Shown here: piece by piece, positions 1 to 64,000 of the stretch
Layout of the letters: the number at the start of each line of letters is the position of its first letter
Numbering within the stretch: position 1 is the first letter of the stretch
DNA from: Kordiimonas sp. SCSIO 12610
Lineage (GTDB): Bacteria > Pseudomonadota > Alphaproteobacteria > Sphingomonadales > Kordiimonadaceae
DNA: 64,000 bases
NCBI RefSeq assembly: GCF_024398015.1
Contig: NZ_CP073747.1
Coordinates: 1-64,000, forward strand
Reading direction: 5' to 3'
The notes under the pieces: model-generated
The model's database searches: none
Seen by the model: the letters and a program-made list of their open reading frames with translations, nothing else
Told to the model about the DNA's origin: nothing
Made by a program: the position numbers and the translations under genes

Positions 1-33
1 ATGTTTATTCGGCACAAGCAACAAGGGGAAGCA

Positions 34-1455
34 ATGCCATCGGATAATGCAGCAGTGATGAATTCTTCTGAACAGTGGGATCGGGTATGTACAAAGTTTT
101 TACGCGAATTTGGGCAACAGGCGTACACTAACTGGTTAGAACAGGTCGGCTTTAATGGTATCAATAATGATACTGTATCGCTTGTCGCACCAACACGGTT
201 TGTACGTGATTGGATCAAGAGCCATTATGCGCCCAGACTGAAAGACTATTTCAACGCTGACAACCCCAACATCCAGAATGTTGCAATCTATCTTCCTGAC
301 GGTGCCAACAGTGCAATTCAAGCGCAACAGCCTCAGGAAACAGTGATGACACCTGCAATCACTGTAGAGAAAAAATCTGAGACGAGCTTTGAAGGTTCCC
401 CACTAGACGAACGCTATACATTCGAAAGCTTTGTTGTCGGCAAATCTAACGAACTTGCCTACGCTGCCGCTAAGCGCATTACTGAAGCCGAAGAAGTGGC
501 TTTTAACCCCCTTTTTCTCCATGGGGGTGTGGGGCTTGGTAAAACCCATCTCATGCATGCCATTGCATGGGAAGTCATCAAAAACCAACCCAGTAAAAAA
601 GTCGTCTATGTATCCGCCGAAAAATTCATGTTTGAATTTATTGCTGCGCTTCGTTTCAAAGACACGCATGCTTTCAAACAAAAGTTCAGGAACGTGGATT
701 TGTTGATGATAGATGATGTGCAATTCATCGCCAACAAAGACAGCACACAGGAAGAATTTTTCCATACATTCAACACGCTGATTGATAACAGGTGTCAGGT
801 GATCATTACTGCTGATCGGTCCCCAACAGACCTAGAGGGCATTCAAGACCGAATTATATCACGGCTTGGATGGGGATTAGTCGCAGACATTCATCCTACA
901 GATTATGAATTACGATTGGGTATTCTGCAGTCAAAAGCGGATGCTGCTTCGCGCAAAAAATCAATCGCCAACCCAAATGGCACATCTGAAAAGTTGGTGA
1001 TCCCAATCGAAGTGCTTGAATTTTTAGCGGGCAAAATCACGTCCAATGTTAGAGAGCTAGAAGGCGCTTTAAACCGGGTTATTGCCTATGCCACACTGGT
1101 AGGCCGCCATATTACTATGGATATGACCCGCGAGGTCTTGCAAGACCTGATCAGGGCCAACAACCGACAGGTGACAATTGACGAGATTCAGCGAAAGGTG
1201 GCTGAATATTACAATATCAGACTCGCCGAAATGCTATCAGACCGAAGAGCCCGCAATATTGTCCGCCCGCGGCAGATTGCTATGTATCTCTCAAAAGAAA
1301 TGACCAAAAACTCTTTGCCCGAAATTGGAAGGCGGTTTGGCGGTCGGGATCATACCACTGTTATGCACGGTATTCGCAAGGTCGAGGAATTAATGCTCGA
1401 TGACCACCAAATCGAAGAGGATGTCATGCGGTTGAAACGGCTTTTTGAAGCATAA
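34..1455 (+). CDS. dnaA: Chromosomal replication initiator DnaA
   Basis: Initiator ATPase that binds DnaA boxes and melts the origin. The reading frame is open from base 1 (an ATG there), but the ATG at 34 has a good AGGGGA ribosome site six bases upstream and gives a normal 473-residue protein, so I start there; the frame could also extend left of the window. Counting from base 1, Walker A GGVGLGKT is near residues 175-182, Walker B LLMIDD near 234-239, and the C-terminal DNA-binding signature GGRDHTTVMH near 447-456. The sensor region ISRLGWGLVADIHPTDYELR is of the alphaproteobacterial type. dnaN follows 247 bp downstream. Identity is certain; only the start is open. Confidence 0.97.
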   Translation: MPSDNAAVMNSSEQWDRVCTKFLREFGQQAYTNWLEQVGFNGINNDTVSLVAPTRFVRDWIKSHYAPRLKDYFNADNPNIQNVAIYLPDGANSAIQAQQPQETVMTPAITVEKKSETSFEGSPLDERYTFESFVVGKSNELAYAAAKRITEAEEVAFNPLFLHGGVGLGKTHLMHAIAWEVIKNQPSKKVVYVSAEKFMFEFIAALRFKDTHAFKQKFRNVDLLMIDDVQFIANKDSTQEEFFHTFNTLIDNRCQVIITADRSPTDLEGIQDRIISRLGWGLVADIHPTDYELRLGILQSKADAASRKKSIANPNGTSEKLVIPIEVLEFLAGKITSNVRELEGALNRVIAYATLVGRHITMDMTREVLQDLIRANNRQVTIDEIQRKVAEYYNIRLAEMLSDRRARNIVRPRQIAMYLSKEMTKNSLPEIGRRFGGRDHTTVMHGIRKVEELMLDDHQIEEDVMRLKRLFEA

Positions 1456-1702
1456 AATCTGGAAATTTTTAGGCTGATAAACCGTTTCCTGCGACTCGGG
1501 CGCAAATCATCATAATTATTTGACAAAAAAACTATAAAACCGCTCTTTTTCATTTGGTTTCATGGGTAAATTCGCTATTGTGTTTCCAAGACTATTTTGG
1601 TGTTCCTGAATGTCATTCTCCTTGATTTTTATGAACGACTTCAAACATCAAAATACCTAAAAATATTGATGCGAAAAGCCTGACAAGAAGAAGAAAAACC
1701 AC
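1456..1702 (+). other. dnaA-dnaN spacer, candidate dnaN promoter
   Basis: A/T-rich 247-bp gap between dnaA and dnaN. A weak sigma-70-like pair is visible: TTGGTT at 1554-1559 and TATTGT at 1576-1581, spacing 16. A TTGACA at 1520-1525 has no matching -10 at the right distance. One GANTC site (GACTC, 1493-1497) is present. I see no consensus DnaA box (TTATCCACA), so there is no support for an origin here. No open frame of note. Confidence 0.3.
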
Positions 1703-2818
1703 ATGCAAGTTACTATCGAACGCAATGCTCTTTTGAAAACTCTTGGTCATGTCCAATCGGTTGTTGAGCGACGGAACACCATTCCGATCCTATCGAATGT
1801 AATGATAGAAGCAGAAGGCGACAGTGTTGCCCTAACAGCAACAGACCTGGACATATCAGTTGTTGAAAACACGGCTGCCAGCGTTTCTGTTCCGGGTTCA
1901 ACAACAGTATCTGCACACACGCTTTTCGATATTGCCAGAAAATTACCTGATGGTTCAGAGGTCAACCTGAAACTTGAAGACGGTGACCGCCTTGTTGTCA
2001 CTGCTGGCCGCTCACGCTTCACCTTAGCATGCCTAGACAAAGAAGATTTCCCAATCATGAGCGAAGGTGATCTTCCGCATCGGTTTGCGCTTGCCAGTGA
2101 GGAATTGAAACGCCTTATTGATAAGGCACGTTTTGCAATTTCTACAGAAGAAACCCGTTACTATCTAAACGGCATTTATCTGCATGTCGCTGATCAAAAC
2201 GGCGCTTCATCACTTCGTGCTGTTGCCACTGATGGTCATAGGCTAGCCCAAGTTGAACAAGAGGTTCCAGACGGTGCGAGCGGGATGCCTGGTATCATTA
2301 TCCCACGCAAAACCGTTGGTGAAGTAAGGAAGCTTTTGGATGAGATTGAAGGCAACGTAAATATTGCACTCTCTGACACAAAAATCAGATTCAGCTTCGA
2401 AGGTGCAACGATCATTTCCAAACTGATTGATGGCACATTCCCGGATTACAGTCGCGTTATCCCACAAGGTAACGATAAAATGCTCGAAATGGATTGTCGG
2501 TTGTTCGCAGAGTCCGTTGACCGTGTGTCAACGATCAGTTCTGATAAAACACGCTCTGTAAAGTTATCGCTCGGCGCAGATATTTTGACCCTGTCAGTTA
2601 ACAGTCCTGATAGCGGTACTGCACGCGAAGAGCTAAGTGCAAGTTACGGCGCTGATGAATTCGATATTGGTTTCAATAGCCGTTATTTACTCGACATTCT
2701 TGCACAAATCGAGGGCGAAACAGTACAGGTATTGCTCGCAGATCCGTCAGCACCTACTGTTCTGAAGGACTTGATGGACGAAGCTGTTCTCTATGTCTTG
2801 ATGCCAATGCGTGTATAA
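1703..2818 (+). CDS. dnaN: DNA polymerase III beta subunit (sliding clamp)
   Basis: Ring-shaped clamp that tethers the replicative polymerase to DNA. The 371-residue length and the three repeated clamp folds match the family; the N-terminus MQVTIERNALLKTLGHVQSV and the C-terminus ending YVLMPMRV are typical. The start ATG at 1703 is the first in frame and follows a purine-rich AAGAAGAAG stretch. It lies in the standard dnaA-dnaN-recF-gyrB order, and recF begins 67 bp later, so transcription with recF is likely. Nothing odd. Confidence 0.97.
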   Translation: MQVTIERNALLKTLGHVQSVVERRNTIPILSNVMIEAEGDSVALTATDLDISVVENTAASVSVPGSTTVSAHTLFDIARKLPDGSEVNLKLEDGDRLVVTAGRSRFTLACLDKEDFPIMSEGDLPHRFALASEELKRLIDKARFAISTEETRYYLNGIYLHVADQNGASSLRAVATDGHRLAQVEQEVPDGASGMPGIIIPRKTVGEVRKLLDEIEGNVNIALSDTKIRFSFEGATIISKLIDGTFPDYSRVIPQGNDKMLEMDCRLFAESVDRVSTISSDKTRSVKLSLGADILTLSVNSPDSGTAREELSASYGADEFDIGFNSRYLLDILAQIEGETVQVLLADPSAPTVLKDLMDEAVLYVLMPMRV

Positions 2819-2885
2819 AGTTGGCTTACTTTGCCATCGAGTAGATTAGAAATATTTTTTCTCTGTTCTGAAAGTAACCTACCGA

Positions 2886-6576
<3,691 letters not shown>

Positions 6577-6606
6577 TCATGGATTGAATGCTATAGAAAA
6601 CCTCAT

Positions 6607-6640
6607 AAAAAAGGCCCTGAATTGGGCCTTTTTTATTTTT
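6607..6640. terminator. Bidirectional Rho-independent terminator between gyrB and the monooxygenase gene
   Basis: An 11-bp perfect stem (6607-6617 with 6624-6634) has six A-T pairs at its base, a GGCCC core and a 6-nt loop. It is flanked by T-rich sequence on the right and by the A-run on the left, so it can act on both strands. It sits between the convergent gyrB and minus-strand monooxygenase genes and overlaps the latter's TAA stop. Confidence 0.85.
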
Positions 6641-6941
6641 GAACATAATGGGTTGCAACGTCATCCCACTTACTTAAAACCTGTTGCACTGCATCCGGCA
6701 CGTAGCATTTGGTGTAATCTTCACCGAGAAACTCGATGATATTCGAGGTATCATCAAAAGTCATAATGGTCATAAATTCTATGTCACCATTCTCTAATTC
6801 ACGGCGCATAAGCTCAATACCCTGATATCCAGGAATATTTTTTGCCGCTATTTCAGGAAACACTGTCCCTAACGCCAGCTCTTCATATTTTGAGGCATTT
6901 TCGGCTGTTGCCCACCCATGCCAAATACGTTTAACTGCCAT
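6633..6941 (-). CDS. Antibiotic biosynthesis monooxygenase (ABM) family protein
   Basis: Small protein of 102 residues with the dimeric ferredoxin-like ABM fold: an N-terminal strand VKRIWHGWA, a helix around ASKYEELALGTVFPEIA, the strand region IPGYQGIELMRRE and FMTIMTFDD. Relatives include YgiN-like quinol monooxygenases and stress proteins, so the substrate cannot be named. The frame is open from a TTG at 6953, but ATG 6941 is preceded by GGATGG and is preferred. It begins 14 bp after the hslO stop and is probably the last gene of argD-argF-hslO-ABM. Confidence 0.75.
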   Translation of the reverse strand: MAVKRIWHGWATAENASKYEELALGTVFPEIAAKNIPGYQGIELMRRELENGDIEFMTIMTFDDTSNIIEFLGEDYTKCYVPDAVQQVLSKWDDVATHYVQK

Positions 6942-6955
6942 TAAACCATCCAATT

Positions 6956-7915
6956 CTACTGACTATTTTTCAATTCCGCAGGATCAAAGCTATAGGCCTT
7001 ACTACAGAACTGACAATCAACCGTGATTGCACCATCCACAATCATATGCTCAATATCGCTATCACCAAATTGGCTTAAAACACCAAACAGTTTTTCCCGC
7101 GAACATCGACAGCTTGCATCCAGATGCATTGCATCAAACACCCGCACACCATCTTCGTTAAACAAACGATATAGGATCTGATCCAGATCAAGTTGTGCAT
7201 CCAGAAGTTCTTCGCTTTTTACACTGTGCATCAACACAGACGCGCGGTTCCACTGTTCTTCAGTTTCACGGTCTAGCAGGCGTTCCTGACCTTCTTCACC
7301 GCGTGATAAGTGCTGAACCATCAAGCCACCAGCACGCCAATTCCCCGTAACAGGGTCACGGTCACACACCATACTCATTTCAGTGGGTGTTTGCTCTGAA
7401 TTCATAAAATAGGAACGCGCAACATCGCTTAAGCTTTCGCCCGTGATTTCCACAATTCCCTGATAGCGCTCCATGTCAGCACCTTGATCAATTGTAAGTG
7501 CTAAATACCCGCTTTTCGATCCAATAAGCCCGTGGAAACTTGGGTTTTTACCGTAAGTCGCATATTTAACTTCATCGATTTGCGCATATCCGCGTAAGTG
7601 ACCAATGCCATCATCCTTAATCTCATAGTCCGCAACAACCATCGGAACAGGTCCCCCGGTTTTCGCTTGTATGGTGACGATACCATTATATTTCATTATA
7701 GAGCCAAGAAGCGCCGTCAGGGTTAAGAACTCACCGAGGATACGCGCAACCGGGTCAGGATAGTCATGAGCAGACAAAATTTGATCAACAACGGTACCAA
7801 GCCTAACTGCACGGCCACGAACATCCATCCCTTCGATTTGAAAGGGCCTTACTTCATTATCGCGGCTATCTACAGGGTCAGTAATTATGATAGGGCTATC
7901 TGTCATAACATTCAT
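6956..7915 (-). CDS. hslO: Redox-regulated chaperone Hsp33
   Basis: Cytosolic holdase activated by oxidative unfolding through a zinc-binding switch. In this 319-residue protein the four zinc cysteines are present as C269-R-C271 and C301-Q-F-C304 near the C-terminus, matching the CxC...CxxC pattern. The N-terminal chaperone domain carries the family segments around LGEFLTLTALLGSIMKYNG. A second ATG at codon 4 is an alternative start. It lies 29 bp after argF, a common alphaproteobacterial arrangement with argD and argF. Confidence 0.95.
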   Translation of the reverse strand: MNVMTDSPIIITDPVDSRDNEVRPFQIEGMDVRGRAVRLGTVVDQILSAHDYPDPVARILGEFLTLTALLGSIMKYNGIVTIQAKTGGPVPMVVADYEIKDDGIGHLRGYAQIDEVKYATYGKNPSFHGLIGSKSGYLALTIDQGADMERYQGIVEITGESLSDVARSYFMNSEQTPTEMSMVCDRDPVTGNWRAGGLMVQHLSRGEEGQERLLDRETEEQWNRASVLMHSVKSEELLDAQLDLDQILYRLFNEDGVRVFDAMHLDASCRCSREKLFGVLSQFGDSDIEHMIVDGAITVDCQFCSKAYSFDPAELKNSQ

Positions 7916-7944
7916 TCACTTTGTTCATATTTAAGCGGGTGCTT

Positions 7945-8889
7945 TTATATCACCCCAAGGCACCAAGCAAGGATTGCTTTTTGCGCATGTAATCTGTTTT
8001 CGGCTTCATCCCAAACAACAGATTGCGGACCGTCAATTACGCTATTGGTTACTTCTTCGCCGCGGTGCGCCGGCAGACAATGCAAAAAGATTGCATCATT
8101 GTGTGCCTTTGCCATCAAACTGTCATTCACTTGAAAGGGTTCTAACGCTTTTAATTTGGCACCCGTTCGGTCATCGCCCATAGATATCCAGGTATCAGTA
8201 AAGACCGCATTGGCACCACCAACGGCGTCGGATGCGTTATCAACAACCCTAACGTCACCACCCGCAGCCTTAGCCCAGTTTAACACATCTGTCTCAGGCA
8301 TCAAATTATCAGGGCATCCAAGTGTCAATGAGAAGTCAAACTGTACAGCAGCTTCAATAAGGGAAGTAGCAACGTTATTCCCGTCACCAACCCAGGCGAT
8401 TTTCTTACCCTGAACAGGGCCCAAATGCTCTTCTAACGTCAAAACATCAGCCATAAGCTGACAGGGGTGCGAACGATCAGTAAGTGCATTAATAACAGGA
8501 ACTTCGCCCTCTTCTGCAAGTTCCTCCACCGCAGCATGCGTGTTCGCCCGCAGCATAATAGCGTCCACATAGCGGCTCATAACACGCGCGGTATCCGCAA
8601 TGGTTTCACCGCGGCCCAGTTGCATGCTGGAACCTTGAAGGATGATTGATGATCCCCCTAATTGCTGCATCGCCATTTCAAAACTGATACGAGTACGTGT
8701 AGAAGATTTCTCAAACACCATTGCCAGTGTTTTACCGCTAAGCGGTGCACCTTCATCAACCGCACCCTTAGACATTCCTTCTCGTCGGTTTTTCCATAGT
8801 TTTGCCGTATCGAGAATATGCCTAAGTGTTTCCTTTGGAACATCCTTTAGGTCAAGGAAATGCTGGTAATGCGAAGCTGCAACGCCCAT
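7945..8889 (-). CDS. argF: Ornithine carbamoyltransferase
   Basis: Makes citrulline from ornithine and carbamoyl phosphate in arginine synthesis. The 314-residue protein has the carbamoyl-phosphate motif STRTR at residues 63-67, HPCQ at 141-144 and the ornithine-site motif HCLP at 270-273. The start ATG 8889 follows an AAAGAAAG stretch. It is downstream of argD (gap 41 bp) and upstream of hslO, on the same strand, so it is probably co-transcribed with both. All catalytic motifs are intact. Confidence 0.96.
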   Translation of the reverse strand: MGVAASHYQHFLDLKDVPKETLRHILDTAKLWKNRREGMSKGAVDEGAPLSGKTLAMVFEKSSTRTRISFEMAMQQLGGSSIILQGSSMQLGRGETIADTARVMSRYVDAIMLRANTHAAVEELAEEGEVPVINALTDRSHPCQLMADVLTLEEHLGPVQGKKIAWVGDGNNVATSLIEAAVQFDFSLTLGCPDNLMPETDVLNWAKAAGGDVRVVDNASDAVGGANAVFTDTWISMGDDRTGAKLKALEPFQVNDSLMAKAHNDAIFLHCLPAHRGEEVTNSVIDGPQSVVWDEAENRLHAQKAILAWCLGVI

Positions 8890-8930
8890 TTACAAATAAC
8901 TTTCTTTATCAATAGCCGGGTGTATAAGCT

Positions 8931-10124
8931 TTATACACCAGGTACTCCATTTTTAGCCCAGTCCGTGAAGGCTTCATCAAAAATTGATACGGCCTCATCA
9001 ATATGACTTTCATCTAGAATAAGTGGCGGCAACATACGAATCACACTATCGCCAGCAGGGGCCGGGCAGAAACCACGAGAGATCAAATCAGTAACAGCAG
9101 GGCGTGTCGGTACATCAGGCAATCGGATACCTGCCATAAGGCCACTACCACGAACTTCACTGACGAAATTGCTATGGCGCTGCTGAAGTCCCTGAAGGCG
9201 TGCAAACAGCATTTCACCCATCTTAACAACATGCTCGAAAAATTCTGGCTTTAGCATTTCATCAAGAACAGCATTACCAACGGCCATGGCAAGCGGGTTA
9301 CCACCATATGTAGTACCGTGCGTACCAACCACCATACCTGACGCAGCCTCTTCTGTCGCAAGGCAAGCACCCATTGGGAAACCGCCCCCAATGCCCTTGG
9401 CAGCTGTCACGATATCAGCATTAATTCCGGCCCACTCATGCGCCCACAATTTACCCGTACGGCCCATACCACATTGGATTTCATCAAAAACAAGAAGCAA
9501 GTTATTTTCATCGGCTATTTCGCGTAGACCACGGAGTGTCTCCAAGGGCAGCGGGCGAATACCACCTTCACCCTGAACCGGTTCCACCATGATACCGCCC
9601 GTTTCAGGGGTAATCGCTGCTTTAACGGCTTCCAAATCACCAAAAGGCACAACATCAAACCCATCAGGAACAGGTTCAAACCCTGCAATCATTTTTTCTT
9701 GCCCAGCGGCAGCAATGCCCGCGAGCGTGCGGCCATGGAACGCAGATGCCATAGTGATCATCCGGTAACGACCCTTATTGCCTTTATCATGATGATATTT
9801 GCGCACCATCTTGATCGCGCATTCAATCGATTCAGCACCTGAGTTTGTGAAAAAGACTGTATCTGCAAAACTGGCGTCAATCAGCCTTTGGGCCAGGCGC
9901 TCACCTTCAGGGATTTGATAGATATTTGACGTATGCCACAACTTATCAGCTTGATCTTTTAGAGCATTAACAAGTGTCGGGTGGCAATGGCCCAAGCACA
10001 TCACACCGATACCCGAATAGAAATCAAGATACTTCTTACCATTTGTATCATACATATACATGCCTTCGGCACGTTCAAAAGCGACTGGCATTCTTGCATA
10101 TGTTGGCAAAAGAGGTGTGATCAT
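8931..10124 (-). CDS. argD: Acetylornithine / N-succinyldiaminopimelate aminotransferase
   Basis: PLP-dependent class III aminotransferase of arginine synthesis; members often also serve the succinyl-diaminopimelate step of lysine synthesis. 397 residues. The PLP lysine is K243 in TAAKGIGGGFP; the cofactor-phosphate region is TNSGAESIECA near 93-103 and the DEIQCGMGRTGK stretch is at 214-225. A good ribosome site (CAGGAG) precedes ATG 10124. It heads the argD-argF-hslO group. The 216 bp upstream holds a modest GC hairpin (about 10213-10236) but no gene. Confidence 0.95.
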   Translation of the reverse strand: MITPLLPTYARMPVAFERAEGMYMYDTNGKKYLDFYSGIGVMCLGHCHPTLVNALKDQADKLWHTSNIYQIPEGERLAQRLIDASFADTVFFTNSGAESIECAIKMVRKYHHDKGNKGRYRMITMASAFHGRTLAGIAAAGQEKMIAGFEPVPDGFDVVPFGDLEAVKAAITPETGGIMVEPVQGEGGIRPLPLETLRGLREIADENNLLLVFDEIQCGMGRTGKLWAHEWAGINADIVTAAKGIGGGFPMGACLATEEAASGMVVGTHGTTYGGNPLAMAVGNAVLDEMLKPEFFEHVVKMGEMLFARLQGLQQRHSNFVSEVRGSGLMAGIRLPDVPTRPAVTDLISRGFCPAPAGDSVIRMLPPLILDESHIDEAVSIFDEAFTDWAKNGVPGV

Positions 10125-10340
10125 AAGAGCGCTCCTGTTTCCGAATATTCTTACACTTCCAAAGAGTTGTTCCGGGAAGTATTCCTATTGTTTTATAGTG
10201 TTAAACGTAATGAGCCGGCACGTCCACGCACCGGCTGATTTTGAAGGCATCCTGCGCCTATGGACCAGAGAAGTCAATCGCTGTTGCGGAATATTTTTTA
10301 AGGGTTTCGCAAACAGAAAATATTGGTTCAAAAATGCTGT

Positions 10341-11189
10341 TTAAGGCTTCAATCGATAACCCGTTTTGAACACCCGGTATACAGTAAATGCAAGGAGTAT
10401 ATTGATAGCGAGCGTATATATAACACCGATCATCAAGTCACTATCCGCTCTATCGATAAAACCATAGCGAAAACCATCGATCATATAGAAAAATGGATTT
10501 GCTTTTGAAAACATCTGCCACGCTGGGTCCAGGCGCTCGATCGAATAAAATGTACCTGAAAGTAAGCTAAGGGGTGCCACAACAAAATTTGTAACGGCTG
10601 CGGAATGATCAAATTTATCTGCCCAGACACCAGTTAAAATTCCGAGAAGCGCCAGCATTGCGCTTGCAGAAAGTGCAAAATAAATCACTGCCCAAAGGTG
10701 GCTAACAGTTAGGGAAACACCCGGCATAATAACAAAGGCCGTACAAACAAAAATACCCACAAACAGGCCGCGTGTCATGCCGCCGGCTAAGAAACCCAAC
10801 GTCAATTCCGTTGCGGATAAAGGGGGCATTAATGTGTCAACAATATTGCCCTGCACTTTGGCTATCAAAATAGATGAAGAGGTATTTGCAAACGCATTCT
10901 GTAACATCGCCATCACGATCAAACCGGGTGCCAGAAAGTTGGCAAAAGGCATTCCAGCAACTTCGCGGCCGCGACCACCAAGCGCAAGTGAGAAAATAAT
11001 CATAAAAAGTATTGTCGTCACAGCTGGTGCTGCGAGCGTCTGTGACCACACTTTCAAAAACCTGCGCGACTCGCGAACATAGAGAGTTTTCAAACCCAAC
11101 CAGTTAACAGCACCAATTGTTCGGGTGCCGTATGCACTATATTCATTTTTTACCGATGCAGTATTTATCGCTGAATTTGGCTCTGACAC
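10341..11189 (-). CDS. ABC-2 type transporter permease
   Basis: Integral membrane subunit of 282 residues with about six hydrophobic segments, resembling the YadH/NodJ group of export permeases. Visible landmarks are the cytoplasmic N-terminus ending RESRRFLKVWSQT, the first membrane span around AAPAVTTILFMIIFSLALGG, the FANFLAPGLIVMAMLQNAFA stretch and the late NFVVAPLSLLSGTFYS stretch typical of ABC-2 permeases. No ATPase gene is adjacent in this window, so its partner and cargo are unknown. It is divergent from gcrA. Confidence 0.82.
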   Translation of the reverse strand: MSEPNSAINTASVKNEYSAYGTRTIGAVNWLGLKTLYVRESRRFLKVWSQTLAAPAVTTILFMIIFSLALGGRGREVAGMPFANFLAPGLIVMAMLQNAFANTSSSILIAKVQGNIVDTLMPPLSATELTLGFLAGGMTRGLFVGIFVCTAFVIMPGVSLTVSHLWAVIYFALSASAMLALLGILTGVWADKFDHSAAVTNFVVAPLSLLSGTFYSIERLDPAWQMFSKANPFFYMIDGFRYGFIDRADSDLMIGVIYTLAINILLAFTVYRVFKTGYRLKP

Positions 11190-11244
11190 TGGTGTTTACT
11201 CCATAATTGCGATGAAAAAATCAATATCCCACCCGTAATAGGTA

Positions 11245-11274
11245 TTGGCAAAACAGCCTTTTAACAGATATAAG
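11245..11274 (+). promoter_or_regulatory. Candidate sigma-70 promoter of gcrA
   Basis: TTGGCA (11245-11250) and TATAAG (11269-11274) are separated by 18 bp and lie about 100 bp upstream of the gcrA ATG, in the gap shared with the divergent permease gene. Both hexamers match consensus at five of six positions. Its predicted start would place the GANTC cluster in the early transcribed region. Confidence 0.55.
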
Positions 11275-11297
11275 CTACAGGCAAAAGCCCTGTGTAA

Positions 11298-11329
11298 GAC
11301 TCGTACCTGACGAATCGTTCATGTGAATC
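11298..11329. promoter_or_regulatory. Cluster of three GANTC (CcrM-type methylation) sites upstream of gcrA
   Basis: GACTC at 11298-11302, GAATC at 11312-11316 and GAATC at 11325-11329 are spaced 14 and 13 bp apart and end 44 bp before the gcrA start. GANTC is the CcrM methyltransferase target, and GcrA is known to act at promoters carrying such sites. The motif is expected about once per 256 bp by chance, so three in 32 bp is notable. Confidence 0.6.
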
Positions 11330-11373
11330 GACCTTACTTTTAATCGGCACTTGAAAAGATAAAAGGAATAATA

Positions 11374-11793
11374 ATGGCCTGGACGGATGACCGTATCGAA
11401 ATTTTGCGTAAATTATGGGATGATGGCCTAAGCGCAAGCCAAATTGCAAAAGAACTTGGTGAAGGCGTCACAAGAAACGCGGTCATTGGTAAAGCACACA
11501 GATTAGGACTAAAGTCCAGACCGTCGCCTGTAAAAACTGACAAGACGGCAAAGAAAGCTCCTGCCAAAAAAGCGGTCAAAAAAGAAACGAAGAAATTCGT
11601 GACCCTATTAGATTTAACGGATCGGATGTGCAAATGGCCCATTGGGCACCCGGGTGATGCCGATTTTCATTTCTGCGGTAAGCCATCTGAGCCGGGCATG
11701 CCATATTGTGCGGCGCACTGTGCGGAAGCCTATCAGGCACAACCACCACGCCGAGATCGCAGGCAACAAGCACCCAAACCGCCTATTATGTAA
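11374..11793 (+). CDS. gcrA: GcrA cell cycle regulator
   Basis: Alphaproteobacterial sigma-70 cofactor that activates promoters bearing methylated GANTC sites. The 139-residue protein opens with the highly conserved MAWTDDRIEILRKLWDDG helix and the SASQIAKELG...TRNAVIGKAHRLGL DNA-binding region, followed by a lysine/alanine-rich linker (about residues 50-72) and the C-terminal C/H-containing sigma-binding part (CKWPIG, FCG, YCAAHC). The ribosome site AAAGGAA precedes the ATG. It is shorter than the Caulobacter protein (about 173 residues), mainly in the linker. A strong hairpin follows. Confidence 0.95.
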   Translation: MAWTDDRIEILRKLWDDGLSASQIAKELGEGVTRNAVIGKAHRLGLKSRPSPVKTDKTAKKAPAKKAVKKETKKFVTLLDLTDRMCKWPIGHPGDADFHFCGKPSEPGMPYCAAHCAEAYQAQPPRRDRRQQAPKPPIM

Positions 11794-11817
11794 GCGCTCA
11801 GTTTTAAAGTATGTTTA

Positions 11818-11857
11818 CAGAGAAGCTGCCCCTCAAATAGAGGAGGCGGCTTCTCTG
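11818..11857 (+). terminator. Strong hairpin after gcrA
   Basis: A 13-bp stem (11818-11830 with 11845-11857, one G-T wobble) is continued inward by four more pairs across a single bulged A, closing on the 5-nt loop AAATA. It starts 24 bp after the gcrA stop. Only a short U-poor TATTTAG follows, so it may need a factor or act mainly as a 3'-end stabiliser. Confidence 0.6.
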
Positions 11858-11935
11858 TATTTAGGGGATTGCCAATTTACAGTTTGCCTGTAATCTCATG
11901 TTACTAGCTTAATCGGAATGGAAGCGAGGGAAGAC

Positions 11936-12409
11936 ATGAATTCACGCAAAGTAAAAATGGTAACTGCTGCATGTGCTCTAAGCATAGGCATTGCATTTAC
12001 AGGAAATGCAATCGCCGCAGATAAAAAAGAGCGCTCACCTGCATCACAGTATAGACACGACGTTATGGAGGTTGTGAAATATTCTGCAGCAAATATCGGT
12101 CAGATTTTAAGAAAGACAGCAACCCCTGAAGAGGGCGACCTTGCTGGTTACGCAGAAATTCTAGCAAACGCTGCTGCGCTCTCGAAAAGTGCTTTCAAGC
12201 CAGACACACGTGGCCAAGACGGTTTTACCGAAGCAAAGGACGACATTTGGGCGAACTGGGACGACTTCGCGGGCCGTATGGACAAATTTGCAAATGACAC
12301 GCGCGCTTTTGCGGATGCCGCCAAAAGCGGTGACCAAGCTAAGATTGGCGCTACAGTTGGTGAAGTTTTCAAGAATTGCAAAAGCTGCCACGATAAGTAC
12401 CAAGACTAA
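11936..12409 (+). CDS. Cytochrome c' (class II c-type cytochrome)
   Basis: Periplasmic four-helix-bundle haem protein; cytochromes c' bind NO and are linked to nitrosative stress. The protein ends with the class II haem site C148-K-S-C151-H152 nearly at the C-terminus, the hallmark of this family. A Sec signal peptide is visible (MNSRKVKMVTAACALSIGIA, cleavage likely after AIA). The frame is open from 11918, but ATG 11936 sits after GAGGGAAG and is the better start; 157 residues. It is convergent with a cytochrome b561 gene, a frequent neighbour and likely electron partner. Confidence 0.9.
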   Translation: MNSRKVKMVTAACALSIGIAFTGNAIAADKKERSPASQYRHDVMEVVKYSAANIGQILRKTATPEEGDLAGYAEILANAAALSKSAFKPDTRGQDGFTEAKDDIWANWDDFAGRMDKFANDTRAFADAAKSGDQAKIGATVGEVFKNCKSCHDKYQD

Positions 12410-12423
12410 TCATGTAATAAATT

Positions 12424-12464
12424 GGCTCGTCAAAATTATTCACGCTGGTTTTGGCGGGTCTTTT
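12424..12464 (+). terminator. Candidate terminator after the cytochrome c' gene
   Basis: A 12-bp stem containing three G-T wobbles (12424-12435 with 12449-12460) has a 13-nt loop and is followed by TTTTC. It lies in the short gap between the convergent cytochrome c' and cytochrome b561 genes. Confidence 0.5.
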
Positions 12465-12465
12465 C

Positions 12466-13116
12466 TTAGCCTAAAATATACCAATAGACTGCACCCCCAA
12501 TAATAACAGCCGTCAATAATGCCCAAAAAGCATTTTTCATATAGGGCGCCCTTTGACCGTTATCAAAGCGGTCATACCCTGTAATCATGGGGCTTATCAG
12601 ATTTGTTTTTTTAACGAACAAATAGACCAAAACCGCAAAAACATGAAATCCTGTCACATACAGCAATACCAAACCAAGTGTCTCATGAATGTCTGTGATC
12701 AAATCAGTATTATCGCCAGCATCAATTGAAAACGGGCCAGAAAACAACATTCCATCTGTTGCAAACAATCCCAAAACTGCCTGTGTTAGTATCAAAACCA
12801 ACATGAGGATAACAGAGTAGCCACCAAGCGGGTTGTGCCCAAGTGCCTTATCAGTTTGCTTGCCTCTCAAATACGATAAAACCGATGCGGGCCATTTCAT
12901 AAAAGACGTGAACCTGGCAGTTTCACTGCCGATCAATCCCCAAACCAACCGCCAAAGAAGAAGGGCAATAATGGCCACACCGGAATAAAGATGCATATCG
13001 CCGTAAAAACCAAATTTTGATTCGAATGCAGAATAGGATGACATTGCAAAAAGCACGACCAATAACCAGTGAAACAAGCGGGTTGGCACATCCCAAACTT
13101 TAATTTTCTTTGTCAT
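12466..13116 (-). CDS. Cytochrome b561 (di-haem membrane cytochrome)
   Basis: 216-residue membrane protein of the prokaryotic cytochrome b561 / Ni-Fe-hydrogenase cytochrome b family. It opens with VWDVPTRLFHWLLV, which carries the first haem histidine, and further histidines occur in GDMHLYSG, DIHETLG and TGFHVFAVL, all within or beside membrane spans. A last hydrophobic helix ends the protein. It probably passes electrons between the quinone pool and a periplasmic c-type cytochrome; the adjacent cytochrome c' gene supports that, but the partner is an inference. Confidence 0.88.
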   Translation of the reverse strand: MTKKIKVWDVPTRLFHWLLVVLFAMSSYSAFESKFGFYGDMHLYSGVAIIALLLWRLVWGLIGSETARFTSFMKWPASVLSYLRGKQTDKALGHNPLGGYSVILMLVLILTQAVLGLFATDGMLFSGPFSIDAGDNTDLITDIHETLGLVLLYVTGFHVFAVLVYLFVKKTNLISPMITGYDRFDNGQRAPYMKNAFWALLTAVIIGGAVYWYILG

Positions 13117-13145
13117 CGCTCTTTTTTCCTAAATAGTATCCATTT

Positions 13146-14123
13146 TCATTTGAACATACTTCGCACAACATCAACAACCGTATCCACATCTGGTAACCAG
13201 CTTTGTTCTGCGCCCGCACCATAAGGAACCGGAATATGAGGCGGGACAATTTTACGTGGGCAATCGTTTAACAGGGTAAAATGATTTTCCGCTACAAAGG
13301 AAATGACATGATCAGCAAAGCCCGCGATAGCGGACCCTTCATCAATCACAGCTAACTTCCCTGTCTTTTTCAAACTGTTAGCAATCAATTTAGTATCAAG
13401 CGGTGAGATAGTCCGTGGGTCAATAACCTCAGCATCAATGTTCTGCGTTTTTAAAACTTCAGCCGCGTCAAGCGCAACCTGACGCATGGCAGATACGGCA
13501 ACCAGCGTAATATCAGCACCGCCTCGTACGATATGACCTTGACCAAATGGTACTTCGACACACTCATCAACATTACCCTTAAGTTGGTATAGGTTTTTAT
13601 TTTCCATCAGAACAACTGGGGTCTTTGTTTTTGATGCTGCCCTCAGCATACCAGCCGCATCCTGCGGTGTCGCAGGACAAGCAACGACAAGCCCTGGAAT
13701 TTGTTGCAATAAACCATGCAAGGACTGGCTATGCATAGCACCACTTCCATCACCCGCACCCATTGTAGTTCGGATGACCAACGGAATATCCAATCGCCCA
13801 TACGAGAGGAAATGCGCCTTTGCAATCTGATTCATAATTTGATCAAAGCAAACCCCCATGAAATCGCAGAACATAATCTCGACAATAGGACGGAGGCCCG
13901 TCATTGCAGCACCCAACGCCATGCCCACAAACGCAGTTTCAGAGATAGGTGTATTGATAACACGGTCACTTCCAAACATCAGATCAAGGCCGGTTGTTAC
14001 CCCAAACACCCCCATAGAGAGGTCTTCACCAATTAACACTACGCGCTCATCACGTTGCATTATCTCGATGTGGGCTGCCCTAAGTGCCTCTGAAATTGTT
14101 ACTGCATTACCCTCTGACATCAT
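13146..14123 (-). CDS. 2-oxoacid dehydrogenase E1 component, beta subunit (pyruvate/acetoin type)
   Basis: Thiamine-diphosphate enzyme subunit, 325 residues, transketolase-like pyrimidine-binding domain plus C-terminal domain. Family landmarks are VVLIGEDLSMGVFG, the INTPISETAFVGMALGAA segment with the activating Glu, and the HSQSLHGLLQQIPGL stretch. Its ATG overlaps the stop of the alpha gene by four bases, so the two are translationally coupled. No E2 or E3 gene is present here. It resembles acetoin/pyruvate E1 in length; the exact substrate cannot be told. Confidence 0.85.
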   Translation of the reverse strand: MMSEGNAVTISEALRAAHIEIMQRDERVVLIGEDLSMGVFGVTTGLDLMFGSDRVINTPISETAFVGMALGAAMTGLRPIVEIMFCDFMGVCFDQIMNQIAKAHFLSYGRLDIPLVIRTTMGAGDGSGAMHSQSLHGLLQQIPGLVVACPATPQDAAGMLRAASKTKTPVVLMENKNLYQLKGNVDECVEVPFGQGHIVRGGADITLVAVSAMRQVALDAAEVLKTQNIDAEVIDPRTISPLDTKLIANSLKKTGKLAVIDEGSAIAGFADHVISFVAENHFTLLNDCPRKIVPPHIPVPYGAGAEQSWLPDVDTVVDVVRSMFK

Positions 14124-15079
14124 ACATCCCCCAAGAGATGCGGATTAGACCGCATATATGTACGTATCAAATCGGCGGAAATATCAGTTTGACCACACGC
14201 ATCGTCAATTGCCTTGGAAACTGCCTGTTTGATCCTAGCCTTATCTTTTTCAATTTCAGCAATATCTGCACCCTGAGCCATCATCAGTTTCGTCAAAATT
14301 TCAATTGGATCAGTTTCTTTTGCCGCGTCTGTGTTTGTGCCATCCCCGTAATAATGACCACTCAGGCGCGGTACCATCACCTCCAGAAAAGCGGGGGAAC
14401 CCGTATCTCTGATATATTTTGTCAGACGTGCAAAACTGGTATCCAAAGCAACAACATCAGTGCCATCAACGCTTTCTGCAACCATTCCAAAGCTTCTGGC
14501 ACGCGCCGTTAGATTAGACGCGGTACTATCTTTCACATGTGTAGACTGTGCCATCTGATTATTTTGCATTAAAAACATCACTGGAAGGGCTAAAGTCGTA
14601 GCAAGGTTCAAGCTTTCGAACACGCTTCCCTGATTCGAGGCCCCTTCCCCAAAAGCGGCAACAGCGATCGCACCTGTTTTCAATTGCTTCGATGTAAGGG
14701 CCGCACCAAGAGCAATTGGTACCTGTGCCCCGACAATACCATTACTGGATAAAAATATGGTATCCTTCGAGAGAATATGTTGAGTGCCGCCAAGACCGTC
14801 ACTCGTGCCACCAGACAATCCCATAATTTCTGCGGCAAGCGCTGTCGGATGAACACCGCCAACTAAAGCAAGGCTATGGCTACGGTGTGATCCTGTGATC
14901 CGGTCATTTTCATTTGTTAAATACCGTTTTAATACCGCATCAGCGACTTCACTTCCGTGGGACAAATGAACCAAACCCGGTGTCCGGCCTTCGCTTGAAA
15001 GGCGTGCAATTTCATCCTCAAACACCCGCGTAAAATAGGCATCTGAAAAAATCTGTTTTAAATCATCAAGATTCATCAT
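14120..15079 (-). CDS. 2-oxoacid dehydrogenase E1 component, alpha subunit (pyruvate/acetoin type)
   Basis: Alpha half of the E1 heterotetramer, which decarboxylates the 2-oxoacid with thiamine diphosphate. HLSHGSEV near the N-terminus, SHRSHSLAL and the thiamine-binding GEGASNQGSVFESLNLA (in place of the commoner GDG start) are seen. The frame is open to a TTG at 15100, directly abutting mutM, but the ATG pair at 15079/15076 fits better; 319 residues. It overlaps the beta gene by four bases. Substrate (pyruvate, acetoin or a branched oxoacid) is undetermined. Confidence 0.85.
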   Translation of the reverse strand: MMNLDDLKQIFSDAYFTRVFEDEIARLSSEGRTPGLVHLSHGSEVADAVLKRYLTNENDRITGSHRSHSLALVGGVHPTALAAEIMGLSGGTSDGLGGTQHILSKDTIFLSSNGIVGAQVPIALGAALTSKQLKTGAIAVAAFGEGASNQGSVFESLNLATTLALPVMFLMQNNQMAQSTHVKDSTASNLTARARSFGMVAESVDGTDVVALDTSFARLTKYIRDTGSPAFLEVMVPRLSGHYYGDGTNTDAAKETDPIEILTKLMMAQGADIAEIEKDKARIKQAVSKAIDDACGQTDISADLIRTYMRSNPHLLGDV

Positions 15080-15100
15080 AATCCGCCATCGATTATCCAA

Positions 15101-15937
15101 TTATGTTTGGCAACAATTGCAGTAAAAACTGGATCGGTTGGATTGTACAATCCGGTCAATAACACCCCCGCACTCTTGCTTCAGGCAGGCTTCACCCTCG
15201 CGCCCATACGCTTTGAAGCTATGTTGAAAGTAACCAAGCTCACCGTCCACCTGCGCATAATCTTTAAGCGTAGATCCACCTGCCTCAATTGCCGATGTCA
15301 AGACATCGCGGATTGTCGGCACCAACGCTTCAATTTCACTATCCGTAATCGTATTCGACAATCGCGCAGGGTGAATACCTGTGCGCCACAATGCCTCACA
15401 CACATAGATATTACCAAGCCCTGCAACCAGTTTTTGATCCAGCAAGGCTGTTTTAATCGGTGATTTCCGCTTCGAGAGACCAGCCTTTAAAACACCTTCA
15501 TGAAATGCATTTCCAAGGGGTTCAGGCCCAATGTCCTTAATCAAAGCGTGATCGTTAACAGCTTCTGTATCTGTTAAAACCCACATTCCAAACCTTCGAG
15601 GGTCATTGTAAATAACCAAATCTCCACGTTCAGTTTCAATTAGAATATGATCGTGTTTGCCGCGCTCGGGTATGTCAGAACCATTTTTGAAAATTGTCAT
15701 CCGCCCAGACATGCCAAGGTGCATAATCGCCACCAAACCATCCGCAAACGTTATCAAAATATATTTTGACCGACGTTCCAAACGCTCAATCTGGTTACCG
15801 GATAGCCGCTCGCCGAAATTTTCATCTATTGGGACACGTAGCTTGGGGGCAAATGCCTGCGCCTTCCTAATGGTTACCCCCTCCAAAACTGGCTTAAGGC
15901 CACGCATAACAGTTTCTACTTCGGGCAGTTCGGGCAT
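15101..15937 (-). CDS. mutM: Formamidopyrimidine-DNA glycosylase
   Basis: Base-excision repair enzyme that removes 8-oxoguanine and formamidopyrimidines. Starts MPELPEVETVMRGL, so the catalytic Pro becomes N-terminal after Met removal, followed by Glu3; K58 in RRSKYIL is the conserved lysine. The C-terminal zinc finger has cysteines C251, C256, C273 and C276, a C-x4-C/C-x2-C arrangement that I recall as common in alphaproteobacterial MutM. 278 residues. It is divergent from ubiE, and the E1 genes follow immediately on the same strand. Confidence 0.95.
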   Translation of the reverse strand: MPELPEVETVMRGLKPVLEGVTIRKAQAFAPKLRVPIDENFGERLSGNQIERLERRSKYILITFADGLVAIMHLGMSGRMTIFKNGSDIPERGKHDHILIETERGDLVIYNDPRRFGMWVLTDTEAVNDHALIKDIGPEPLGNAFHEGVLKAGLSKRKSPIKTALLDQKLVAGLGNIYVCEALWRTGIHPARLSNTITDSEIEALVPTIRDVLTSAIEAGGSTLKDYAQVDGELGYFQHSFKAYGREGEACLKQECGGVIDRIVQSNRSSFYCNCCQT

Positions 15938-16062
15938 ATTGTCACGTTGTCCTTGCGTTTCGGTTCAGCTTTTCACAAAAGCAATTGGGTAAAATGCTCT
16001 CTGGTATGCGCGCCCCTAGTAGTCTATGGTCCGCACACAGATGATTTAGATAGTGATATAAT

Positions 16063-16836
16063 ATGGCAAGCAATAACGAAAATATGCCCCCTCGTGAAGA
16101 GGCAACAACGCATTTCGGTTTCAAAACCGTCGATGAAGCCTCAAAAGCAGGCATGGTGCGCGAAGTCTTCGATTCTGTCGCGGATGACTATGACCGAATG
16201 AATGATGTGATGAGCGTTGGTGTCCACCGCCTGTGGAAAAATTCAATGATCAATACATTGAACCCACGCCCTGGCATGCACCTTCTGGATGTTGCTGGCG
16301 GCACAGGCGATATTGCTTTTCGCTTTCTGGATGCCTGCGCGGGTGGAACGGTTACTGTTTCAGATATCAATGCAGAGATGCTACGTGTTGGCGCCAAACG
16401 CGCTGAAGAAAATGGATACAGAGACCGCGCAGAATTTGTTTGTGCGGACGCGCAGAAATTACCGTTTCCTGATTGCAGCATGGATGCCTACACAATTGCC
16501 TTTGGGATTCGCAATGTCACACGGATCGAAGAAGCATTAAGTGAAGCCTACCGTGTCCTGAAGCCGGGTGGGCGTTTTCTTTGCCTTGAATTCAGCCATG
16601 AAATTCTGCCGCTCTTCAAAAAGGCGTATGACGCATATAGTTTTAACGTCATTCCAAAAATGGGGGAAATTGTTGCAAACGACTATGATAGTTATGAATA
16701 TCTGGTTGAATCTATCCGCCGGTTCCCGGTTCCAGCAAAATTTGAAGCCATGATCAAAACCGCAGGGTTTGAACGCACGAGTTATCGCACCATGTCCGTT
16801 GGTGTTGTCGCGCTTCATAGTGGTTGGCGCATTTAA
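16063..16836 (+). CDS. ubiE: Ubiquinone biosynthesis C-methyltransferase UbiE
   Basis: SAM-dependent methyltransferase that C-methylates the benzoquinol ring in ubiquinone synthesis (and demethylmenaquinol where present). 257 residues. The SAM-binding motif LDVAGGTGD is at residues 75-83; other family segments are [24 protein letters not shown] and [13 protein letters not shown]. It is divergent from mutM and followed 28 bp later by ubiB, the usual alphaproteobacterial pair. The ribosome site is weak, and ATG at codon 8 is an alternative. Confidence 0.95.
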
Positions 16837-16864
16837 GAATACTGATCAGGATTATCGCCCTACT

Positions 16865-18385
16865 ATGTTTCGAACATTCTTTCATTTTTTCAGTCTTCTT
16901 AATCTTGCAATCGGCTTAAGACGGTTTGGCGCAATCAGATCGCTCGAAACCATCGAACTTATCCCCGATTGGGCACCTAAATTCTTGCGGATTTGCACTT
17001 TTTTTGTTCCGAGAAAGAAAAACATCCCTGACAGTGATGGTGAACGCCTTGCTGCTGCACTTGCTGGAATGGGTCCAGCCTACATAAAACTTGGTCAAAC
17101 ACTTGCAACCCGGCCTGATCTGGTGGGGCGGGCCCTTGCAGAAGGTTTGACGACCCTACAAGATCGCCTCCCCCCATTTAGTTTCGATAAAGTAGAAGCA
17201 ATTATCAAGCGCGAACTCGAAGGTGAAATATCTGACTTTTTTGATGACTTTTCAAAGGAGCCCGTTGCTGCTGCCTCGATAGCGCAGGTTCACAAAGCCC
17301 AACTGAAAGACGGCACTAGTGTTGCAGTGAAAGTACTAAGGCCGGATGTTGAAAAGCGCTTCACCCGCGACCTTACCCTCTTTGAATGGCTTGCTGAACT
17401 TGCGGACAGACACATTCGGGAAGCAAAGCGCCTTCGCCTTATCGAGGTCGTCGCAAAAATCAAAGAAACCTCGCTCAAAGAAATGGACCTCCGCTTGGAG
17501 GCGTCTGCCGCCGCTGAATTAGAGCAAAATATGCAAGGTGAAACCGGTTACCGTGTTCCCCATGTCTATTGGGATATGACGGCACGCCGGGTTCTAACAC
17601 TCGAATGGGTGTCGGGTATTCGCTTGAATGATAAAGACGCTTTAATCGAGGCAGGGCATGACCTGACAGAACTTGGAACAAGAATTGTTCAAATTTTTCT
17701 TAAGCAGGCAATGCGTGATGGCTATTTCCATGCGGACCTTCACCAAGGAAACTTACTTGTAGAGGACAGCGGTACTATTGTCGCGATTGATTTTGGCATC
17801 ATGGGCCGATTGAGCAAAAATGACCGCCGGTTTCTAGCTGAAATATTATTTGGGTTTATATCACGCGATTACAGACGCGTTGCCGAAGTCCACTTTGATG
17901 CTGGATATGTACCGTATGGCCAATCGGTCGAGGAATTTGCGCAGGCAATGCGGGTGATCGCGGACCCGATTATGGACCTTCCTGTCGAGAAAATATCCGC
18001 TGGCAAACTGTTGGCACAGTTATTTGCGACAACAGAACGCTTTTCAATGCGCACACAGCCGCAACTATTGTTGCTGCAACGCTCCATGGTAATGGCTGAA
18101 GGGTTAGCACTACATTTGAACCCACAAACAAATATGTGGGAGATATCGCGCCCAGTTATTGAAACATGGATGTATGACAATCTGTCACCAGAAATCAGGC
18201 TAGCGGACGCTATCGTTCAAATCCCCCGTGCTTTGGAGCGTCTTCCCATGAAAATCGACCAACTTCTTAACAAAGAACTGGATGATCACGGTCAAAATCC
18301 ACAAATGCCACACAGACAATCGCTATCTTCCTTTGCACTCGGTCTTGTGATTGGCGCGGTCATCGTAAAAATACTATTCATTTGA
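16865..18385 (+). CDS. ubiB: Ubiquinone biosynthesis ATPase/kinase-like protein UbiB
   Basis: ADCK/ABC1-family membrane protein needed for ubiquinone synthesis. The frame is open from 16769 inside ubiE, but ATG 16865 gives the typical N-terminus MFRTFFHFFSLLNLAIGLRR and 506 residues. Atypical-kinase motifs: YIKLGQTLATRPDLVG (KxGQ), AAASIAQVH, AVKVLRP with the lysine, GYFHADLHQGNLL and AIDFGIMGRL. A single hydrophobic C-terminal helix anchors it. It pairs with ubiE in a probable operon. Confidence 0.95.
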   Translation: MFRTFFHFFSLLNLAIGLRRFGAIRSLETIELIPDWAPKFLRICTFFVPRKKNIPDSDGERLAAALAGMGPAYIKLGQTLATRPDLVGRALAEGLTTLQDRLPPFSFDKVEAIIKRELEGEISDFFDDFSKEPVAAASIAQVHKAQLKDGTSVAVKVLRPDVEKRFTRDLTLFEWLAELADRHIREAKRLRLIEVVAKIKETSLKEMDLRLEASAAAELEQNMQGETGYRVPHVYWDMTARRVLTLEWVSGIRLNDKDALIEAGHDLTELGTRIVQIFLKQAMRDGYFHADLHQGNLLVEDSGTIVAIDFGIMGRLSKNDRRFLAEILFGFISRDYRRVAEVHFDAGYVPYGQSVEEFAQAMRVIADPIMDLPVEKISAGKLLAQLFATTERFSMRTQPQLLLLQRSMVMAEGLALHLNPQTNMWEISRPVIETWMYDNLSPEIRLADAIVQIPRALERLPMKIDQLLNKELDDHGQNPQMPHRQSLSSFALGLVIGAVIVKILFI

Positions 18386-18451
18386 GCCAAATTAACATGC
18401 CTGTTTGCGACAAAACGCATTTCAGACTATATGTTTGGCTTATGATTTAAG

Positions 18452-19681
18452 ATGAAGGGACGAAAGAGAAACGTGTCTACGCTTATTGGTAAACGTATTC
18501 TTCTTATTATTGGCGGCGGAGTTGCTGCCTATAAAGCACTTGATCTTGCACGGCGTTTGATGGAACGCGGTGCTTCGGTGCGCGGTATATTAACCAAAGG
18601 CGGCGCAGAGTTTATTACACCCCTAAGTGTCGCAAGCTTAACTGGTGATCAATGTTTCACCGACCTTTTCTCCCTTAAGGACGAAGCAGAAATGGGGCAT
18701 ATTCGCCTGTCCCGCGAAGCTGATCTGATCGTGATTGCCCCTGCAACTGCGGACCTTATGGCTAAAATGGCAGGTGGACTTGCGGGCGATTTAGCCTCTA
18801 CTGTTCTTCTGGCGACTGATAAACCCGTTATGGTCGCGCCGGCAATGAACGCGCAGATGTGGGATCATCCGGCAACACAGCGTAATATCAAAACACTTAA
18901 AGGCGATGGTATCCATTTCGTCGGCCCGAATGCTGGCATGCTTGCCTGCGGTGAAGTTGGTGCCGGGCGCCTTGCAGAAGTGCCAGAAATTGTTGATGCC
19001 GTTGAAGGTTTTTTCAGTGCTGAAAATAATAAGCCGCTCAAGGGAAAACATATTGTTTTAACGGCTGGACCAACCCATGAACCAATTGATCCGGTTCGCT
19101 ATATTGCTAATCGATCTTCAGGGAAACAGGGGTTCGAAATAGCGGGCGCACTCGCGAGCCTTGGCGCTGATGTCAGCTTGATCGCAGGCCCCACAAATTG
19201 CGAGACACCAATTGGGGTCAAGCGCATCGACATCGAAACCGCACGCGAAATGCATGACGCCGTTCACGCAAACTTACCCGCAGATGCCGCTATTTTTGTA
19301 GCCGCCGTTGCAGATTGGCATGTTGCCAATGAAGGTGAGCAAAAAATGAAAAAAACTGTCTCAGGAATTCCAGAACTCGATTTACGGGAAAATCCTGATA
19401 TCCTAGCAAGCGTTGCCACACTATCGGATGGTCGCCCATCGCTTGTCGTTGGTTTTGCCGCAGAGACAGAAAATGTTGTTGAGTACGCAGCCGCTAAACG
19501 TGAACGTAAAACCTGCGACTGGATAGTTGCCAACAATGTATCTGCCGACACGGGCATCATGGGGGGCTGTGAAAATCAAGTACACCTGATTACCGAAAAC
19601 GGTGCTGAAGACTGGCCGCGAATTCCAAAAGATAAAGTTGCGCAAAAACTTGCTGATCGCATTGCCAAAGAACTCTCTTGA
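18452..19681 (+). CDS. coaBC: Bifunctional phosphopantothenoylcysteine decarboxylase / phosphopantothenate-cysteine ligase
   Basis: Fused CoaC flavoprotein (about residues 10-185) and CoaB ligase (about 195-405) for coenzyme A synthesis. CoaC marks are IIGGGVAAYKALDLARRL, the APAMN motif and the lid segment MLACGEVGAGRL. CoaB marks are TAGPTHEPIDPVRYIANR and SSGKQGFEIA. 409 residues. The start ATG 18452 has no clear ribosome site; a GTG at codon 8 after GAAAGAG is an alternative. dut follows after 12 bp, so the two are probably co-transcribed. Confidence 0.94.
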   Translation: MKGRKRNVSTLIGKRILLIIGGGVAAYKALDLARRLMERGASVRGILTKGGAEFITPLSVASLTGDQCFTDLFSLKDEAEMGHIRLSREADLIVIAPATADLMAKMAGGLAGDLASTVLLATDKPVMVAPAMNAQMWDHPATQRNIKTLKGDGIHFVGPNAGMLACGEVGAGRLAEVPEIVDAVEGFFSAENNKPLKGKHIVLTAGPTHEPIDPVRYIANRSSGKQGFEIAGALASLGADVSLIAGPTNCETPIGVKRIDIETAREMHDAVHANLPADAAIFVAAVADWHVANEGEQKMKKTVSGIPELDLRENPDILASVATLSDGRPSLVVGFAAETENVVEYAAAKRERKTCDWIVANNVSADTGIMGGCENQVHLITENGAEDWPRIPKDKVAQKLADRIAKELS

Positions 19682-19693
19682 AAGCCTGAAACC

Positions 19694-20158
19694 ATGTCCC
19701 ATGAAACCGTATCCATTAATGTAAAAGTCCTCGATCATGGCAATGATCTGCCACTACCCAAGTATGAGACGATCGATAGCGCAGGCATGGATTTATATGC
19801 AGCAATAGAGGAAGGGAATACGGTTACTCTTGGTCCGTTAGAGCGCGCCATCATTCCAACAGGCCTTGCCATGGCACTTCCCAGCCGATTTGAGGCACAA
19901 ATCCGTCCGCGTTCTGGGTTGGCGGCCAAAAACGGCATTACAGTTGCGAATGCACCTGGCACGATAGACGCCGATTATCGGGGAGAAGTGAAAGTTATTT
20001 TGATCAATCTGTCGAATGAACCCTTCACGGTTGAGCGTGGTATGCGGATTGCCCAAATGATTATCGCACCCGTAACCCAAGGAAGTTGGAACATTGTCGA
20101 CAGTCTGGACGAAACTGCACGGGGTGCTGGTGGTTTTGGCTCCACCGGTACGCGTTAA
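19694..20158 (+). CDS. dut: Deoxyuridine 5'-triphosphate nucleotidohydrolase (dUTPase)
   Basis: Trimeric enzyme that hydrolyses dUTP to dUMP and keeps uracil out of DNA. All five motifs are present in 154 residues: [38 protein letters not shown] and the C-terminal [10 protein letters not shown]. It sits 12 bp after coaBC, a coupling seen in many proteobacteria, and 21 bp before moeB. Confidence 0.96.
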
Positions 20159-20179
20159 TAAAAGACTATACAGGTACAT

Positions 20180-20953
20180 ATGGATTTTACCGACGAACAG
20201 TTAGAGCGTTATTCAAGGCACCTCGTCCTTAAGGAAGTTGGGGGTGCGGGGCAAGTGGCACTTTTGAATGCGCGTGTACTGGTGATTGGTGCTGGCGGGC
20301 TTGGTGCCCCCTTATTGATGTATCTGGCAGCTGCTGGGGTTGGAACCATAGGCATCATTGATGATGATCATGTTGAATTATCGAACCTGCAACGGCAAAT
20401 CATTCACCGCACACAGGATATCGGTGTCAGGAAGACAGCAAGCGCGGCAAAACGAATTAACAACCTCAATAGCGATGTGAAACTTGAACTGCATCCTACG
20501 CGTTTAACACCTGAAAATGCAGAAGATTTGATTGGGTCCTTTGATATTATTGCGGATGGATGCGATAATTTTGAGACTAGGCACCTCGTCAACGATGCAT
20601 GTGTGAAGCTCGGTAAAACCCTTGTTTCTGCCGCACTTGGCCCATATGAAGGGCAAATAGCGACCTTCAAACCACACGCAAATTCGGATTATCCTTGCTA
20701 TCGATGTTTCCTGCCCCACACCCCCGGTGAGGATGAGCAAAGAACATGTGCTGACACGGGTATTTTAGGGGCTGTAGCCGGTGTTGTTGGTAGCTTGCAA
20801 GCCTTGGAAATACTCAAGGAAATTCTCGGCATTGGTGAAAGCTTGGCGGGTAAAATTATGTTATTTGACGCCTTGGCCATGACATCACGAATCATTGGCC
20901 TTCCAAAAGATATTTCTTGCAGAACCTGTGGTAGTGGCGAAGGAACACCATGA
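20180..20953 (+). CDS. moeB: HesA/MoeB/ThiF family adenylyltransferase (MoeB-like)
   Basis: E1-like enzyme that adenylates the C-terminus of a ubiquitin-fold sulfur carrier (MoaD or ThiS). 257 residues. The nucleotide-binding GAGGLGAP is near residue 37, followed by DDDHVELSNLQRQIIH; zinc cysteines occur as CYRC (about 174-177) and CRTC near the C-terminus, and ADTGILGAVAGVVGS is the region after the likely adenylate-site Cys. No rhodanese domain is attached. MoeB is favoured over ThiF by general likeness, not proof. Its last four bases overlap the next gene. Confidence 0.85.
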   Translation: MDFTDEQLERYSRHLVLKEVGGAGQVALLNARVLVIGAGGLGAPLLMYLAAAGVGTIGIIDDDHVELSNLQRQIIHRTQDIGVRKTASAAKRINNLNSDVKLELHPTRLTPENAEDLIGSFDIIADGCDNFETRHLVNDACVKLGKTLVSAALGPYEGQIATFKPHANSDYPCYRCFLPHTPGEDEQRTCADTGILGAVAGVVGSLQALEILKEILGIGESLAGKIMLFDALAMTSRIIGLPKDISCRTCGSGEGTP

Positions 20954-21360
20954 GCGCAAAGCTGAAACCTATGACAATTATGGTCATTGATGAAAGCGCT
21001 GAGCGTATTCATATGGCCCTTATGACTGGAGCCACTGCTGCTGCAATGGGCAGGCCCCTTTATTATTTCTTTTCAAAGTCGGCAGCTAAGGCCCTGACAA
21101 AAACAGGGATGAGCAACCTTCCCTACAAATCAACAAACTCATTGGACATGGATGCCGAACTGAGTGAAAAAGGGATAGCTGATACAGCGATCCTTATGGA
21201 TGCATTGGCTGCTCTTGATGTGACCTTTATTATTTGTGAAACAGCACTGCGCGAACACAATATTGATATTGAGGACCTTATTGTGCGCCCAAAGATCGAA
21301 ATCAGCGGCCTGGCCGATATCATAGAAAAAGGCACAGGCGGCGACTGGCTAACCTTTTAA
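20950..21360 (+). CDS. DsrE-family protein
   Basis: 136-residue protein with the DsrE/DsrF-like fold: TIMVIDESAERIHMALMTGATAAAMGRPLY-type opening, an alternating alpha/beta pattern, and a conserved-position cysteine in FIICETALREHNI. DsrE-type proteins carry or relay sulfur, though many relatives have no assigned function. Its ATG overlaps the moeB stop (ATGA), implying coupled translation and a possible role with the MoeB-like enzyme. The precise function is unknown. Confidence 0.75.
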   Translation: MSAKLKPMTIMVIDESAERIHMALMTGATAAAMGRPLYYFFSKSAAKALTKTGMSNLPYKSTNSLDMDAELSEKGIADTAILMDALAALDVTFIICETALREHNIDIEDLIVRPKIEISGLADIIEKGTGGDWLTF

Positions 21361-21391
21361 ACATGGCGAGTTAATAACTGCTTATTGACAC

Positions 21392-22255
21392 TTATCGGAT
21401 ATTACGTGCCCGTTCCTGAGGGTAGGTGCCCAGAATTCTGACCCGTTTCGCGTGAAAACGCAGTTCCTCCATTGCGCGCGCAACGTTTGCTTCCCCTTCG
21501 TGGCCTTCAATATCAACATAAAACTCGGACGCCATGAAACTATCTGATTCGTAATAGCTCTCCAGCTTCGTCATATTGACGCCGTTCGTTGCAAAACCAC
21601 CAAGCGCCTTAAACAAAGCCGCAGGAATATTGCGAACCTCAAAGGTAAAGCTGGTCATTGTCGGGCCTTTAATGCTGGCGGGGTCAATTTGCTGCCTTGA
21701 GAGAACAACAAACCGGGTGGTGTTGTGACCCTCATCCTGCAAATCCTTGCGTATCACCTTCAAATCATAAACGTCAGCCGCCAGTTCGCTCGCAATCGCT
21801 GCAACATTGTCATAGCCACTTTCCGCTAACTGTTTTGCGGCACCGGCTGTATCAGCAAAAGGTAGCGGGGTCAGGTTCATCTCCCTAAGTGTTTTTCTAC
21901 ACTGCCCGAGTGCCTGCACATGGCTTTTTACCGATGTTAAGCTATTTTCATCTGCCCCCTTACGAGCCAGAAGGCAATGCCGAATCACTTCAAAATGCTC
22001 AGCAATAATAAATAATCCACTACCCGGTAACAACATATGGATATCCGCGACACGGCCAGCCGTAGAATTTTCGATAGGAATCATCGCTAGCTTTGCACGC
22101 CCCTTAACAACCGCGGCAAGAGCATCCTCAAAACTTGGGCATGGTAAAACATCCATGTCAGGAAACTTTGCATGACAGGCCATATGCGAATACGCACCTA
22201 GTTCACCCTGAAAAGCGATTAGATTATCAGGGTTTTCTGTCATGCCGTCATGCAT
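21392..22255 (-). CDS. pheA: Prephenate dehydratase
   Basis: Converts prephenate to phenylpyruvate in phenylalanine synthesis. 287 residues, stand-alone (no chorismate mutase domain). The catalytic domain shows AFQGELGAYSHMA, MIPIENSTAGRV and the NTTRFVVL motif with the catalytic Thr-Arg-Phe. The C-terminal ACT domain (about 195-280) has the KLESYYESDSF segment for phenylalanine feedback binding. ATG 22255 follows GGAGAATAAGC, a good ribosome site. It is convergent with the dsrE-like gene. Confidence 0.94.
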   Translation of the reverse strand: MHDGMTENPDNLIAFQGELGAYSHMACHAKFPDMDVLPCPSFEDALAAVVKGRAKLAMIPIENSTAGRVADIHMLLPGSGLFIIAEHFEVIRHCLLARKGADENSLTSVKSHVQALGQCRKTLREMNLTPLPFADTAGAAKQLAESGYDNVAAIASELAADVYDLKVIRKDLQDEGHNTTRFVVLSRQQIDPASIKGPTMTSFTFEVRNIPAALFKALGGFATNGVNMTKLESYYESDSFMASEFYVDIEGHEGEANVARAMEELRFHAKRVRILGTYPQERARNIR

Positions 22256-22556
22256 GCTTATTCTCCAGTTCAGTTATTTAATTCCAAAAATTAACAGTTT
22301 TCTGAAATATATTTACATGTAAGTCAATTACATAAATGATAAACTCTTGCATGCGGGGATGTGCCACAGGGAAAATAACACTTTTTTTAGGTATATAGGC
22401 TAAAAGGTGAAATCACAGCTTGATACGAGAGCCCATGTAGGGCTATTGTCGCGCGAAATATAGCAGATTGCCGAGAGCGCAGTATCGCTGTAGATTACGA
22501 TAATTAAACATGAGTAAGCTTGGGGGCGTCCAAGCGTGGCTTAAGGAGAAGATCCT
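22256..22556. other. Divergent spacer between pheA and the cytochrome c gene
   Basis: 301 bp without a gene. The left part is A/T-rich and must hold the pheA promoter. For the plus strand, TTGCCG (22468-22473) and TAGATT (22491-22496), spacing 17, form a plausible but sub-consensus promoter. A small inverted repeat, AGCCC-ATGTA-GGGCT, lies near 22431-22445. No RNA gene or open frame was recognised. Confidence 0.35.
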
Positions 22557-23159
22557 GTGGATTCATTTGAGTGGAACAAAGTATTTGCGGCCGTAATTTC
22601 TGGCGCTTTGTTGATTATGGTTATCTCCACTGTTTCAGGTGGTTTGTTTCCTGAATATCATGGCGGCACTACAGGCTTTCCTGTTGAAGTAGTCGAAGCA
22701 ACAGCTGGTGGTGATGCAGCGGTTGAAGAAGGCCCATCCCTTGCAGAACTTCTTGCGGTTGCCGATGTTGATCGGGGCGCGCGTGAATTTGCAAAATGTA
22801 AGGCATGCCATAGCATCAATGAAGGTGGCAAAAACGGTACAGGCCCAAATCTGTACGGCATTTTAGGTAAAGCCATCGCAAGCGATAGCACTTTCAATTA
22901 TTCTGGTGGCCTATCTAGCCACGGTGGCGATTGGACTTATGAAGCGTTAGACACTTGGCTAACTGCACCAAAGAAAATGGTCGCTGACACAAGCATGTCT
23001 TTTGCTGGCCTACGCAAAGCAGACAAACGTGCGAACTTAATCGCATACCTAAGAACACTATCAAACAGCCCACTTGCGCTTCCAGAAGTTGCTGCAAAAG
23101 TTGAAGATGCTGTTGAAGAGGCAGTCGAAGCAGTAGAGGACATTGCTGCCAGCAACTAG
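22557..23159 (+). CDS. Membrane-anchored cytochrome c (CycM/c552-like)
   Basis: Class I c-type cytochrome of 200 residues that carries electrons to the terminal oxidase. The start is GTG, with AAGGAG eight bases upstream. An uncleaved N-terminal anchor (residues 9-31) is followed by a spacer, haem site C81-K-A-C84-H85 and probable sixth ligand M147 in DTSMSFAGL. The C-terminal 25 residues form an acidic Ala/Glu/Val tail. The architecture matches CycM of rhizobia and mitochondrial-type cytochrome c. A good terminator follows, so it is probably monocistronic. Confidence 0.92.
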
Positions 23160-23183
23160 TCCAGCTAAAAAAGCATAGAAATT

Positions 23184-23216
23184 AAGCCGGTATATTAAGT
23201 GTACCGGCTTTTTTTA
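23184..23216 (+). terminator. Rho-independent terminator of the cytochrome c gene
   Basis: A 9-bp perfect stem (23184-23192 with 23202-23210), 9-nt loop and a run of seven T from 23209. It overlaps the end of the convergent NlpC/P60 gene (stop at 23214). Confidence 0.88.
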
Positions 23217-24047
23217 TATATTCAGCCTACGATATCCAAGAAACGGGGTACCCTTAATGTCCTTAGAAACCCATTCAATCACATCCTCAACTGGATCAAT
23301 AGTAACTGACATATGGGTCGCATTAGCGTGCAAGATCTGTTTGCCATCGATCATCCACCCCACATGCCCTGGAAAAAATGCTAAATCACCCCGCCCGGGC
23401 TTTTCATCTGTTTCCAAAAGCCTTCCAAGTGACGAGAATTGCATCCCACTATCGCGCAAGACCTTTTGACCAGACATCATCAATGCAAGCTGAACCAAGG
23501 CACTGCAATCCAACCCTTCGTACGAGCGACCACCCCATAAATAGGCCGACCCCAAAAACCTTTCGGCAACATCAACAGGGTCAACAGACAACTCACGCTC
23601 GGCTAATATATGTCGAGCATAAATCCATCCGCCGTTTGAAAGTGGAACAAATCCGTCTTGTATTTCACCAACGACCATAAGCGGGGTTGTTAGAAATACA
23701 GAGTGTATAGGTTCAGATTTTAGGGATGGTTCTCTATAGATATGACTAACAGGTGTTGAAACATAATGAGATGTTTTATAATCAGCTGATCGCTCGCAAA
23801 CCGCTGCGCTCTTTATCCAACCCATATACCCATCATGCGCGCACGCGACCTGAAACCATCCTTTTTCTTCGGCAAGAATAGAAACAGATTCGCCGTACAA
23901 CAGTTCACTAACTGTCGTAGAGGAACAATTGGGTTCTTTTTTCATTAAGTGCTTAGACTGAATACAATAATGGGTTGGACTGGTCACAATTTGAAGACTT
24001 GGGTGACTAGCCACTATATTACCAGGATCAATCAGATTTATTGTCAT
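23214..24047 (-). CDS. NlpC/P60 family cell-wall hydrolase with SH3-like domains
   Basis: Predicted peptidoglycan endopeptidase of 277 residues. Two SH3b-like regions (about 25-85 and 95-150) precede the C-terminal NlpC/P60 domain, where C181 in GLDCSALVQ, H228 in PGHVGWM and H240 form the catalytic set. No clear signal peptide is seen, so export is uncertain. Its start is nine bases after the marR stop, and the leucyl aminopeptidase gene lies further upstream, matching the common alphaproteobacterial pairing of this enzyme with that peptidase. Confidence 0.88.
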   Translation of the reverse strand: MTINLIDPGNIVASHPSLQIVTSPTHYCIQSKHLMKKEPNCSSTTVSELLYGESVSILAEEKGWFQVACAHDGYMGWIKSAAVCERSADYKTSHYVSTPVSHIYREPSLKSEPIHSVFLTTPLMVVGEIQDGFVPLSNGGWIYARHILAERELSVDPVDVAERFLGSAYLWGGRSYEGLDCSALVQLALMMSGQKVLRDSGMQFSSLGRLLETDEKPGRGDLAFFPGHVGWMIDGKQILHANATHMSVTIDPVEDVIEWVSKDIKGTPFLGYRRLNI

Positions 24048-24056
24048 GCCGCAGTA

Positions 24057-24419
24057 TTAATTTTTCTGGTCTTCAGCATCAATGAGCTTTTCAGATTCGA
24101 CAATACGGTCCGAAAGCTCACTTAAATATACGGCGCCTTTCACTGTTCGCTGGATAAAGATACTTCGTTTGTCATTTTCATCCGGTTTTCGCTTAATAAG
24201 ACCATATCTAGTCATCGTATCCAGCGCACGGGTGATTACTGGTTTTGTCACGTTTAATTTAGCCGCTAAACCACGAACAGTGTGGGGAGGTTCAGTCATA
24301 TAGACCTCAAGCAACACAGACATTTGCCGCATGGTAAGATCAGGTTCGTTAGAGCGAACGCTCTCCAGTGTTGAAAGCCGCCACATTCTAAGTAGTTTAT
24401 GGTTAAACTTTTCGCTCAT
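24057..24419 (-). CDS. MarR-family transcriptional regulator
   Basis: Winged-helix regulator of 120 residues. The recognition region VRGLAAKLNVTKPVITRALDTM and the wing GLIKRKPDENDKRSIFIQRT are clear. A GTG at 24428 extends the frame by three codons, but ATG 24419 follows AAGGGTGGGG and is preferred. It lies between the aminopeptidase gene and the NlpC/P60 gene on the same strand and may control them; its ligand is unknown. Short N- and C-terminal helices are consistent with dimerisation. Confidence 0.88.
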   Translation of the reverse strand: MSEKFNHKLLRMWRLSTLESVRSNEPDLTMRQMSVLLEVYMTEPPHTVRGLAAKLNVTKPVITRALDTMTRYGLIKRKPDENDKRSIFIQRTVKGAVYLSELSDRIVESEKLIDAEDQKN

Positions 24420-24487
24420 AGACCCCACCCTTAAAGATACCTGCTGTAAATACTAGCAACTATCGCTAAAAGGTGAACTAATCGGCT

Positions 24488-25891
24488 TTATTGGTCAAGA
24501 CCCAGTTGGGCAATAATCGCGTCATAGGTCGCAAATATACCCTGAGCAGCACCGCCTTTTGGCCTTCCTGCACGTGGTTTTGGATTCCATGCGAAGACAT
24601 CAAAATGTACCCACGGAATATCCGCATCAACAAATCTCTGTAAATAAAGCGCAGCAGTTATAGAGCCCGCAAAAGGGCCCTCACTGATATTATTCATATC
24701 TGCGATATCGCTTTTGAGGTCTTGGTCATATCCTGCCCACAAAGGCATACGCCATAGAGGGTCGTTATTATCCACCCCGCCTTTTTCAAGCGCCGTCCAC
24801 ATCTGATCATTATTGGTGTAAGTCGCAGGCAAATCTGGCCCTAGGGCAACACGGGCAGCCCCCGTAAGGGTCGCAAAGTCAATAAGCAGATCAGGTTTGT
24901 TCTCTGAAGCGAGCGCCAATGCATCGCATAAAACCAACCGTCCTTCTGCGTCAGTGTTACCGATTTCAACGCTTATGCCTTTACGGGTTGCAAACACATC
25001 ACCTGGCCGGAAACTATCACCGCTTACGGCATTTTCAACCGCTGGGATCAACACCTGCAAATCCACGCCCAAGCCAAGTGTCATAATCAATTTCGCCAGC
25101 CCTAAAACATGTGCGGCCCCGCCCATATCCTTTTTCATCAAAAGCATACCGGCTGGTGGTTTCAAATCTAACCCCCCAGAATCAAAACAAACCCCCTTAC
25201 CAACGAGGCAAAGCTTCGGTGCGCCTTCTCGTCCCCAGGTTATATTGATCAAGCGCGGGGCATTTTTAACTGACGCCGCTCGTCCAACAGCGTGAATCAT
25301 TGGGAAATTTTCATCCAACAAATCGTCGCCTACGATTGTTGACACAGTGGCACCATGCTCTTCCGCCAGCGCCTCCGCACAGTCCTGTAATTCGGATGGT
25401 CCCATATCTTCAGCGGGGGTATTCACAAGATCCCGCACAAAAAAAGCGGCCTCTGCCTTCGCGAGCACTGTTTTTGGGTCAATGCCTTCAGACAACATAA
25501 GGCAACGAACCTTCTTATCGGGGTCAGATTTATATCGATCGAACTGATACTGCGCGAGTGCCCAACCCAGGGACAGTTGCTCTTCAACGTCTTGTTCAAT
25601 ATTTTCTAGCGAATAAACCCCTTCAGGTAGTTTAGGTGCAACAACAGCCAACCACCAAGGGTTCGATATATCCTCACCAACACCAACGTAAATTCGGGCA
25701 ATGGTATTATCTTCTGCTTTGATAAACCCAACAGCACCTGTGTTTGCCTCAAACCCACTTAGTTTCAACCAAGCCAAGTCATTGGCATCTATAGTGCCGG
25801 TATTTTCAAAGTCACCTTTAACCACTGGGACAAGTGGTATTGACGAAGTAGACTTATTATAAGCAGCAAGCATTAAACTAGGTTGTGGCAA
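24488..25891 (-). CDS. Leucyl aminopeptidase family protein (M17)
   Basis: Two-metal cytosolic aminopeptidase of 467 residues. The M17 motifs are intact: GKGVCFDSGGLDLK (231-244), KKDMGGAAH (253-261) and the signature NTDAEGRL (312-319). The start is inferred as TTG 25891, which has GGAAAGAG about seven bases upstream; the next in-frame ATG (25873) lacks a ribosome site. The N-terminal domain is divergent from PepA, as in the alphaproteobacterial M17 group found beside NlpC/P60 genes. Gene order lap-marR-nlpC suggests one transcript. Confidence 0.9.
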   Translation of the reverse strand: MPQPSLMLAAYNKSTSSIPLVPVVKGDFENTGTIDANDLAWLKLSGFEANTGAVGFIKAEDNTIARIYVGVGEDISNPWWLAVVAPKLPEGVYSLENIEQDVEEQLSLGWALAQYQFDRYKSDPDKKVRCLMLSEGIDPKTVLAKAEAAFFVRDLVNTPAEDMGPSELQDCAEALAEEHGATVSTIVGDDLLDENFPMIHAVGRAASVKNAPRLINITWGREGAPKLCLVGKGVCFDSGGLDLKPPAGMLLMKKDMGGAAHVLGLAKLIMTLGLGVDLQVLIPAVENAVSGDSFRPGDVFATRKGISVEIGNTDAEGRLVLCDALALASENKPDLLIDFATLTGAARVALGPDLPATYTNNDQMWTALEKGGVDNNDPLWRMPLWAGYDQDLKSDIADMNNISEGPFAGSITAALYLQRFVDADIPWVHFDVFAWNPKPRAGRPKGGAAQGIFATYDAIIAQLGLDQ

Positions 25892-25992
25892 GGGTTATCT
25901 CTTTCCAGCAATGTATATAAAAGATGGTCATATGTGCAATAAACACAGATATGGCCATAAGCTAACATTTAAGGTTAAATGTTCAAACGACC

Positions 25993-26313
25993 TTACGATT
26001 CAGGGGCGATTGTAACGCTTAAGCCATCCATATCATCGGAAACTTCTACCTGACAGGATAGACGTGAGCTATTCGCTTTGTAATATTCGCTTTCTTCAAT
26101 CAGATACGATTCGTCATCTTCCATCGCTGGTAGGCGCGCAAAGCCATCACCTTCTACATACACATGACATGTGCAACAACTACAACACCCGCCACATATA
26201 GCAGCCATATCATCAAAATCATTGTTACGGATATTTTCCATCAAGGAAAGACCAGCCTCGGCCTCAATATCGCGCTTTGCACCACTTAGGTCAGTTACAG
26301 AAATTTTTACCAT
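25993..26313 (-). CDS. 2Fe-2S ferredoxin (adrenodoxin/putidaredoxin type)
   Basis: 106-residue electron carrier. Cluster ligands fit C40, C46, C49 and C87 (C-x5-C-x2-C then distal C). The binding loop is unusually cysteine-rich, with C43, C44 and C47 in addition. The TCHVYVEG segment after the loop is typical of vertebrate-type ferredoxins, which serve P450s or Fe-S assembly. It follows rpsA on the same strand but is separated from it by a terminator, so it probably has its own promoter in 26314-26390. Confidence 0.9.
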   Translation of the reverse strand: MVKISVTDLSGAKRDIEAEAGLSLMENIRNNDFDDMAAICGGCCSCCTCHVYVEGDGFARLPAMEDDESYLIEESEYYKANSSRLSCQVEVSDDMDGLSVTIAPES

Positions 26314-26387
26314 CGATACACATCTTTCAAGAAATTAGGGATAGACAGATTTTCCCAACAAGACATAGCGCCTTCACTACGTCTGTC

Positions 26388-26422
26388 CAGAAAAAAAGCC
26401 GCCTGATAGATCAGACGGCTTT
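26388..26422 (-). terminator. Rho-independent terminator of rpsA
   Basis: An 11-pair stem with one internal C-A mismatch (26395-26406 with 26411-26422) closes on the 4-nt loop TAGA. On the minus strand it is followed by a run of U (A-run 26391-26397 on the plus strand). It lies 33 bp past the rpsA stop. Confidence 0.82.
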
Positions 26423-26454
26423 CTTTACGTTCATTAAGTACCAAAAGATTGGTT

Positions 26455-28152
26455 TTATTCGCCTTTTGCTTTCTCGAGCGCCGCGCCAAGGATATCACCA
26501 AGGCTTGCACCAGAGTCAGCAGAACCATACTGCTCAACAGCAGCTTTTTCTTCTGCAACTTCAAGGGCTTTAATAGACAGGTTAACCTTGCGGCTGCCTT
26601 TGTCCATGTTGGTAACCATAGCGTCAACTTTATCGCCAACCGCGAAGCGCTCAGGGCGTTGGTCATTGCGGTCTTTTGCAAGGTCAACGCGGCGGATGAA
26701 GGCTGCAACACCAGTTTCGCCGATTTCAACTTCAAGGCCGTTTTCAGTTACTTCTTTAACAACAACAGTAACTGTTTCGCCTTTTTTCTTGGTTGAAACG
26801 TTAGAGAATGGATCGCCTGAAAGCTGCTTCACGCCAAGGCTGATGCGCTCTTTGTCTGTATCAACGTCAAGAACAACAGCTTTAACCATGTCGCCTTTTT
26901 TATAGTCTTGGATCGCGTCTTCACCAGAACGCTCCCAATCAAGGTCAGACAAGTGAACCATACCGTCGACGTCGCCGTCGAGTCCAATAAAGAGACCAAA
27001 CTCAGTGATATTCTTAACTTCACCTTCAATCTCAGCACCTTGTGGGAATTTGTCTTCGAACGCTTCCCATGGGTTTTCACTGCACTGTTTAAGACCAAGT
27101 GAGATACGACGTTTGCTTTGGTCAACTTCGAGAACCATAACTTCAACGTCTTGGCTTGTAGAAACGATCTTACCTGGGTGAACGTTTTTCTTAACCCAGC
27201 TCATTTCACTTACGTGAACAAGACCTTCAACACCAGCTTCAAGCTCAACGAAGGCACCATAGTCAGTGATGTTAGAAACTTGACCGTTGAATTTCGCACC
27301 AACAGGGTATTTCGCTTCAATACCTGCCCATGGATCTTCAGCTAGCTGTTTCATGCCAAGGCTGATACGCTGTGTTTCTGGGTTAATGCGAACCACTTGA
27401 ACCTTGATGCTCTCGCCAATTGTAAGAGCTTCAGATGGGTGGTTCACACGACGCCAAGAAATATCAGTAACGTGGAGAAGGCCATCGATACCACCAAGGT
27501 CAACGAATGCACCGTAATCAGTGATGTTCTTAACAACACCGTCAACAGAATCGCCTTCTTTAAGTTTGCCCATAAGCTCAGCACGCTGGCCAGCACGATC
27601 CTCTTCAAGGATAGCGCGACGAGAAACAACGATGTTACCGCGGCGGCGATCCATTTTAAGGATTTGGAATGGCTGCTCGATGTTCATCAAAGGCGTTACG
27701 TCACGGATCGGACGAATATCAACTTGTGAACCAGGGAGGAAAGCAACAGCGCCGTTAAGGTCTACTGTAAAGCCACCTTTTACGCGACCAAAGATAACAC
27801 CGTTCACACGTGCATCACCTTCAAACGCTTTCTCAAGATCAGTCCAAGCTTCTTCGCGGCGCGCTTTGTCGCGTGAAAGAATTGCTTCACCAAGTGCATT
27901 TTCAACGCGGTCAACAAACACTTCAACATTGTCACCAACATTGATCTCAGGTGTTTGGCCCGGCATTGCGAATTCTTTAAGCGGAACGCGACCTTCGGCT
28001 TTAAGTCCGATATCTATAATCGCAAAATCGCTTTCAACAGAAACAACTGTACCAGTTACAACCTGACCTTCAAAGCCAGTATCCGCAGGCATAGTTTCAT
28101 TCAAGAGTGCCTCAAAATCGTCGAGGCTCGGCATTTGTGCCGTTTCAGACAT
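26455..28152 (-). CDS. rpsA: 30S ribosomal protein S1
   Basis: mRNA-binding ribosomal protein with six S1/OB-fold repeats, each ending in patterns such as ITDYGAFVDLGGIDGLLH and ISLGMKQL. The frame runs open to 28320, but ATG 28152 follows AAAGGACG and gives the normal N-terminus MSETAQMPSLDDFEALLNET and 565 residues. Codon choice is strongly biased (Lys AAG/AAA, Val GTT), as expected for a highly expressed gene. It follows cmk, the conserved order. The leader holds a palindrome and a hairpin with a T-run (separate entries). Confidence 0.97.
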   Translation of the reverse strand: MSETAQMPSLDDFEALLNETMPADTGFEGQVVTGTVVSVESDFAIIDIGLKAEGRVPLKEFAMPGQTPEINVGDNVEVFVDRVENALGEAILSRDKARREEAWTDLEKAFEGDARVNGVIFGRVKGGFTVDLNGAVAFLPGSQVDIRPIRDVTPLMNIEQPFQILKMDRRRGNIVVSRRAILEEDRAGQRAELMGKLKEGDSVDGVVKNITDYGAFVDLGGIDGLLHVTDISWRRVNHPSEALTIGESIKVQVVRINPETQRISLGMKQLAEDPWAGIEAKYPVGAKFNGQVSNITDYGAFVELEAGVEGLVHVSEMSWVKKNVHPGKIVSTSQDVEVMVLEVDQSKRRISLGLKQCSENPWEAFEDKFPQGAEIEGEVKNITEFGLFIGLDGDVDGMVHLSDLDWERSGEDAIQDYKKGDMVKAVVLDVDTDKERISLGVKQLSGDPFSNVSTKKKGETVTVVVKEVTENGLEVEIGETGVAAFIRRVDLAKDRNDQRPERFAVGDKVDAMVTNMDKGSRKVNLSIKALEVAEEKAAVEQYGSADSGASLGDILGAALEKAKGE

Positions 28153-28182
28153 AGATCGTCCTTTCAAACTATATATTTTTTT

Positions 28183-28196
28183 GCCAACCGGTTGGC
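28183..28196 (-). promoter_or_regulatory. 14-bp perfect palindrome in the rpsA leader
   Basis: GCCAACCGGTTGGC lies 30 bp upstream of the rpsA ATG, separated from the ribosome site by an A/T-rich stretch. It could be a protein operator or a short RNA hairpin near the S1 translation start. S1 is known to control its own translation in E. coli through leader structure; any such role here is inference. Confidence 0.4.
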
Positions 28197-28277
28197 TCCG
28201 GTGGTCTTCTTCCGGTCTTCCTGAAAAAGGGCCCATCCCTTTTCCTTCTGTGGTCCGGAAGCCTCTAACACCAACAC

Positions 28278-28313
28278 AAAAAAATCCTTCAAAGAACGAA
28301 GCTTCATTCTTTG
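28278..28313 (-). terminator. Hairpin plus T-run between cmk and rpsA
   Basis: A 24-bp palindrome with one mismatched pair (28290-28313) is followed on the minus strand, after five bases, by seven U (A-run 28278-28284). It sits just after cmk and 126 bp before rpsA, so it could end or attenuate read-through from cmk. The stem closes with no loop except by melting the central pairs, which weakens the call. Confidence 0.4.
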
Positions 28314-28341
28314 GGATCAACTGAAATAAGCGTCTTCGGCT

Positions 28342-28983
28342 CTATTGAGGCTTCAGGCAATTTTCAACGATTGCCGCAGCCCTTAAAAACACGGCGTCTA
28401 TAGCTAAATCTGTCGTATCTAGCAAGTGGGCATCTGCTGCTTTTTCTAGAGGGGCGTCTTTTCTTCCCATATCGCGCTCATCACGGGCTTTTACATCCGC
28501 CAAAATTTCCTCAAAATTGGCGTTCACACCCCTGCTTCTCATCTCTGCCACGCGGCGCTTTGCCCGCTCTTCTGCGCTGGCTGTTACAAAGAATTTCACA
28601 TCGGCGGCAGGGCAAATAACCGTACCAATGTCGCGCCCATCAAGCACAGCACCACTCTTATTGCTCGGAGGGTTTACACCAAAATTCTTCTGAAAATCCA
28701 TAAGGTTACTACGCACACCAAGCATACTGGCGACAACTGATGCTGCCTTACCGGTATCTTCCAAACGAAGCTCAGGATCGGACAACAATGCGTGATCGAG
28801 GGCTTTTGAGGCTTTCTCCGCTGCAGGTTCATTGGATGGGTCTACACCCCCTTTGATAAGTGTTAACGCTACTGCGCGGTATAGGGCGCCTGTATCCAAG
28901 TAAGCAAAATTAAATTTTTCTGCAAGCCTGCGAGCAAGCGTGCCCTTTCCTGCTGCCGCAGGCCCATCAATTGCAATAATCAC
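28342..28983 (-). CDS. cmk: Cytidylate kinase
   Basis: Phosphorylates CMP and dCMP. 213 residues. The P-loop GPAAAGKGT is at residues 7-15; DGRDIGTVICPAADVKFFVT and the RDERDM lid segment are typical. It lies directly upstream of rpsA as in most proteobacteria. Unlike the usual arrangement it is separated from aroA by two plus-strand genes. The divergent gap to the VOC gene (28984-29151) must hold its promoter. Confidence 0.95.
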   Translation of the reverse strand: MIIAIDGPAAAGKGTLARRLAEKFNFAYLDTGALYRAVALTLIKGGVDPSNEPAAEKASKALDHALLSDPELRLEDTGKAASVVASMLGVRSNLMDFQKNFGVNPPSNKSGAVLDGRDIGTVICPAADVKFFVTASAEERAKRRVAEMRSRGVNANFEEILADVKARDERDMGRKDAPLEKAADAHLLDTTDLAIDAVFLRAAAIVENCLKPQ

Positions 28984-29151
28984 CGCGAATCACCCATAAT
29001 TTGTTTATTCTGGTTTGATAAAGCTTCAATATGAGAAGCGCAATTTCAAAATAATGACGCACCCTGTTCAGGTCATTGTAGTCTAAACATCATATCATAA
29101 CTTGACTCGTCGTATGGTACACATCAATATAGAACAAAAAAGGAACATTTG

Positions 29152-29631
29152 ATGTTGCAACGATATATTTCTGCGAGTTTACTAGCTTTGATTTTATGGT
29201 CAGTTCCAGCACAAAGCCATATATTTGATACAGAAGAGGGCCTTATGAAAGTACAATCAATAACCGCTGTTTTGCCTGTTGAACGAATTGAACCTTCGAT
29301 TGAGTTTTTCAAAAAAATCGGCTTCACAACCGACCAAGAAGTGCCGGAGGGCGATCACCTTGGTTTTGTCATCGTCAAACAAGGCGAAACCCAACTGATG
29401 TATCAGACATATTCAAGCATTGCAGAGGATGTGGGTGGCCTGGGTGATATTCAAAAGGGTGCGCCAAGCAATATTTATATCATTGTTGATAATATTGATG
29501 CAGTTGAACAATCGCTAACGGACTACACCGTGACCCTGGAGCGGCGAAAAACATTCTACGGCGCCGAGGAAATCGGATACCGCGAACCCGGCGGTCATTT
29601 GATCACCTTCGCGGAGTTTGCTAGTGAATAA
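29152..29631 (+). CDS. VOC (glyoxalase/bleomycin-resistance fold) protein, possibly exported
   Basis: 159 residues. The body from about residue 32 (MKVQSITAVLPVERIEPSIE) is a VOC domain with pattern FFKKIGF and a C-terminal GYREPGGHLITFAE. The first 23 residues look like a Sec signal peptide (MLQRYISASLLALILWSVPA, then QS), which is unusual for this fold. AAGGA precedes ATG 29152; a second ATG at 29245 after GAAGAGGG would give a cytosolic form. No function can be assigned. It overlaps the next gene by eight bases, so the two form a unit. Confidence 0.72.
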   Translation: MLQRYISASLLALILWSVPAQSHIFDTEEGLMKVQSITAVLPVERIEPSIEFFKKIGFTTDQEVPEGDHLGFVIVKQGETQLMYQTYSSIAEDVGGLGDIQKGAPSNIYIIVDNIDAVEQSLTDYTVTLERRKTFYGAEEIGYREPGGHLITFAEFASE

Positions 29632-30388
29632 TAACATGCATTACTACACGTTTGGCATATTTTCGGGCTGTGTGATTTTGGCAATTATATATACGTTTAT
29701 TAATAAACTGGGCATCATCGACTGGGTATATGCGCATGAGACTTTGTCGGGCTCATTCATTGCTGCATTTGCTGCTGCTTGCACTGTTTACATTATCAAC
29801 AAACAAATCCAGCAAACGCAGTCTATTGAAAATACTCGCAGAAAAAACAAATTGGATGCCGAAAGAGCCGTATTACCACATGCATTATCTGAGCTGACTG
29901 ATTACGCTAAAAACTCATTAGAACTAAGTAAACGAATGGCCAAAGGTGAAAACTTTCATCCTCAGCGTACGAACCTTCCACATGTGGCAATTGCTACATT
30001 AAAAAAATGTATTGAGTTCGCCCCATCACCTGAAAAAGAAAAGATGGCTTTTATTCTTAATGAACTACAAGTAGATCAGTCACGTAAACAGCGTGAATGC
30101 AAAAATTATCGGGGCAATTCTGGCTATTTAAATACTATAATTAATAGTAAGAAAAAACCCGGACAACATCTTAGCTCATATTTTTCTTCTTCGTACAAAT
30201 GTATCAATATATTATTGATCGTCGACGAATTATGGTATTTTGCCCGCGCCACAAATAAGGATGAAATAGACAAAGTTAGAGAACCTAGAAATCAAAGAGT
30301 TCATTGGTATTTTCGCCCTGCAGAATCCGAATGGCAACACTTTATAACCCGTTTAGAAACAATTGTCGGTGAAATTGGTCCAATCTAA
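29624..30388 (+). CDS. Unrecognised membrane protein
   Basis: About 254 residues, start taken as GTG 29624, with GCGGAG seven bases upstream inside the VOC gene; ATG 29636 is an alternative without a ribosome site. Two hydrophobic N-terminal segments (FGIFSGCVILAIIYTFI and SGSFIAAFAAACTVYII) are followed by a charged, probably helical region (NKQIQQTQSIENTRRKNKLD) and a mixed cytoplasmic domain with the stretch SYKCINILLIVDELWYFA. I recognise no family. The gene is visibly A/T-richer than its neighbours, mainly at 30001-30300. Its stop overlaps the aroA stop by four bases. Confidence 0.7.
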   Translation: MNNNMHYYTFGIFSGCVILAIIYTFINKLGIIDWVYAHETLSGSFIAAFAAACTVYIINKQIQQTQSIENTRRKNKLDAERAVLPHALSELTDYAKNSLELSKRMAKGENFHPQRTNLPHVAIATLKKCIEFAPSPEKEKMAFILNELQVDQSRKQRECKNYRGNSGYLNTIINSKKKPGQHLSSYFSSSYKCINILLIVDELWYFARATNKDEIDKVREPRNQRVHWYFRPAESEWQHFITRLETIVGEIGPI

Positions 30389-31710
30389 TCCAAAACCTCC
30401 AAAGCAGCACCCAAGCCATTCATTAAATCAATGAAGCTTGGGAAACTGGTTTGAATGGGTGTTGCGTCATCAATGGTAATTGGCTTTTCTGCTTTTAGGC
30501 CTAAAACAGAAAAGCTCATGGCGATGCGGTGATCAAGATGGGTTTGAACCACACCGCCACCAGGTACCTTGCCGTCATTGCCGTGGATGACCAATCCATC
30601 CTCTAATTCCTCGACGGCAACACCGTTTGCCTGTAACCCCGCCGCCATAACACCGAGACGATCAGACTCTTTCACGCGAAGTTCCTCAAGCCCTGTGAAG
30701 CGACTAATACCGTTTGCTGTTGCTGCCGCACAGAAAATCACAGGGAACTCATCGATCATCGTTGATGGATCAACTGGAAGGTCATGAATCGCCTGCAAAT
30801 CGGCCGCTTTAACATGCAGGTCACCAACTGGTTCACCGCCCAGCATCCGCTCATTCTCGATGGTGACATCCGCGCCCATCGCACATAAAACAGGGATAAC
30901 GCCTGTACGAAGGGGATTAAGGCCAACATTTTTAATCAGAACATCCGATCCTTCTGCAATCGATGCCGCGACAAGCGGAAACGCACTTGAGGATATATCG
31001 CCCGGGACTTCCAGTGTAATTGGTTTTAACTCCGCCTCGCCCCTGATTGTAACCGTTCGGCCATCTGCATGATCATCGACCTGAATATCCGCACCCATCG
31101 CGCTTAACATGCGTTCTGTGTGATCCCGCGTTGCGACCGATTCGTGCAACGTGGTGATACCAGGGGTGTTTAAACCCGCTAAAATCACGGCGGATTTTAC
31201 CTGCGCACTGGCAACCGGGCTCGTATATTCAATTGGCAAAGGCATACCGGTACCCTTGATACTGACCGGCAGATAAGTACCATCTCGTGCCTCTATCTCA
31301 GCACCAAATTCCGAAAGGGGACTGATTACGCGCCCCATAGGCCTGCTGCGCAGCGAATCGTCGCCTGTCATCAACACCTGAATATCATGGCTCGCCATTA
31401 AGCCCATTAATAGCCGGGTTGACGTCCCAGAATTTCCCATATCGATTATATTATCTGGTGACTTTAGGCCACCAACGCCAACACCGAATATTTCCCAGTG
31501 ACCATCACCCAACCGATTTATCGTAGCGCCCATGGCCCGCATGGCCTCGGCTGTTGCAAGCACATCCTCGCCCTCCAACAAGCCGAAAACCTCACTTCTT
31601 CCAACAGCAAGCCCCGATAGCATTAAAGCCCGATGAGAAATTGATTTATCGCCAGGTACCTTAATTTCGCCCTTTAATGGAGCGTTACATGATGAAATAA
31701 GCTGCGGCAC
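30385..31710 (-). CDS. aroA: 3-phosphoshikimate 1-carboxyvinyltransferase (EPSP synthase)
   Basis: Shikimate-pathway enzyme joining PEP to shikimate-3-phosphate. 441 residues. Substrate residues K22, S23 and R27 occur in PGDKSISHRALML; GNSGTSTRLLMGL and LRVKESDRLGVMA are further signatures. The G-N-S-G-T-S-T loop with Ala-rich neighbours may place it in class II, but I did not align it. It is divergent from the TIGR02300 gene and normally would run straight into cmk; here two opposing genes intervene. Confidence 0.95.
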   Translation of the reverse strand: MPQLISSCNAPLKGEIKVPGDKSISHRALMLSGLAVGRSEVFGLLEGEDVLATAEAMRAMGATINRLGDGHWEIFGVGVGGLKSPDNIIDMGNSGTSTRLLMGLMASHDIQVLMTGDDSLRSRPMGRVISPLSEFGAEIEARDGTYLPVSIKGTGMPLPIEYTSPVASAQVKSAVILAGLNTPGITTLHESVATRDHTERMLSAMGADIQVDDHADGRTVTIRGEAELKPITLEVPGDISSSAFPLVAASIAEGSDVLIKNVGLNPLRTGVIPVLCAMGADVTIENERMLGGEPVGDLHVKAADLQAIHDLPVDPSTMIDEFPVIFCAAATANGISRFTGLEELRVKESDRLGVMAAGLQANGVAVEELEDGLVIHGNDGKVPGGGVVQTHLDHRIAMSFSVLGLKAEKPITIDDATPIQTSFPSFIDLMNGLGAALEVLD

Positions 31711-31801
31711 AATAAAAATCCGTTTAATAATTAGGTCTTCACGTCACTATTGCTTTGACAGACGCGCGTGATCATGGCAAGCCATGCGCCGAATTCTTTG
31801 C

Positions 31802-31823
31802 AATCGCTATAGTGATAGCGATT
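31802..31823. promoter_or_regulatory. Perfect inverted repeat upstream of the TIGR02300 gene
   Basis: AATCGCTAT-AGTG-ATAGCGATT, nine perfect pairs with a 4-bp centre, in the gap between divergent aroA and the TIGR02300 gene, ending 26 bp before the latter's ATG. It may be an operator or a 5'-leader hairpin. No regulator is suggested by the neighbours. Confidence 0.4.
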
Positions 31824-31849
31824 TACGTGAAATGGGCAAGGAGAGAAAA

Positions 31850-32167
31850 ATGGCAAAAGAAGAATGGGGCACAAAGCAAACCTGCCCGAAATGTGGAACA
31901 CGCTTTTACGACCTTCAAAATGATGATCCGGTAACATGTATTGAATGTGGCCACGAGTGGAAACCGGAACCAATTTTGAAAACCAAGCAACCAATTGTTG
32001 CTGAAGAAAAAGCTGAAGATCAGAACGAAGAAGCTACTGAAGCAGATACTGATGACGATCTGGATATCGATGATGATGACGTTCTTGGTGATGTTAGCTT
32101 AGATGATGACGACGACGAAGAAGTTGCTGGCATCGTTGACACCAAAATGACACCCTCAGACGAATAA
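31850..32167 (+). CDS. TIGR02300 / FYDLN-acid family protein
   Basis: 105-residue alphaproteobacterial protein of unknown function. It begins with a zinc-ribbon-like CPKCGTRFYDLQNDDPVTC..C arrangement containing the diagnostic FYDLN-like segment (here FYDLQ), and its second half is a low-complexity Asp/Glu tail (about residues 50-100). ATG 31850 has a near-perfect AAGGAGAG ribosome site; the frame is open from 31784 but that extension is not credible. Its place next to aroA, with tRNA-Ala downstream, is typical of the class. Confidence 0.9.
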   Translation: MAKEEWGTKQTCPKCGTRFYDLQNDDPVTCIECGHEWKPEPILKTKQPIVAEEKAEDQNEEATEADTDDDLDIDDDDVLGDVSLDDDDDEEVAGIVDTKMTPSDE

Positions 32168-32183
32168 TCGCTGATAAATAAAC

Positions 32184-32219
32184 TTGCACGAAATATTCTG
32201 TGTTTTATATTTCGTGCAA
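32184..32219 (+). terminator. Hairpin after the TIGR02300 gene
   Basis: A 13-bp perfect stem (32184-32196 with 32207-32219) and a 10-nt loop lie between the TIGR02300 stop and tRNA-Ala. No T-run follows, so termination would need a factor; it may also separate the tRNA transcript. Confidence 0.55.
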
Positions 32220-32258
32220 CCTGTCGGGTACTTGCGTAACTGAACAGTACCTGATTAT

Positions 32259-32334
32259 GGGGCCGTAGCTCAGCTGGGAGAGCGCTTCGCTGGCAGCGAA
32301 GAGGTCGTCGGTTCGATCCCGATCGGCTCCACCA
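32259..32334 (+). tRNA. tRNA-Ala (anticodon GGC)
   Basis: 76 nt with a full cloverleaf. The acceptor stem GGGGCCG pairs with CGGCTCC (one G-T), the D arm is GCTC...GAGC, the anticodon stem CTTCG/CGAAG encloses loop CTGGCAG with GGC at 32292-32294, and the T arm is GTCGG-TTCGATC-CCGAT. The 3' CCA is encoded. Confidence 0.97.
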
Positions 32335-32381
32335 AACGTCACAATTCATGAAAACAAAAAACAGATCCGAATTCTGTATCC

Positions 32382-33281
32382 TCAGCCGCCCTCATATTTG
32401 GAAAAATCGAGCGTCAATAAGTCTGCAAACCGATTGACGGCGACCGAATTTGACCGACCTGTCAACTGCGTTAGTTGCAGCACGGGCCTGGCAACATCAC
32501 GGGTGCTAACGGTAACAGAGGTCATTTCAGGCAAAATAATGCTATCGGCATGATCGAAGCCCATTTCAAAACCTATGGCTTCATTGGCCGCAATTTCATC
32601 ACGAGCAAATAATAGTTCACTTTCCACCGCCGGACGAAGTTTAATCCCATGCTTGGATGCAGCAGCGTCCAGGTGAGCGCGCAGAAAACCATTTCGCGGC
32701 ATAATAAGCGGGAAATAAATCAGATCATTTATCCGAATTTCCTGTTTGGTTGCCAAGCTATGCTCGGGGGCCATGATCGCATTTATAAATAACGGTGCGG
32801 TCGCAACCGGATGCAGTATAGGGTCTGCTTTGGGGTTCAATACATAAGCGAGATCAATCTCATACTCGCTCAACATATCCACCATACTATCGCCGTCAGC
32901 GCGTATGATCTCAAAGTTAACACGTTGATGTTCTTTACGGTAAGCAGCGATTGCGGCCGATAATTTGGCACCCGGCAAATCATATTCAACACCAATCCGA
33001 ATGTTACCCCATCGTTCACCCTTTAAATCCTCAATTACAGAGCGCACACGCTCCAAATCAGCAATCTGCCGCCGAGCGTGCTGAATGAACAATTCCCCTG
33101 CTGCACTCAGTCTGACCCCTTTGGCTGTACGATCAAAAAGTGGGGCTCCAAGCTCGTCCTCCAAAGCCAATAGCCTGCGATTAAGCGCAGACGGTGTGAT
33201 CGCTATCCTTTCAGCGGCACGACGTATTGAACCCGCACGGGCAATATTATCCACAAGTTCAAGTGTAAACTGGTGTCGCAT
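32382..33281 (-). CDS. LysR-family transcriptional regulator of the nir locus
   Basis: 299 residues: N-terminal winged HTH (IRRAAERIAITPSALNRRLLALEDELGAPLFDRT, about residues 17-50) and a periplasmic-binding-like effector domain. The frame is open to a GTG at 33326, but a dyad operator spans 33301-33331, so I choose ATG 33281 (MRHQFTLELVDNIARAGSIR), which also fits LysR length. It is divergent from nirB and probably controls it and itself. The effector (nitrite, cyanate or another N signal) is unknown. Confidence 0.88.
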   Translation of the reverse strand: MRHQFTLELVDNIARAGSIRRAAERIAITPSALNRRLLALEDELGAPLFDRTAKGVRLSAAGELFIQHARRQIADLERVRSVIEDLKGERWGNIRIGVEYDLPGAKLSAAIAAYRKEHQRVNFEIIRADGDSMVDMLSEYEIDLAYVLNPKADPILHPVATAPLFINAIMAPEHSLATKQEIRINDLIYFPLIMPRNGFLRAHLDAAASKHGIKLRPAVESELLFARDEIAANEAIGFEMGFDHADSIILPEMTSVTVSTRDVARPVLQLTQLTGRSNSVAVNRFADLLTLDFSKYEGG

Positions 33282-33300
33282 TTCTCGATCGCATCCCAAT

Positions 33301-33331
33301 CTATAGTGGTGCATTTTCGGCAACACTATAG
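33301..33331. promoter_or_regulatory. Dyad operator between lysR and nirB
   Basis: CTATAGTGGTG (33301-33311) and CAACACTATAG (33321-33331) form an 11-bp inverted repeat with one mismatch and a 9-bp centre. It lies 20 bp upstream of the chosen lysR start and 95 bp before nirB. This size and place suit a LysR recognition site (T-N11-A-like dyad). A second, looser pair, ATCAAAAT (33332-33339) and ATTTTGAT (33393-33400), brackets the nirB leader. Confidence 0.6.
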
Positions 33332-33425
33332 ATCAAAATAAGCACGAGACGCAATCACTCAAATCCGTTTAACTCGTTTTGGGGCGAGAATCATTTTGAT
33401 GGTGCGACAAGTCGGAGTGAGCGGA

Positions 33426-35888
33426 ATGACAGATAAAACAAACAAGGAAAACCTTGTAATCATTGGAAACGGCATGGCTCTAGGCAAGATGCTGGAGCGC
33501 TTATTTGATATTGCGCCCAACCATTTCAATATTACAATTTTCAACGCGGAACCCCGCACCAATTACAATCGCATCATGTTATCACCCGTTCTCTCAGGTG
33601 AAAAATCATACGAAGATATTATTACCCACAATGACGATTGGTACAGTGAGCACCAGATCACTTTGCACAAAGGCACAAAAGTAACCGAGATCGATAGGCG
33701 AGCGAAAACCGTTACTGCAGACAACGGCATAACCACTGCATATGACAAGCTGGTTGTTGCAACGGGATCTAATCCTATCATTCTTCCTATCGAAGGTAGC
33801 GATCTTTCTGGTGTTTTAACATACCGTGATCTCGATGATGTCCAAGCAATGCTCGCTTTTGCCAAAAGCAAAAAATCTGCAACTGTTATTGGTGGTGGCT
33901 TGCTCGGCTTGGAAGCATCAGCAGGCCTGAAGGCTCAAGGCCTTGATGTAACCGTATTACACTTGATGCCAACCCTTATGGAGCGCCAACTAGATACGGC
34001 CGCAGGACACCTTCTTCAAAAAGCAATAACAGACCTTGGCATTAAAGTTATCACTGAGGCGAATACAAAGCGCATCCTCGAAAAAGACGGGCATGTATGC
34101 GGTGTTGAATTGGACGATGGCACAGTCATAAACTGTGATTTTACCGTTATGGCTATCGGCATCAGGCCCAATATCGCATTAGCTGAACACGCAGGCATTG
34201 ACAGAAATCGCGGCATAATTGTCGACGATATGATGCTAACATCCGATCCGGATATCTATGCGCTTGGTGAATGTGTTGAGCACCGCGGATTATCATACGG
34301 CCTGGTTGCCCCCCTTTATGAAATGGCTGACGTACTCGCAAAAAATCTTACTGGCACGGCCGCAAGCTACCAAGGCTCAGTAACAGCAACCAAATTGAAA
34401 GTAACCGGCATTGATCTATATTCAGCCGGAGATTTTTCTGACTCTGAGGGCCGCGAAGAAATCGTTCTGCGTGACGCATCAGCAAATATATATAAACGAC
34501 TTGTTCTTGAAGATAATCGTATTGTCGGTGTTGTGCTCTACGGAGATACGAGCGATGGCCCTTGGTTTTTTGATCTTCTCAAAAAACAAGCCTCGATCGC
34601 AGAAATGCGTGATACCTTAATCTTTGGCCAATCTTACCAAGGGGAAGGGATTGCAGATCCGCTTGCCGCTGTATTAACCCTCCCTGATGACGCAGAAATT
34701 TGCGGCTGCAACGGCGTTTGCAAGGGAGAGATTGTTGCAAACATTACCAAAAAAGGTCTAACAAACCTCGACGGGGTCCGCAGCCATACCAAAGCATCAG
34801 CGTCTTGCGGCACCTGCACAGGGTTGGTCGAGAAATTACTGCAGATTACATTAGGTGATACATACAATCCTGATGCGATCCAGCCGATGTGTAGCTGTAC
34901 CCATTTGGGCCATACCGAAGTCCGTCGCCTGATTAAATCCAAAGAACTGAAATCAATCCCAGAACTGATGCAAGCGCTTGAGTGGAAAACTTCTTGTGGC
35001 TGCGCCAAATGCCGGCCTGCGCTTAATTATTATCTCGTGAGCGATTGGCCAGATGAATATGCCGATGACTATCAATCACGTTTCATAAATGAGCGCGTTC
35101 ACGCAAACATTCAAAAAGATGGCACCTATTCTGTTGTCCCGCGCATGTGGGGCGGTATGACATCATCCAAAGAATTGCGGGCAATCGCGGATGTTGTCGA
35201 TAAATTCAATATCCCTGCTGTTAAATGTACGGGCGGTCAGCGGATCGATATGCTGGGCATTCAGAAAGAAGACCTGCCAGCCGTATGGGCTGACCTTGGA
35301 AAAGCCGGTTTTGTATCAGGTCAGGCCTATGCAAAGGGCCTTCGCACAGTCAAAACCTGTGTTGGCACCGATTGGTGCAGATTTGGAACACAGGATTCCA
35401 CTGGACTTGGGATCAAGCTCGAAAAATTCATGTGGGGTTCCTGGACGCCTGCTAAGCTTAAATTAGCGGTATCAGGCTGCCCGCGTAATTGTGCCGAGGC
35501 CACATGCAAGGATATCGGCATCATCTGTATCGATTCTGGCTATGAAATTCACTTCGCCGGTGCCGCCGGCATGGATATCAAAGGTACGGAAATTCTGGGT
35601 GTTGTCTCCACCGAAGAGGAAGTGATGGAACATGTCGTTGCCCTCACTCAAATGTACCGCGAACAAGGCCTCTATTTAGAGCGCATCTACAAATGGGCCA
35701 AACGTATCGGAATTGCCGAAATCAAAGAGCAGATCATGAACAATGCTCAAAAGCGCAAAGCATATTTTGAACGTTTTGTTTTCAGTCAAAAATTTGCACA
35801 GGTCGACCCATGGAGCGAACGCGTATCCGGCAAAGATAAGCACGAATTTAAACCTATGGCGCAGCTACCGCTCGTCGCTGCTGAATAA
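33426..35888 (+). CDS. nirB: Assimilatory nitrite reductase [NAD(P)H], large subunit
   Basis: Cytosolic flavo-sirohaem enzyme that reduces nitrite to ammonium; 820 residues from ATG 33426, preceded by GGAG nine bases upstream (the frame is open from a TTG at 33396). Order: FAD/NAD(P)H domain (VIIGNGMALG; VIGGGLLGLEA), BFD-like 2Fe-2S module (C426, C428, C461, C464), a second cysteine-rich CSC...CGCAKC segment typical of NirB, then the sulfite/nitrite reductase domain with sirohaem-4Fe-4S ligands C645, C651, C685 and C689. It heads nirB-nirD-FNT-kinase-cynS-porin. Confidence 0.96.
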   Translation: MTDKTNKENLVIIGNGMALGKMLERLFDIAPNHFNITIFNAEPRTNYNRIMLSPVLSGEKSYEDIITHNDDWYSEHQITLHKGTKVTEIDRRAKTVTADNGITTAYDKLVVATGSNPIILPIEGSDLSGVLTYRDLDDVQAMLAFAKSKKSATVIGGGLLGLEASAGLKAQGLDVTVLHLMPTLMERQLDTAAGHLLQKAITDLGIKVITEANTKRILEKDGHVCGVELDDGTVINCDFTVMAIGIRPNIALAEHAGIDRNRGIIVDDMMLTSDPDIYALGECVEHRGLSYGLVAPLYEMADVLAKNLTGTAASYQGSVTATKLKVTGIDLYSAGDFSDSEGREEIVLRDASANIYKRLVLEDNRIVGVVLYGDTSDGPWFFDLLKKQASIAEMRDTLIFGQSYQGEGIADPLAAVLTLPDDAEICGCNGVCKGEIVANITKKGLTNLDGVRSHTKASASCGTCTGLVEKLLQITLGDTYNPDAIQPMCSCTHLGHTEVRRLIKSKELKSIPELMQALEWKTSCGCAKCRPALNYYLVSDWPDEYADDYQSRFINERVHANIQKDGTYSVVPRMWGGMTSSKELRAIADVVDKFNIPAVKCTGGQRIDMLGIQKEDLPAVWADLGKAGFVSGQAYAKGLRTVKTCVGTDWCRFGTQDSTGLGIKLEKFMWGSWTPAKLKLAVSGCPRNCAEATCKDIGIICIDSGYEIHFAGAAGMDIKGTEILGVVSTEEEVMEHVVALTQMYREQGLYLERIYKWAKRIGIAEIKEQIMNNAQKRKAYFERFVFSQKFAQVDPWSERVSGKDKHEFKPMAQLPLVAAE

Positions 35889-35904
35889 CGAGCGGAGAAA
35901 CATC

Positions 35905-36243
35905 ATGAATGCAACAACAAAAAACTGGATACCAATAGGGTCATTGCTCGATATACCACGGCGCGGCGCACGCTGTGTGAAAAGCGGCGATACAACAATC
36001 GCCCTTTTCCGAACGCAGGATGATCAGGTATTTGCTCTAGAAGATAAGTGTCCGCACAAGGGCGGTCCACTCAGTAATGGCATCGTGCATGATGGCTGTG
36101 TCACCTGCCCATTACATAACTGGGTCATTTCACTCAGTAACGGTGAAGCACAAGGGGCCGATTCCGGCAAAACTGCTTCATACCCAATCAAAATGGATGG
36201 CGACACCATCCTTATTGACATCGTCAGCGCACGGTCTTCCTGA
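35905..36243 (+). CDS. nirD: Nitrite reductase small subunit (Rieske type)
   Basis: 112-residue partner of NirB with a Rieske-like fold. Unlike many NirD proteins, which lack the cluster ligands, this one keeps all four: C49 and H51 in KCPHKGGPL, C68 and H71 in CPLHNW, so it can bind a 2Fe-2S cluster. ATG 35905 follows GAGCGGAGAAA, 16 bp after the nirB stop; a longer frame from 35743 lies within nirB and is rejected. Co-transcribed with nirB. Confidence 0.93.
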   Translation: MNATTKNWIPIGSLLDIPRRGARCVKSGDTTIALFRTQDDQVFALEDKCPHKGGPLSNGIVHDGCVTCPLHNWVISLSNGEAQGADSGKTASYPIKMDGDTILIDIVSARSS

Positions 36244-36276
36244 CCAATCAACTCTTATCATTAAAAGGAAGCATTT

Positions 36277-37098
36277 ATGTCTTACTTAGCACCCACTGAA
36301 TTTGTCACCAAAATGATCGATGCCGGCGAAGCCAAAGTCTTCATGAGTACAAAAGATACCCTTATTCGCGCCTTTATGGCAGGGGCAATTCTGGCACTTG
36401 CCGCCGCATTTGCGATTACAATCACTGTCCAAACCGGGCAACCGCTCGTTGGTGCCGTTTTGTTTCCCGTTGGGTTTTGCCTTCTCTATCTTTTGGGGTT
36501 TGATCTCCTGACCGGTGTCTTCACGCTTGTTCCCCTCGCCTTAATGGATAAACGCCCAGGGGTGACAACCGGCGGTGTGCTTAGAAACTGGTGGTTGGTT
36601 TTCATTGGTAATTTTGGCGGTGCTTTTACGGTCGCGATATTCATGGCCATTATTTTCACCTTCGGATTCTCAGAGGCACCAAACGCAGTTGGCCAAAAAA
36701 TTGGAACAATTGGCGAAGGTAGAACTGTCGGCTACGCAGACCACGGGATAGCTGGCATGCTGACACTCTTTATTCGCGGTGTACTGTGCAACTGGATGGT
36801 TTCAACAGGTGTGGTCGCGGCCTTTATGTCAACATCAGTTTCAGGCAAGATCATTGCTATGTGGATGCCAATCATGCTGTTTTTCTACATGGGCTTCGAG
36901 CATTCAATCGTAAATATGTTCCTTTTCCCATCAGGTTTGCTTCTTGGCGGTAACTTCTCGGTGATGGATTACCTACTATGGAACGAAATTCCAACCGTTA
37001 TCGGTAACCTTCTTGGTGGTCTGACATTTGTGGGCCTGACACTATATTCAACCCACTATAAAACTGGTGCCAAACGCGTTCAGGCACCTGCTGAATAA
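36277..37098 (+). CDS. Formate/nitrite transporter (FNT) family channel, NirC-like
   Basis: 273-residue membrane protein with six spans. Family segments include FMAGAILALAAAFA, NWWLVFIGNFGGAF, FIRGVLCNWMV and GFEHSIVNMF with the central histidine. The nirBD context makes nitrite the likely substrate (NirC-like) rather than formate. AAAAGGAAG precedes the ATG. A pyrimidine-loop hairpin sits between this gene and the kinase gene. Confidence 0.92.
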   Translation: MSYLAPTEFVTKMIDAGEAKVFMSTKDTLIRAFMAGAILALAAAFAITITVQTGQPLVGAVLFPVGFCLLYLLGFDLLTGVFTLVPLALMDKRPGVTTGGVLRNWWLVFIGNFGGAFTVAIFMAIIFTFGFSEAPNAVGQKIGTIGEGRTVGYADHGIAGMLTLFIRGVLCNWMVSTGVVAAFMSTSVSGKIIAMWMPIMLFFYMGFEHSIVNMFLFPSGLLLGGNFSVMDYLLWNEIPTVIGNLLGGLTFVGLTLYSTHYKTGAKRVQAPAE

Positions 37099-37111
37099 AA
37101 GAGTTACTAAC

Positions 37112-37169
37112 GGCTGATTGCTCCACCCTCCCCTCCTCTCTCTCCTCAGAGCAATCAGCCAAACTTTTT
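37112..37169 (+). terminator. Intercistronic hairpin with a 25-nt G-free loop, then T-run
   Basis: A perfect 12-bp stem (GGCTGATTGCTC 37112-37123 with GAGCAATCAGCC 37149-37160) encloses a 25-nt loop made almost only of C and T with two A and no G, then AAACTTTTT. It lies 13 bp past the FNT stop and 19 bp before the kinase start. It may be an attenuator that lowers expression of the downstream genes, or a binding site for an RNA-binding antiterminator. Confidence 0.6.
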
Positions 37170-37179
37170 GTCGGAATCT

Positions 37180-38916
37180 ATGATGCAATGTGAATTAACA
37201 ATCTCGCTCGGGCAATATTCGAGCGCAGGCCCTAAAGAGTGTAATCAAGACTTTTACGGCGCTGTGATCCCAAACAAGGCCACTCTTGCCCTCAGAGGGA
37301 TCGCATTATCAATTGCAGACGGTATCTCAAGCTCGCCAGTAGCGCATATTGCATCACAAACAGCGGTCGGTAGTTTTCTATCGGATTATTATTCTACCCC
37401 TGACAGCTGGACTGTTAAAAAAGCAGCAAGCCGGGTAATTTCAGCGACAAACGCATGGCTATATTCCGAAACAAAACGCTCACAGGAATTTGATCCTGAT
37501 CGTGGCTTCGTATCTACCTTTAGCACATTGATTTTAAAGGCACGACAGGCGCATTTGTTCCATATTGGCGATAGCCGGATATATCGTATCGCCAATGACA
37601 GGTTAGAACAATTAACAGAAGACCACCGGGTCATTTTAAATTCACAGCAAAACTATTTAGGCCGTGCCCTTGGTATGGCCCCCAATATTGAAATTGACTA
37701 TACAAAAACCAGTGTCTCTGTCGGCGATATCTTTCTGATGACAACGGACGGTGTCCATGAGTTCATAGAAGCTGCGATCTTTAAAAGCCTTCTTTTCAAA
37801 CATCATGATAATCTTGAAACCGCAGCCAAGGCGATTGTCGAGCACGCCATTGATAATGGTGCGGATGACAATTTAACCATTCAAATCGCCCGTATTGAAA
37901 GCTTGCCAGATTCTAACATTCAGGAAATCGTATCCGACATTAAGCTGAAACCACTTCGATCGATCCCGGAAATTGGCGACATCATTGATGGATGGGAGAT
38001 CACGGCGGATATCAATCGCTCTAGCCGAAGCCATATATTCAAAGCGAAAGAAAAAAAGAGCAATAAGATAGCAGCCCTTAAAGTCCCATCGATTGATATG
38101 CGTGAACAAGAAACCGCATTACAGCGAATGGCACTCGAAGAATGGGTTGCAAAGCGCCTTACGAACCAGCACTTGCTTAGACCTGTCACTACAGAGACAC
38201 CGCGGTCTGCACTTTATACAACAATGGAATATGTGGCAGGCACCAGCCTGACGACATGGATGGCAGATAACCCTGCGCCAACCCTGGAAAAGACAACTGC
38301 AATTATTTCCCAAATCGCTACTGGCTTGCAAGCCATGCACCGAAAGCAAATCCTGCATCAGGACTTACGCCCTAATAATGTTATGATTTCAGAAAACGGC
38401 CATGTCACCCTTATCGATTATGGTGCCGCAAAAATAGCAGGCATTGACGAAGCGTTTAATTATAATATGCCTGTCGATACTAATGAGCGCATTCTAGGGA
38501 CTTTTCAGTTTACCGCACCAGAATATTTCCGCGGCGAAGACGGTACATATCAATCCGATATCTATTCCCTTGGGGTTATAGCATATCAGTTGCTCACAGG
38601 TGGCTTACCCTATGGCTCAGCAATGGCGCGGTCGCGTTCACTCAATCAACAAAAGAAAATCAAATACATACCGGCAGCAGATATTTCTGAAAATGTTCCC
38701 GACTTTGTTGATGCAGCAATAAGAAAGGCTGTAGAGCCAGACCCCAACAATCGATATCAGGAAATGTCAGAATTTCTTGCTGATCTTCGTACACCAAACC
38801 TCTCACTACCCCATTATGGCAAGCGCCCCCTTGCAGAGGCAAACTCCACACTCTTTTGGAAACTTGTCAGCCTTGCATTGTTGGTCTTGCTATTGCTCCA
38901 ACATGTTCTCACCTGA
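37180..38916 (+). CDS. Fused PP2C-type phosphatase / Ser-Thr protein kinase with C-terminal membrane anchor
   Basis: 578 residues. The PP2C domain (about 1-235) has ADGISSS, GDSRIYRI, TTDGVHEF and DDNLTIQI, covering the metal-binding Asp positions. The kinase domain (about 255-520) keeps the Lys in AALKVP and catalytic D395 in HQDLRPNN, with DYG (413-415) for DFG, but its glycine loop is degenerate (INRSSRSHIF). A single C-terminal helix rich in Leu (about 555-575) anchors it. ATG 37180 follows GGA; a TTG at 37168 is less likely. Such fusions occur in nitrate/nitrite loci of other proteobacteria; targets are unknown. Confidence 0.88.
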   Translation: MMQCELTISLGQYSSAGPKECNQDFYGAVIPNKATLALRGIALSIADGISSSPVAHIASQTAVGSFLSDYYSTPDSWTVKKAASRVISATNAWLYSETKRSQEFDPDRGFVSTFSTLILKARQAHLFHIGDSRIYRIANDRLEQLTEDHRVILNSQQNYLGRALGMAPNIEIDYTKTSVSVGDIFLMTTDGVHEFIEAAIFKSLLFKHHDNLETAAKAIVEHAIDNGADDNLTIQIARIESLPDSNIQEIVSDIKLKPLRSIPEIGDIIDGWEITADINRSSRSHIFKAKEKKSNKIAALKVPSIDMREQETALQRMALEEWVAKRLTNQHLLRPVTTETPRSALYTTMEYVAGTSLTTWMADNPAPTLEKTTAIISQIATGLQAMHRKQILHQDLRPNNVMISENGHVTLIDYGAAKIAGIDEAFNYNMPVDTNERILGTFQFTAPEYFRGEDGTYQSDIYSLGVIAYQLLTGGLPYGSAMARSRSLNQQKKIKYIPAADISENVPDFVDAAIRKAVEPDPNNRYQEMSEFLADLRTPNLSLPHYGKRPLAEANSTLFWKLVSLALLVLLLLQHVLT

Positions 38917-38945
38917 TTTTCAACCCATTTTATAAGGATATTCTT

Positions 38946-39389
38946 ATGCTCACTAAAGCAGACGTTACAGATATGATTTATGACATTAAACGATCAAAAG
39001 GGCTGTCGTGGGCAGCTATGGCCGATGCTGTTGGCCTTAGTGAGGTGTTCGTAACATCGGCTTGCCTTGGCATGAATTCCCTTACTGAGCCCAAAGCCAA
39101 AGCCCTCGTTGATTTTCTTGGCCTGCCTAATGAGGCCACTGTGGTGCTTACAGAATTTCCAACCAAATCATTCGATAAAACCGTTCCCACAGATCCTTGT
39201 ATTTACCGTTTCTATGAAATTGTCGGCGTATATGGCCAGACCCTCAAAGAACTTATTCAGGAAAAAGGGGGTGACGGCATCATGAGCGCAATCGACTTTG
39301 ATATGAGCGTTGAAAAACTCCCGAACCCCAAAGGGGACCGAATTGAAGTTCGGATGAGTGGTAAATTCCTGAGCTACTCAGCGTGGTAA
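38946..39389 (+). CDS. cynS: Cyanate hydratase (cyanase)
   Basis: Decamer enzyme converting cyanate and bicarbonate to ammonia and CO2. 147 residues: N-terminal HTH-like domain (SWAAMADAVGLSEVFVTSA) and C-terminal catalytic domain with R88 and E91 in YRFYEIVGVYG and S114 in IMSAIDFDM, all three active-site residues. ATG 38946 follows AAGGA; the longer frame from 38856 lies in the kinase gene. It is 29 bp after the kinase and 11 bp before the porin, so clearly in the same operon. No carbonic anhydrase (cynT) is adjacent. Confidence 0.95.
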   Translation: MLTKADVTDMIYDIKRSKGLSWAAMADAVGLSEVFVTSACLGMNSLTEPKAKALVDFLGLPNEATVVLTEFPTKSFDKTVPTDPCIYRFYEIVGVYGQTLKELIQEKGGDGIMSAIDFDMSVEKLPNPKGDRIEVRMSGKFLSYSAW

Positions 39390-39400
39390 GGGCAACGATT

Positions 39401-40615
39401 ATGAAGAATTATTTTCTTTTTACGACGGTCATATCGACGCTAACGCTATCTTCTCCTCTTATCGCGGAGGATAGTACAATTGATGATATTATTACTAACG
39501 CTACTATTCTGGCGGACGGTCGTATTCGCTATGAATTTGCTGATTTTCAAGGATTTGAACGCGACGCCAACGCCCTAACATTTCATGGCCGGTTCGGGTT
39601 TGAAACAGCAAAATATAAAGATTTCTCGCTTTTGGTTGAAGGTGACTTTACCCGTAGTCTTGGCATAGATAATTTTAACAGCACAACGAATGGACAAACC
39701 GAATTTCCTGTTATTGCTGACCCTAACTCCGAGCGGTTGAACCGCTTTCAACTGAATTATACCGGACTGGCTGGCACCAAAATCTCTATCGGTCGTCAAC
39801 GTATCAAATTGGATGATGATCGTTTTATCGGTAATGTTGGTTTCAGGCAAAATGAACAAACCTATGACGCTGTGCGCTTTACAAACACATCGATAGAAAA
39901 CCTTTCACTCGATTATACATATGCATGGCAAGTGAACCGGATCTTTGGCAGCAACTCAGTCAATGGACGTACAGACGCCAACAACCATTTTATCAATGCA
40001 AAATACAAATCGTCTATTGGTGATTTTACAGCTTATGCCTATCTGATTGATTTAGATGCTTTCCAGAATTTATCAAACCAGACCTTCGGCGGAAATTTCA
40101 GCACAAAGCAGAAAGTAACGGATACCAGCACGGTATTTTTTAAAGCTGAATACGCAACCCAAAAAGACTTTGGCAACAGCCCAGATAATTTTAGTCTTGA
40201 TTATTACCTCATTGAGGGTGGAACAACGGTCGACAACCTAACCCTTAAAGCTCGTTACGAGTCCCTGGAAGGTGATGGTAATCGCGGATTTGCAACTCCC
40301 CTCGCAACACTTCATAAATTTCAGGGGTTTGCTGATGTTTTCCTAAGCACACCAGCAAACGGGCTCGAAGATTTACAATTCAGCGCAGCCTATAGTTTCA
40401 AAGATGTCTTTGGCTTGGGGCCAGTGAAGGTGACAGCAGCCTATCATGACTTTAACAGTGAAAATATTGACTTTTCGCTTGGAAACGAGCTTGATTTTAC
40501 TCTAAGTGTCCCGTTGACAAAGGGGGTTAACCTAGCTGTTAAATATGCGGATTTTAATAGTGACAGCTTACGCAACGTGAACAGATTTTTCTTTGCTATT
40601 GCCTTTAAATATTAG
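39401..40615 (+). CDS. Outer-membrane porin-like protein (alginate-export-like beta-barrel)
   Basis: 404 residues with a Sec signal peptide (MKNYFLFTTVISTLTLSSPL, cleavage after LIA) and many alternating amphipathic strands, ending in an aromatic FAIAFKY as outer-membrane barrels do. Landmarks resemble the alginate-export/porin group: GRFGFETAKYKDFSLLVEGD and ISIGRQRIKLDDDRFIGNVG. ATG 39401 is chosen over an upstream GTG (39383) because of the signal peptide. Last gene of the nir operon, so it may admit nitrite, nitrate or cyanate; that is inference. Confidence 0.82.
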   Translation: MKNYFLFTTVISTLTLSSPLIAEDSTIDDIITNATILADGRIRYEFADFQGFERDANALTFHGRFGFETAKYKDFSLLVEGDFTRSLGIDNFNSTTNGQTEFPVIADPNSERLNRFQLNYTGLAGTKISIGRQRIKLDDDRFIGNVGFRQNEQTYDAVRFTNTSIENLSLDYTYAWQVNRIFGSNSVNGRTDANNHFINAKYKSSIGDFTAYAYLIDLDAFQNLSNQTFGGNFSTKQKVTDTSTVFFKAEYATQKDFGNSPDNFSLDYYLIEGGTTVDNLTLKARYESLEGDGNRGFATPLATLHKFQGFADVFLSTPANGLEDLQFSAAYSFKDVFGLGPVKVTAAYHDFNSENIDFSLGNELDFTLSVPLTKGVNLAVKYADFNSDSLRNVNRFFFAIAFKY

Positions 40616-40625
40616 CTACGCTCAT

Positions 40626-40664
40626 TCGCCAATCTGACGGTAACCTTTTTCGTCAGATTGGCGA
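40626..40664 (+). terminator. 14-bp perfect hairpin ending the nir operon
   Basis: TCGCCAATCTGACG (40626-40639) pairs perfectly with CGTCAGATTGGCGA (40651-40664) around an 11-nt loop that contains five T. It starts 11 bp after the porin stop. There is no T-run after the stem, so it is a hairpin-only 3' end or needs a factor. Confidence 0.6.
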
Positions 40665-40667
40665 TGG

Positions 40668-40736
40668 TTAGAAACCAAACATATCAATACTCGACAGAAG
40701 ACCAGCAAACATTATCAGAATAAATACTGATAGCAT
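40668..40736 (-). CDS. Possible 22-residue hydrophobic microprotein
   Basis: A short frame on the minus strand beginning MLSVFILIMFAGLL and ending before TAA at 40668-40670. It is almost wholly hydrophobic, enough for one membrane helix, and is preceded by AAGGGGCAGAGAAAG, an acceptable ribosome site. The 14-bp hairpin at 40626-40664 would follow its stop by three bases. It may be chance; no family is known to me. Confidence 0.25.
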   Translation of the reverse strand: MLSVFILIMFAGLLSSIDMFGF

Positions 40737-40909
40737 GTCTTTCTCTGCCCCTTTTTAGATAGCTTATACAGTTGCAGTTCATCCATAATCTGCAATACCT
40801 AACAAATACCATGTTACAATTTAAATTGATGAAGCCACGCGAGGAAATGTCTTATGCATTTACTAACTTGGCAATACTGTATAAATCGCATGATACTGAT
40901 TACGCTTGA

Positions 40910-42037
<1,128 letters not shown>

Positions 42038-42109
42038 ATATATTTGCAACGCTCACATCGCCCATCATCATATGTTTGAAGGTGGTCATTTTTAAGGAAG
42101 TGCGCCCCT

Positions 42110-42943
42110 ATGGAAAAAATATCTTCGGTCAGAAGTTTTGGCGGTACCCAATCTATTTATAAGCATACAAGCAACACGCTACGCTGTGATATGCAGTTTG
42201 CTGTCTATATGCCCGAGCATAAGAAAGGCGCCACGCTACCTGTATTATACTGGTTGTCTGGTTTGACCTGTACTGAGGAAAACTTCATCACCAAAGCAGG
42301 GGCACAGCGCGTTGCAAATGAACTTGGCATCGTCATCATAGCACCAGACACTTCACCGCGTGGTGATGGTGTTCCCGATGATGCTGAAGCTGCATATGAT
42401 TTTGGCTTAGGGGCTGGTTTTTATGTGGATGCAACGCAAGAAGCCTTCAACAAGCACTATAAAATGTATTCTTATGTTACTTCTGAATTACCAGCATTGA
42501 TAGAAGCAGAGTTTCCAGTTGATCCATCGCGAACAGGTGTCTTTGGCCATTCAATGGGGGGACACGGCGCGCTTACCATTGCGCTTAAGAACCCGGAAAA
42601 ATATAAAACTGTTTCCGCATTTTCGCCGATCGTATCACCGATTAACTGCCCTTGGGGTCAAAAGGCGCTGGGTGGATATATTGGTGCAGATCAAGCTGCA
42701 TGGCGTGTGTATGATGCCTGTGCACTTATTAATGATGGTGCGCGTGTTGATGATATTCTTGTTGATCAGGGATCGTCAGATAATTTTCTTGAGGAACAGC
42801 TTAAACCAGAGCTTTTAAAAGTAGCCTGTGAGAAAGCTGGCCAAAGCCTGACCTTGCGCATGCAGGAAGGCTATGACCATTCCTATTATTTTATCGCCAG
42901 CTTTATCGAAGATCATCTAAGGTGGCATGCGGAACGCCTGTAA
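42110..42943 (+). CDS. fghA: S-formylglutathione hydrolase
   Basis: Esterase-D-family alpha/beta hydrolase that releases formate and glutathione. 277 residues. The nucleophile S148 is in GHSMGGHG, with D224 (DQGSSDNF) and H257 (YDHSYYF) completing the triad; LTCTEENFITKAGAQR is a family signature. AAGGAAG precedes the ATG. It is the second step after adhC, and formate dehydrogenase is not in the window. A strong hairpin follows. Confidence 0.95.
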   Translation: MEKISSVRSFGGTQSIYKHTSNTLRCDMQFAVYMPEHKKGATLPVLYWLSGLTCTEENFITKAGAQRVANELGIVIIAPDTSPRGDGVPDDAEAAYDFGLGAGFYVDATQEAFNKHYKMYSYVTSELPALIEAEFPVDPSRTGVFGHSMGGHGALTIALKNPEKYKTVSAFSPIVSPINCPWGQKALGGYIGADQAAWRVYDACALINDGARVDDILVDQGSSDNFLEEQLKPELLKVACEKAGQSLTLRMQEGYDHSYYFIASFIEDHLRWHAERL

Positions 42944-42969
42944 AAGGAAGCCAACCCCTTATCACCCTA

Positions 42970-42999
42970 GCATCTATCAATATCGCTATTGATAGATGC
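42970..42999. terminator. 13-bp perfect hairpin between convergent fghA and glcB
   Basis: GCATCTATCAATA (42970-42982) and TATTGATAGATGC (42987-42999) pair perfectly around the 4-nt loop TCGC. It lies in the 115-bp gap between the two convergent genes and can form on either strand. Neither side carries a T-run. Confidence 0.6.
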
Positions 43000-43058
43000 G
43001 CGGAGTTGTACCATGGCCTGTCATATGCCTATGTAGCGAAGGTACGTAAGCTCTGATA

Positions 43059-45230
43059 TTAAACGCCGGCCTTCGCTTCCAACCGTCGTTTATGAAGCAA
43101 GGGCTCGGTATAGCCACTTGGTTGTTCGCGGCCTTTAAAAATCAAATCACAAGCCGCTTGAAAGGCAACACTTTCATCAAAACCTTTGGCCATTGGTTTA
43201 TAATGGATATCCCCTGCATTCTGTTCGTCAACAACGACAGCCATTCGCTTGAGTGTGTCAAGAACCTGATCTTCACTACATACACCGTGATGAAGCCAGT
43301 TTGCGATATGCTGACTTGAAATACGAAGCGTCGCACGGTCTTCCATCAAGCCAATATTGTTGATATCTGGCACCTTCGAACACCCCACGCCTTGATCAAC
43401 CCAGCGAACGACATAACCCAAAATGCCTTGCGCATTGTTATCCAATTCCTGCTGAATATCGTCTAGCGATAAATTTTTGCCAGCAAGGAGTGGTACGGTC
43501 AGGATATCATCCAAGCTTGCACGAGGTTCGAGTGCAATTGATTGTTGCCGATCTGACACTGAAACACGATGATAATGGATTGCATGAAGGGTCGCCGCTG
43601 TCGGTGATGGCACCCAAGCACAGTTTGCACCGGCTTCTGGGTGACCGACCTTAGCCTCCATCATTTTCGCCATTTCATCGGGCATCGCCCACATTCCCTT
43701 ACCGATTTGAGCAACACCTTGAAGTCCGCATTCAAGGCCGATATTCACATTCCATGCTTCATAGGCTTTGATCCATGGCTGGGCTTTAATATCTTCCTTC
43801 AGAAGGAAGGGAGCTGCTTCCATACTTGTGTGAATTTCATCACCAGTTCGATCCAAAAAGCCCGTGTTAATAAATACCAATCGGTCTTTTACTGCGCGAA
43901 TACATTCCTTCAGGTTAACTGTTGTTCTACGCTCTTCATCCATCACGCCAACTTTCAAAGTAAAGCGATCAAGGCCAAGAATATCCTCAACGCTGGCAAA
44001 GAGTTCATTCGTAATTGCTACTTCGTCAGGGCCGTGCATTTTGGGTTTCACAATATAAATGCTGCCCGTGCGGCTGTTTGAATTATGACCTGCTTTTTTA
44101 AGGTCGTGAATGGCGCACAAACTGGTCACGAGTGCATCCAAAAGACCTTCCGAGATTTCATGCCCATGAGCGTCTAAAACTGCTGGCGTTGTCATCAGAT
44201 GCCCGACATTTCTCACCAGTAAGAGGCTTCGACCTGGTAACGTTAGCCTGCCACCATCAACCGATACATACTCCCTATCGGAGGCAAGTGTTCGGGTCAT
44301 TTCCTTGCCACCCTTTAAAAACGTATCAGTCAGATCACCTTTCATCAGGCCTAGCCAGTTTCTGTAGACAACGGTTTTGTCTTCACCGTCTACAGCGGCA
44401 ACCGAATCTTCACAATCTTGTATCGTTGAAACAGCGGCCTCAAGAATAACGTCCTTCATACCCGACGGCGCATCAGCACCGACTGGATGATTCCGGTCAA
44501 TCTGAATATCTATATGAAGATCATTATCCCTTAACAAGAGCGATGAAGGGTTTTCTGGACTGCCTTGATACCCGACAAACTGCAACGCAGTTTTCAGTCC
44601 CGTTTCAGTGCCAGCAGCATTTATTGCAATCAATGCACCGTCTTTAATCGTATATTGCGCCACATCGCCGTGGCTAAAACCTGTTAAAGGCACCGTTTCA
44701 TCAAGAAAAGCGATAGCTTTCTCAACAACTTTATTGCCGCGCGCTTTATTATAAGCCTTAGTTTTCTCTAGGCCGTCAGTTTCGGGGATAATATCGGTAC
44801 CATAAAACGCATCATATAGGCTGCCCCACCTAGCATTTGCCGCATTTAAGGCAAAGCGTGCGTTCATAACGGGCACCACCAATTGTGGCCCAGCAATCGT
44901 TGCAATTTCGGAATCTACATTTTTTGTTTCAATCTTAAAGGCTGGCCCTTCTTCAACAAGATATCCAATCTGTTTTAGGAAGGATTTGTAAGCTACTTTG
45001 TCATAATTCGCACCTGGGTTAGCCTTGTGCCAATCGTCAATTTTCGCCTGCAGGTCGCTACGAACAGCAAGAGCCCGTTTAATCTTGGGGCCAAAATCTT
45101 CTGTCAGCGTTTTAAGGCCAGCCCAAAATTTGTCTGAGGATATACCCGAGCCAACCAGCGCCTCGGTTTCAATAAAGGCATGAAGTTCAGCACTGATTGA
45201 TAGACCATTTTGCTCGATACGCTGTGCCAT
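43059..45230 (-). CDS. glcB: Malate synthase G
   Basis: Joins glyoxylate and acetyl-CoA to malate, second step of the glyoxylate shunt. 723 residues, the monomeric G isoform. Recognisable parts are the N-terminal [20 protein letters not shown], the long segment [17 protein letters not shown], the metal/active-site stretch [15 protein letters not shown] and the C-terminal [24 protein letters not shown] 45230 follows GAGCGAGGGA; an upstream TTG (45254) is not needed. It lies downstream of aceA on the same strand but beyond a terminator. Confidence 0.96.
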
Positions 45231-45301
45231 TTGATATCCCTCGCTCTTACACAAACTTAATTGTCACTATTTGATGAAACAAATCAGTTCTTTCATATCA
45301 T

Positions 45302-45340
45302 AAAATATGCCGCCACTTCCATTTAAGAAAGGGCGGCATA
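45302..45340 (-). terminator. Terminator of aceA
   Basis: TATGCCGCC (45306-45314) pairs with GGCGGCATA (45332-45340), extended inward by three pairs across a bulge. On the minus strand the stem is followed by TTTTATGA. It separates aceA from glcB, so the two shunt genes are probably transcribed separately, or glcB only by read-through. Confidence 0.65.
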
Positions 45341-45357
45341 GGTCGCTTTTTCAGCTG

Positions 45358-46995
45358 TTAGCCGAACTGGTGCATAGTGTTATCTTCGCCAGCCGCTTTA
45401 AGGGCTGCATCACCGGCAAAATATTCTTTATGATCATCACCAATATCGGAACCAGCCATGTTCTGGTGCTTTACGCACGCAATGGATTGGCGAATTTCTT
45501 CACGTTGTACCTGTTTAACATATCCAAGCATTGCTTCATCGCCGAAATAACGTTTCGCAAGATTATCAGTTGAAAGTGCTGCCGTATGATACGTTGGTAG
45601 TGTAATCAAATGATGGAAAATACCAGCACGTTTTGAACCATCACGTTGGAAGGTGCGGATTTTCTCATCTGCTTCCAAAGCAAGTTCAGTGTCATCATAA
45701 TCAACGCTCATGAGGTTTCCACGGTCATAGGAAGACAAGTCTTTCCCTTCTTCCTGCCATGCGTCAAAGACCTGCTGACGGAAATTCAATGTCCAGTTAA
45801 AGGAAGGCGAGTTATTATAAACAAGCTTCGCATTTGGAACGACCTCGCGAATACGATCAACCATACCAGCGATTTGCTCTACATGAGGTTTTTCTGTTTC
45901 AATCCACAATAGGTCCGCACCGTTTTGAAGCGATGTAATACAATCAAGAACACAGCGGTCCTCGCCAGTACCGGGCTTGAACTGGAACAAGTTCGAAGGC
46001 AGGCGTTTTGGACGCATAAGCTTACCGTCACGCTTGATAACAACGTCACTTGGTAAAAGGTCATCAGCAGATACTTCCTCACAGTCTAGGAATGCATTAT
46101 ATTGATCACCGATATCCCCTGCTTCTTTAGAGAAAGCAATTTGCTTGGTCAGGCCAGCACCCAAACTGTCAGTGCGTGTTACGATAATACCGTCTTCAAC
46201 ACCCATCTCAAGGAAGGCATAACGGCATGCACGAACCTTCGCGAGGAAATCCTCATGCGGAACAGTTACTTTACCATCTTGGTGACCACATTGTTTTTCG
46301 TCAGATACCTGATTTTCAATCTGAAGAGCACACGCACCGGCCTCAATCATTTTTTTAGCCAGAAGGTACGTTGCTTCAGCATTACCAAAGCCTGCATCAA
46401 TATCAGCGATGATTGGAACAACGTGTGTTTCAAAATTATCAATTTTACCAAGAATCTCTTGCTCTTTCGCGCTATCACCAGTATCGCGTGCAGCATCTAG
46501 GTCACGGAAAAGCATACCAAGCTCACGGGCATCTGCTTGCTTGAGGAATGTATATAATTCTTCAATCAGCGCAGGAACCGATGTTTTTTCATGCATGGAT
46601 TGGTCTGGTAATGGACCAAACTCTGAACGGAGCGCAGCAACCATCCAGCCAGAAAGATAGAGGTAGCGGCCTTTAAGGCTATCAAAATGCTTTTTAATAG
46701 AAATCATTTTTTGCTGGCCAATAAAACCATGCCAACAACCAAGTGATTGAGTGTAGTTGGCTGGGTCTGCGTCGTATGCCGCCATATCTTTACGCATGAT
46801 TTTCGCGGTATATTTCGCTATATCAACACCAGTATGAAAACGGTTTTGAGCACGCATGCGAGCAACGGCTTCGGCGTCAATACCATCCCAAGTTCCTGAA
46901 AACCCTTTAATAAGGCTCTGGATATTCTGAATTTCAGTTTTGTAATCAGTCATTTCTGATCCGCTCGTTTCTGTCATTATTTGATCGTACGCCAT
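45358..46995 (-). CDS. aceA: Isocitrate lyase
   Basis: Splits isocitrate into succinate and glyoxylate. 545 residues, the longer bacterial isoform rather than the E. coli type (about 434). The catalytic loop is DEKQCGHQDGK (K-Q-C-G-H), preceded by PIIADIDAGFGNAEATY; the SVDYDDTELALEADEKIR and HHLITLPTYHT stretches also fit. ATG 46995 has AAAGGAG seven bases upstream; the frame extends to a GTG at 47019. It is divergent from scfR, with the TTGTAA operator cluster in between. Confidence 0.95.
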   Translation of the reverse strand: MAYDQIMTETSGSEMTDYKTEIQNIQSLIKGFSGTWDGIDAEAVARMRAQNRFHTGVDIAKYTAKIMRKDMAAYDADPANYTQSLGCWHGFIGQQKMISIKKHFDSLKGRYLYLSGWMVAALRSEFGPLPDQSMHEKTSVPALIEELYTFLKQADARELGMLFRDLDAARDTGDSAKEQEILGKIDNFETHVVPIIADIDAGFGNAEATYLLAKKMIEAGACALQIENQVSDEKQCGHQDGKVTVPHEDFLAKVRACRYAFLEMGVEDGIIVTRTDSLGAGLTKQIAFSKEAGDIGDQYNAFLDCEEVSADDLLPSDVVIKRDGKLMRPKRLPSNLFQFKPGTGEDRCVLDCITSLQNGADLLWIETEKPHVEQIAGMVDRIREVVPNAKLVYNNSPSFNWTLNFRQQVFDAWQEEGKDLSSYDRGNLMSVDYDDTELALEADEKIRTFQRDGSKRAGIFHHLITLPTYHTAALSTDNLAKRYFGDEAMLGYVKQVQREEIRQSIACVKHQNMAGSDIGDDHKEYFAGDAALKAAGEDNTMHQFG

Positions 46996-47120
46996 CGATT
47001 TACTCCTTTGGGCAAACACACCCTGAACTTACTATTTTGCGTTGACCAATCCCTTTGGTCGGCTTCATGACAATGAGGTTATGGGTATTTTTTAAATTTT
47101 GCATCTCGGAAAAAGTAATC

Positions 47121-47179
47121 TTGTAAAATCTTACAAAATAATATGTAATGTTGTAAGATTTGTAATATTTAAATTGTAA
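47121..47179. promoter_or_regulatory. TTGTAA half-site cluster between aceA and scfR
   Basis: Four TTGTAA copies on the plus strand (47121-47126, 47151-47156, 47160-47165, 47174-47179) and one inverted copy, TTACAA (47131-47136). The first two form a dyad, TTGTAA-AATC-TTACAA. All lie within 60 bp directly before scfR, in the gap shared with aceA. They are a strong candidate binding array for ScfR, acting on itself and aceA. A separate dyad GACCAA/TTGGTC (47044-47060) lies nearer aceA. Confidence 0.6.
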
Positions 47180-47191
47180 CATGGTATTGTT

Positions 47192-48586
47192 ATGGCAAAT
47201 GATCGCAGTATTTTTATGGGCCCCAGGATACGAAGGCTTCGCCGTGAACTTGGTTTGACCCAAGTTATCATGGCAGAAGATCTGGATGTGTCTCCGTCCT
47301 ATATTGCCCTGATTGAGACCAATCAGCGCCCTGTCACTGCCTCAATGCTTTTGAAACTGGCTGACATATACCGTATTGATATCGGATCCCTCGCTCGCGG
47401 CGCCGGCGATGATTTTAATGCAAATGTTCGTGCTGCATTCAATGACCCCTTGCTTGCCGACCTTGAAGTTTCACCGATCGAAATTGACGATTTTGCCAGC
47501 ACGTTCCCTGCAACAGCCGAAGCTGTCATTCGTCTTTACACAGCATATCAGGAAAACCAATTGGCGTTGGCTGATCAAGGTAATATGGACTCAAATGGCC
47601 CCGAACCCGTTGACGAAGCCCGCCGCTATCTGACAGCGAGAAAGAATTTTTTTGCTGAACTCGATAATCGTGCAGAAGAGTTACAGGCAGAGATTAAACG
47701 CGCTGGTGGCTTTGAGCCGTATTTTTCTTTTCAGCGTATACGAGTCCGTCATGTTCCACATGACATCATGACTGGTTACCTACGCCGGTTCGAGCCACAC
47801 CGCAAAGAAATCCTCTTAGACGAAACACTTGATAATGCTGGTGCTAATTTTCAGTTGGCGCTTCAAGTGGTCTATATGGAAATGTCAAAACTGATTTCAT
47901 CCACGTTAGCAGAGTCGTCATTTGAAACTGAAGACGGGGAGAAACTAACACGAAGCGCACTTGCAAACTATGCTGCAGGCGCAATCATTATGCCTTATAA
48001 TGCTTTCGCCAGAGCTGCTGAAGAGCGGCAGTATGATGTAGAGGCGCTCGCCAGACAGTTCAATACCAGCTTTGAGCAAGTGGCCCATCGATTAACGACA
48101 CTTCAGAAACCAAGCCAGGAAGGTGTTCCTTTTTTCTTTATTCGAATCGATGCGGCGGGCAATGTCTCCAAACGCCTTGATGGCGCAGGATTTCCCTTCG
48201 CCCGCCATGGTGGCTCGTGCCCATTATGGGTTCTACACAAAGCCTTTAGCAATCCACGAAAGCTTATGACACAGTGGGTCGAGTTACCAGACGGAGAACG
48301 CTTTTTCTCAGTCGTAAGAACTGTCACCTCTGGGGGAGGGAGTTTCGAGCAACCCAGTATCGAAAGAGCAATAGCACTCTGTTGCAGTTCAGAACATGCC
48401 CACAAGCTTGTTTATACCAAAGGCATAAATATCTCGAAAGTAGAGCCGACCCCGATTGGCATAACGTGCAGGTTATGTCATCGCTCCGACTGTGTTGCCA
48501 GAGCTGAACCCCCGATTGGGCGAGCATTGTTGGCAGAAGACTTTAGAAAACCAAGCACACCATTTGGCCTCACTGACAAACAATGA
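47192..48586 (+). CDS. ScfR-family (short-chain fatty acyl) transcriptional regulator
   Basis: 464 residues. N-terminal XRE-type HTH (about 10-62: IRRLRRELGLTQVIMAEDLD, SPSYIALIETNQRPVT), a middle IrrE/ImmA-like domain without an HExxH motif, and a C-terminal ScfR domain with CCSSEH and the CRLCHRSDC cysteine set. Relatives such as RamB of corynebacteria control acetate and glyoxylate-shunt genes; divergence from aceA supports that role here. The ribosome site is poor. It is convergent with the AraC gene, five bases apart. Confidence 0.88.
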   Translation: MANDRSIFMGPRIRRLRRELGLTQVIMAEDLDVSPSYIALIETNQRPVTASMLLKLADIYRIDIGSLARGAGDDFNANVRAAFNDPLLADLEVSPIEIDDFASTFPATAEAVIRLYTAYQENQLALADQGNMDSNGPEPVDEARRYLTARKNFFAELDNRAEELQAEIKRAGGFEPYFSFQRIRVRHVPHDIMTGYLRRFEPHRKEILLDETLDNAGANFQLALQVVYMEMSKLISSTLAESSFETEDGEKLTRSALANYAAGAIIMPYNAFARAAEERQYDVEALARQFNTSFEQVAHRLTTLQKPSQEGVPFFFIRIDAAGNVSKRLDGAGFPFARHGGSCPLWVLHKAFSNPRKLMTQWVELPDGERFFSVVRTVTSGGGSFEQPSIERAIALCCSSEHAHKLVYTKGINISKVEPTPIGITCRLCHRSDCVARAEPPIGRALLAEDFRKPSTPFGLTDKQ

Positions 48587-48591
48587 CGAGG

Positions 48592-49524
48592 TCAGTGTAA
48601 TTTCTTATTTCTACGAAAAGCGCCCGGCCCTTCGCCTGCTATTTTTTTGAAGGTTCGACTGAATGCAGCAACCGATTCGTAACCTACTTCATGAGCAATC
48701 CAATCAACAGACCCCTCGTTTTCAAGTAATAGCCGTTGTGCTTTTTGAATGCGCCATAAGGTTACATAGTTCATAGGCGTATACCCGGTAAGGCTGGCAA
48801 ACTTCTCATTAAAAGAGGTTCTAGACATACCCGCTTCCTTAGCAAGGTCATCAACCGACCAATGTCTATTGGGTGAGGCATGAAATGAGGCAAGACACCT
48901 ACTGATATAGGGGTTGTTTACAGCCGCAAGGAATGTTTGTGCATCAGGATTACTTTCATTCCACATACGAATTGTATGGATAAATAATATCTCTGACATC
49001 CGTTTCAGGACTTCGCTATGGCCGATCGAATTTTCTCCAGCCTCATGAGCCATTGTAGAGAGAATCTGTACAAACCACGGGTATTTCTCTGCTTCGGTTC
49101 GACCTATGTGAATGTATGAAGGTAACTGCTCCAGAAGGGGATGCCGAAATCCATCACTAAACTCAAAATGGCCACAAACTAATCGTGTGATTTGATTAGA
49201 GGCTTTATCACCTGCCAGGTAATTTCCTTCGCTGTCAAACCGCCCACTATCATCGGCCTGCAGGTCGTCAGCAGGGCTTTCAGGTGAATCTTTCAAATCG
49301 TGATTAACACCGTGTGGGATGATCAAAAAATCACCTTCTTCCAGATAAACATAGTTTTGATCCGAGTTAACCCGAACATAGCATGATCCTTGGGTGACAA
49401 GATGGAAGCGAGCTACGTTTTTATAACGTGGAACTTTGACACCCCACGGGCTACCAAAACTGGTTGTAAAATATAGAGAACTGCTAAATTTTAATACATC
49501 CAGAACGTCGCTTAGTACATCCAT
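48592..49524 (-). CDS. AraC-family transcriptional regulator (cupin_6 type)
   Basis: 310 residues. The N-terminal cupin-like sensing domain (FHLVTQGSCYVRV, LEEGDFLIIPHGVNHDL) is of the AraC_binding_2/cupin_6 kind; the C-terminal double HTH (about 215-305) reads WSVDDLAKEAGMSRTSFNEKF and VDWIAHEVGYESVAAFSRTFK. Its targets are not evident: it is convergent with scfR, and the nearest divergent gene is none, since the following genes lie on the same strand upstream. Confidence 0.9.
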   Translation of the reverse strand: MDVLSDVLDVLKFSSSLYFTTSFGSPWGVKVPRYKNVARFHLVTQGSCYVRVNSDQNYVYLEEGDFLIIPHGVNHDLKDSPESPADDLQADDSGRFDSEGNYLAGDKASNQITRLVCGHFEFSDGFRHPLLEQLPSYIHIGRTEAEKYPWFVQILSTMAHEAGENSIGHSEVLKRMSEILFIHTIRMWNESNPDAQTFLAAVNNPYISRCLASFHASPNRHWSVDDLAKEAGMSRTSFNEKFASLTGYTPMNYVTLWRIQKAQRLLLENEGSVDWIAHEVGYESVAAFSRTFKKIAGEGPGAFRRNKKLH

Positions 49525-49577
49525 CTGCTACATCTTTCTATTCACTGATATTCTAAAACGTGTTTCGCAGGCTTGCT

Positions 49578-49688
49578 TCAGAATAAATTGCTAAGAATAA
49601 GTATGGCGCTTGCGGCTAATAAGAAAATAACTGTTGATACTATTTTCTGCGCGAACGCCATATGCTTAAATAATTGTTGCATCAACAT
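49578..49688 (-). CDS. Possible 36-residue single-span membrane protein
   Basis: A short frame starting eight bases after the stop of the VOC gene on the same strand. It encodes a short polar start (MLMQQLFKHMAFAQKI) and then one hydrophobic helix ending at TGA (49578-49580). Two further ATGs follow the first. The ribosome site (GGGTTAAG) is weak. Small one-helix proteins of this kind are often missed, but chance cannot be excluded. Confidence 0.3.
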   Translation of the reverse strand: MLMQQLFKHMAFAQKIVSTVIFLLAASAILILSNLF

Positions 49689-49696
49689 GATGCGTC

Positions 49697-50077
49697 TTAA
49701 CCCATAAAGCCGCCGGCCAGTGCCTCAAGCTTGTTTCCAAATGGATCACGAACATACGCCGCATAAACCTCTGCATGAGGATAAGGACGAGTGCCTGGTG
49801 CACCATCACAAACTCCACCATTTGCAAGGGTAGCAGCATGGAAGGCATCAACCTGTTCATTAGTACTGGCCGCAAAGGCAATGTGAACACCGTTGCCAGA
49901 TGTACTAGCATTTCCATCAAACGGTAACATTGCTAAAAATTCAATCCGGTCGCGACCATATGCGACAAGGCCATCCATTTTTGCCATGCGCTCGCAACCA
50001 AGGGCACCAAGTACAGCATCATAGAACGCTGTCGCCTGATCAATATCGCTAACACCCACACTTAAATGATCAATCAT
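49697..50077 (-). CDS. VOC family protein (glyoxalase-like)
   Basis: 126 residues with one complete pair of VOC modules: MIDHLSVGVSDIDQATAFYD at the start, HIAFAAS in the middle and AAYVRDPFGNKLEALAGG at the end, placing putative metal ligands H4, H72 region and E117 region. A substrate cannot be assigned; similar proteins include lactoylglutathione-lyase-like and fosfomycin-resistance-like members. It precedes a possible small membrane protein frame. Confidence 0.88.
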   Translation of the reverse strand: MIDHLSVGVSDIDQATAFYDAVLGALGCERMAKMDGLVAYGRDRIEFLAMLPFDGNASTSGNGVHIAFAASTNEQVDAFHAATLANGGVCDGAPGTRPYPHAEVYAAYVRDPFGNKLEALAGGFMG

Positions 50078-50222
50078 CGTAAGTCTCCAATTCTTATAGG
50101 TCTCAATTTTGAACGAGGACAGCGAAGCGTTCGCTCACGGCCTTCGTTATCATTGTTGAGAATTTTGAATGATAGACGTGCCATTTTTCAAGGGCACGCC
50201 CTACCGCGCTTTCGATATAGTT

Positions 50223-50666
50223 TTAGAGGTCTTCAGCAGCTACATTGGCGATTGTTTTCCAATTTGCATCTGCCTTCTTGATGTTTCCAGAAATGTCTTT
50301 GTGCCAAACTTTAGAAACATCCGCATTTAGGTTAAGGTAAAGAGTACCATCAACGATTTTCCAAACTGTTGGATCACCGACGAATTTCTTCCCTACAGCC
50401 GCTCCGTACGCGCAGTATCCACCATACGCAGGTGCATATTTTGCTGGGTTTTTATTGAAGGCTTTTAAGTTATCTTCGCTCGCAAACAGGTATGTTGCCC
50501 CTTTGTAGCTCGCTGTATGATTGCCGGACCCACGAACCGGGCTACCTGAATGGTATGAAACAGCGTCATATCCACCAACAGCAACAGTATTTACATCTGC
50601 AGATGCCATCGAAGCAAAACCAAAAATCGTCGCTCCAAGAATAATAATTTTTTTGAGGAAGTTCAT
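50223..50666 (-). CDS. Exported YHS-domain protein
   Basis: 147 residues with a Sec signal peptide (MNFLKKIIILGATIFGFASM, cleavage after ASA) and a YHS-like core: VGGYDAVSYHSGSPVRG, ATYLFASEDNLKAFNKNPAKYAPAYGGYCAYG. YHS domains are small metal-associated modules; this secreted group has no firm function. ATG 50666 follows GGAGAATAGG; the frame extends five codons to 50681. It stands alone between a VOC gene and the divergent MAPEG gene. Confidence 0.82.
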   Translation of the reverse strand: MNFLKKIIILGATIFGFASMASADVNTVAVGGYDAVSYHSGSPVRGSGNHTASYKGATYLFASEDNLKAFNKNPAKYAPAYGGYCAYGAAVGKKFVGDPTVWKIVDGTLYLNLNADVSKVWHKDISGNIKKADANWKTIANVAAEDL

Positions 50667-50981
50667 CCTATTCTCCATCATCTAATTTTCAAATCACAAC
50701 TGCCATCAAGCTGCGGCCAATATGGCCCCTGTCATCCGAACTCTCAATGTCTGACAGGCCGAATAAAATGCTCAATCGACCAGATCATGAATTTCCGGCG
50801 ATGTGAAACAGCCCATTAGCTTCCTCTGATTTTCGGTGCATCAAGCAGATAAACTGGCCGTTCAGTCATTGATAATTTTAAGGTGAAAACGCTACCTATT
50901 TCGCGAGCATGCACAACGATAAATGGGCAACTCGACTGCATGTTAATGAAATTTGATAGGCCAACATTAAGGAGAAAACTG
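50667..50981. other. Divergent spacer between the YHS and MAPEG genes
   Basis: 315 bp carrying promoters in both directions. I see a short GGCC-AATAT-GGCC dyad near 50713-50725 and paired CTGTC/GACAG around 50731-50757, but no clear -35/-10 pair and no RNA gene. An upstream open extension of the MAPEG frame (from 50883) has no family likeness and is ignored. Confidence 0.3.
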
Positions 50982-51395
50982 ATGAATACTATCTATATGT
51001 ATCTAGGACTAAGTGGTGTTTTAACCCTATTACTTTGGACACCATATATTGTGGCACGCATGTTTGCCTGGGGTATACCAACCTTTCTTAATAATTACCC
51101 AGAAGGCTTCCCAGAGAAAGCACCGGCACAGCCTTTATGGGCCGCCAGAGCACAGAGAGCACATTTAAACATGGTTGAAACCATGCCGGCCTTTATTGCT
51201 GTTACACTTGCAGCAACAGGTCTTTTAGCTGGCAATGCAGAAGCAATCGCCACAGTCAGTAGCTTTGCACAACTCTTCTTCTTTGCACGCCTCGCGCATG
51301 CAGTTGTTTATATTCTCGGGATTCCATTCCTGCGCACCCCTGTTTACCTGGTTTCCTGGTTTGCGATCCTTGCGATTGCGGTTCAATTTATCTAA
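50982..51395 (+). CDS. MAPEG family membrane protein
   Basis: 137 residues, four hydrophobic helices, of the family that includes microsomal glutathione transferases and eicosanoid enzymes. The diagnostic segment is ARAQRAHLNMVETMPAFIAV (about residues 50-70), and FFFARLAHAVVYILGIPFLRT follows. ATG 50982 has AAGGAG eight bases upstream. The bacterial function is usually unknown; glutathione-linked detoxification is possible. It is followed by a bidirectional terminator. Confidence 0.87.
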   Translation: MNTIYMYLGLSGVLTLLLWTPYIVARMFAWGIPTFLNNYPEGFPEKAPAQPLWAARAQRAHLNMVETMPAFIAVTLAATGLLAGNAEAIATVSSFAQLFFFARLAHAVVYILGIPFLRTPVYLVSWFAILAIAVQFI

Positions 51396-51441
51396 CGGCT
51401 ACAGCCTAAAGTAAGAACTTCATACAGGTTTCACTCAAAGA

Positions 51442-51476
51442 AAAACCTCCTGCGATCAACGATCGCAAGAGGTTTT
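51442..51476. terminator. Bidirectional terminator between MAPEG and acnB genes
   Basis: A 15-pair stem with one C-A mismatch (51442-51457 with 51461-51476) closes on a 3-nt loop. T-rich sequence lies on the right and an A-rich run on the left, so it can end both convergent transcripts. Confidence 0.8.
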
Positions 51477-51519
51477 ATCATTTTAAGGTTTTAAGTGCCA
51501 AAAAGCTAACAGGCGCAGA

Positions 51520-54297
51520 TTAATACTGTACTGCCTTTGGTTTACCAAGCGGTGGGGCAAATTTCGTCAGGTTAATGCCGTCAACAGCGGCCTTATACTC
51601 TTCGATATTTGGAGTACGACCAAGAATTGTTGAAAGAACAACAACTGGTGTTGAAGCCAGAAGCGATTCGCCTTTTTTCTCGTCCGAATCTTCCACGACA
51701 CGGCCCTGGAACAGGCGTGTGGACGTCGCCATCACTGTGTCACCCTTGGCAGCTTTTTCCTGGTTACCCATACATAGATTACAGCCAGGACGTTCCAGAT
51801 ATAGAATATTTTCATATTCAGTCCGCGCATCATTTTTCGGCGCATCATCATCAAACTCAAAACCAGCATACTTCTGAAGAACAGCCCAGTCGCCTTCTTC
51901 CTTCAGCTCGTCAACGATATTGTATGTTGGTGGTGCAACAACAAGCGGCGCATTGAATTTAACTTCGCCCTGCGCTTCCAGGTTTTTTAGCATCTGCGCG
52001 ATGATTTTCATATCGCCTTTGTGAACCATGCAAGACCCGACAAAGCCAAGATCAACTGTTTTATCGCCGCCGTAATAAGAAACCGGACGGATTGTATCGT
52101 GCGTATACCGCTTGGATACATCATCATTGTTTACATCCGGGTCTGCGATCATCGGCTCGATAATCTCGTCAAGGTCAACGACAAACTCTGCAAAGTATTT
52201 CGCATTGTCATCTGGTGTTAAGGCAGGACGCGAACCAGACTTGATCTCTTCAATACGGTTATCAGCGATATCGATAAGGCCTTGAAGCGTTTTCGCGGCG
52301 TTATCCATACCCTTATCAATCATGATCTGAATACGGCTTTTGGCGATTTCGAGCGATTCGATCAATGTTGCATCCTCAGAGATACAAATAGACGCTTTCG
52401 CTTTCATTTCTGCTGTCCAGTCAGTGAAGGTGAACGCCTGATCAGCAAGAAGGGTACCAATATGTACCTCAATCACACGGCCCTGGAACACGTTATCACC
52501 AAACTCCTTCAGCATCTGAGCCTGTGTTGCATGTACTACGTCTCGGAAATCCATATGATCTTTAAGTGAGCCTTTGAATGTTACCTTAACCGATTCAGGG
52601 ATCGGCATGGTTGCTTCACCGGTTGCAAGCGCAAGCGCTACAGTCCCAGAGTCCGCACCAAAGGCAACGCCCTTTGACATACGGGTATGGCTATCACCGC
52701 CAATAATAACAGACCAGTCATCCACGGTAATGTCATTCAAGACCTTGTGGATCACATCAGTCATTGCGTGATATTCTCCCTTCGGGTCACGTGCCGTGAT
52801 CAGGCCGAACTTGTTCATGAAGCTCATAAGTTTTGGGATATTGCGCTGTGCCTTTACATCCCAAACAGACGCAGTATGACAGCCAGACTGGTAAGCACCG
52901 TCCACTTTCGGTGAAATCACCGTTGCAGCCATCGCCTCGAGTTCCTGTGATGTCATCAAACCAGTTGTATCCTGTGATCCAACAATATTCACCTTCACAC
53001 GAACGTCAGAGCCCGCATGCAAATCGGCGTCAGAATTTACACCTACAGCATTACGGTTAAAGATTTTCTCAACAGCGGTCAGGCCCTGCCCTTCATTTGA
53101 AATTTCCTTAGATGCTGCGAATACAGCAGGCATTTCAACACCTAGTGTTGTTGCGGCAAAACTTTGAAGTTTCTTACCGAATACGATCGCGTATGAACCG
53201 CCAGCCTTGATAAATTCAACCTTCTGCGGTGTCAGTGCTGATGAGATATCAACAAGTTCTTCACCTGTTGCACTGTATAACTTCCGGGTTTTTGTATTAA
53301 TGGTTAGAACTGTACCGTTATCAATCGAGAACGTCTGCTCAAGAACAGCATCACCATTTTCGTCTGTTACTGTGTCGCCGTTAGCGTCAAGTTTTTTAAC
53401 CCAGTTTTTAAGGTCGATACCAATACCGCCGGTTACACCAACCGTAGTCAGGAAGATCGGTGAAATACCGTTCGTACCACCCACGATCGGTGCAATATTA
53501 ATGAATGGCACATAAGGGCTTGCTTTTTTACCCGTCCAAAGCGCCACATTGTTCACACCAGACATACGGGATGAACCAACCCCCATTGTGCCTTTTTCTG
53601 CCACAAGCATAACCCGTGCATCAGGATGTTGTTTCTGAAGTTCCTGAATTTCCACCTGTGCTTCCTCCGATATCATACATTTACCGTGTAATTCACGGTC
53701 GGAGCGAGAATGCGCTTGATTACCTGGCGACAAAAGGTCTGTTGATACATCACCTTCTGCGGCAATATAGGTAACAACTTTAATCTCTTCGTCGATATCC
53801 GGAAGTTTTGTGAAAAATTCTGCTTTGGCATAACTCTCCAAAATATCCTTGGCAACCGCATTACCCGCAGCATGTGCATCCGCAAGGCGGTCAGTATCGG
53901 CCTCGTATAAAAACACCTGCGTTTTCAGGACATCCGCAGCTTGTGAAGCAATGCCAGCGTCGCTGCCAAGCGCAAGATCAAGCAGAACCTCAACCGATGG
54001 GCCACCTTTCATGTGTGACAAAAGTTCAAACGCAAATGCGACAGAAATTTCTTCAACAGCAGTATTTCCAAGAATAATTTCTTTCAAGAAACCTGCTTTT
54101 ACACCAGCAGCACTCGTTGTACCCGGAAGCGTATTATAAATGAAAAACTCTAAAGACGCTTTTCTGTGCTCGTTCGATGTATCTTTGATCTGAGCGATAA
54201 TCTCTTCAACAAGCGCGCCGTCTTCAATCGGCTTCGGGTTCAACCCTTGTAGCTTGCGGGTTTCAATCTCATCTAAATATTCTGTATATAAACTCAT
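51520..54297 (-). CDS. acnB: Aconitate hydratase B (long form)
   Basis: Fe-S enzyme interconverting citrate and isocitrate, and in this family also 2-methylisocitrate. 925 residues against about 865 in E. coli AcnB. N-terminal HEAT-like region, then the swivel and catalytic domains; cluster cysteines lie in GSCMVHKGD and PGCNLCMGNQ. ATG 54297 follows CAGGATAGCC. Length and many phrases (GLNPKPIEDG, FFIYNTLPGTTSAAGVKAGF, KWVKKLDANGD-type insert) recall Bacteroidetes AcnB, suggesting transfer. Most alphaproteobacteria use AcnA instead. Confidence 0.95.
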   Translation of the reverse strand: MSLYTEYLDEIETRKLQGLNPKPIEDGALVEEIIAQIKDTSNEHRKASLEFFIYNTLPGTTSAAGVKAGFLKEIILGNTAVEEISVAFAFELLSHMKGGPSVEVLLDLALGSDAGIASQAADVLKTQVFLYEADTDRLADAHAAGNAVAKDILESYAKAEFFTKLPDIDEEIKVVTYIAAEGDVSTDLLSPGNQAHSRSDRELHGKCMISEEAQVEIQELQKQHPDARVMLVAEKGTMGVGSSRMSGVNNVALWTGKKASPYVPFINIAPIVGGTNGISPIFLTTVGVTGGIGIDLKNWVKKLDANGDTVTDENGDAVLEQTFSIDNGTVLTINTKTRKLYSATGEELVDISSALTPQKVEFIKAGGSYAIVFGKKLQSFAATTLGVEMPAVFAASKEISNEGQGLTAVEKIFNRNAVGVNSDADLHAGSDVRVKVNIVGSQDTTGLMTSQELEAMAATVISPKVDGAYQSGCHTASVWDVKAQRNIPKLMSFMNKFGLITARDPKGEYHAMTDVIHKVLNDITVDDWSVIIGGDSHTRMSKGVAFGADSGTVALALATGEATMPIPESVKVTFKGSLKDHMDFRDVVHATQAQMLKEFGDNVFQGRVIEVHIGTLLADQAFTFTDWTAEMKAKASICISEDATLIESLEIAKSRIQIMIDKGMDNAAKTLQGLIDIADNRIEEIKSGSRPALTPDDNAKYFAEFVVDLDEIIEPMIADPDVNNDDVSKRYTHDTIRPVSYYGGDKTVDLGFVGSCMVHKGDMKIIAQMLKNLEAQGEVKFNAPLVVAPPTYNIVDELKEEGDWAVLQKYAGFEFDDDAPKNDARTEYENILYLERPGCNLCMGNQEKAAKGDTVMATSTRLFQGRVVEDSDEKKGESLLASTPVVVLSTILGRTPNIEEYKAAVDGINLTKFAPPLGKPKAVQY

Positions 54298-54528
54298 GGC
54301 TATCCTGACGGGCAAGTGTTATCGGGGCTTGAAACTCTGGTCGCAGAGTGTTCTGGCGAACCAGGACAAGGCATAATTGGCGCCACAATATTTCAACAGT
54401 CACATGCTTGCAAGAGCGTTTCAATCAAGTTCTATGATTTTCTCGCGAGTTAAAATCTTATCGTGACAAAGATAGGACTCCATTGAAGTTTTCAAATTGA
54501 ACATGCCCAGGTCTTTTAGTCAGCATTG

Positions 54529-54567
54529 GAAAATGCTAACCACGAAACAAATGGGGTTAGCATTTTC
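54529..54567 (-). terminator. 13-bp perfect hairpin after amt
   Basis: GAAAATGCTAACC (54529-54541) pairs with GGTTAGCATTTTC (54555-54567) around a 13-nt loop. It lies 16 bp past the amt stop, between amt and acnB on the same strand. There is no T-run on the minus strand. The remaining 230 bp to acnB should contain the acnB promoter. Confidence 0.6.
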
Positions 54568-54582
54568 TGTTTCTGATCAATG

Positions 54583-55908
54583 TTACGGAAGTATACTGCC
54601 GCCGCTACCAAACTCTGGGTAAGCTTCCAATCCAAGTTCAGCCAGATCAGATCCCTTTCGTTCATCTTCTTCGCTCAGCCTGATACCAACTGTTACTTTC
54701 AACATTAACCACACTAGCGTGCTGGCAATCGTTACAAATCCGCCAATTGCTAATATACCAACAATTTGTACACCCAAGCTTGCGTCACCATTTGTAAGCG
54801 GAACCGCAAGGGTACCCCATATTCCCGCAACAAGATGAACCGAGATCGCACCAACAACATCATCAATTTTCAATCGATCCAGAAGCGGCACAGCGAGAAC
54901 AGCAAGCGCAGCGCCAACCGCACCAATTCCAATTGCGGCCGCAATCGAGGGTGTATCCGGCCCCGCTGTTATAGAAACCAACCCTGCAAGGGCCCCGTTT
55001 AATGTCATGGTAAGGTCTACCTTACCAAAACGGAATTTAGTAACCATAGCCGCAGAAATAGCGCCTGCAGCAGCAGCCATATTCGTATTTACAAATACAT
55101 TCGAAATCGCCACAGCGTCCGCCGCAGACCCCAGCGCCAACTGCGAAGCACCATTAAAGCCAAACCAACCAAACCAAAGAATAAAGGTACCAAGTGTCGC
55201 GAGAGGCAGGTTTGATCCAGGCATAAAACGAATAGCGCCATCAGCCGTATATCGACCGTATCGTGGACCCAGTATAATCGCGCCAGTTAATGCAGCCCAA
55301 CCACCAACAGAATGCACGAGCGTTGACCCGGCAAAATCTGCGAAACCCATGGTATCCAACCAACCACTACCCCATTTCCAGCCACCCTGAATAGGGTAGA
55401 TAAAACCTGACAAAACAACAGTGAATATTAGAAATGGAACAAGCTTTATTCGCTCGGCAACAGTACCAGAAACAATGGATGCCGTTGTCGCCACAAACAC
55501 CATCTGGAAAAAGAAATCCGACGATGCCGCGTACCCGCCTTCGATCACAGCGCCTTCAGCTAATACGTTAATATCATCGGCTCCCCATATGGAAAACGAG
55601 CCAATAAAGCCTGCATCGACACCATCGTACATAAGATTGTAGCCAATCAAAAAATACATACAGCAAGCAACCGAATATAAGAGTATGTTTTTAAGGCAAA
55701 TATCAGCAGCATTTTTAGTACGCACCAAGCCAACCTCTAGCATACAGAAGCCAGCGGCCATCCACATGACAAGAAAACCACCAATTAAAAACAGTAGGGA
55801 GTTAAAAATATAGGCACTTTCACCTGGAACCGACGCCCATAAGGGCGCAGAGCCAAAAAGAACCGGTGAAATAAACCAGCATGCATATCGAAGGAACTTG
55901 TTCAACAT
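54583..55908 (-). CDS. amt: Ammonium transporter (Amt family)
   Basis: 441 residues, eleven membrane spans after a cleavable-looking N-terminus. The paired pore histidines are in TLVHSVGGWAAL and ISVHLVAGIWGTLA, and the Phe-gate region is FFQMVFVATTASIVSGTVAER. ATG 55908 follows GGAGTAGGTG. The cytosolic tail is short and acidic (RLSEEDERKGSDLAELGLEA). No glnK (PII) gene is adjacent, unlike the usual glnK-amtB operon. It would recover ammonium made or lost by the nir locus. Confidence 0.94.
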   Translation of the reverse strand: MLNKFLRYACWFISPVLFGSAPLWASVPGESAYIFNSLLFLIGGFLVMWMAAGFCMLEVGLVRTKNAADICLKNILLYSVACCMYFLIGYNLMYDGVDAGFIGSFSIWGADDINVLAEGAVIEGGYAASSDFFFQMVFVATTASIVSGTVAERIKLVPFLIFTVVLSGFIYPIQGGWKWGSGWLDTMGFADFAGSTLVHSVGGWAALTGAIILGPRYGRYTADGAIRFMPGSNLPLATLGTFILWFGWFGFNGASQLALGSAADAVAISNVFVNTNMAAAAGAISAAMVTKFRFGKVDLTMTLNGALAGLVSITAGPDTPSIAAAIGIGAVGAALAVLAVPLLDRLKIDDVVGAISVHLVAGIWGTLAVPLTNGDASLGVQIVGILAIGGFVTIASTLVWLMLKVTVGIRLSEEDERKGSDLAELGLEAYPEFGSGGSILP

Positions 55909-56232
55909 CACCTACTCCAGAACAAATAATATTCTATTTTGAAATGCAGACCTTGGATTGACAGCAACAGCGCACATGATTTCAAGGTCGAATAGGTGAA
56001 TATTCATCATAAACAAGCAATTCTTGCAATTATATTTCATTATATGAGTAAAATATATGCATATATTTCATTTTTGATGAAACAAGAGGCATATTTAAGA
56101 GGAATTGCTTAAAAAACAGGCAAAACAAACAATGATAGCGAATCATGAAAGTTTGCAAATTAAGACACTAAGCCAACACTGAACAACAATCATCAGAGAA
56201 GGAAATTAGATAAGCTATAAAATTTTGGAAAG
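55909..56232. other. A/T-rich spacer between amt and tRNA-Arg, with an 18-bp palindrome
   Basis: 324 bp without a gene. A perfect 18-bp palindrome, AAATATATGCATATATTT, lies at 56051-56068, about 140 bp upstream of amt. I looked for a sigma-54 promoter (GG-N10-GC) and NtrC dyads ahead of amt and saw none. The rest is plain A/T-rich sequence. Confidence 0.4.
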
Positions 56233-56309
56233 TGGCGCACCGGGGAGGATTCGAACCCCCGACCCCTAGATTCGTAGTCTAGTGCTCTATCCAGCTGAGC
56301 TACCGGTGC
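56233..56309 (-). tRNA. tRNA-Arg (anticodon ACG)
   Basis: 77 nt with a full cloverleaf on the minus strand. The acceptor stem GCACCGG pairs with CCGGTGC, the discriminator is G and CCA is encoded (56233-56235). The anticodon stem CTAGA/TCTAG encloses CTACGAA with ACG at 56273-56275, the I34 precursor that reads CGN codons. The T arm is CGGGG-TTCGAAT-CCTCC-like and regular. Confidence 0.97.
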
Positions 56310-56502
56310 CTACCGTGTCGGACCTACGCCGTTTGGCGCGGTGGGCGGAACCTAATCAGATTAAATTCTATTTGCAAGCCCAATTTTACTTTTCACGTTG
56401 TTTTTTTGAAAAAACAATTTTTACAAAGAAAGCTGGTTCATATACGAACATGAGTATAAAGTTTAACTTTAATATGAACCATACTGAAAATCATTGCTTT
56501 CA

Positions 56503-56997
56503 ATGCCCAATATAATTCGAAATCATTATTCCGTTAGTCTGCTTGCAATCATACTGTTATCGGCCTGTGCAGCACAAAACGATTGGCCTCAGTTAACGGA
56601 CGCGGTACCAGACGCGACTGAACGTAACCGGGTGATCGAACGTGCAGAGCCTGCTCCTTATGAACAGGTTGAGACTATCAATAAATTCCAGACGATCGAA
56701 GAAGCACAAAATCTGCTTAAAGAGCTGGAGATTTTGATTCAGGAAGAAAAGCAAGCGTACGATTCTCTAAAGAATGTTTTTGTGCAAACATCTGACGAAA
56801 CGAAAAACGATTTATGGTTTGAGCTTCAACTTGCGCTTACCCGCATAAGCCATACGAACAGTCGGCTCGATAATATTATTCAGCACAATGGTGATGATTT
56901 GTCATCACTGGCAGGAACGGCCAAGACTATCAAATCGACCACTGATAAATTTGTTATCAATGAACGGCAAACATTAGCAAAGCTGAGGCCAGAGTAG
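56503..56997 (+). CDS. Hypothetical lipoprotein with coiled-coil body
   Basis: 164 residues. A lipoprotein signal with lipobox LLSAC puts the lipidated cysteine at residue 22. The mature part begins with a Pro/Arg-rich stretch and then a long helical, charge-rich region (IEEAQNLLKELEILIQEEKQ and beyond) likely to form a coiled coil. No domain recognised; a cell-envelope role is inferred from the signal alone. ATG 56503 is the first; a TTG at 56494 also reads in frame. It is convergent with the P1-peptidase gene. Confidence 0.72.
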   Translation: MPNIIRNHYSVSLLAIILLSACAAQNDWPQLTDAVPDATERNRVIERAEPAPYEQVETINKFQTIEEAQNLLKELEILIQEEKQAYDSLKNVFVQTSDETKNDLWFELQLALTRISHTNSRLDNIIQHNGDDLSSLAGTAKTIKSTTDKFVINERQTLAKLRPE

Positions 56998-57007
56998 GCG
57001 CAAGTTT

Positions 57008-57925
57008 TTAAGTAGCGTTTGCCAAATGAATGGCTTTTTCAATAGCACGCACCACACAATCGGCGGCTAGCGTTCCAACATACGCGAGCGTTGCGGCCAA
57101 TGGTTCATCAAGTGACTTTTCCCCTGTCGACATAGCAAACATGGTATCGCCGTCAAAAGGCGTGTGAATAGGGCGAATAGCGCGCGCAAACCCGTCCTGA
57201 GCCATCATAGCCAGTCGCTTGCAGCCTCCCTTATCCAAATCAAGGTTGGTGACAACGGCCCCGATGGTCGTGTTCGACCCAATTAATCCAAGTTTCGGCA
57301 TATTAACTACGCCGTGTTGTACCTGCTCGCCGCCAACTTCATGCGTCACGGGCCCGAAGCTATTAACGGCAACAATTGCAGCAACCTTAATTCCTGACTC
57401 GGTAACCAAACTAGCGCTTCCAATACCGCCGTTTTGCGCACCCGCTGTGGCACCGAAACCGGCACCGGCTCGGCCCAGTTGCATAGTGTTTCGCGCGTTC
57501 TGGACGGCTTTGACACCAAGGTCAGCATATGGTGATACCTGCCCCCAGTTCTTATCGCCACCATTCCTCAGGTCAAATAAAATTGCAGACGGGACAACAG
57601 GAACCGTGCGCGGCCCAAGCGGTAAACCAATCCCTTGCTCGGATAAGTAACCGACGACACCATCGCTGGCCGCTAGCCCAAACACAGACCCACCAGACAA
57701 TACGAGGCCATGGACTTTCTCAACCAAACAACTTGGGTCCAGCGCTTCGGTATCCCTGGTGCCGGGGCCACCACCGCGAACATCCACACCCATCGCCACC
57801 GGAGCATCAGGCAGAATTACCGTAACACCAGTGTTAATACGCTCATTGTCGGCCTGGCCAACTTTGATACCCTCAATGTCTGTAATTAAATCCTGCGCGC
57901 CGGGTTTGGCTTGAATACTCAGCAT
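57008..57925 (-). CDS. P1 family (S58, DmpA-like) peptidase
   Basis: Self-processing N-terminal-nucleophile aminopeptidase family that includes DmpA and beta-peptidyl aminopeptidases. 305 residues: start ITDIEGIKVGQ, the GVTVILPDAPVAMGVDVRGG strand pair, VLSGGSVFGLAASDGV, and the cleavage/nucleophile region SNTTIGAVVTNLDLDK around residue 215, with the processed residue expected among the Ser/Thr there. Cytosolic; no signal peptide. The substrate is unknown. Its start is 28 bp downstream of the kinase stop, possibly the same operon. Confidence 0.87.
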   Translation of the reverse strand: MLSIQAKPGAQDLITDIEGIKVGQADNERINTGVTVILPDAPVAMGVDVRGGGPGTRDTEALDPSCLVEKVHGLVLSGGSVFGLAASDGVVGYLSEQGIGLPLGPRTVPVVPSAILFDLRNGGDKNWGQVSPYADLGVKAVQNARNTMQLGRAGAGFGATAGAQNGGIGSASLVTESGIKVAAIVAVNSFGPVTHEVGGEQVQHGVVNMPKLGLIGSNTTIGAVVTNLDLDKGGCKRLAMMAQDGFARAIRPIHTPFDGDTMFAMSTGEKSLDEPLAATLAYVGTLAADCVVRAIEKAIHLANAT

Positions 57926-57953
57926 CTCAAAATCCTACTATTTTTGATGTCTA

Positions 57954-59345
57954 TTATGCCCCAGGAAGGCAAATCATGAATGTGGAACCATCTGGGCCCG
58001 TGGATTCGAGGCCAATTTTACCACCATGTGCCAATACAATGTCTCTTGCTATGGCAAGCCCAAGCCCTGTCCCTCCAGACTTGGCAGATGAAAATGCTTT
58101 GAAGAGATTATCCTGAACATTTTGGGGAATACCAGGGCCCTGATCAGCGATCGTGATATGAACCAGCCCATGTTCTTCTTTCATAGCACCAATAGTAATA
58201 CCACCAGAGGTGCCCTGCACTTCGCGCGCATTTCGGCAAAGATTAAGAATAACCCTGTGAATCTGCCCCGAGTCAGCCAAAATAGTAAGCTCATCATCGA
58301 AGTCTTTTGTAAACGTAAAGTCTTCATTGTCAGCAATATCCAGCGACACGGCGACTTCGTCAGCAAGTTCGGAAAGGCTGATCCATTCTTTCTCAGGCAA
58401 TGGTTCATCTGCCTTCCCGTGGCGCATCGTACGCTCACAAAGGGTGACGGCGCGGCCTACTGCCGAGATTAATCGCTTTGAAATTTTCTGGACCCTCGGG
58501 TCCTCAACACGTTTCAACCCATCAGACGCCAACTGAGCTGTCGCTAAAATATTTCTGAGATCATGATTAATTTTTGCAACAGCTTCACCAAGTTCAGCCA
58601 ATCGGGTTTTCTGATTTAGGTTCTGACGCAATTCTGATTGCATGCGTGATAATTCACGTTCAACAAGGCCAATTTCATCGGACCGTTTTGTTCCTGCTTT
58701 CAGAAACTTGTCTTCTGTTTCCGGGCTCCGACGAAAACCAACCACACTATCCTTAATCCGGCGCATTGGTCGTACCATCAACCAATGAAGGGCAACATAA
58801 ACAAGTATACCTGTGACTACCGAAATAATGATCGCAAGCAACAGCACATTATTCGAATATGTTGTCATTGCCTGATACAAATCGGCTTCATCAATCGTCA
58901 CTTCAAGTAGACGAGTGCCCGATAATCTGGAATTACCAACGACACGAATAACTCTATCACCATCGGCTTCCAAGGTATCAAGGGCATCAGCAATCAGCAT
59001 ACCGAGCATGGGATTACGCAAATCATAGGACGCATGTGCCACATGTGGCATTACATCCCCACCAAGCAGAATACTTTGCTCATTCCTGCGCATAACAACG
59101 GCAATAACACCAGCGGTATTCAGAAGTGACCCTTCAAGGTCCGGGGTTACAGCCTGATTCGGGTCTGCCGTCGCGGCCAGGGCCGCCACTTGTGCCGCAG
59201 CCAGCCGCTCTTCCAGGAAGTTTTGTCGAAATGTCGCGATCAAGGGAAGGTAAACGAACATGGAAACAACCATGACAAATATGATAGTCAAGAATAACAA
59301 TCTTGACCGTAAGCTTGATGTCATTGGTCGGTATAATTCAGGCAT
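57954..59345 (-). CDS. Sensor histidine kinase, orphan
   Basis: 463 residues. TM1 (about 13-37), a periplasmic sensor of about 125 residues, TM2 (about 167-190), HAMP (191-245), then a HisKA-like segment with phospho-acceptor H261 in KINHDLRNILA and an HATPase_c domain (N box HRVILNLCRNAREV, G1 DQGPGIP, G2 GGTGLGLAI). The HDLRN form of the H box is typical of a distinct alphaproteobacterial kinase group. No response regulator is adjacent, so partner and signal are unknown. ATG 59345; codon 8 is an alternative. Confidence 0.9.
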   Translation of the reverse strand: MPELYRPMTSSLRSRLLFLTIIFVMVVSMFVYLPLIATFRQNFLEERLAAAQVAALAATADPNQAVTPDLEGSLLNTAGVIAVVMRRNEQSILLGGDVMPHVAHASYDLRNPMLGMLIADALDTLEADGDRVIRVVGNSRLSGTRLLEVTIDEADLYQAMTTYSNNVLLLAIIISVVTGILVYVALHWLMVRPMRRIKDSVVGFRRSPETEDKFLKAGTKRSDEIGLVERELSRMQSELRQNLNQKTRLAELGEAVAKINHDLRNILATAQLASDGLKRVEDPRVQKISKRLISAVGRAVTLCERTMRHGKADEPLPEKEWISLSELADEVAVSLDIADNEDFTFTKDFDDELTILADSGQIHRVILNLCRNAREVQGTSGGITIGAMKEEHGLVHITIADQGPGIPQNVQDNLFKAFSSAKSGGTGLGLAIARDIVLAHGGKIGLESTGPDGSTFMICLPGA

Positions 59346-59495
59346 TTAATACTTCAGACTCGATTAAAACGGACATTTCTTATCTTAACTCAAGACTATA
59401 GCTATTATTCTATGAACTCAAGATCAAGCGGAATAGATTATAGTTTCATTCAAAATTGACATTATTATGAACAATGAAATAAATTGTTTCATAGG

Positions 59496-59524
59496 TTGAC
59501 TTAGTGGCTGCATACCGCTATACA
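59496..59524 (+). promoter_or_regulatory. Sigma-70 promoter of rpmH
   Basis: TTGACT (59496-59501), exactly 17 bp, then TATACA (59519-59524). Each hexamer differs from consensus at one or two positions. The transcript would start near 59531, about 58 nt before the rpmH GTG. This is the best promoter match I found in the window. Confidence 0.75.
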
Positions 59525-59588
59525 CCGCCATCGAATTTTGGCGAGCCGCTCATACCGAGAATGTTCGCATAAATCTGGAGTATGACAA

Positions 59589-59723
59589 GTGAAACGTACT
59601 TATCAACCAAGTGTGCTCGTACGCAAGCGTCGCCATGGTTTCCGTTCGCGGATGGCAACTGTTGGTGGTCGTCGTATCATTAATGCACGCCGCGCAAAAG
59701 GCCGTAAACGCCTTTCTGCATAA
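59589..59723 (+). CDS. rpmH: 50S ribosomal protein L34
   Basis: 44-residue, strongly basic ribosomal protein. It starts at GTG with GGAG eight bases upstream; the sequence (M)[19 protein letters not shown] followed by the GGRRI and AKGRKRLSA segments is unmistakable. One point differs from most L34 proteins: PSVLVRKRR instead of PSKLVRKRR/PSNLVRKRR. It begins the rpmH-rnpA-yidD-yidC-yihA group and is followed by an intrinsic terminator. Confidence 0.97.
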
Positions 59724-59774
59724 GGGGTTAAGCACTTAAATGTGCTGAAAACTCAGTAAGCTAGCGCTTAAAAT

Positions 59775-59806
59775 GCCGACCAAGAGTTATCTGGTCGGCT
59801 TTTTTA
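59775..59806 (+). terminator. Rho-independent terminator between rpmH and rnpA
   Basis: GCCGACCA (59775-59782) pairs with TGGTCGGC (59792-59799) around a 9-nt loop, followed at once by seven T. It lies 52 bp after rpmH and 42 bp before the rnpA start, so it would cut most transcripts after rpmH and let only a fraction read into rnpA and yidC. Confidence 0.85.
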
Positions 59807-59847
59807 TTATTTTGACTGTTTTGAACCATAAGCCCGGAGCTACAGAG

Positions 59848-60228
59848 ATGGATGTGATTGTTACGCGCTTAACAAACCGCATCGATTATCTGAGCGTTGC
59901 AGGGACTCGGCGAAAATGGATCACACCCAGCTTTATCATTCAGGCAAAACCTGATCACCTTACCAGCGATTCTATCGCTCTTGGCTTTACAGCATCAAAA
60001 AAGGTCGGAAACGCCGTTAAACGCAACAAAGCACGCAGACGATTGAAAGAAGCGGCACGAGCGGTTGTTGCTCAACATGGTAATGGCGGCTGGGCGTACG
60101 TAATAATCGCCCGAGAAAGTGCCATAAGCTATCCATTTGAAAAAATATTATCTGACATGAAATGGGCTCTTGTAAAATTAAACAAAGGTGCCGATTTAGA
60201 ACCTAAGTCAAAAAGACGGTCAAAATAA
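59848..60228 (+). CDS. rnpA: Ribonuclease P protein component
   Basis: Protein subunit of RNase P, which matures tRNA 5' ends. 126 residues from ATG 59848, which has GGAG eight bases upstream; the frame is open from 59773 but that part overlaps the terminator. The RNR signature is in [19 protein letters not shown] (about residues 51-69), and GWAYVIIAR follows. The basic C-terminus PKSKRRSK is usual. yidD starts 24 bp later. Confidence 0.93.
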
Positions 60229-60251
60229 TACAGGAACGGATTGTTGTTTTT

Positions 60252-60578
60252 ATGGGTAAACCCATGAAAAATATAGATAATACCAACACTTCTAGAAGCA
60301 TACTCACTAGGGTATTGGTTGCTTTTGTAAGGTTCTATCAACTTTTCCTGTCTCCTTTATTAGGGTCAAACTGTCGTTATCAGCCAACCTGTAGTCACTA
60401 TGCAATTGAAGCAATGCGTGTTCATGGTGGACTCAAGGGGGGTTGGCTCGCTATAAGGCGCATCATGCGATGTCACCCATGGGGTGGGTTTGGATATGAC
60501 CCTGTTCCCGAGGCAACATCAAAACGCGATATTCAGAAACAGTATGCTGGTAAAGACCAGCAGGAAAAACAGGGTTAA
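60252..60578 (+). CDS. yidD: Membrane protein insertion efficiency factor YidD
   Basis: Small membrane-associated protein that aids YidC-dependent insertion. 108 residues. Hallmarks: [20 protein letters not shown], then [12 protein letters not shown] and [20 protein letters not shown] 60252 is the first; codon 5 is also ATG. It lies between rnpA and yidC as in most bacteria, only 7 bp before yidC. Confidence 0.95.
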
Positions 60579-60585
60579 GTATCCC

Positions 60586-62364
60586 ATGGGTGAAAATAAA
60601 AATATTATTCTGGCACTTGTTCTGTCTGGCATTATTTTGTTTGGTTATCAGTATTTTATAGCTGGACCGCGCATCGAAGCACAGCGCCAGTATGAAGCAC
60701 TACAAGCAGAGCAAGCTGCGATTGAAGGAACAGAAAATGCCGGCGTTATCGAGCAAGACGACGCACCCTCGTTGCCCCTTGCAGTTTCTGTTGACCCACA
60801 AACTGATCAAAGCTCATCCGGGAACTACACATACGCGGACGCCAAGACGATTGCTATTAACAATGCTGAACTGTCTGGCTCTATATCCTTGGGCGGCGCA
60901 AGGTTCGATAATCTGTTTCTCGCCAATCATAATGTAGAATTGAACGGCGAAGAGAAGGTTCAACTTCTTGTCCCTGCTAATGAAGATAACGGGTATTTTG
61001 TGCGTTTTGGGTGGACAGCTGTAGATGCCTCGATTTCAGCAGACGACCTGCCAAAAGCAACGACTATCTGGACAAGCTCAGACACAGAATTAACCCCCCA
61101 ATCGCCTGTACTACTTCGCTGGACAAATGCAGCAGGTATCGAATTTCTCATCAAAATCGAACTCGATGAACAATTCATGTTTACTGTTACCCAGACCGTA
61201 AACAACACTTCGGGTAACCCTATCCAAGTGCGACCATACGGTTTTATTGATAGAAAACAGGAACCCGTTACCGACGGCTTATTTGTTTTACATGAAGGCC
61301 CTATCGGTGTTTTTGACGATAATCTGGAAGAGCAAACATACGAAGACCTTCGGGATGCCGATGGTGGTAAATTTGAAAGTACCACATCTGTTGGTGGCTG
61401 GATGGGTATTACAGACAAATATTGGATGACCGTTTTAATCCCTGACCAAGCCAAACAATTAGCTGTATCAAACCTATCTTACAAAGCATCAGGGGGTTAC
61501 CGAGCCTCGTATCTTGAAAAAGCAGCGAGCGTACCTGCTGGCGGAAGTTTCGAGACACAGACACAGCTATATGCTGGTGCGAAAATTGTTGAAACGATCG
61601 ATAATTACCAAGATGAATTTGGTATCAAGCTATTCGATCGTTCCATCGATTGGGGCTGGTTATATTTCCTGACAAAACCATTTTTCGCAGGCATTCATTT
61701 CTTATTTGGTTTAACCGGTAATTTCGGTGTTGCCATTCTATTGTTCACTGTGGTTGTCAAACTGGTTTTATTCCCGCTTGCTAACAAGTCTTATGTGTCC
61801 ATGAGCCACATGAAAGACGCACAGCCAAAAATGAAGGCTTTGCAAGAACGCTATAAGGATGACCGTCAGAAACTTCAGCAAGAGATGATGGCTTTCTATA
61901 AGAAGGAAAAAATCAACCCGCTTGCCGGTTGTTTGCCGATCCTGATTCAAATGCCAATTTTCTTTGCGCTTTATAAAGTGCTCTATGTGACGATTGAAAT
62001 GCGCCATCAGCCATTTTTTGGCTGGATTCAAGACTTGTCAGTGGCAGACCCGGTGACACCGCTGAACTTGTTTGGCCTTATACCGTTTGACCCACCTGCG
62101 GTGATCGCGATTGGTATCTGGCCTATCCTGATGGGTGTAACAATGTGGTTGCAACAAAAACTGAACCCACAAACTAATATGGATCCAACCCAACAGAAAA
62201 TCATGGCCTTCCTGCCAATTATTTTCACATTTATCATGGCGCGCTTTAGTGCGGGTCTTGTGATCTACTGGACATGGAACAACCTTCTGTCTATTACGCA
62301 GCAATGGTACATTATGCGCAAGGAATCAGCGCGCCGCGCTGCTAAAGCGGCCAACAAGGCCTGA
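60586..62364 (+). CDS. yidC: Membrane protein insertase YidC
   Basis: Inner-membrane insertase/chaperone, 592 residues. N-terminal anchor (NIILALVLSGIILFGYQYFI), large periplasmic domain (about 60-345), then the five-span Oxa1 core starting near LFGLTGNFGVAILLFTVVVK and containing NPLAGCLPILIQMPIFFALY and the final FIMARFSAGLVIYWTWNNLL. ATG 60586 is chosen; the frame is open from 60484 within yidD. The C-terminus is basic (KESARRAAKAANKA), fitting ribosome binding. yihA follows after three bases. Confidence 0.96.
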   Translation: MGENKNIILALVLSGIILFGYQYFIAGPRIEAQRQYEALQAEQAAIEGTENAGVIEQDDAPSLPLAVSVDPQTDQSSSGNYTYADAKTIAINNAELSGSISLGGARFDNLFLANHNVELNGEEKVQLLVPANEDNGYFVRFGWTAVDASISADDLPKATTIWTSSDTELTPQSPVLLRWTNAAGIEFLIKIELDEQFMFTVTQTVNNTSGNPIQVRPYGFIDRKQEPVTDGLFVLHEGPIGVFDDNLEEQTYEDLRDADGGKFESTTSVGGWMGITDKYWMTVLIPDQAKQLAVSNLSYKASGGYRASYLEKAASVPAGGSFETQTQLYAGAKIVETIDNYQDEFGIKLFDRSIDWGWLYFLTKPFFAGIHFLFGLTGNFGVAILLFTVVVKLVLFPLANKSYVSMSHMKDAQPKMKALQERYKDDRQKLQQEMMAFYKKEKINPLAGCLPILIQMPIFFALYKVLYVTIEMRHQPFFGWIQDLSVADPVTPLNLFGLIPFDPPAVIAIGIWPILMGVTMWLQQKLNPQTNMDPTQQKIMAFLPIIFTFIMARFSAGLVIYWTWNNLLSITQQWYIMRKESARRAAKAANKA

Positions 62365-62367
62365 TCC

Positions 62368-63021
62368 ATGTCAGAAGAAGAACGCTTCACACATGATGAA
62401 ATTAATCGGGGCCGCCTATTGTTTGCAGGCCCCGTTGACTTCGTTAAGGGTGCCGTATCCCTTGAGACACTTCCACCACCCGACAGGGTTGAAGTTGCCT
62501 TTGCCGGGCGTTCAAATGTGGGGAAATCAAGCTTAATTAACGCGCTTACTGGGCGGAAGTCCCTTGCCAGAACGTCAAATACACCCGGGCGGACCCAAGA
62601 GCTTAATTATTTTGAAATGGGGCACGGCATGAACATGCCACTGTATCTGGTTGACTTACCCGGATATGGCTATGCAAAAATTGAACGAAAGAAAGTTGAA
62701 CGCTGGACGCGGCTCGTCAAGACATACCTGCGGGGCCGGGCAAGCCTGCGCCGGATTATGTTATTGATCGATAGTCGCCATGGGCTAAAAGAAAATGACC
62801 GCGAGATTATGAAAATGCTCGATGAAGCAGCGGTTAATTACCAGATTGTTCTAACGAAACTCGATAAGCTGAAAGTTGCCGACCGCGAAAAAATTATCGA
62901 AAAAACATCCAAGGACGCAAAGACCTTCATTGCTTGCCACCCAGAAATATTAGCAACAAGCAGCGAAAAAGGCTGGGGCCTGGAATTGGTGAAAGCCGAA
63001 GTGGCATCCCTTATTCTTTAG
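62368..63021 (+). CDS. yihA: Ribosome biogenesis GTP-binding protein YihA/YsxC (EngB)
   Basis: TRAFAC-class GTPase needed for late 50S assembly. 217 residues. G1 GRSNVGKS is at 47-54, G2 Thr lies in TSNTPGRTQ, G3 DLPGYGYAK follows, and G4 TKLDKLK and a G5-like ATSSEKGWG complete the fold. It starts three bases after yidC, the conserved end of this operon. Confidence 0.95.
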   Translation: MSEEERFTHDEINRGRLLFAGPVDFVKGAVSLETLPPPDRVEVAFAGRSNVGKSSLINALTGRKSLARTSNTPGRTQELNYFEMGHGMNMPLYLVDLPGYGYAKIERKKVERWTRLVKTYLRGRASLRRIMLLIDSRHGLKENDREIMKMLDEAAVNYQIVLTKLDKLKVADREKIIEKTSKDAKTFIACHPEILATSSEKGWGLELVKAEVASLIL

Positions 63022-63046
63022 GGATTAACTTAATTTCATAATTATT

Positions 63047-63397
63047 CTAAGCGATCATTTTTTCAAAATGATCCAATGTATTTTTTGCCTGCATATTGAA
63101 ATTTTTGATCAAGCTATGAATATGGGGTTGAGGTTGGTTTTCTTTGATAGCGAATTCAATTTCACGGCATCTTTGGCTAAGATTTTCTGCACCAAAAGAT
63201 AGGGTTGCACTTTTTAGTGCATGCGATTCTATCTCTAACATTTGCCAATTTTGAGTTTCAAAATACTTGTCAAAGTTCGTAAGACTGGCGCTGATTTCAT
63301 CACATAAAGACGAAACCAGTATCGGCAATACATCCCTGCCGACTTCGTTTTCCAGCGTTTGCAGCACTTTCATGTTACAGAGTGATAAATCTTCCAT
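63047..63397 (-). CDS. Hpt (histidine phosphotransfer) domain protein
   Basis: 116 residues forming a single Hpt four-helix domain; the phospho-acceptor is H59 in IESHALKSATLSFGAENLS. No other domain. It would relay phosphate between a hybrid kinase and a response regulator, neither of which is adjacent. ATG 63397 is chosen; a TTG at 63424 extends the frame. It lies six or more bases downstream of the DUF3253 gene on the same strand, possibly co-transcribed. Confidence 0.85.
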   Translation of the reverse strand: MEDLSLCNMKVLQTLENEVGRDVLPILVSSLCDEISASLTNFDKYFETQNWQMLEIESHALKSATLSFGAENLSQRCREIEFAIKENQPQPHIHSLIKNFNMQAKNTLDHFEKMIA

Positions 63398-63430
63398 GCC
63401 CAGCCTGTACCGGTATGTCAGCAAGCTACC

Positions 63431-63688
63431 TTATTCTGGCTTTGCTAAACGATAGACCCCCTTTAGGCCTTTTGATGCTATCGGTTTCCCTTTACGAAGG
63501 AAAGTCAAAAGATTTTCACTTTCCAGATCAATCGCAACCTTTTTCACCTTTGGCAGTAATTTTCTCCAATCCTCACCTTCCTGTGCACTGGCTTCTGCGA
63601 TTTCCCTCGGAGCGATTGACTTGGAATTATTTATTTTTTCCAAAATCATTTCTCTAAGCTTTTCTGATTTTTCTAAGCTTTCTGACAT
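63431..63688 (-). CDS. DUF3253 family protein
   Basis: 85-residue basic protein matching the DUF3253 pattern: an N-terminal helix LREMILEKINNSKSIAPREI, then EDWRKLLPKVKKVAIDL and a winged-helix-like end with FLRKGKPIASKGLKGVYRL. The fold suggests a small winged helix, but no function is known. ATG 63688 is chosen; the frame is open far upstream (to 63994), where it runs antisense to the next gene and has no family likeness. Confidence 0.75.
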   Translation of the reverse strand: MSESLEKSEKLREMILEKINNSKSIAPREIAEASAQEGEDWRKLLPKVKKVAIDLESENLLTFLRKGKPIASKGLKGVYRLAKPE

Positions 63689-63771
63689 TATTGCGATTTT
63701 TCCTCGATTTTGCTTTCCCGTTGCTACGCATGACGCTAGTGTCTGGCGCAAACGCAGGATGGAGTCCCAAC

Positions 63772-64000
63772 ATGTATAGCGTGAAAAAAACCCGCCACAT
63801 GCTGCTGATGTCAGCGCTTGGCTTATCTCTTGTCGCCTGTGGTGACAACAAGAAAGAAGAAGAAACTGCACAGCAGGACGCTTCGATTGAACAAACAACC
63901 ATTGAGGAAGGCAACGATACTGTGTCAGACGCCCCGTCAGAGAATGAAACATACAAGGCTGAAAACATTGCCTTTTTGGAAACCAACAAATCAAAAGAAG
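63772..64000 (+). CDS. FKBP-type peptidyl-prolyl isomerase lipoprotein, 5' part
   Basis: Partial gene cut by the window end; 76 codons seen. It starts at ATG 63772 with GGAG eight bases upstream. A lipoprotein signal with lipobox LVAC puts the lipidated Cys at residue 23. After a Lys/Glu/Gln-rich linker the last visible residues, ENIAFLETNKSKE, match the segment that precedes the catalytic domain in FKBP/Mip-type isomerases. The catalytic domain itself lies outside the window, so the call rests on the N-terminal part. Confidence 0.6.
   Translation, partial: MYSVKKTRHMLLMSALGLSLVACGDNKKEEETAQQDASIEQTTIEEGNDTVSDAPSENETYKAENIAFLETNKSKE

Follow-up and report, generated by a model that had tools for sequence, protein, structure and literature searches.

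Why should a gene for a kinase/phosphatase stand between an FNT channel gene and a cyanase gene in a nitrite operon? The question is raised by a window of 64,000 nucleotides, the whole stretch of Kordiimonas sp. SCSIO 12610 DNA analysed here. ORFs and profile matches confirmed the gene order LysR / nirB-nirD-FNT-PPK-cynS-porin proposed by the original prediction, where PPK denotes a fusion of an N-terminal PP2C domain, a Ser/Thr kinase and a C-terminal transmembrane helix. The coordinates likewise bear out six genes on one strand, a divergent LysR gene and short intergenic gaps of 11-81 bp (16, 33, 81, 29 and 11 bp, in order from nirB to the porin).

The large subunit of assimilatory NADH nitrite reductase is encoded by nirB (33426..35888, + strand, ATG at 33426; TIGR02374, 903 bits, cut-off 578), and NirB (820 aa) carries C-x5-C at 645 and C-x3-C at 685, the siroheme/4Fe-4S cysteine pattern. 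The Rieske-type small subunit is encoded by nirD (35905..36243, +; TIGR02378, 96.5 against a cut-off of 74.65), and with both models above cut-off and the cysteine pattern present the two proteins belong to assimilatory NirBD. The FNT channel gene (36277..37098, +; PF01226, 211.5 bits) is followed by the PPK gene (37180..38916, +; PF13672 and PF00069), whose ORF opens at TTG 37168, ahead of the 37180 start. The product of cynS (38946..39389, +) is a cyanase by two models (NF002773, 195 against 150; TIGR00673, 147.6 against 113.3), and the spacing of its R88/E91/S114 matches the active-site R96/E99/S122 named in the available part of PMC7305129. The last gene (39401..40615, +; ORF opening at GTG 39383) encodes an outer-membrane porin of a type known from nas operons, as judged from tblastn relatives; it matches none of the NCBIfam models at E<=0.001 and gives 21.6 bits with PF13372 (alginate export), below the cut-off of 25.2.

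Profile searches of the whole genome (3.50 Mb, one contig) found no molybdenum nitrate reductase, the sole PF00384 match being assigned to NuoG on the basis of its own sequence and of neighbours resembling NuoF and NuoH. PF13379, the profile for NrtA/NasS/CynA-type proteins, had 0 matches in the genome and matched in 12 of 14 control genomes, and NarK (TIGR00886) gave no more than two matches, scoring 28 and 24 bits with a cut-off of 311.7. ANTAR PF03861, the NasT side of NasS-NasT, had 0 matches in this genome and in every control genome too, so it is uninformative. The claim that nitrate reductase and nitrate transporter are missing is thus upheld genome-wide by PF00384, PF13379 and TIGR00886, and the same searches reject an intact nas cluster elsewhere. 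Since none of the three protein types (NarK above its cut-off included) was found, nitrite and cyanate are likelier substrates than nitrate, as had been proposed. The locus therefore differs from a canonical nas operon in having no molybdenum nitrate reductase, and from a Cyn operon in having neither a CynA-type binding protein (PF13379) nor a CynR equivalog; as CynR the LysR protein was rejected, with 86 bits for NF008416 and a cut-off of 277.

Relatives of the porin were located by tblastn in Blastomonas, where the gene is flanked by a nitrate transporter gene and nirB, and in Catenovulum, where an ‘alginate export’ gene neighbours narK-PPK-nirBD and nitrate reductase; in locus L063 a relative stands in front of FNT. 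Because the porin is also found in ordinary nas operons, the window locus resembles, in gene content, a nas operon from which nitrate reductase is missing. Ordinary decay of such an operon, with the remaining neighbours under no special coordination, is a serious alternative whose chance we put a little short of even. The nas-type porin speaks for it, as do the nirB-FNT-PPK-cynS-nasA locus of Roseibium (L251) and L063, from the same taxonomic order as Roseibium (porin-FNT-PPK-cynS-nirB-nasA). Decay would explain which genes the window locus contains, yet it leaves the pairing of FNT with PPK and the link to cynS in different families unexplained; it can hold together with the explanation preferred below.

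Comparison gives no support to an arrangement special to this organism, or to a kinase that is an oddity embedded in a nitrite operon. We compared 101 loci, i.e. the window and 100 of at least 164 non-window places, picked from high to low similarity out of two lists of matches at E 1e-40 or better, one of which has at least 150 entries. PPK adjoins FNT in 52 of them, NarK in 40 and neither in 9, a ratio of FNT-type to NarK-type that is biased by this order of picking. The nine PPKs that lack an FNT or NarK gene within 1 kb have neighbours that include tetrapyrrole methylase, MoaA-like, phosphofructokinase, pyrophosphatase, DctM and malic enzyme genes. In a named set of 80 loci, biased to the FNT type because the query was FNT-type, FNT lies beside PPK in 77. 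Near PPK, nirB occurs in 48/101 loci (17+28+3) and is absent in 53/101, and PPK as a nirB-specific protein was rejected on this count. By gene neighbourhood, PPK goes with the transporter and not with nirB, and FNT-PPK is a mobile two-gene unit, accompanied by nirB or cynS alone, by the two together or by neither gene. Its hosts span Alpha-, Beta-, Gamma- and Zetaproteobacteria as well as Campylobacterota such as Sulfurovum and Sulfurimonas, and they include Stutzerimonas stutzeri and Bradyrhizobium. The kinase/phosphatase had been suggested to tune either transport or enzyme activity; as a transporter adjoins 92/101 PPKs, often without nirB, transport is favoured and enzyme activity less so.

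The unit is also linked to cyanase, cynS being near PPK in 17/52 FNT-type, 0/40 NarK-type and 0/9 unpartnered loci, and near 15/77 FNT-PPK pairs of the named set. At the genome level, cynS was found in 39/55 genomes with the pair vs 31/343 without it, in 12/72 with PPK but no pair and in 7/60 with FNT but no pair, these genome-level figures using 115 of 150 FNT-positive genomes, from at least 150 FNT places listed. Two genomes counted as unpaired (G108 and G466) have a pair cut by a contig end, and when they are recounted as pairs the values become 41/57, 29/341, 10/70 and 5/58, respectively. Fisher tests on such counts assume independent genomes, an assumption that does not hold here, hence genus and family counts were also made; by genus, from all 150 FNT-positive genomes, cynS is present in 25/34 vs 9/58. 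In two genomes (G425 and G670) the FNT adjoining cynS differs from the FNT adjoining PPK. Neither nirB nor cynS is near 35/77 named pairs, and a search for shared neighbours in 62 solitary FNT-PPK loci gave, beyond FNT and PPK, groups in at least 4 loci that are dominated by Bradyrhizobium and g267; one 13-locus group (e.g. L053 7765-9576, -) is an antisense frame over FNT-PPK itself.

The window FNT is the sole FNT of its genome. In a quick tree, with SH-aLRT support only, some long branches and one fragment (L200) dropped, a single 61-row clade (SH-aLRT 98) takes in 57/57 PPK-linked FNTs. Escherichia coli NirC and FocA both lie outside this clade, and the window FNT was rejected as an orthologue of either; the NirC model NF008595 gives it 47 bits, cut-off 293. 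The window FNT and 57/57 PPK-linked FNTs have F79, L90, F202 and V212 (FocA numbering), which by residue comparison alone agrees with the NirC-alpha pattern F/Y79, V/L90, F202, V212; sister rows without PPK have A or G at position 90. The same four residues belong to the NirC-alpha subfamily of Mukherjee et al. 2017 (PMC5525234), which the available part of that paper describes as often linked to nitrite reductase; the window clade differs in its association with PPK and, often, with cynS, and neither ‘cyanate’ nor ‘kinase’ appears in the main text of that paper. The cytoplasmic tail of the window FNT reads YSTHYKTGAKR, and its motif Y.TH..T is present in 56/57 PPK-linked FNTs vs 2/55 outside the clade, and in 74/76 of the named set. 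All four clade members without an adjoining PPK keep the motif (4/4), so it may be structural.

The ten tabulated pore positions carry identical residues in FNTs that accompany nirB and in those that accompany cynS, and the two sets are intermixed on the tree, as would be expected if the channel carried nitrite only and CynS were co-expressed within a shared nitrogen-starvation regulon, detoxifying or scavenging cyanate that arises internally or enters otherwise. In the available part of PMC4390861, the cyanobacterial FNT NitM is uninhibited by 1 mM cyanate, nitrate or formate and is judged nitrite-specific, which also favours a nitrite-only FNT. Against it, cynS-FNT-PPK occurs without nirB within about 6 kb in 12/101 loci, cynS sits between FNT and PPK in 4/80 named loci, and NarK-type loci, although equally nitrogen-related, have cynS nearby in 0/40 cases. 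Candidatus Competibacter (L262) and Cycloclasticus (L286) are examples of cynS-FNT-PPK without nirB. We regard the nitrite-only channel as rather unlikely; on gene context, cyanate probably passes through this FNT.

PPK itself appears intact. The catalytic kinase Lys, Asp and Asn and the DFG Asp are kept in 56/56 FNT-type and 42/42 NarK-type rows (rows below 85% of the profile were dropped), as are the GD, TDG and DN aspartates of PP2C, and in the FNT-type window protein the catalytic loop contains HQDLRP; the glycine loop of the kinase is degenerate, with few glycines. PPK thus has the active-site residues of a PP2C phosphatase and of a Ser/Thr kinase, and both activities are predicted. An AlphaFold2 model (mean pLDDT 82.9, pTM 0.74) has a C-terminal helix at 556-577, and Foldseek matched PPK with PknB (E 2.2e-17) and PstP 1txo (E 2.8e-14). 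PPK shares the kinase and PP2C folds of the PASTA kinase PknB/Stk1 and the phosphatase Stp1/PstP, but is a single chain with the phosphatase first and a C-terminal membrane helix, and scores under the family cut-offs (NF033483, 168 bits, cut-off 450; NF033484, 113, cut-off 230); as a PASTA kinase it was rejected, as NF033483 is below cut-off and a Pfam PASTA match is absent.

On the PPK tree, made as quickly and with the same kind of support as that of FNT, partner type changes 9 times vs 40.6 in shuffles, and PPK lineages in this sample follow transporter type. This behaviour and the wider FNT-PPK pattern are new relative to the original prediction. The ppkB gene (PA1782) of Pseudomonas aeruginosa, presumably the same PP2C-kinase fusion, likely belongs to the NarK-type lineage, the window PPK being FNT-type. 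Like the window gene, ppkB lies within a nitrate/nitrite assimilation series, nasA-ppkB-nirB, in the available part of PMC6954232. This series, the 48 loci with nirB near and the nine unpartnered PPKs would fit a PPK that acts mainly on nitrite reductase, nas regulators or a general nitrogen-status protein. Nevertheless, 53 loci have no nirB near, and the few changes of transporter type on the tree make such a target improbable.

The reading we prefer, to which we give an even chance, is an operon that imports and assimilates nitrite and cyanate, with a tail-anchored PPK reversibly gating FNT. Nitrite and cyanate anions would cross the outer membrane by way of the porin and the inner membrane by way of the FNT channel; NirBD would reduce nitrite to ammonium, and CynS would use bicarbonate to break cyanate down to ammonia and CO2. 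PPK, anchored in the membrane through its C-terminal helix, would phosphorylate the cytoplasmic tails of the neighbouring FNT, the best candidate sites being the Thr of the C-terminal Y.TH..T and the Ser/Thr of the N-terminal MST[RK]DT stretch, and its own PP2C domain would take the phosphate off. The channel would be shut at an excess of toxic anion or ammonium and reopened under nitrogen need; we infer FNT as the substrate of PPK, the sites, the open state, the signal to PPK and the passage of cyanate through this FNT. Observations that count against this reading are the NitM result, the 9 unpartnered PPKs, the tail motif without PPK, G425/G670, the glycine-poor loop and the 35/77 pairs. Bicarbonate is a co-substrate of cyanase, and the best match of the window FNT among solved structures is Chlamydomonas LCIA (9v2a, E 8.4e-26, ahead of FocA, 8.2e-19), which we take to be a bicarbonate channel, yet a channel that supplies bicarbonate instead of cyanate is very unlikely, as at least half of the pairs lack a nearby cynS and bicarbonate is not required by nirB.

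According to the available part of PMC4390861, unregulated nitrite uptake by FNT is lethal to cells, and the need for a reversible control of these channels is pointed out. That paper takes the cytoplasmic C-terminus of NitM as the likely point of a reversible switch, as our gated-FNT model does for the window FNT, and leaves the nature of the switch open; next to the window FNT a candidate switch enzyme is encoded. FNT as a cyanate importer beside cynS in nitrifiers is a hypothesis of Spang 2012 and Palatinszky 2015, cited in PMC10753782, and nirC is described downstream of cynS in Nitrospirales (PMC12342949). An FNT gene likewise accompanies cynS in the window, which differs in having a kinase/phosphatase; none is mentioned in the available parts of these two papers. 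In the literature searched, we found no paper on the pairing of a kinase/phosphatase with FNT. Cyanate uptake without CynABD and post-synthesis switching of FNT nitrite channels are both open questions in the available parts of PMC10753782 and PMC4390861, for which we offer as candidates one FNT clade for cyanate entry and a linked kinase/phosphatase, with a predicted tail site, as switch. The recurrence of the pair in many bacteria, with a tendency to accompany cynS, suggests a way in which toxic nitrite and cyanate might be admitted safely. More tentatively, the FNT clade may be a nitrite/cyanate gate with its own kinase/phosphatase and the sister kinase lineage may serve NarK likewise, as a general phospho-switch of toxic nitrogen-anion transporters. 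If so, nitrogen uptake in many marine and soil bacteria would be controlled by reversible phosphorylation in addition to the mechanisms already known, and there would be a function for the widely annotated ‘bifunctional protein-serine/threonine kinase/phosphatase’.

Regulation as a single regulon was also predicted. It is favoured by the one strand, the short gaps and a LysR gene (32382..33326, -; PF00126 and PF03466, likely start 33281) with its own palindrome 5′ of nirB. No sigma-70-like site was found on the + strand from the end of PPK to the start of the porin, weak evidence because such sites occur across the region at chance level (10 found vs 13.3 expected). A perfect 14-bp inverted repeat 3′ of the porin (40626..40664) marks the probable operon end; no T-run stands behind it and the terminator search did not call it. 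The palindrome between LysR and nirB (33299..33333), a candidate LysR operator, is a 14-bp inverted repeat, 93%, of the form ATCTATAGTGGTGC-N7-GCAACACTATAGAT. Its core CTATAGTG-N15-CACTATAG has a single perfect copy in the genome, the next best having 2 mismatches at 3277852; in the control, 8/100 window shuffles gave one match at <=3 mismatches. A search for a shared LysR palindrome in the three related spacers of L227, L232 and L097 gave no long repeat like it. In L227 and L232 a relative of the LysR gene itself is divergent to nirB-FNT-PPK, and in L097 such a relative is divergent to cynS-FNT-PPK.

Reading frames and profile searches agreed with the predicted gene list and order: nirB, nirD, the FNT channel gene, a PP2C-kinase fusion (PPK), cynS and a porin gene follow one another on the plus strand, the last ending at 40615, and are separated by 16, 33, 81, 29 and 11 bp; a LysR gene occupies 32382-33326 on the minus strand. 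Given these well-defined enzymes, the most likely function of the operon is assimilation of nitrite and cyanate. The original prediction had proposed nitrite and cyanate rather than nitrate as substrates because the window lacks a nitrate reductase and a nitrate transporter, and this absence extends to the whole genome (one contig, 3,501,651 bases), where the sole molybdopterin-oxidoreductase match is an ORF read as NuoG, PF13379 (NrtA/NasS/CynA-type) has no match and the NarK profile gives none near the cut-off. Thus, nitrate is an unlikely substrate. The genome has one FNT, and an ANTAR search is no guide to NasT, since it gave no match in any control genome either.

Porin relatives were also found in ordinary nas loci: on a Blastomonas plasmid one lies between a nitrate transporter and nirB, together with NasT-/NasS-like genes and a nitrate reductase, and in Catenovulum one is near narK-PPK-nirBD and a nitrate reductase. 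With the missing genes and the orders porin-FNT-PPK-cynS-nirB-nasA (L063, from a genome of the window's order) and nirB-FNT-PPK-cynS-nasA (Roseibium L251), these arrangements make the locus look most like a nas-type operon that lacks nitrate reductase.

At E<=1e-40, PPK relatives were present in 18/385 genomes of the class and 128/398 of the phylum. We fetched 100 of the 164 non-window PPK places listed, taken from high to low similarity, which biases the FNT:NarK ratio; among the resulting 101 PPKs including the window, the partner within 1 kb was FNT in 52, NarK in 40 and neither in 9, and PPK and partner shared a strand in 50/52 and 33/40 cases, respectively. The kinase/phosphatase had been expected to tune transport or enzyme activity; these neighbours favour transport, nirB being inside the fetched stretch at 17/52 FNT-type loci (28/40 NarK-type, 3/9 unpartnered), so that PPK appears to belong with a transporter. 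An independent set of 80 named loci, fetched by an FNT-type query and thus biased to FNT, had FNT adjoining in 77, NarK in 1 and neither in 2 (short contigs in at least two of these cases), and includes Bradyrhizobium, Methylobacterium, Azospirillum, Stutzerimonas, Pseudomonas, Variovorax, Candidatus Competibacter, Sulfurimonas and Sulfurovum. Lone FNT-PPK pairs are plasmid-borne in Methylobacterium nodulans, Azospirillum lipoferum and Cupriavidus pinatubonensis, and a Thioclava plasmid carries narK-PPK. The nine unpartnered PPKs have neighbour genes, where tested, of varied kinds. Two PPK relatives without FNT or NarK (L134, L136) adjoin a phosphofructokinase gene, L136 also a pyrophosphatase gene, and this lineage may have changed partner.

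In a tree of 116 FNTs, all 57 PPK-linked members fell within one 61-member clade (SH-aLRT 98), whereas E. coli NirC and FocA lay outside it. When 107 PPKs were placed on a tree, the label for partner type switched 9 times, where shuffling gave 40.6; the FNT label switched 3 times. Every FNT-type (56/56) and NarK-type (42/42) row keeps Lys, Asp, Asn and DFG Asp of the kinase and the aspartates of the PP2C motifs GD, TDG and DN; the glycine loop has few glycines, and FNT-type PPKs read HQDLRP. An AlphaFold2 model of PPK (mean pLDDT 82.9) comprises phosphatase, kinase and a last helix (556-577), with Foldseek matches to PknB-type kinases and PstP. From pairing, co-inheritance and intact active sites, PPK most likely would switch the adjoining FNT.

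All 57 PPK-linked FNTs carry F79, L90, F202, V212, H209 and T91 (FocA numbering), as PMC5525234 describes for NirC-alpha channels. The cytoplasmic C-terminal motif Y.TH..T is present in 56/57 of them and 2/55 other FNTs, and the cytoplasmic N-terminal M[SA]T[RK]D[TA] in 47/57 and 1/55 (74/76 and 69/76 in the named set). Both are candidate phosphosites only; since all four clade members without an adjacent PPK have Y.TH..T (two of them the N-terminal motif), the former is independent of an adjacent PPK. The best solved-structure match of the window FNT (36277-37098) is Chlamydomonas LCIA (9v2a, E 8.4e-26), with FocA behind. Several FNT matches in families f203, f226, f237 and f219 lie in open frames of ~480-505 codons, above normal FNT length, possibly fusions or extensions.

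cynS was near 17/52 FNT-type, 0/40 NarK-type and 0/9 unpartnered loci, 12 of the 17 having no nirB nearby; in the named set it accompanied 15/77 FNT-PPK pairs (12 without nirB). It lies between FNT and PPK in Teredinibacter (L265), a Gallionellales MAG (L276), Sulfurovum (L281) and a gammaproteobacterial MAG (L299), and an Acinetobacter plasmid has FNT-PPK with divergent cynS and no annotated nirB close by. Among the matches listed in the 398-genome draw, cynS was <=4 kb from 17/55 PPK-linked versus 2/95 other FNTs; two of the four clade FNTs without adjacent PPK (L218, L219) also adjoin cynS. The linkage changed 11 times on the FNT tree, with good branch support for at least 6 of the changes, which points to repeated gain or loss. 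At the genome level, cynS was present in 39/55 genomes with the pair versus 31/343 others, 12/72 with PPK without the pair (Fisher p 6e-10) and 7/60 with FNT without the pair (p 6e-11), the tests taking genomes as independent; by genus the counts were 25/34 versus 9/58, by family 20/22 versus 4/17, and correcting two contig-cut pairs made the association slightly stronger. Possibly this genome-level signal is caused by a shared life-style, as 51/71 cynS places have neither pair gene within 4 kb, and most cyanases are therefore unlinked to the pair.

It is this association that suggests that the FNT may pass cyanate. In nitrifiers an FNT beside cynS is proposed as cyanate importer on genomic evidence only, according to PMC12342949 and to PMC10753782, which credits Spang and Palatinszky, and an excerpt on Pseudomonas pseudoalcaligenes allows that cyanate uptake by nitrate/nitrite transporters may occur (PMC6627978). 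Against FNT import, cyanate did not inhibit Synechococcus NitM in the part available of PMC4390861, whose discussion holds unregulated nitrite uptake by FNT to be lethal and a reversible C-terminal control to be necessary. We consider the joint reading, nitrite/cyanate assimilation with a PPK-switched FNT that passes cyanate, to be about evenly balanced. The enzymes and the channel subfamily were known already; the widespread regulatory pairing is new as far as we found no description of it, no study of a PPK-type kinase in this context appearing in open-licence literature, which is weak evidence of absence because mostly titles and abstract starts were covered. A biofilm paper, in its available portion, names PA1783 nasA, PA1782 ppkB and PA1781 nirB (PMC6954232).

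A separate promoter for cynS and porin was sought, and no plus-strand promoter-like site was present from PPK to porin, which is weak evidence for the single regulon predicted, sites overall being at chance level. Between LysR and nirB lies a 14-bp inverted repeat (33299-33333) with the core CTATAGTG-N15-CACTATAG, which has one mismatch-free copy genome-wide; with three mismatches allowed, 8/100 window shuffles gave one match. LysR relatives are divergent from nirB-FNT-PPK in L227 and L232 and, by a weaker match (65 bits), from cynS-FNT-PPK in L097, and the spacers of these three loci have no comparable repeat. A terminator-like hairpin lies in the nirB leader (33373-33388); leader control is unproven, since hairpins of this kind are no commoner in this region than chance predicts and no NasT turned up. 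Beyond the porin gene, a perfect 14-bp repeat lies at 40626-40664, and 40925-42943 holds a class III alcohol/S-(hydroxymethyl)glutathione dehydrogenase gene (TIGR02818) and a second ORF whose sequence looks like that of an S-formylglutathione hydrolase.
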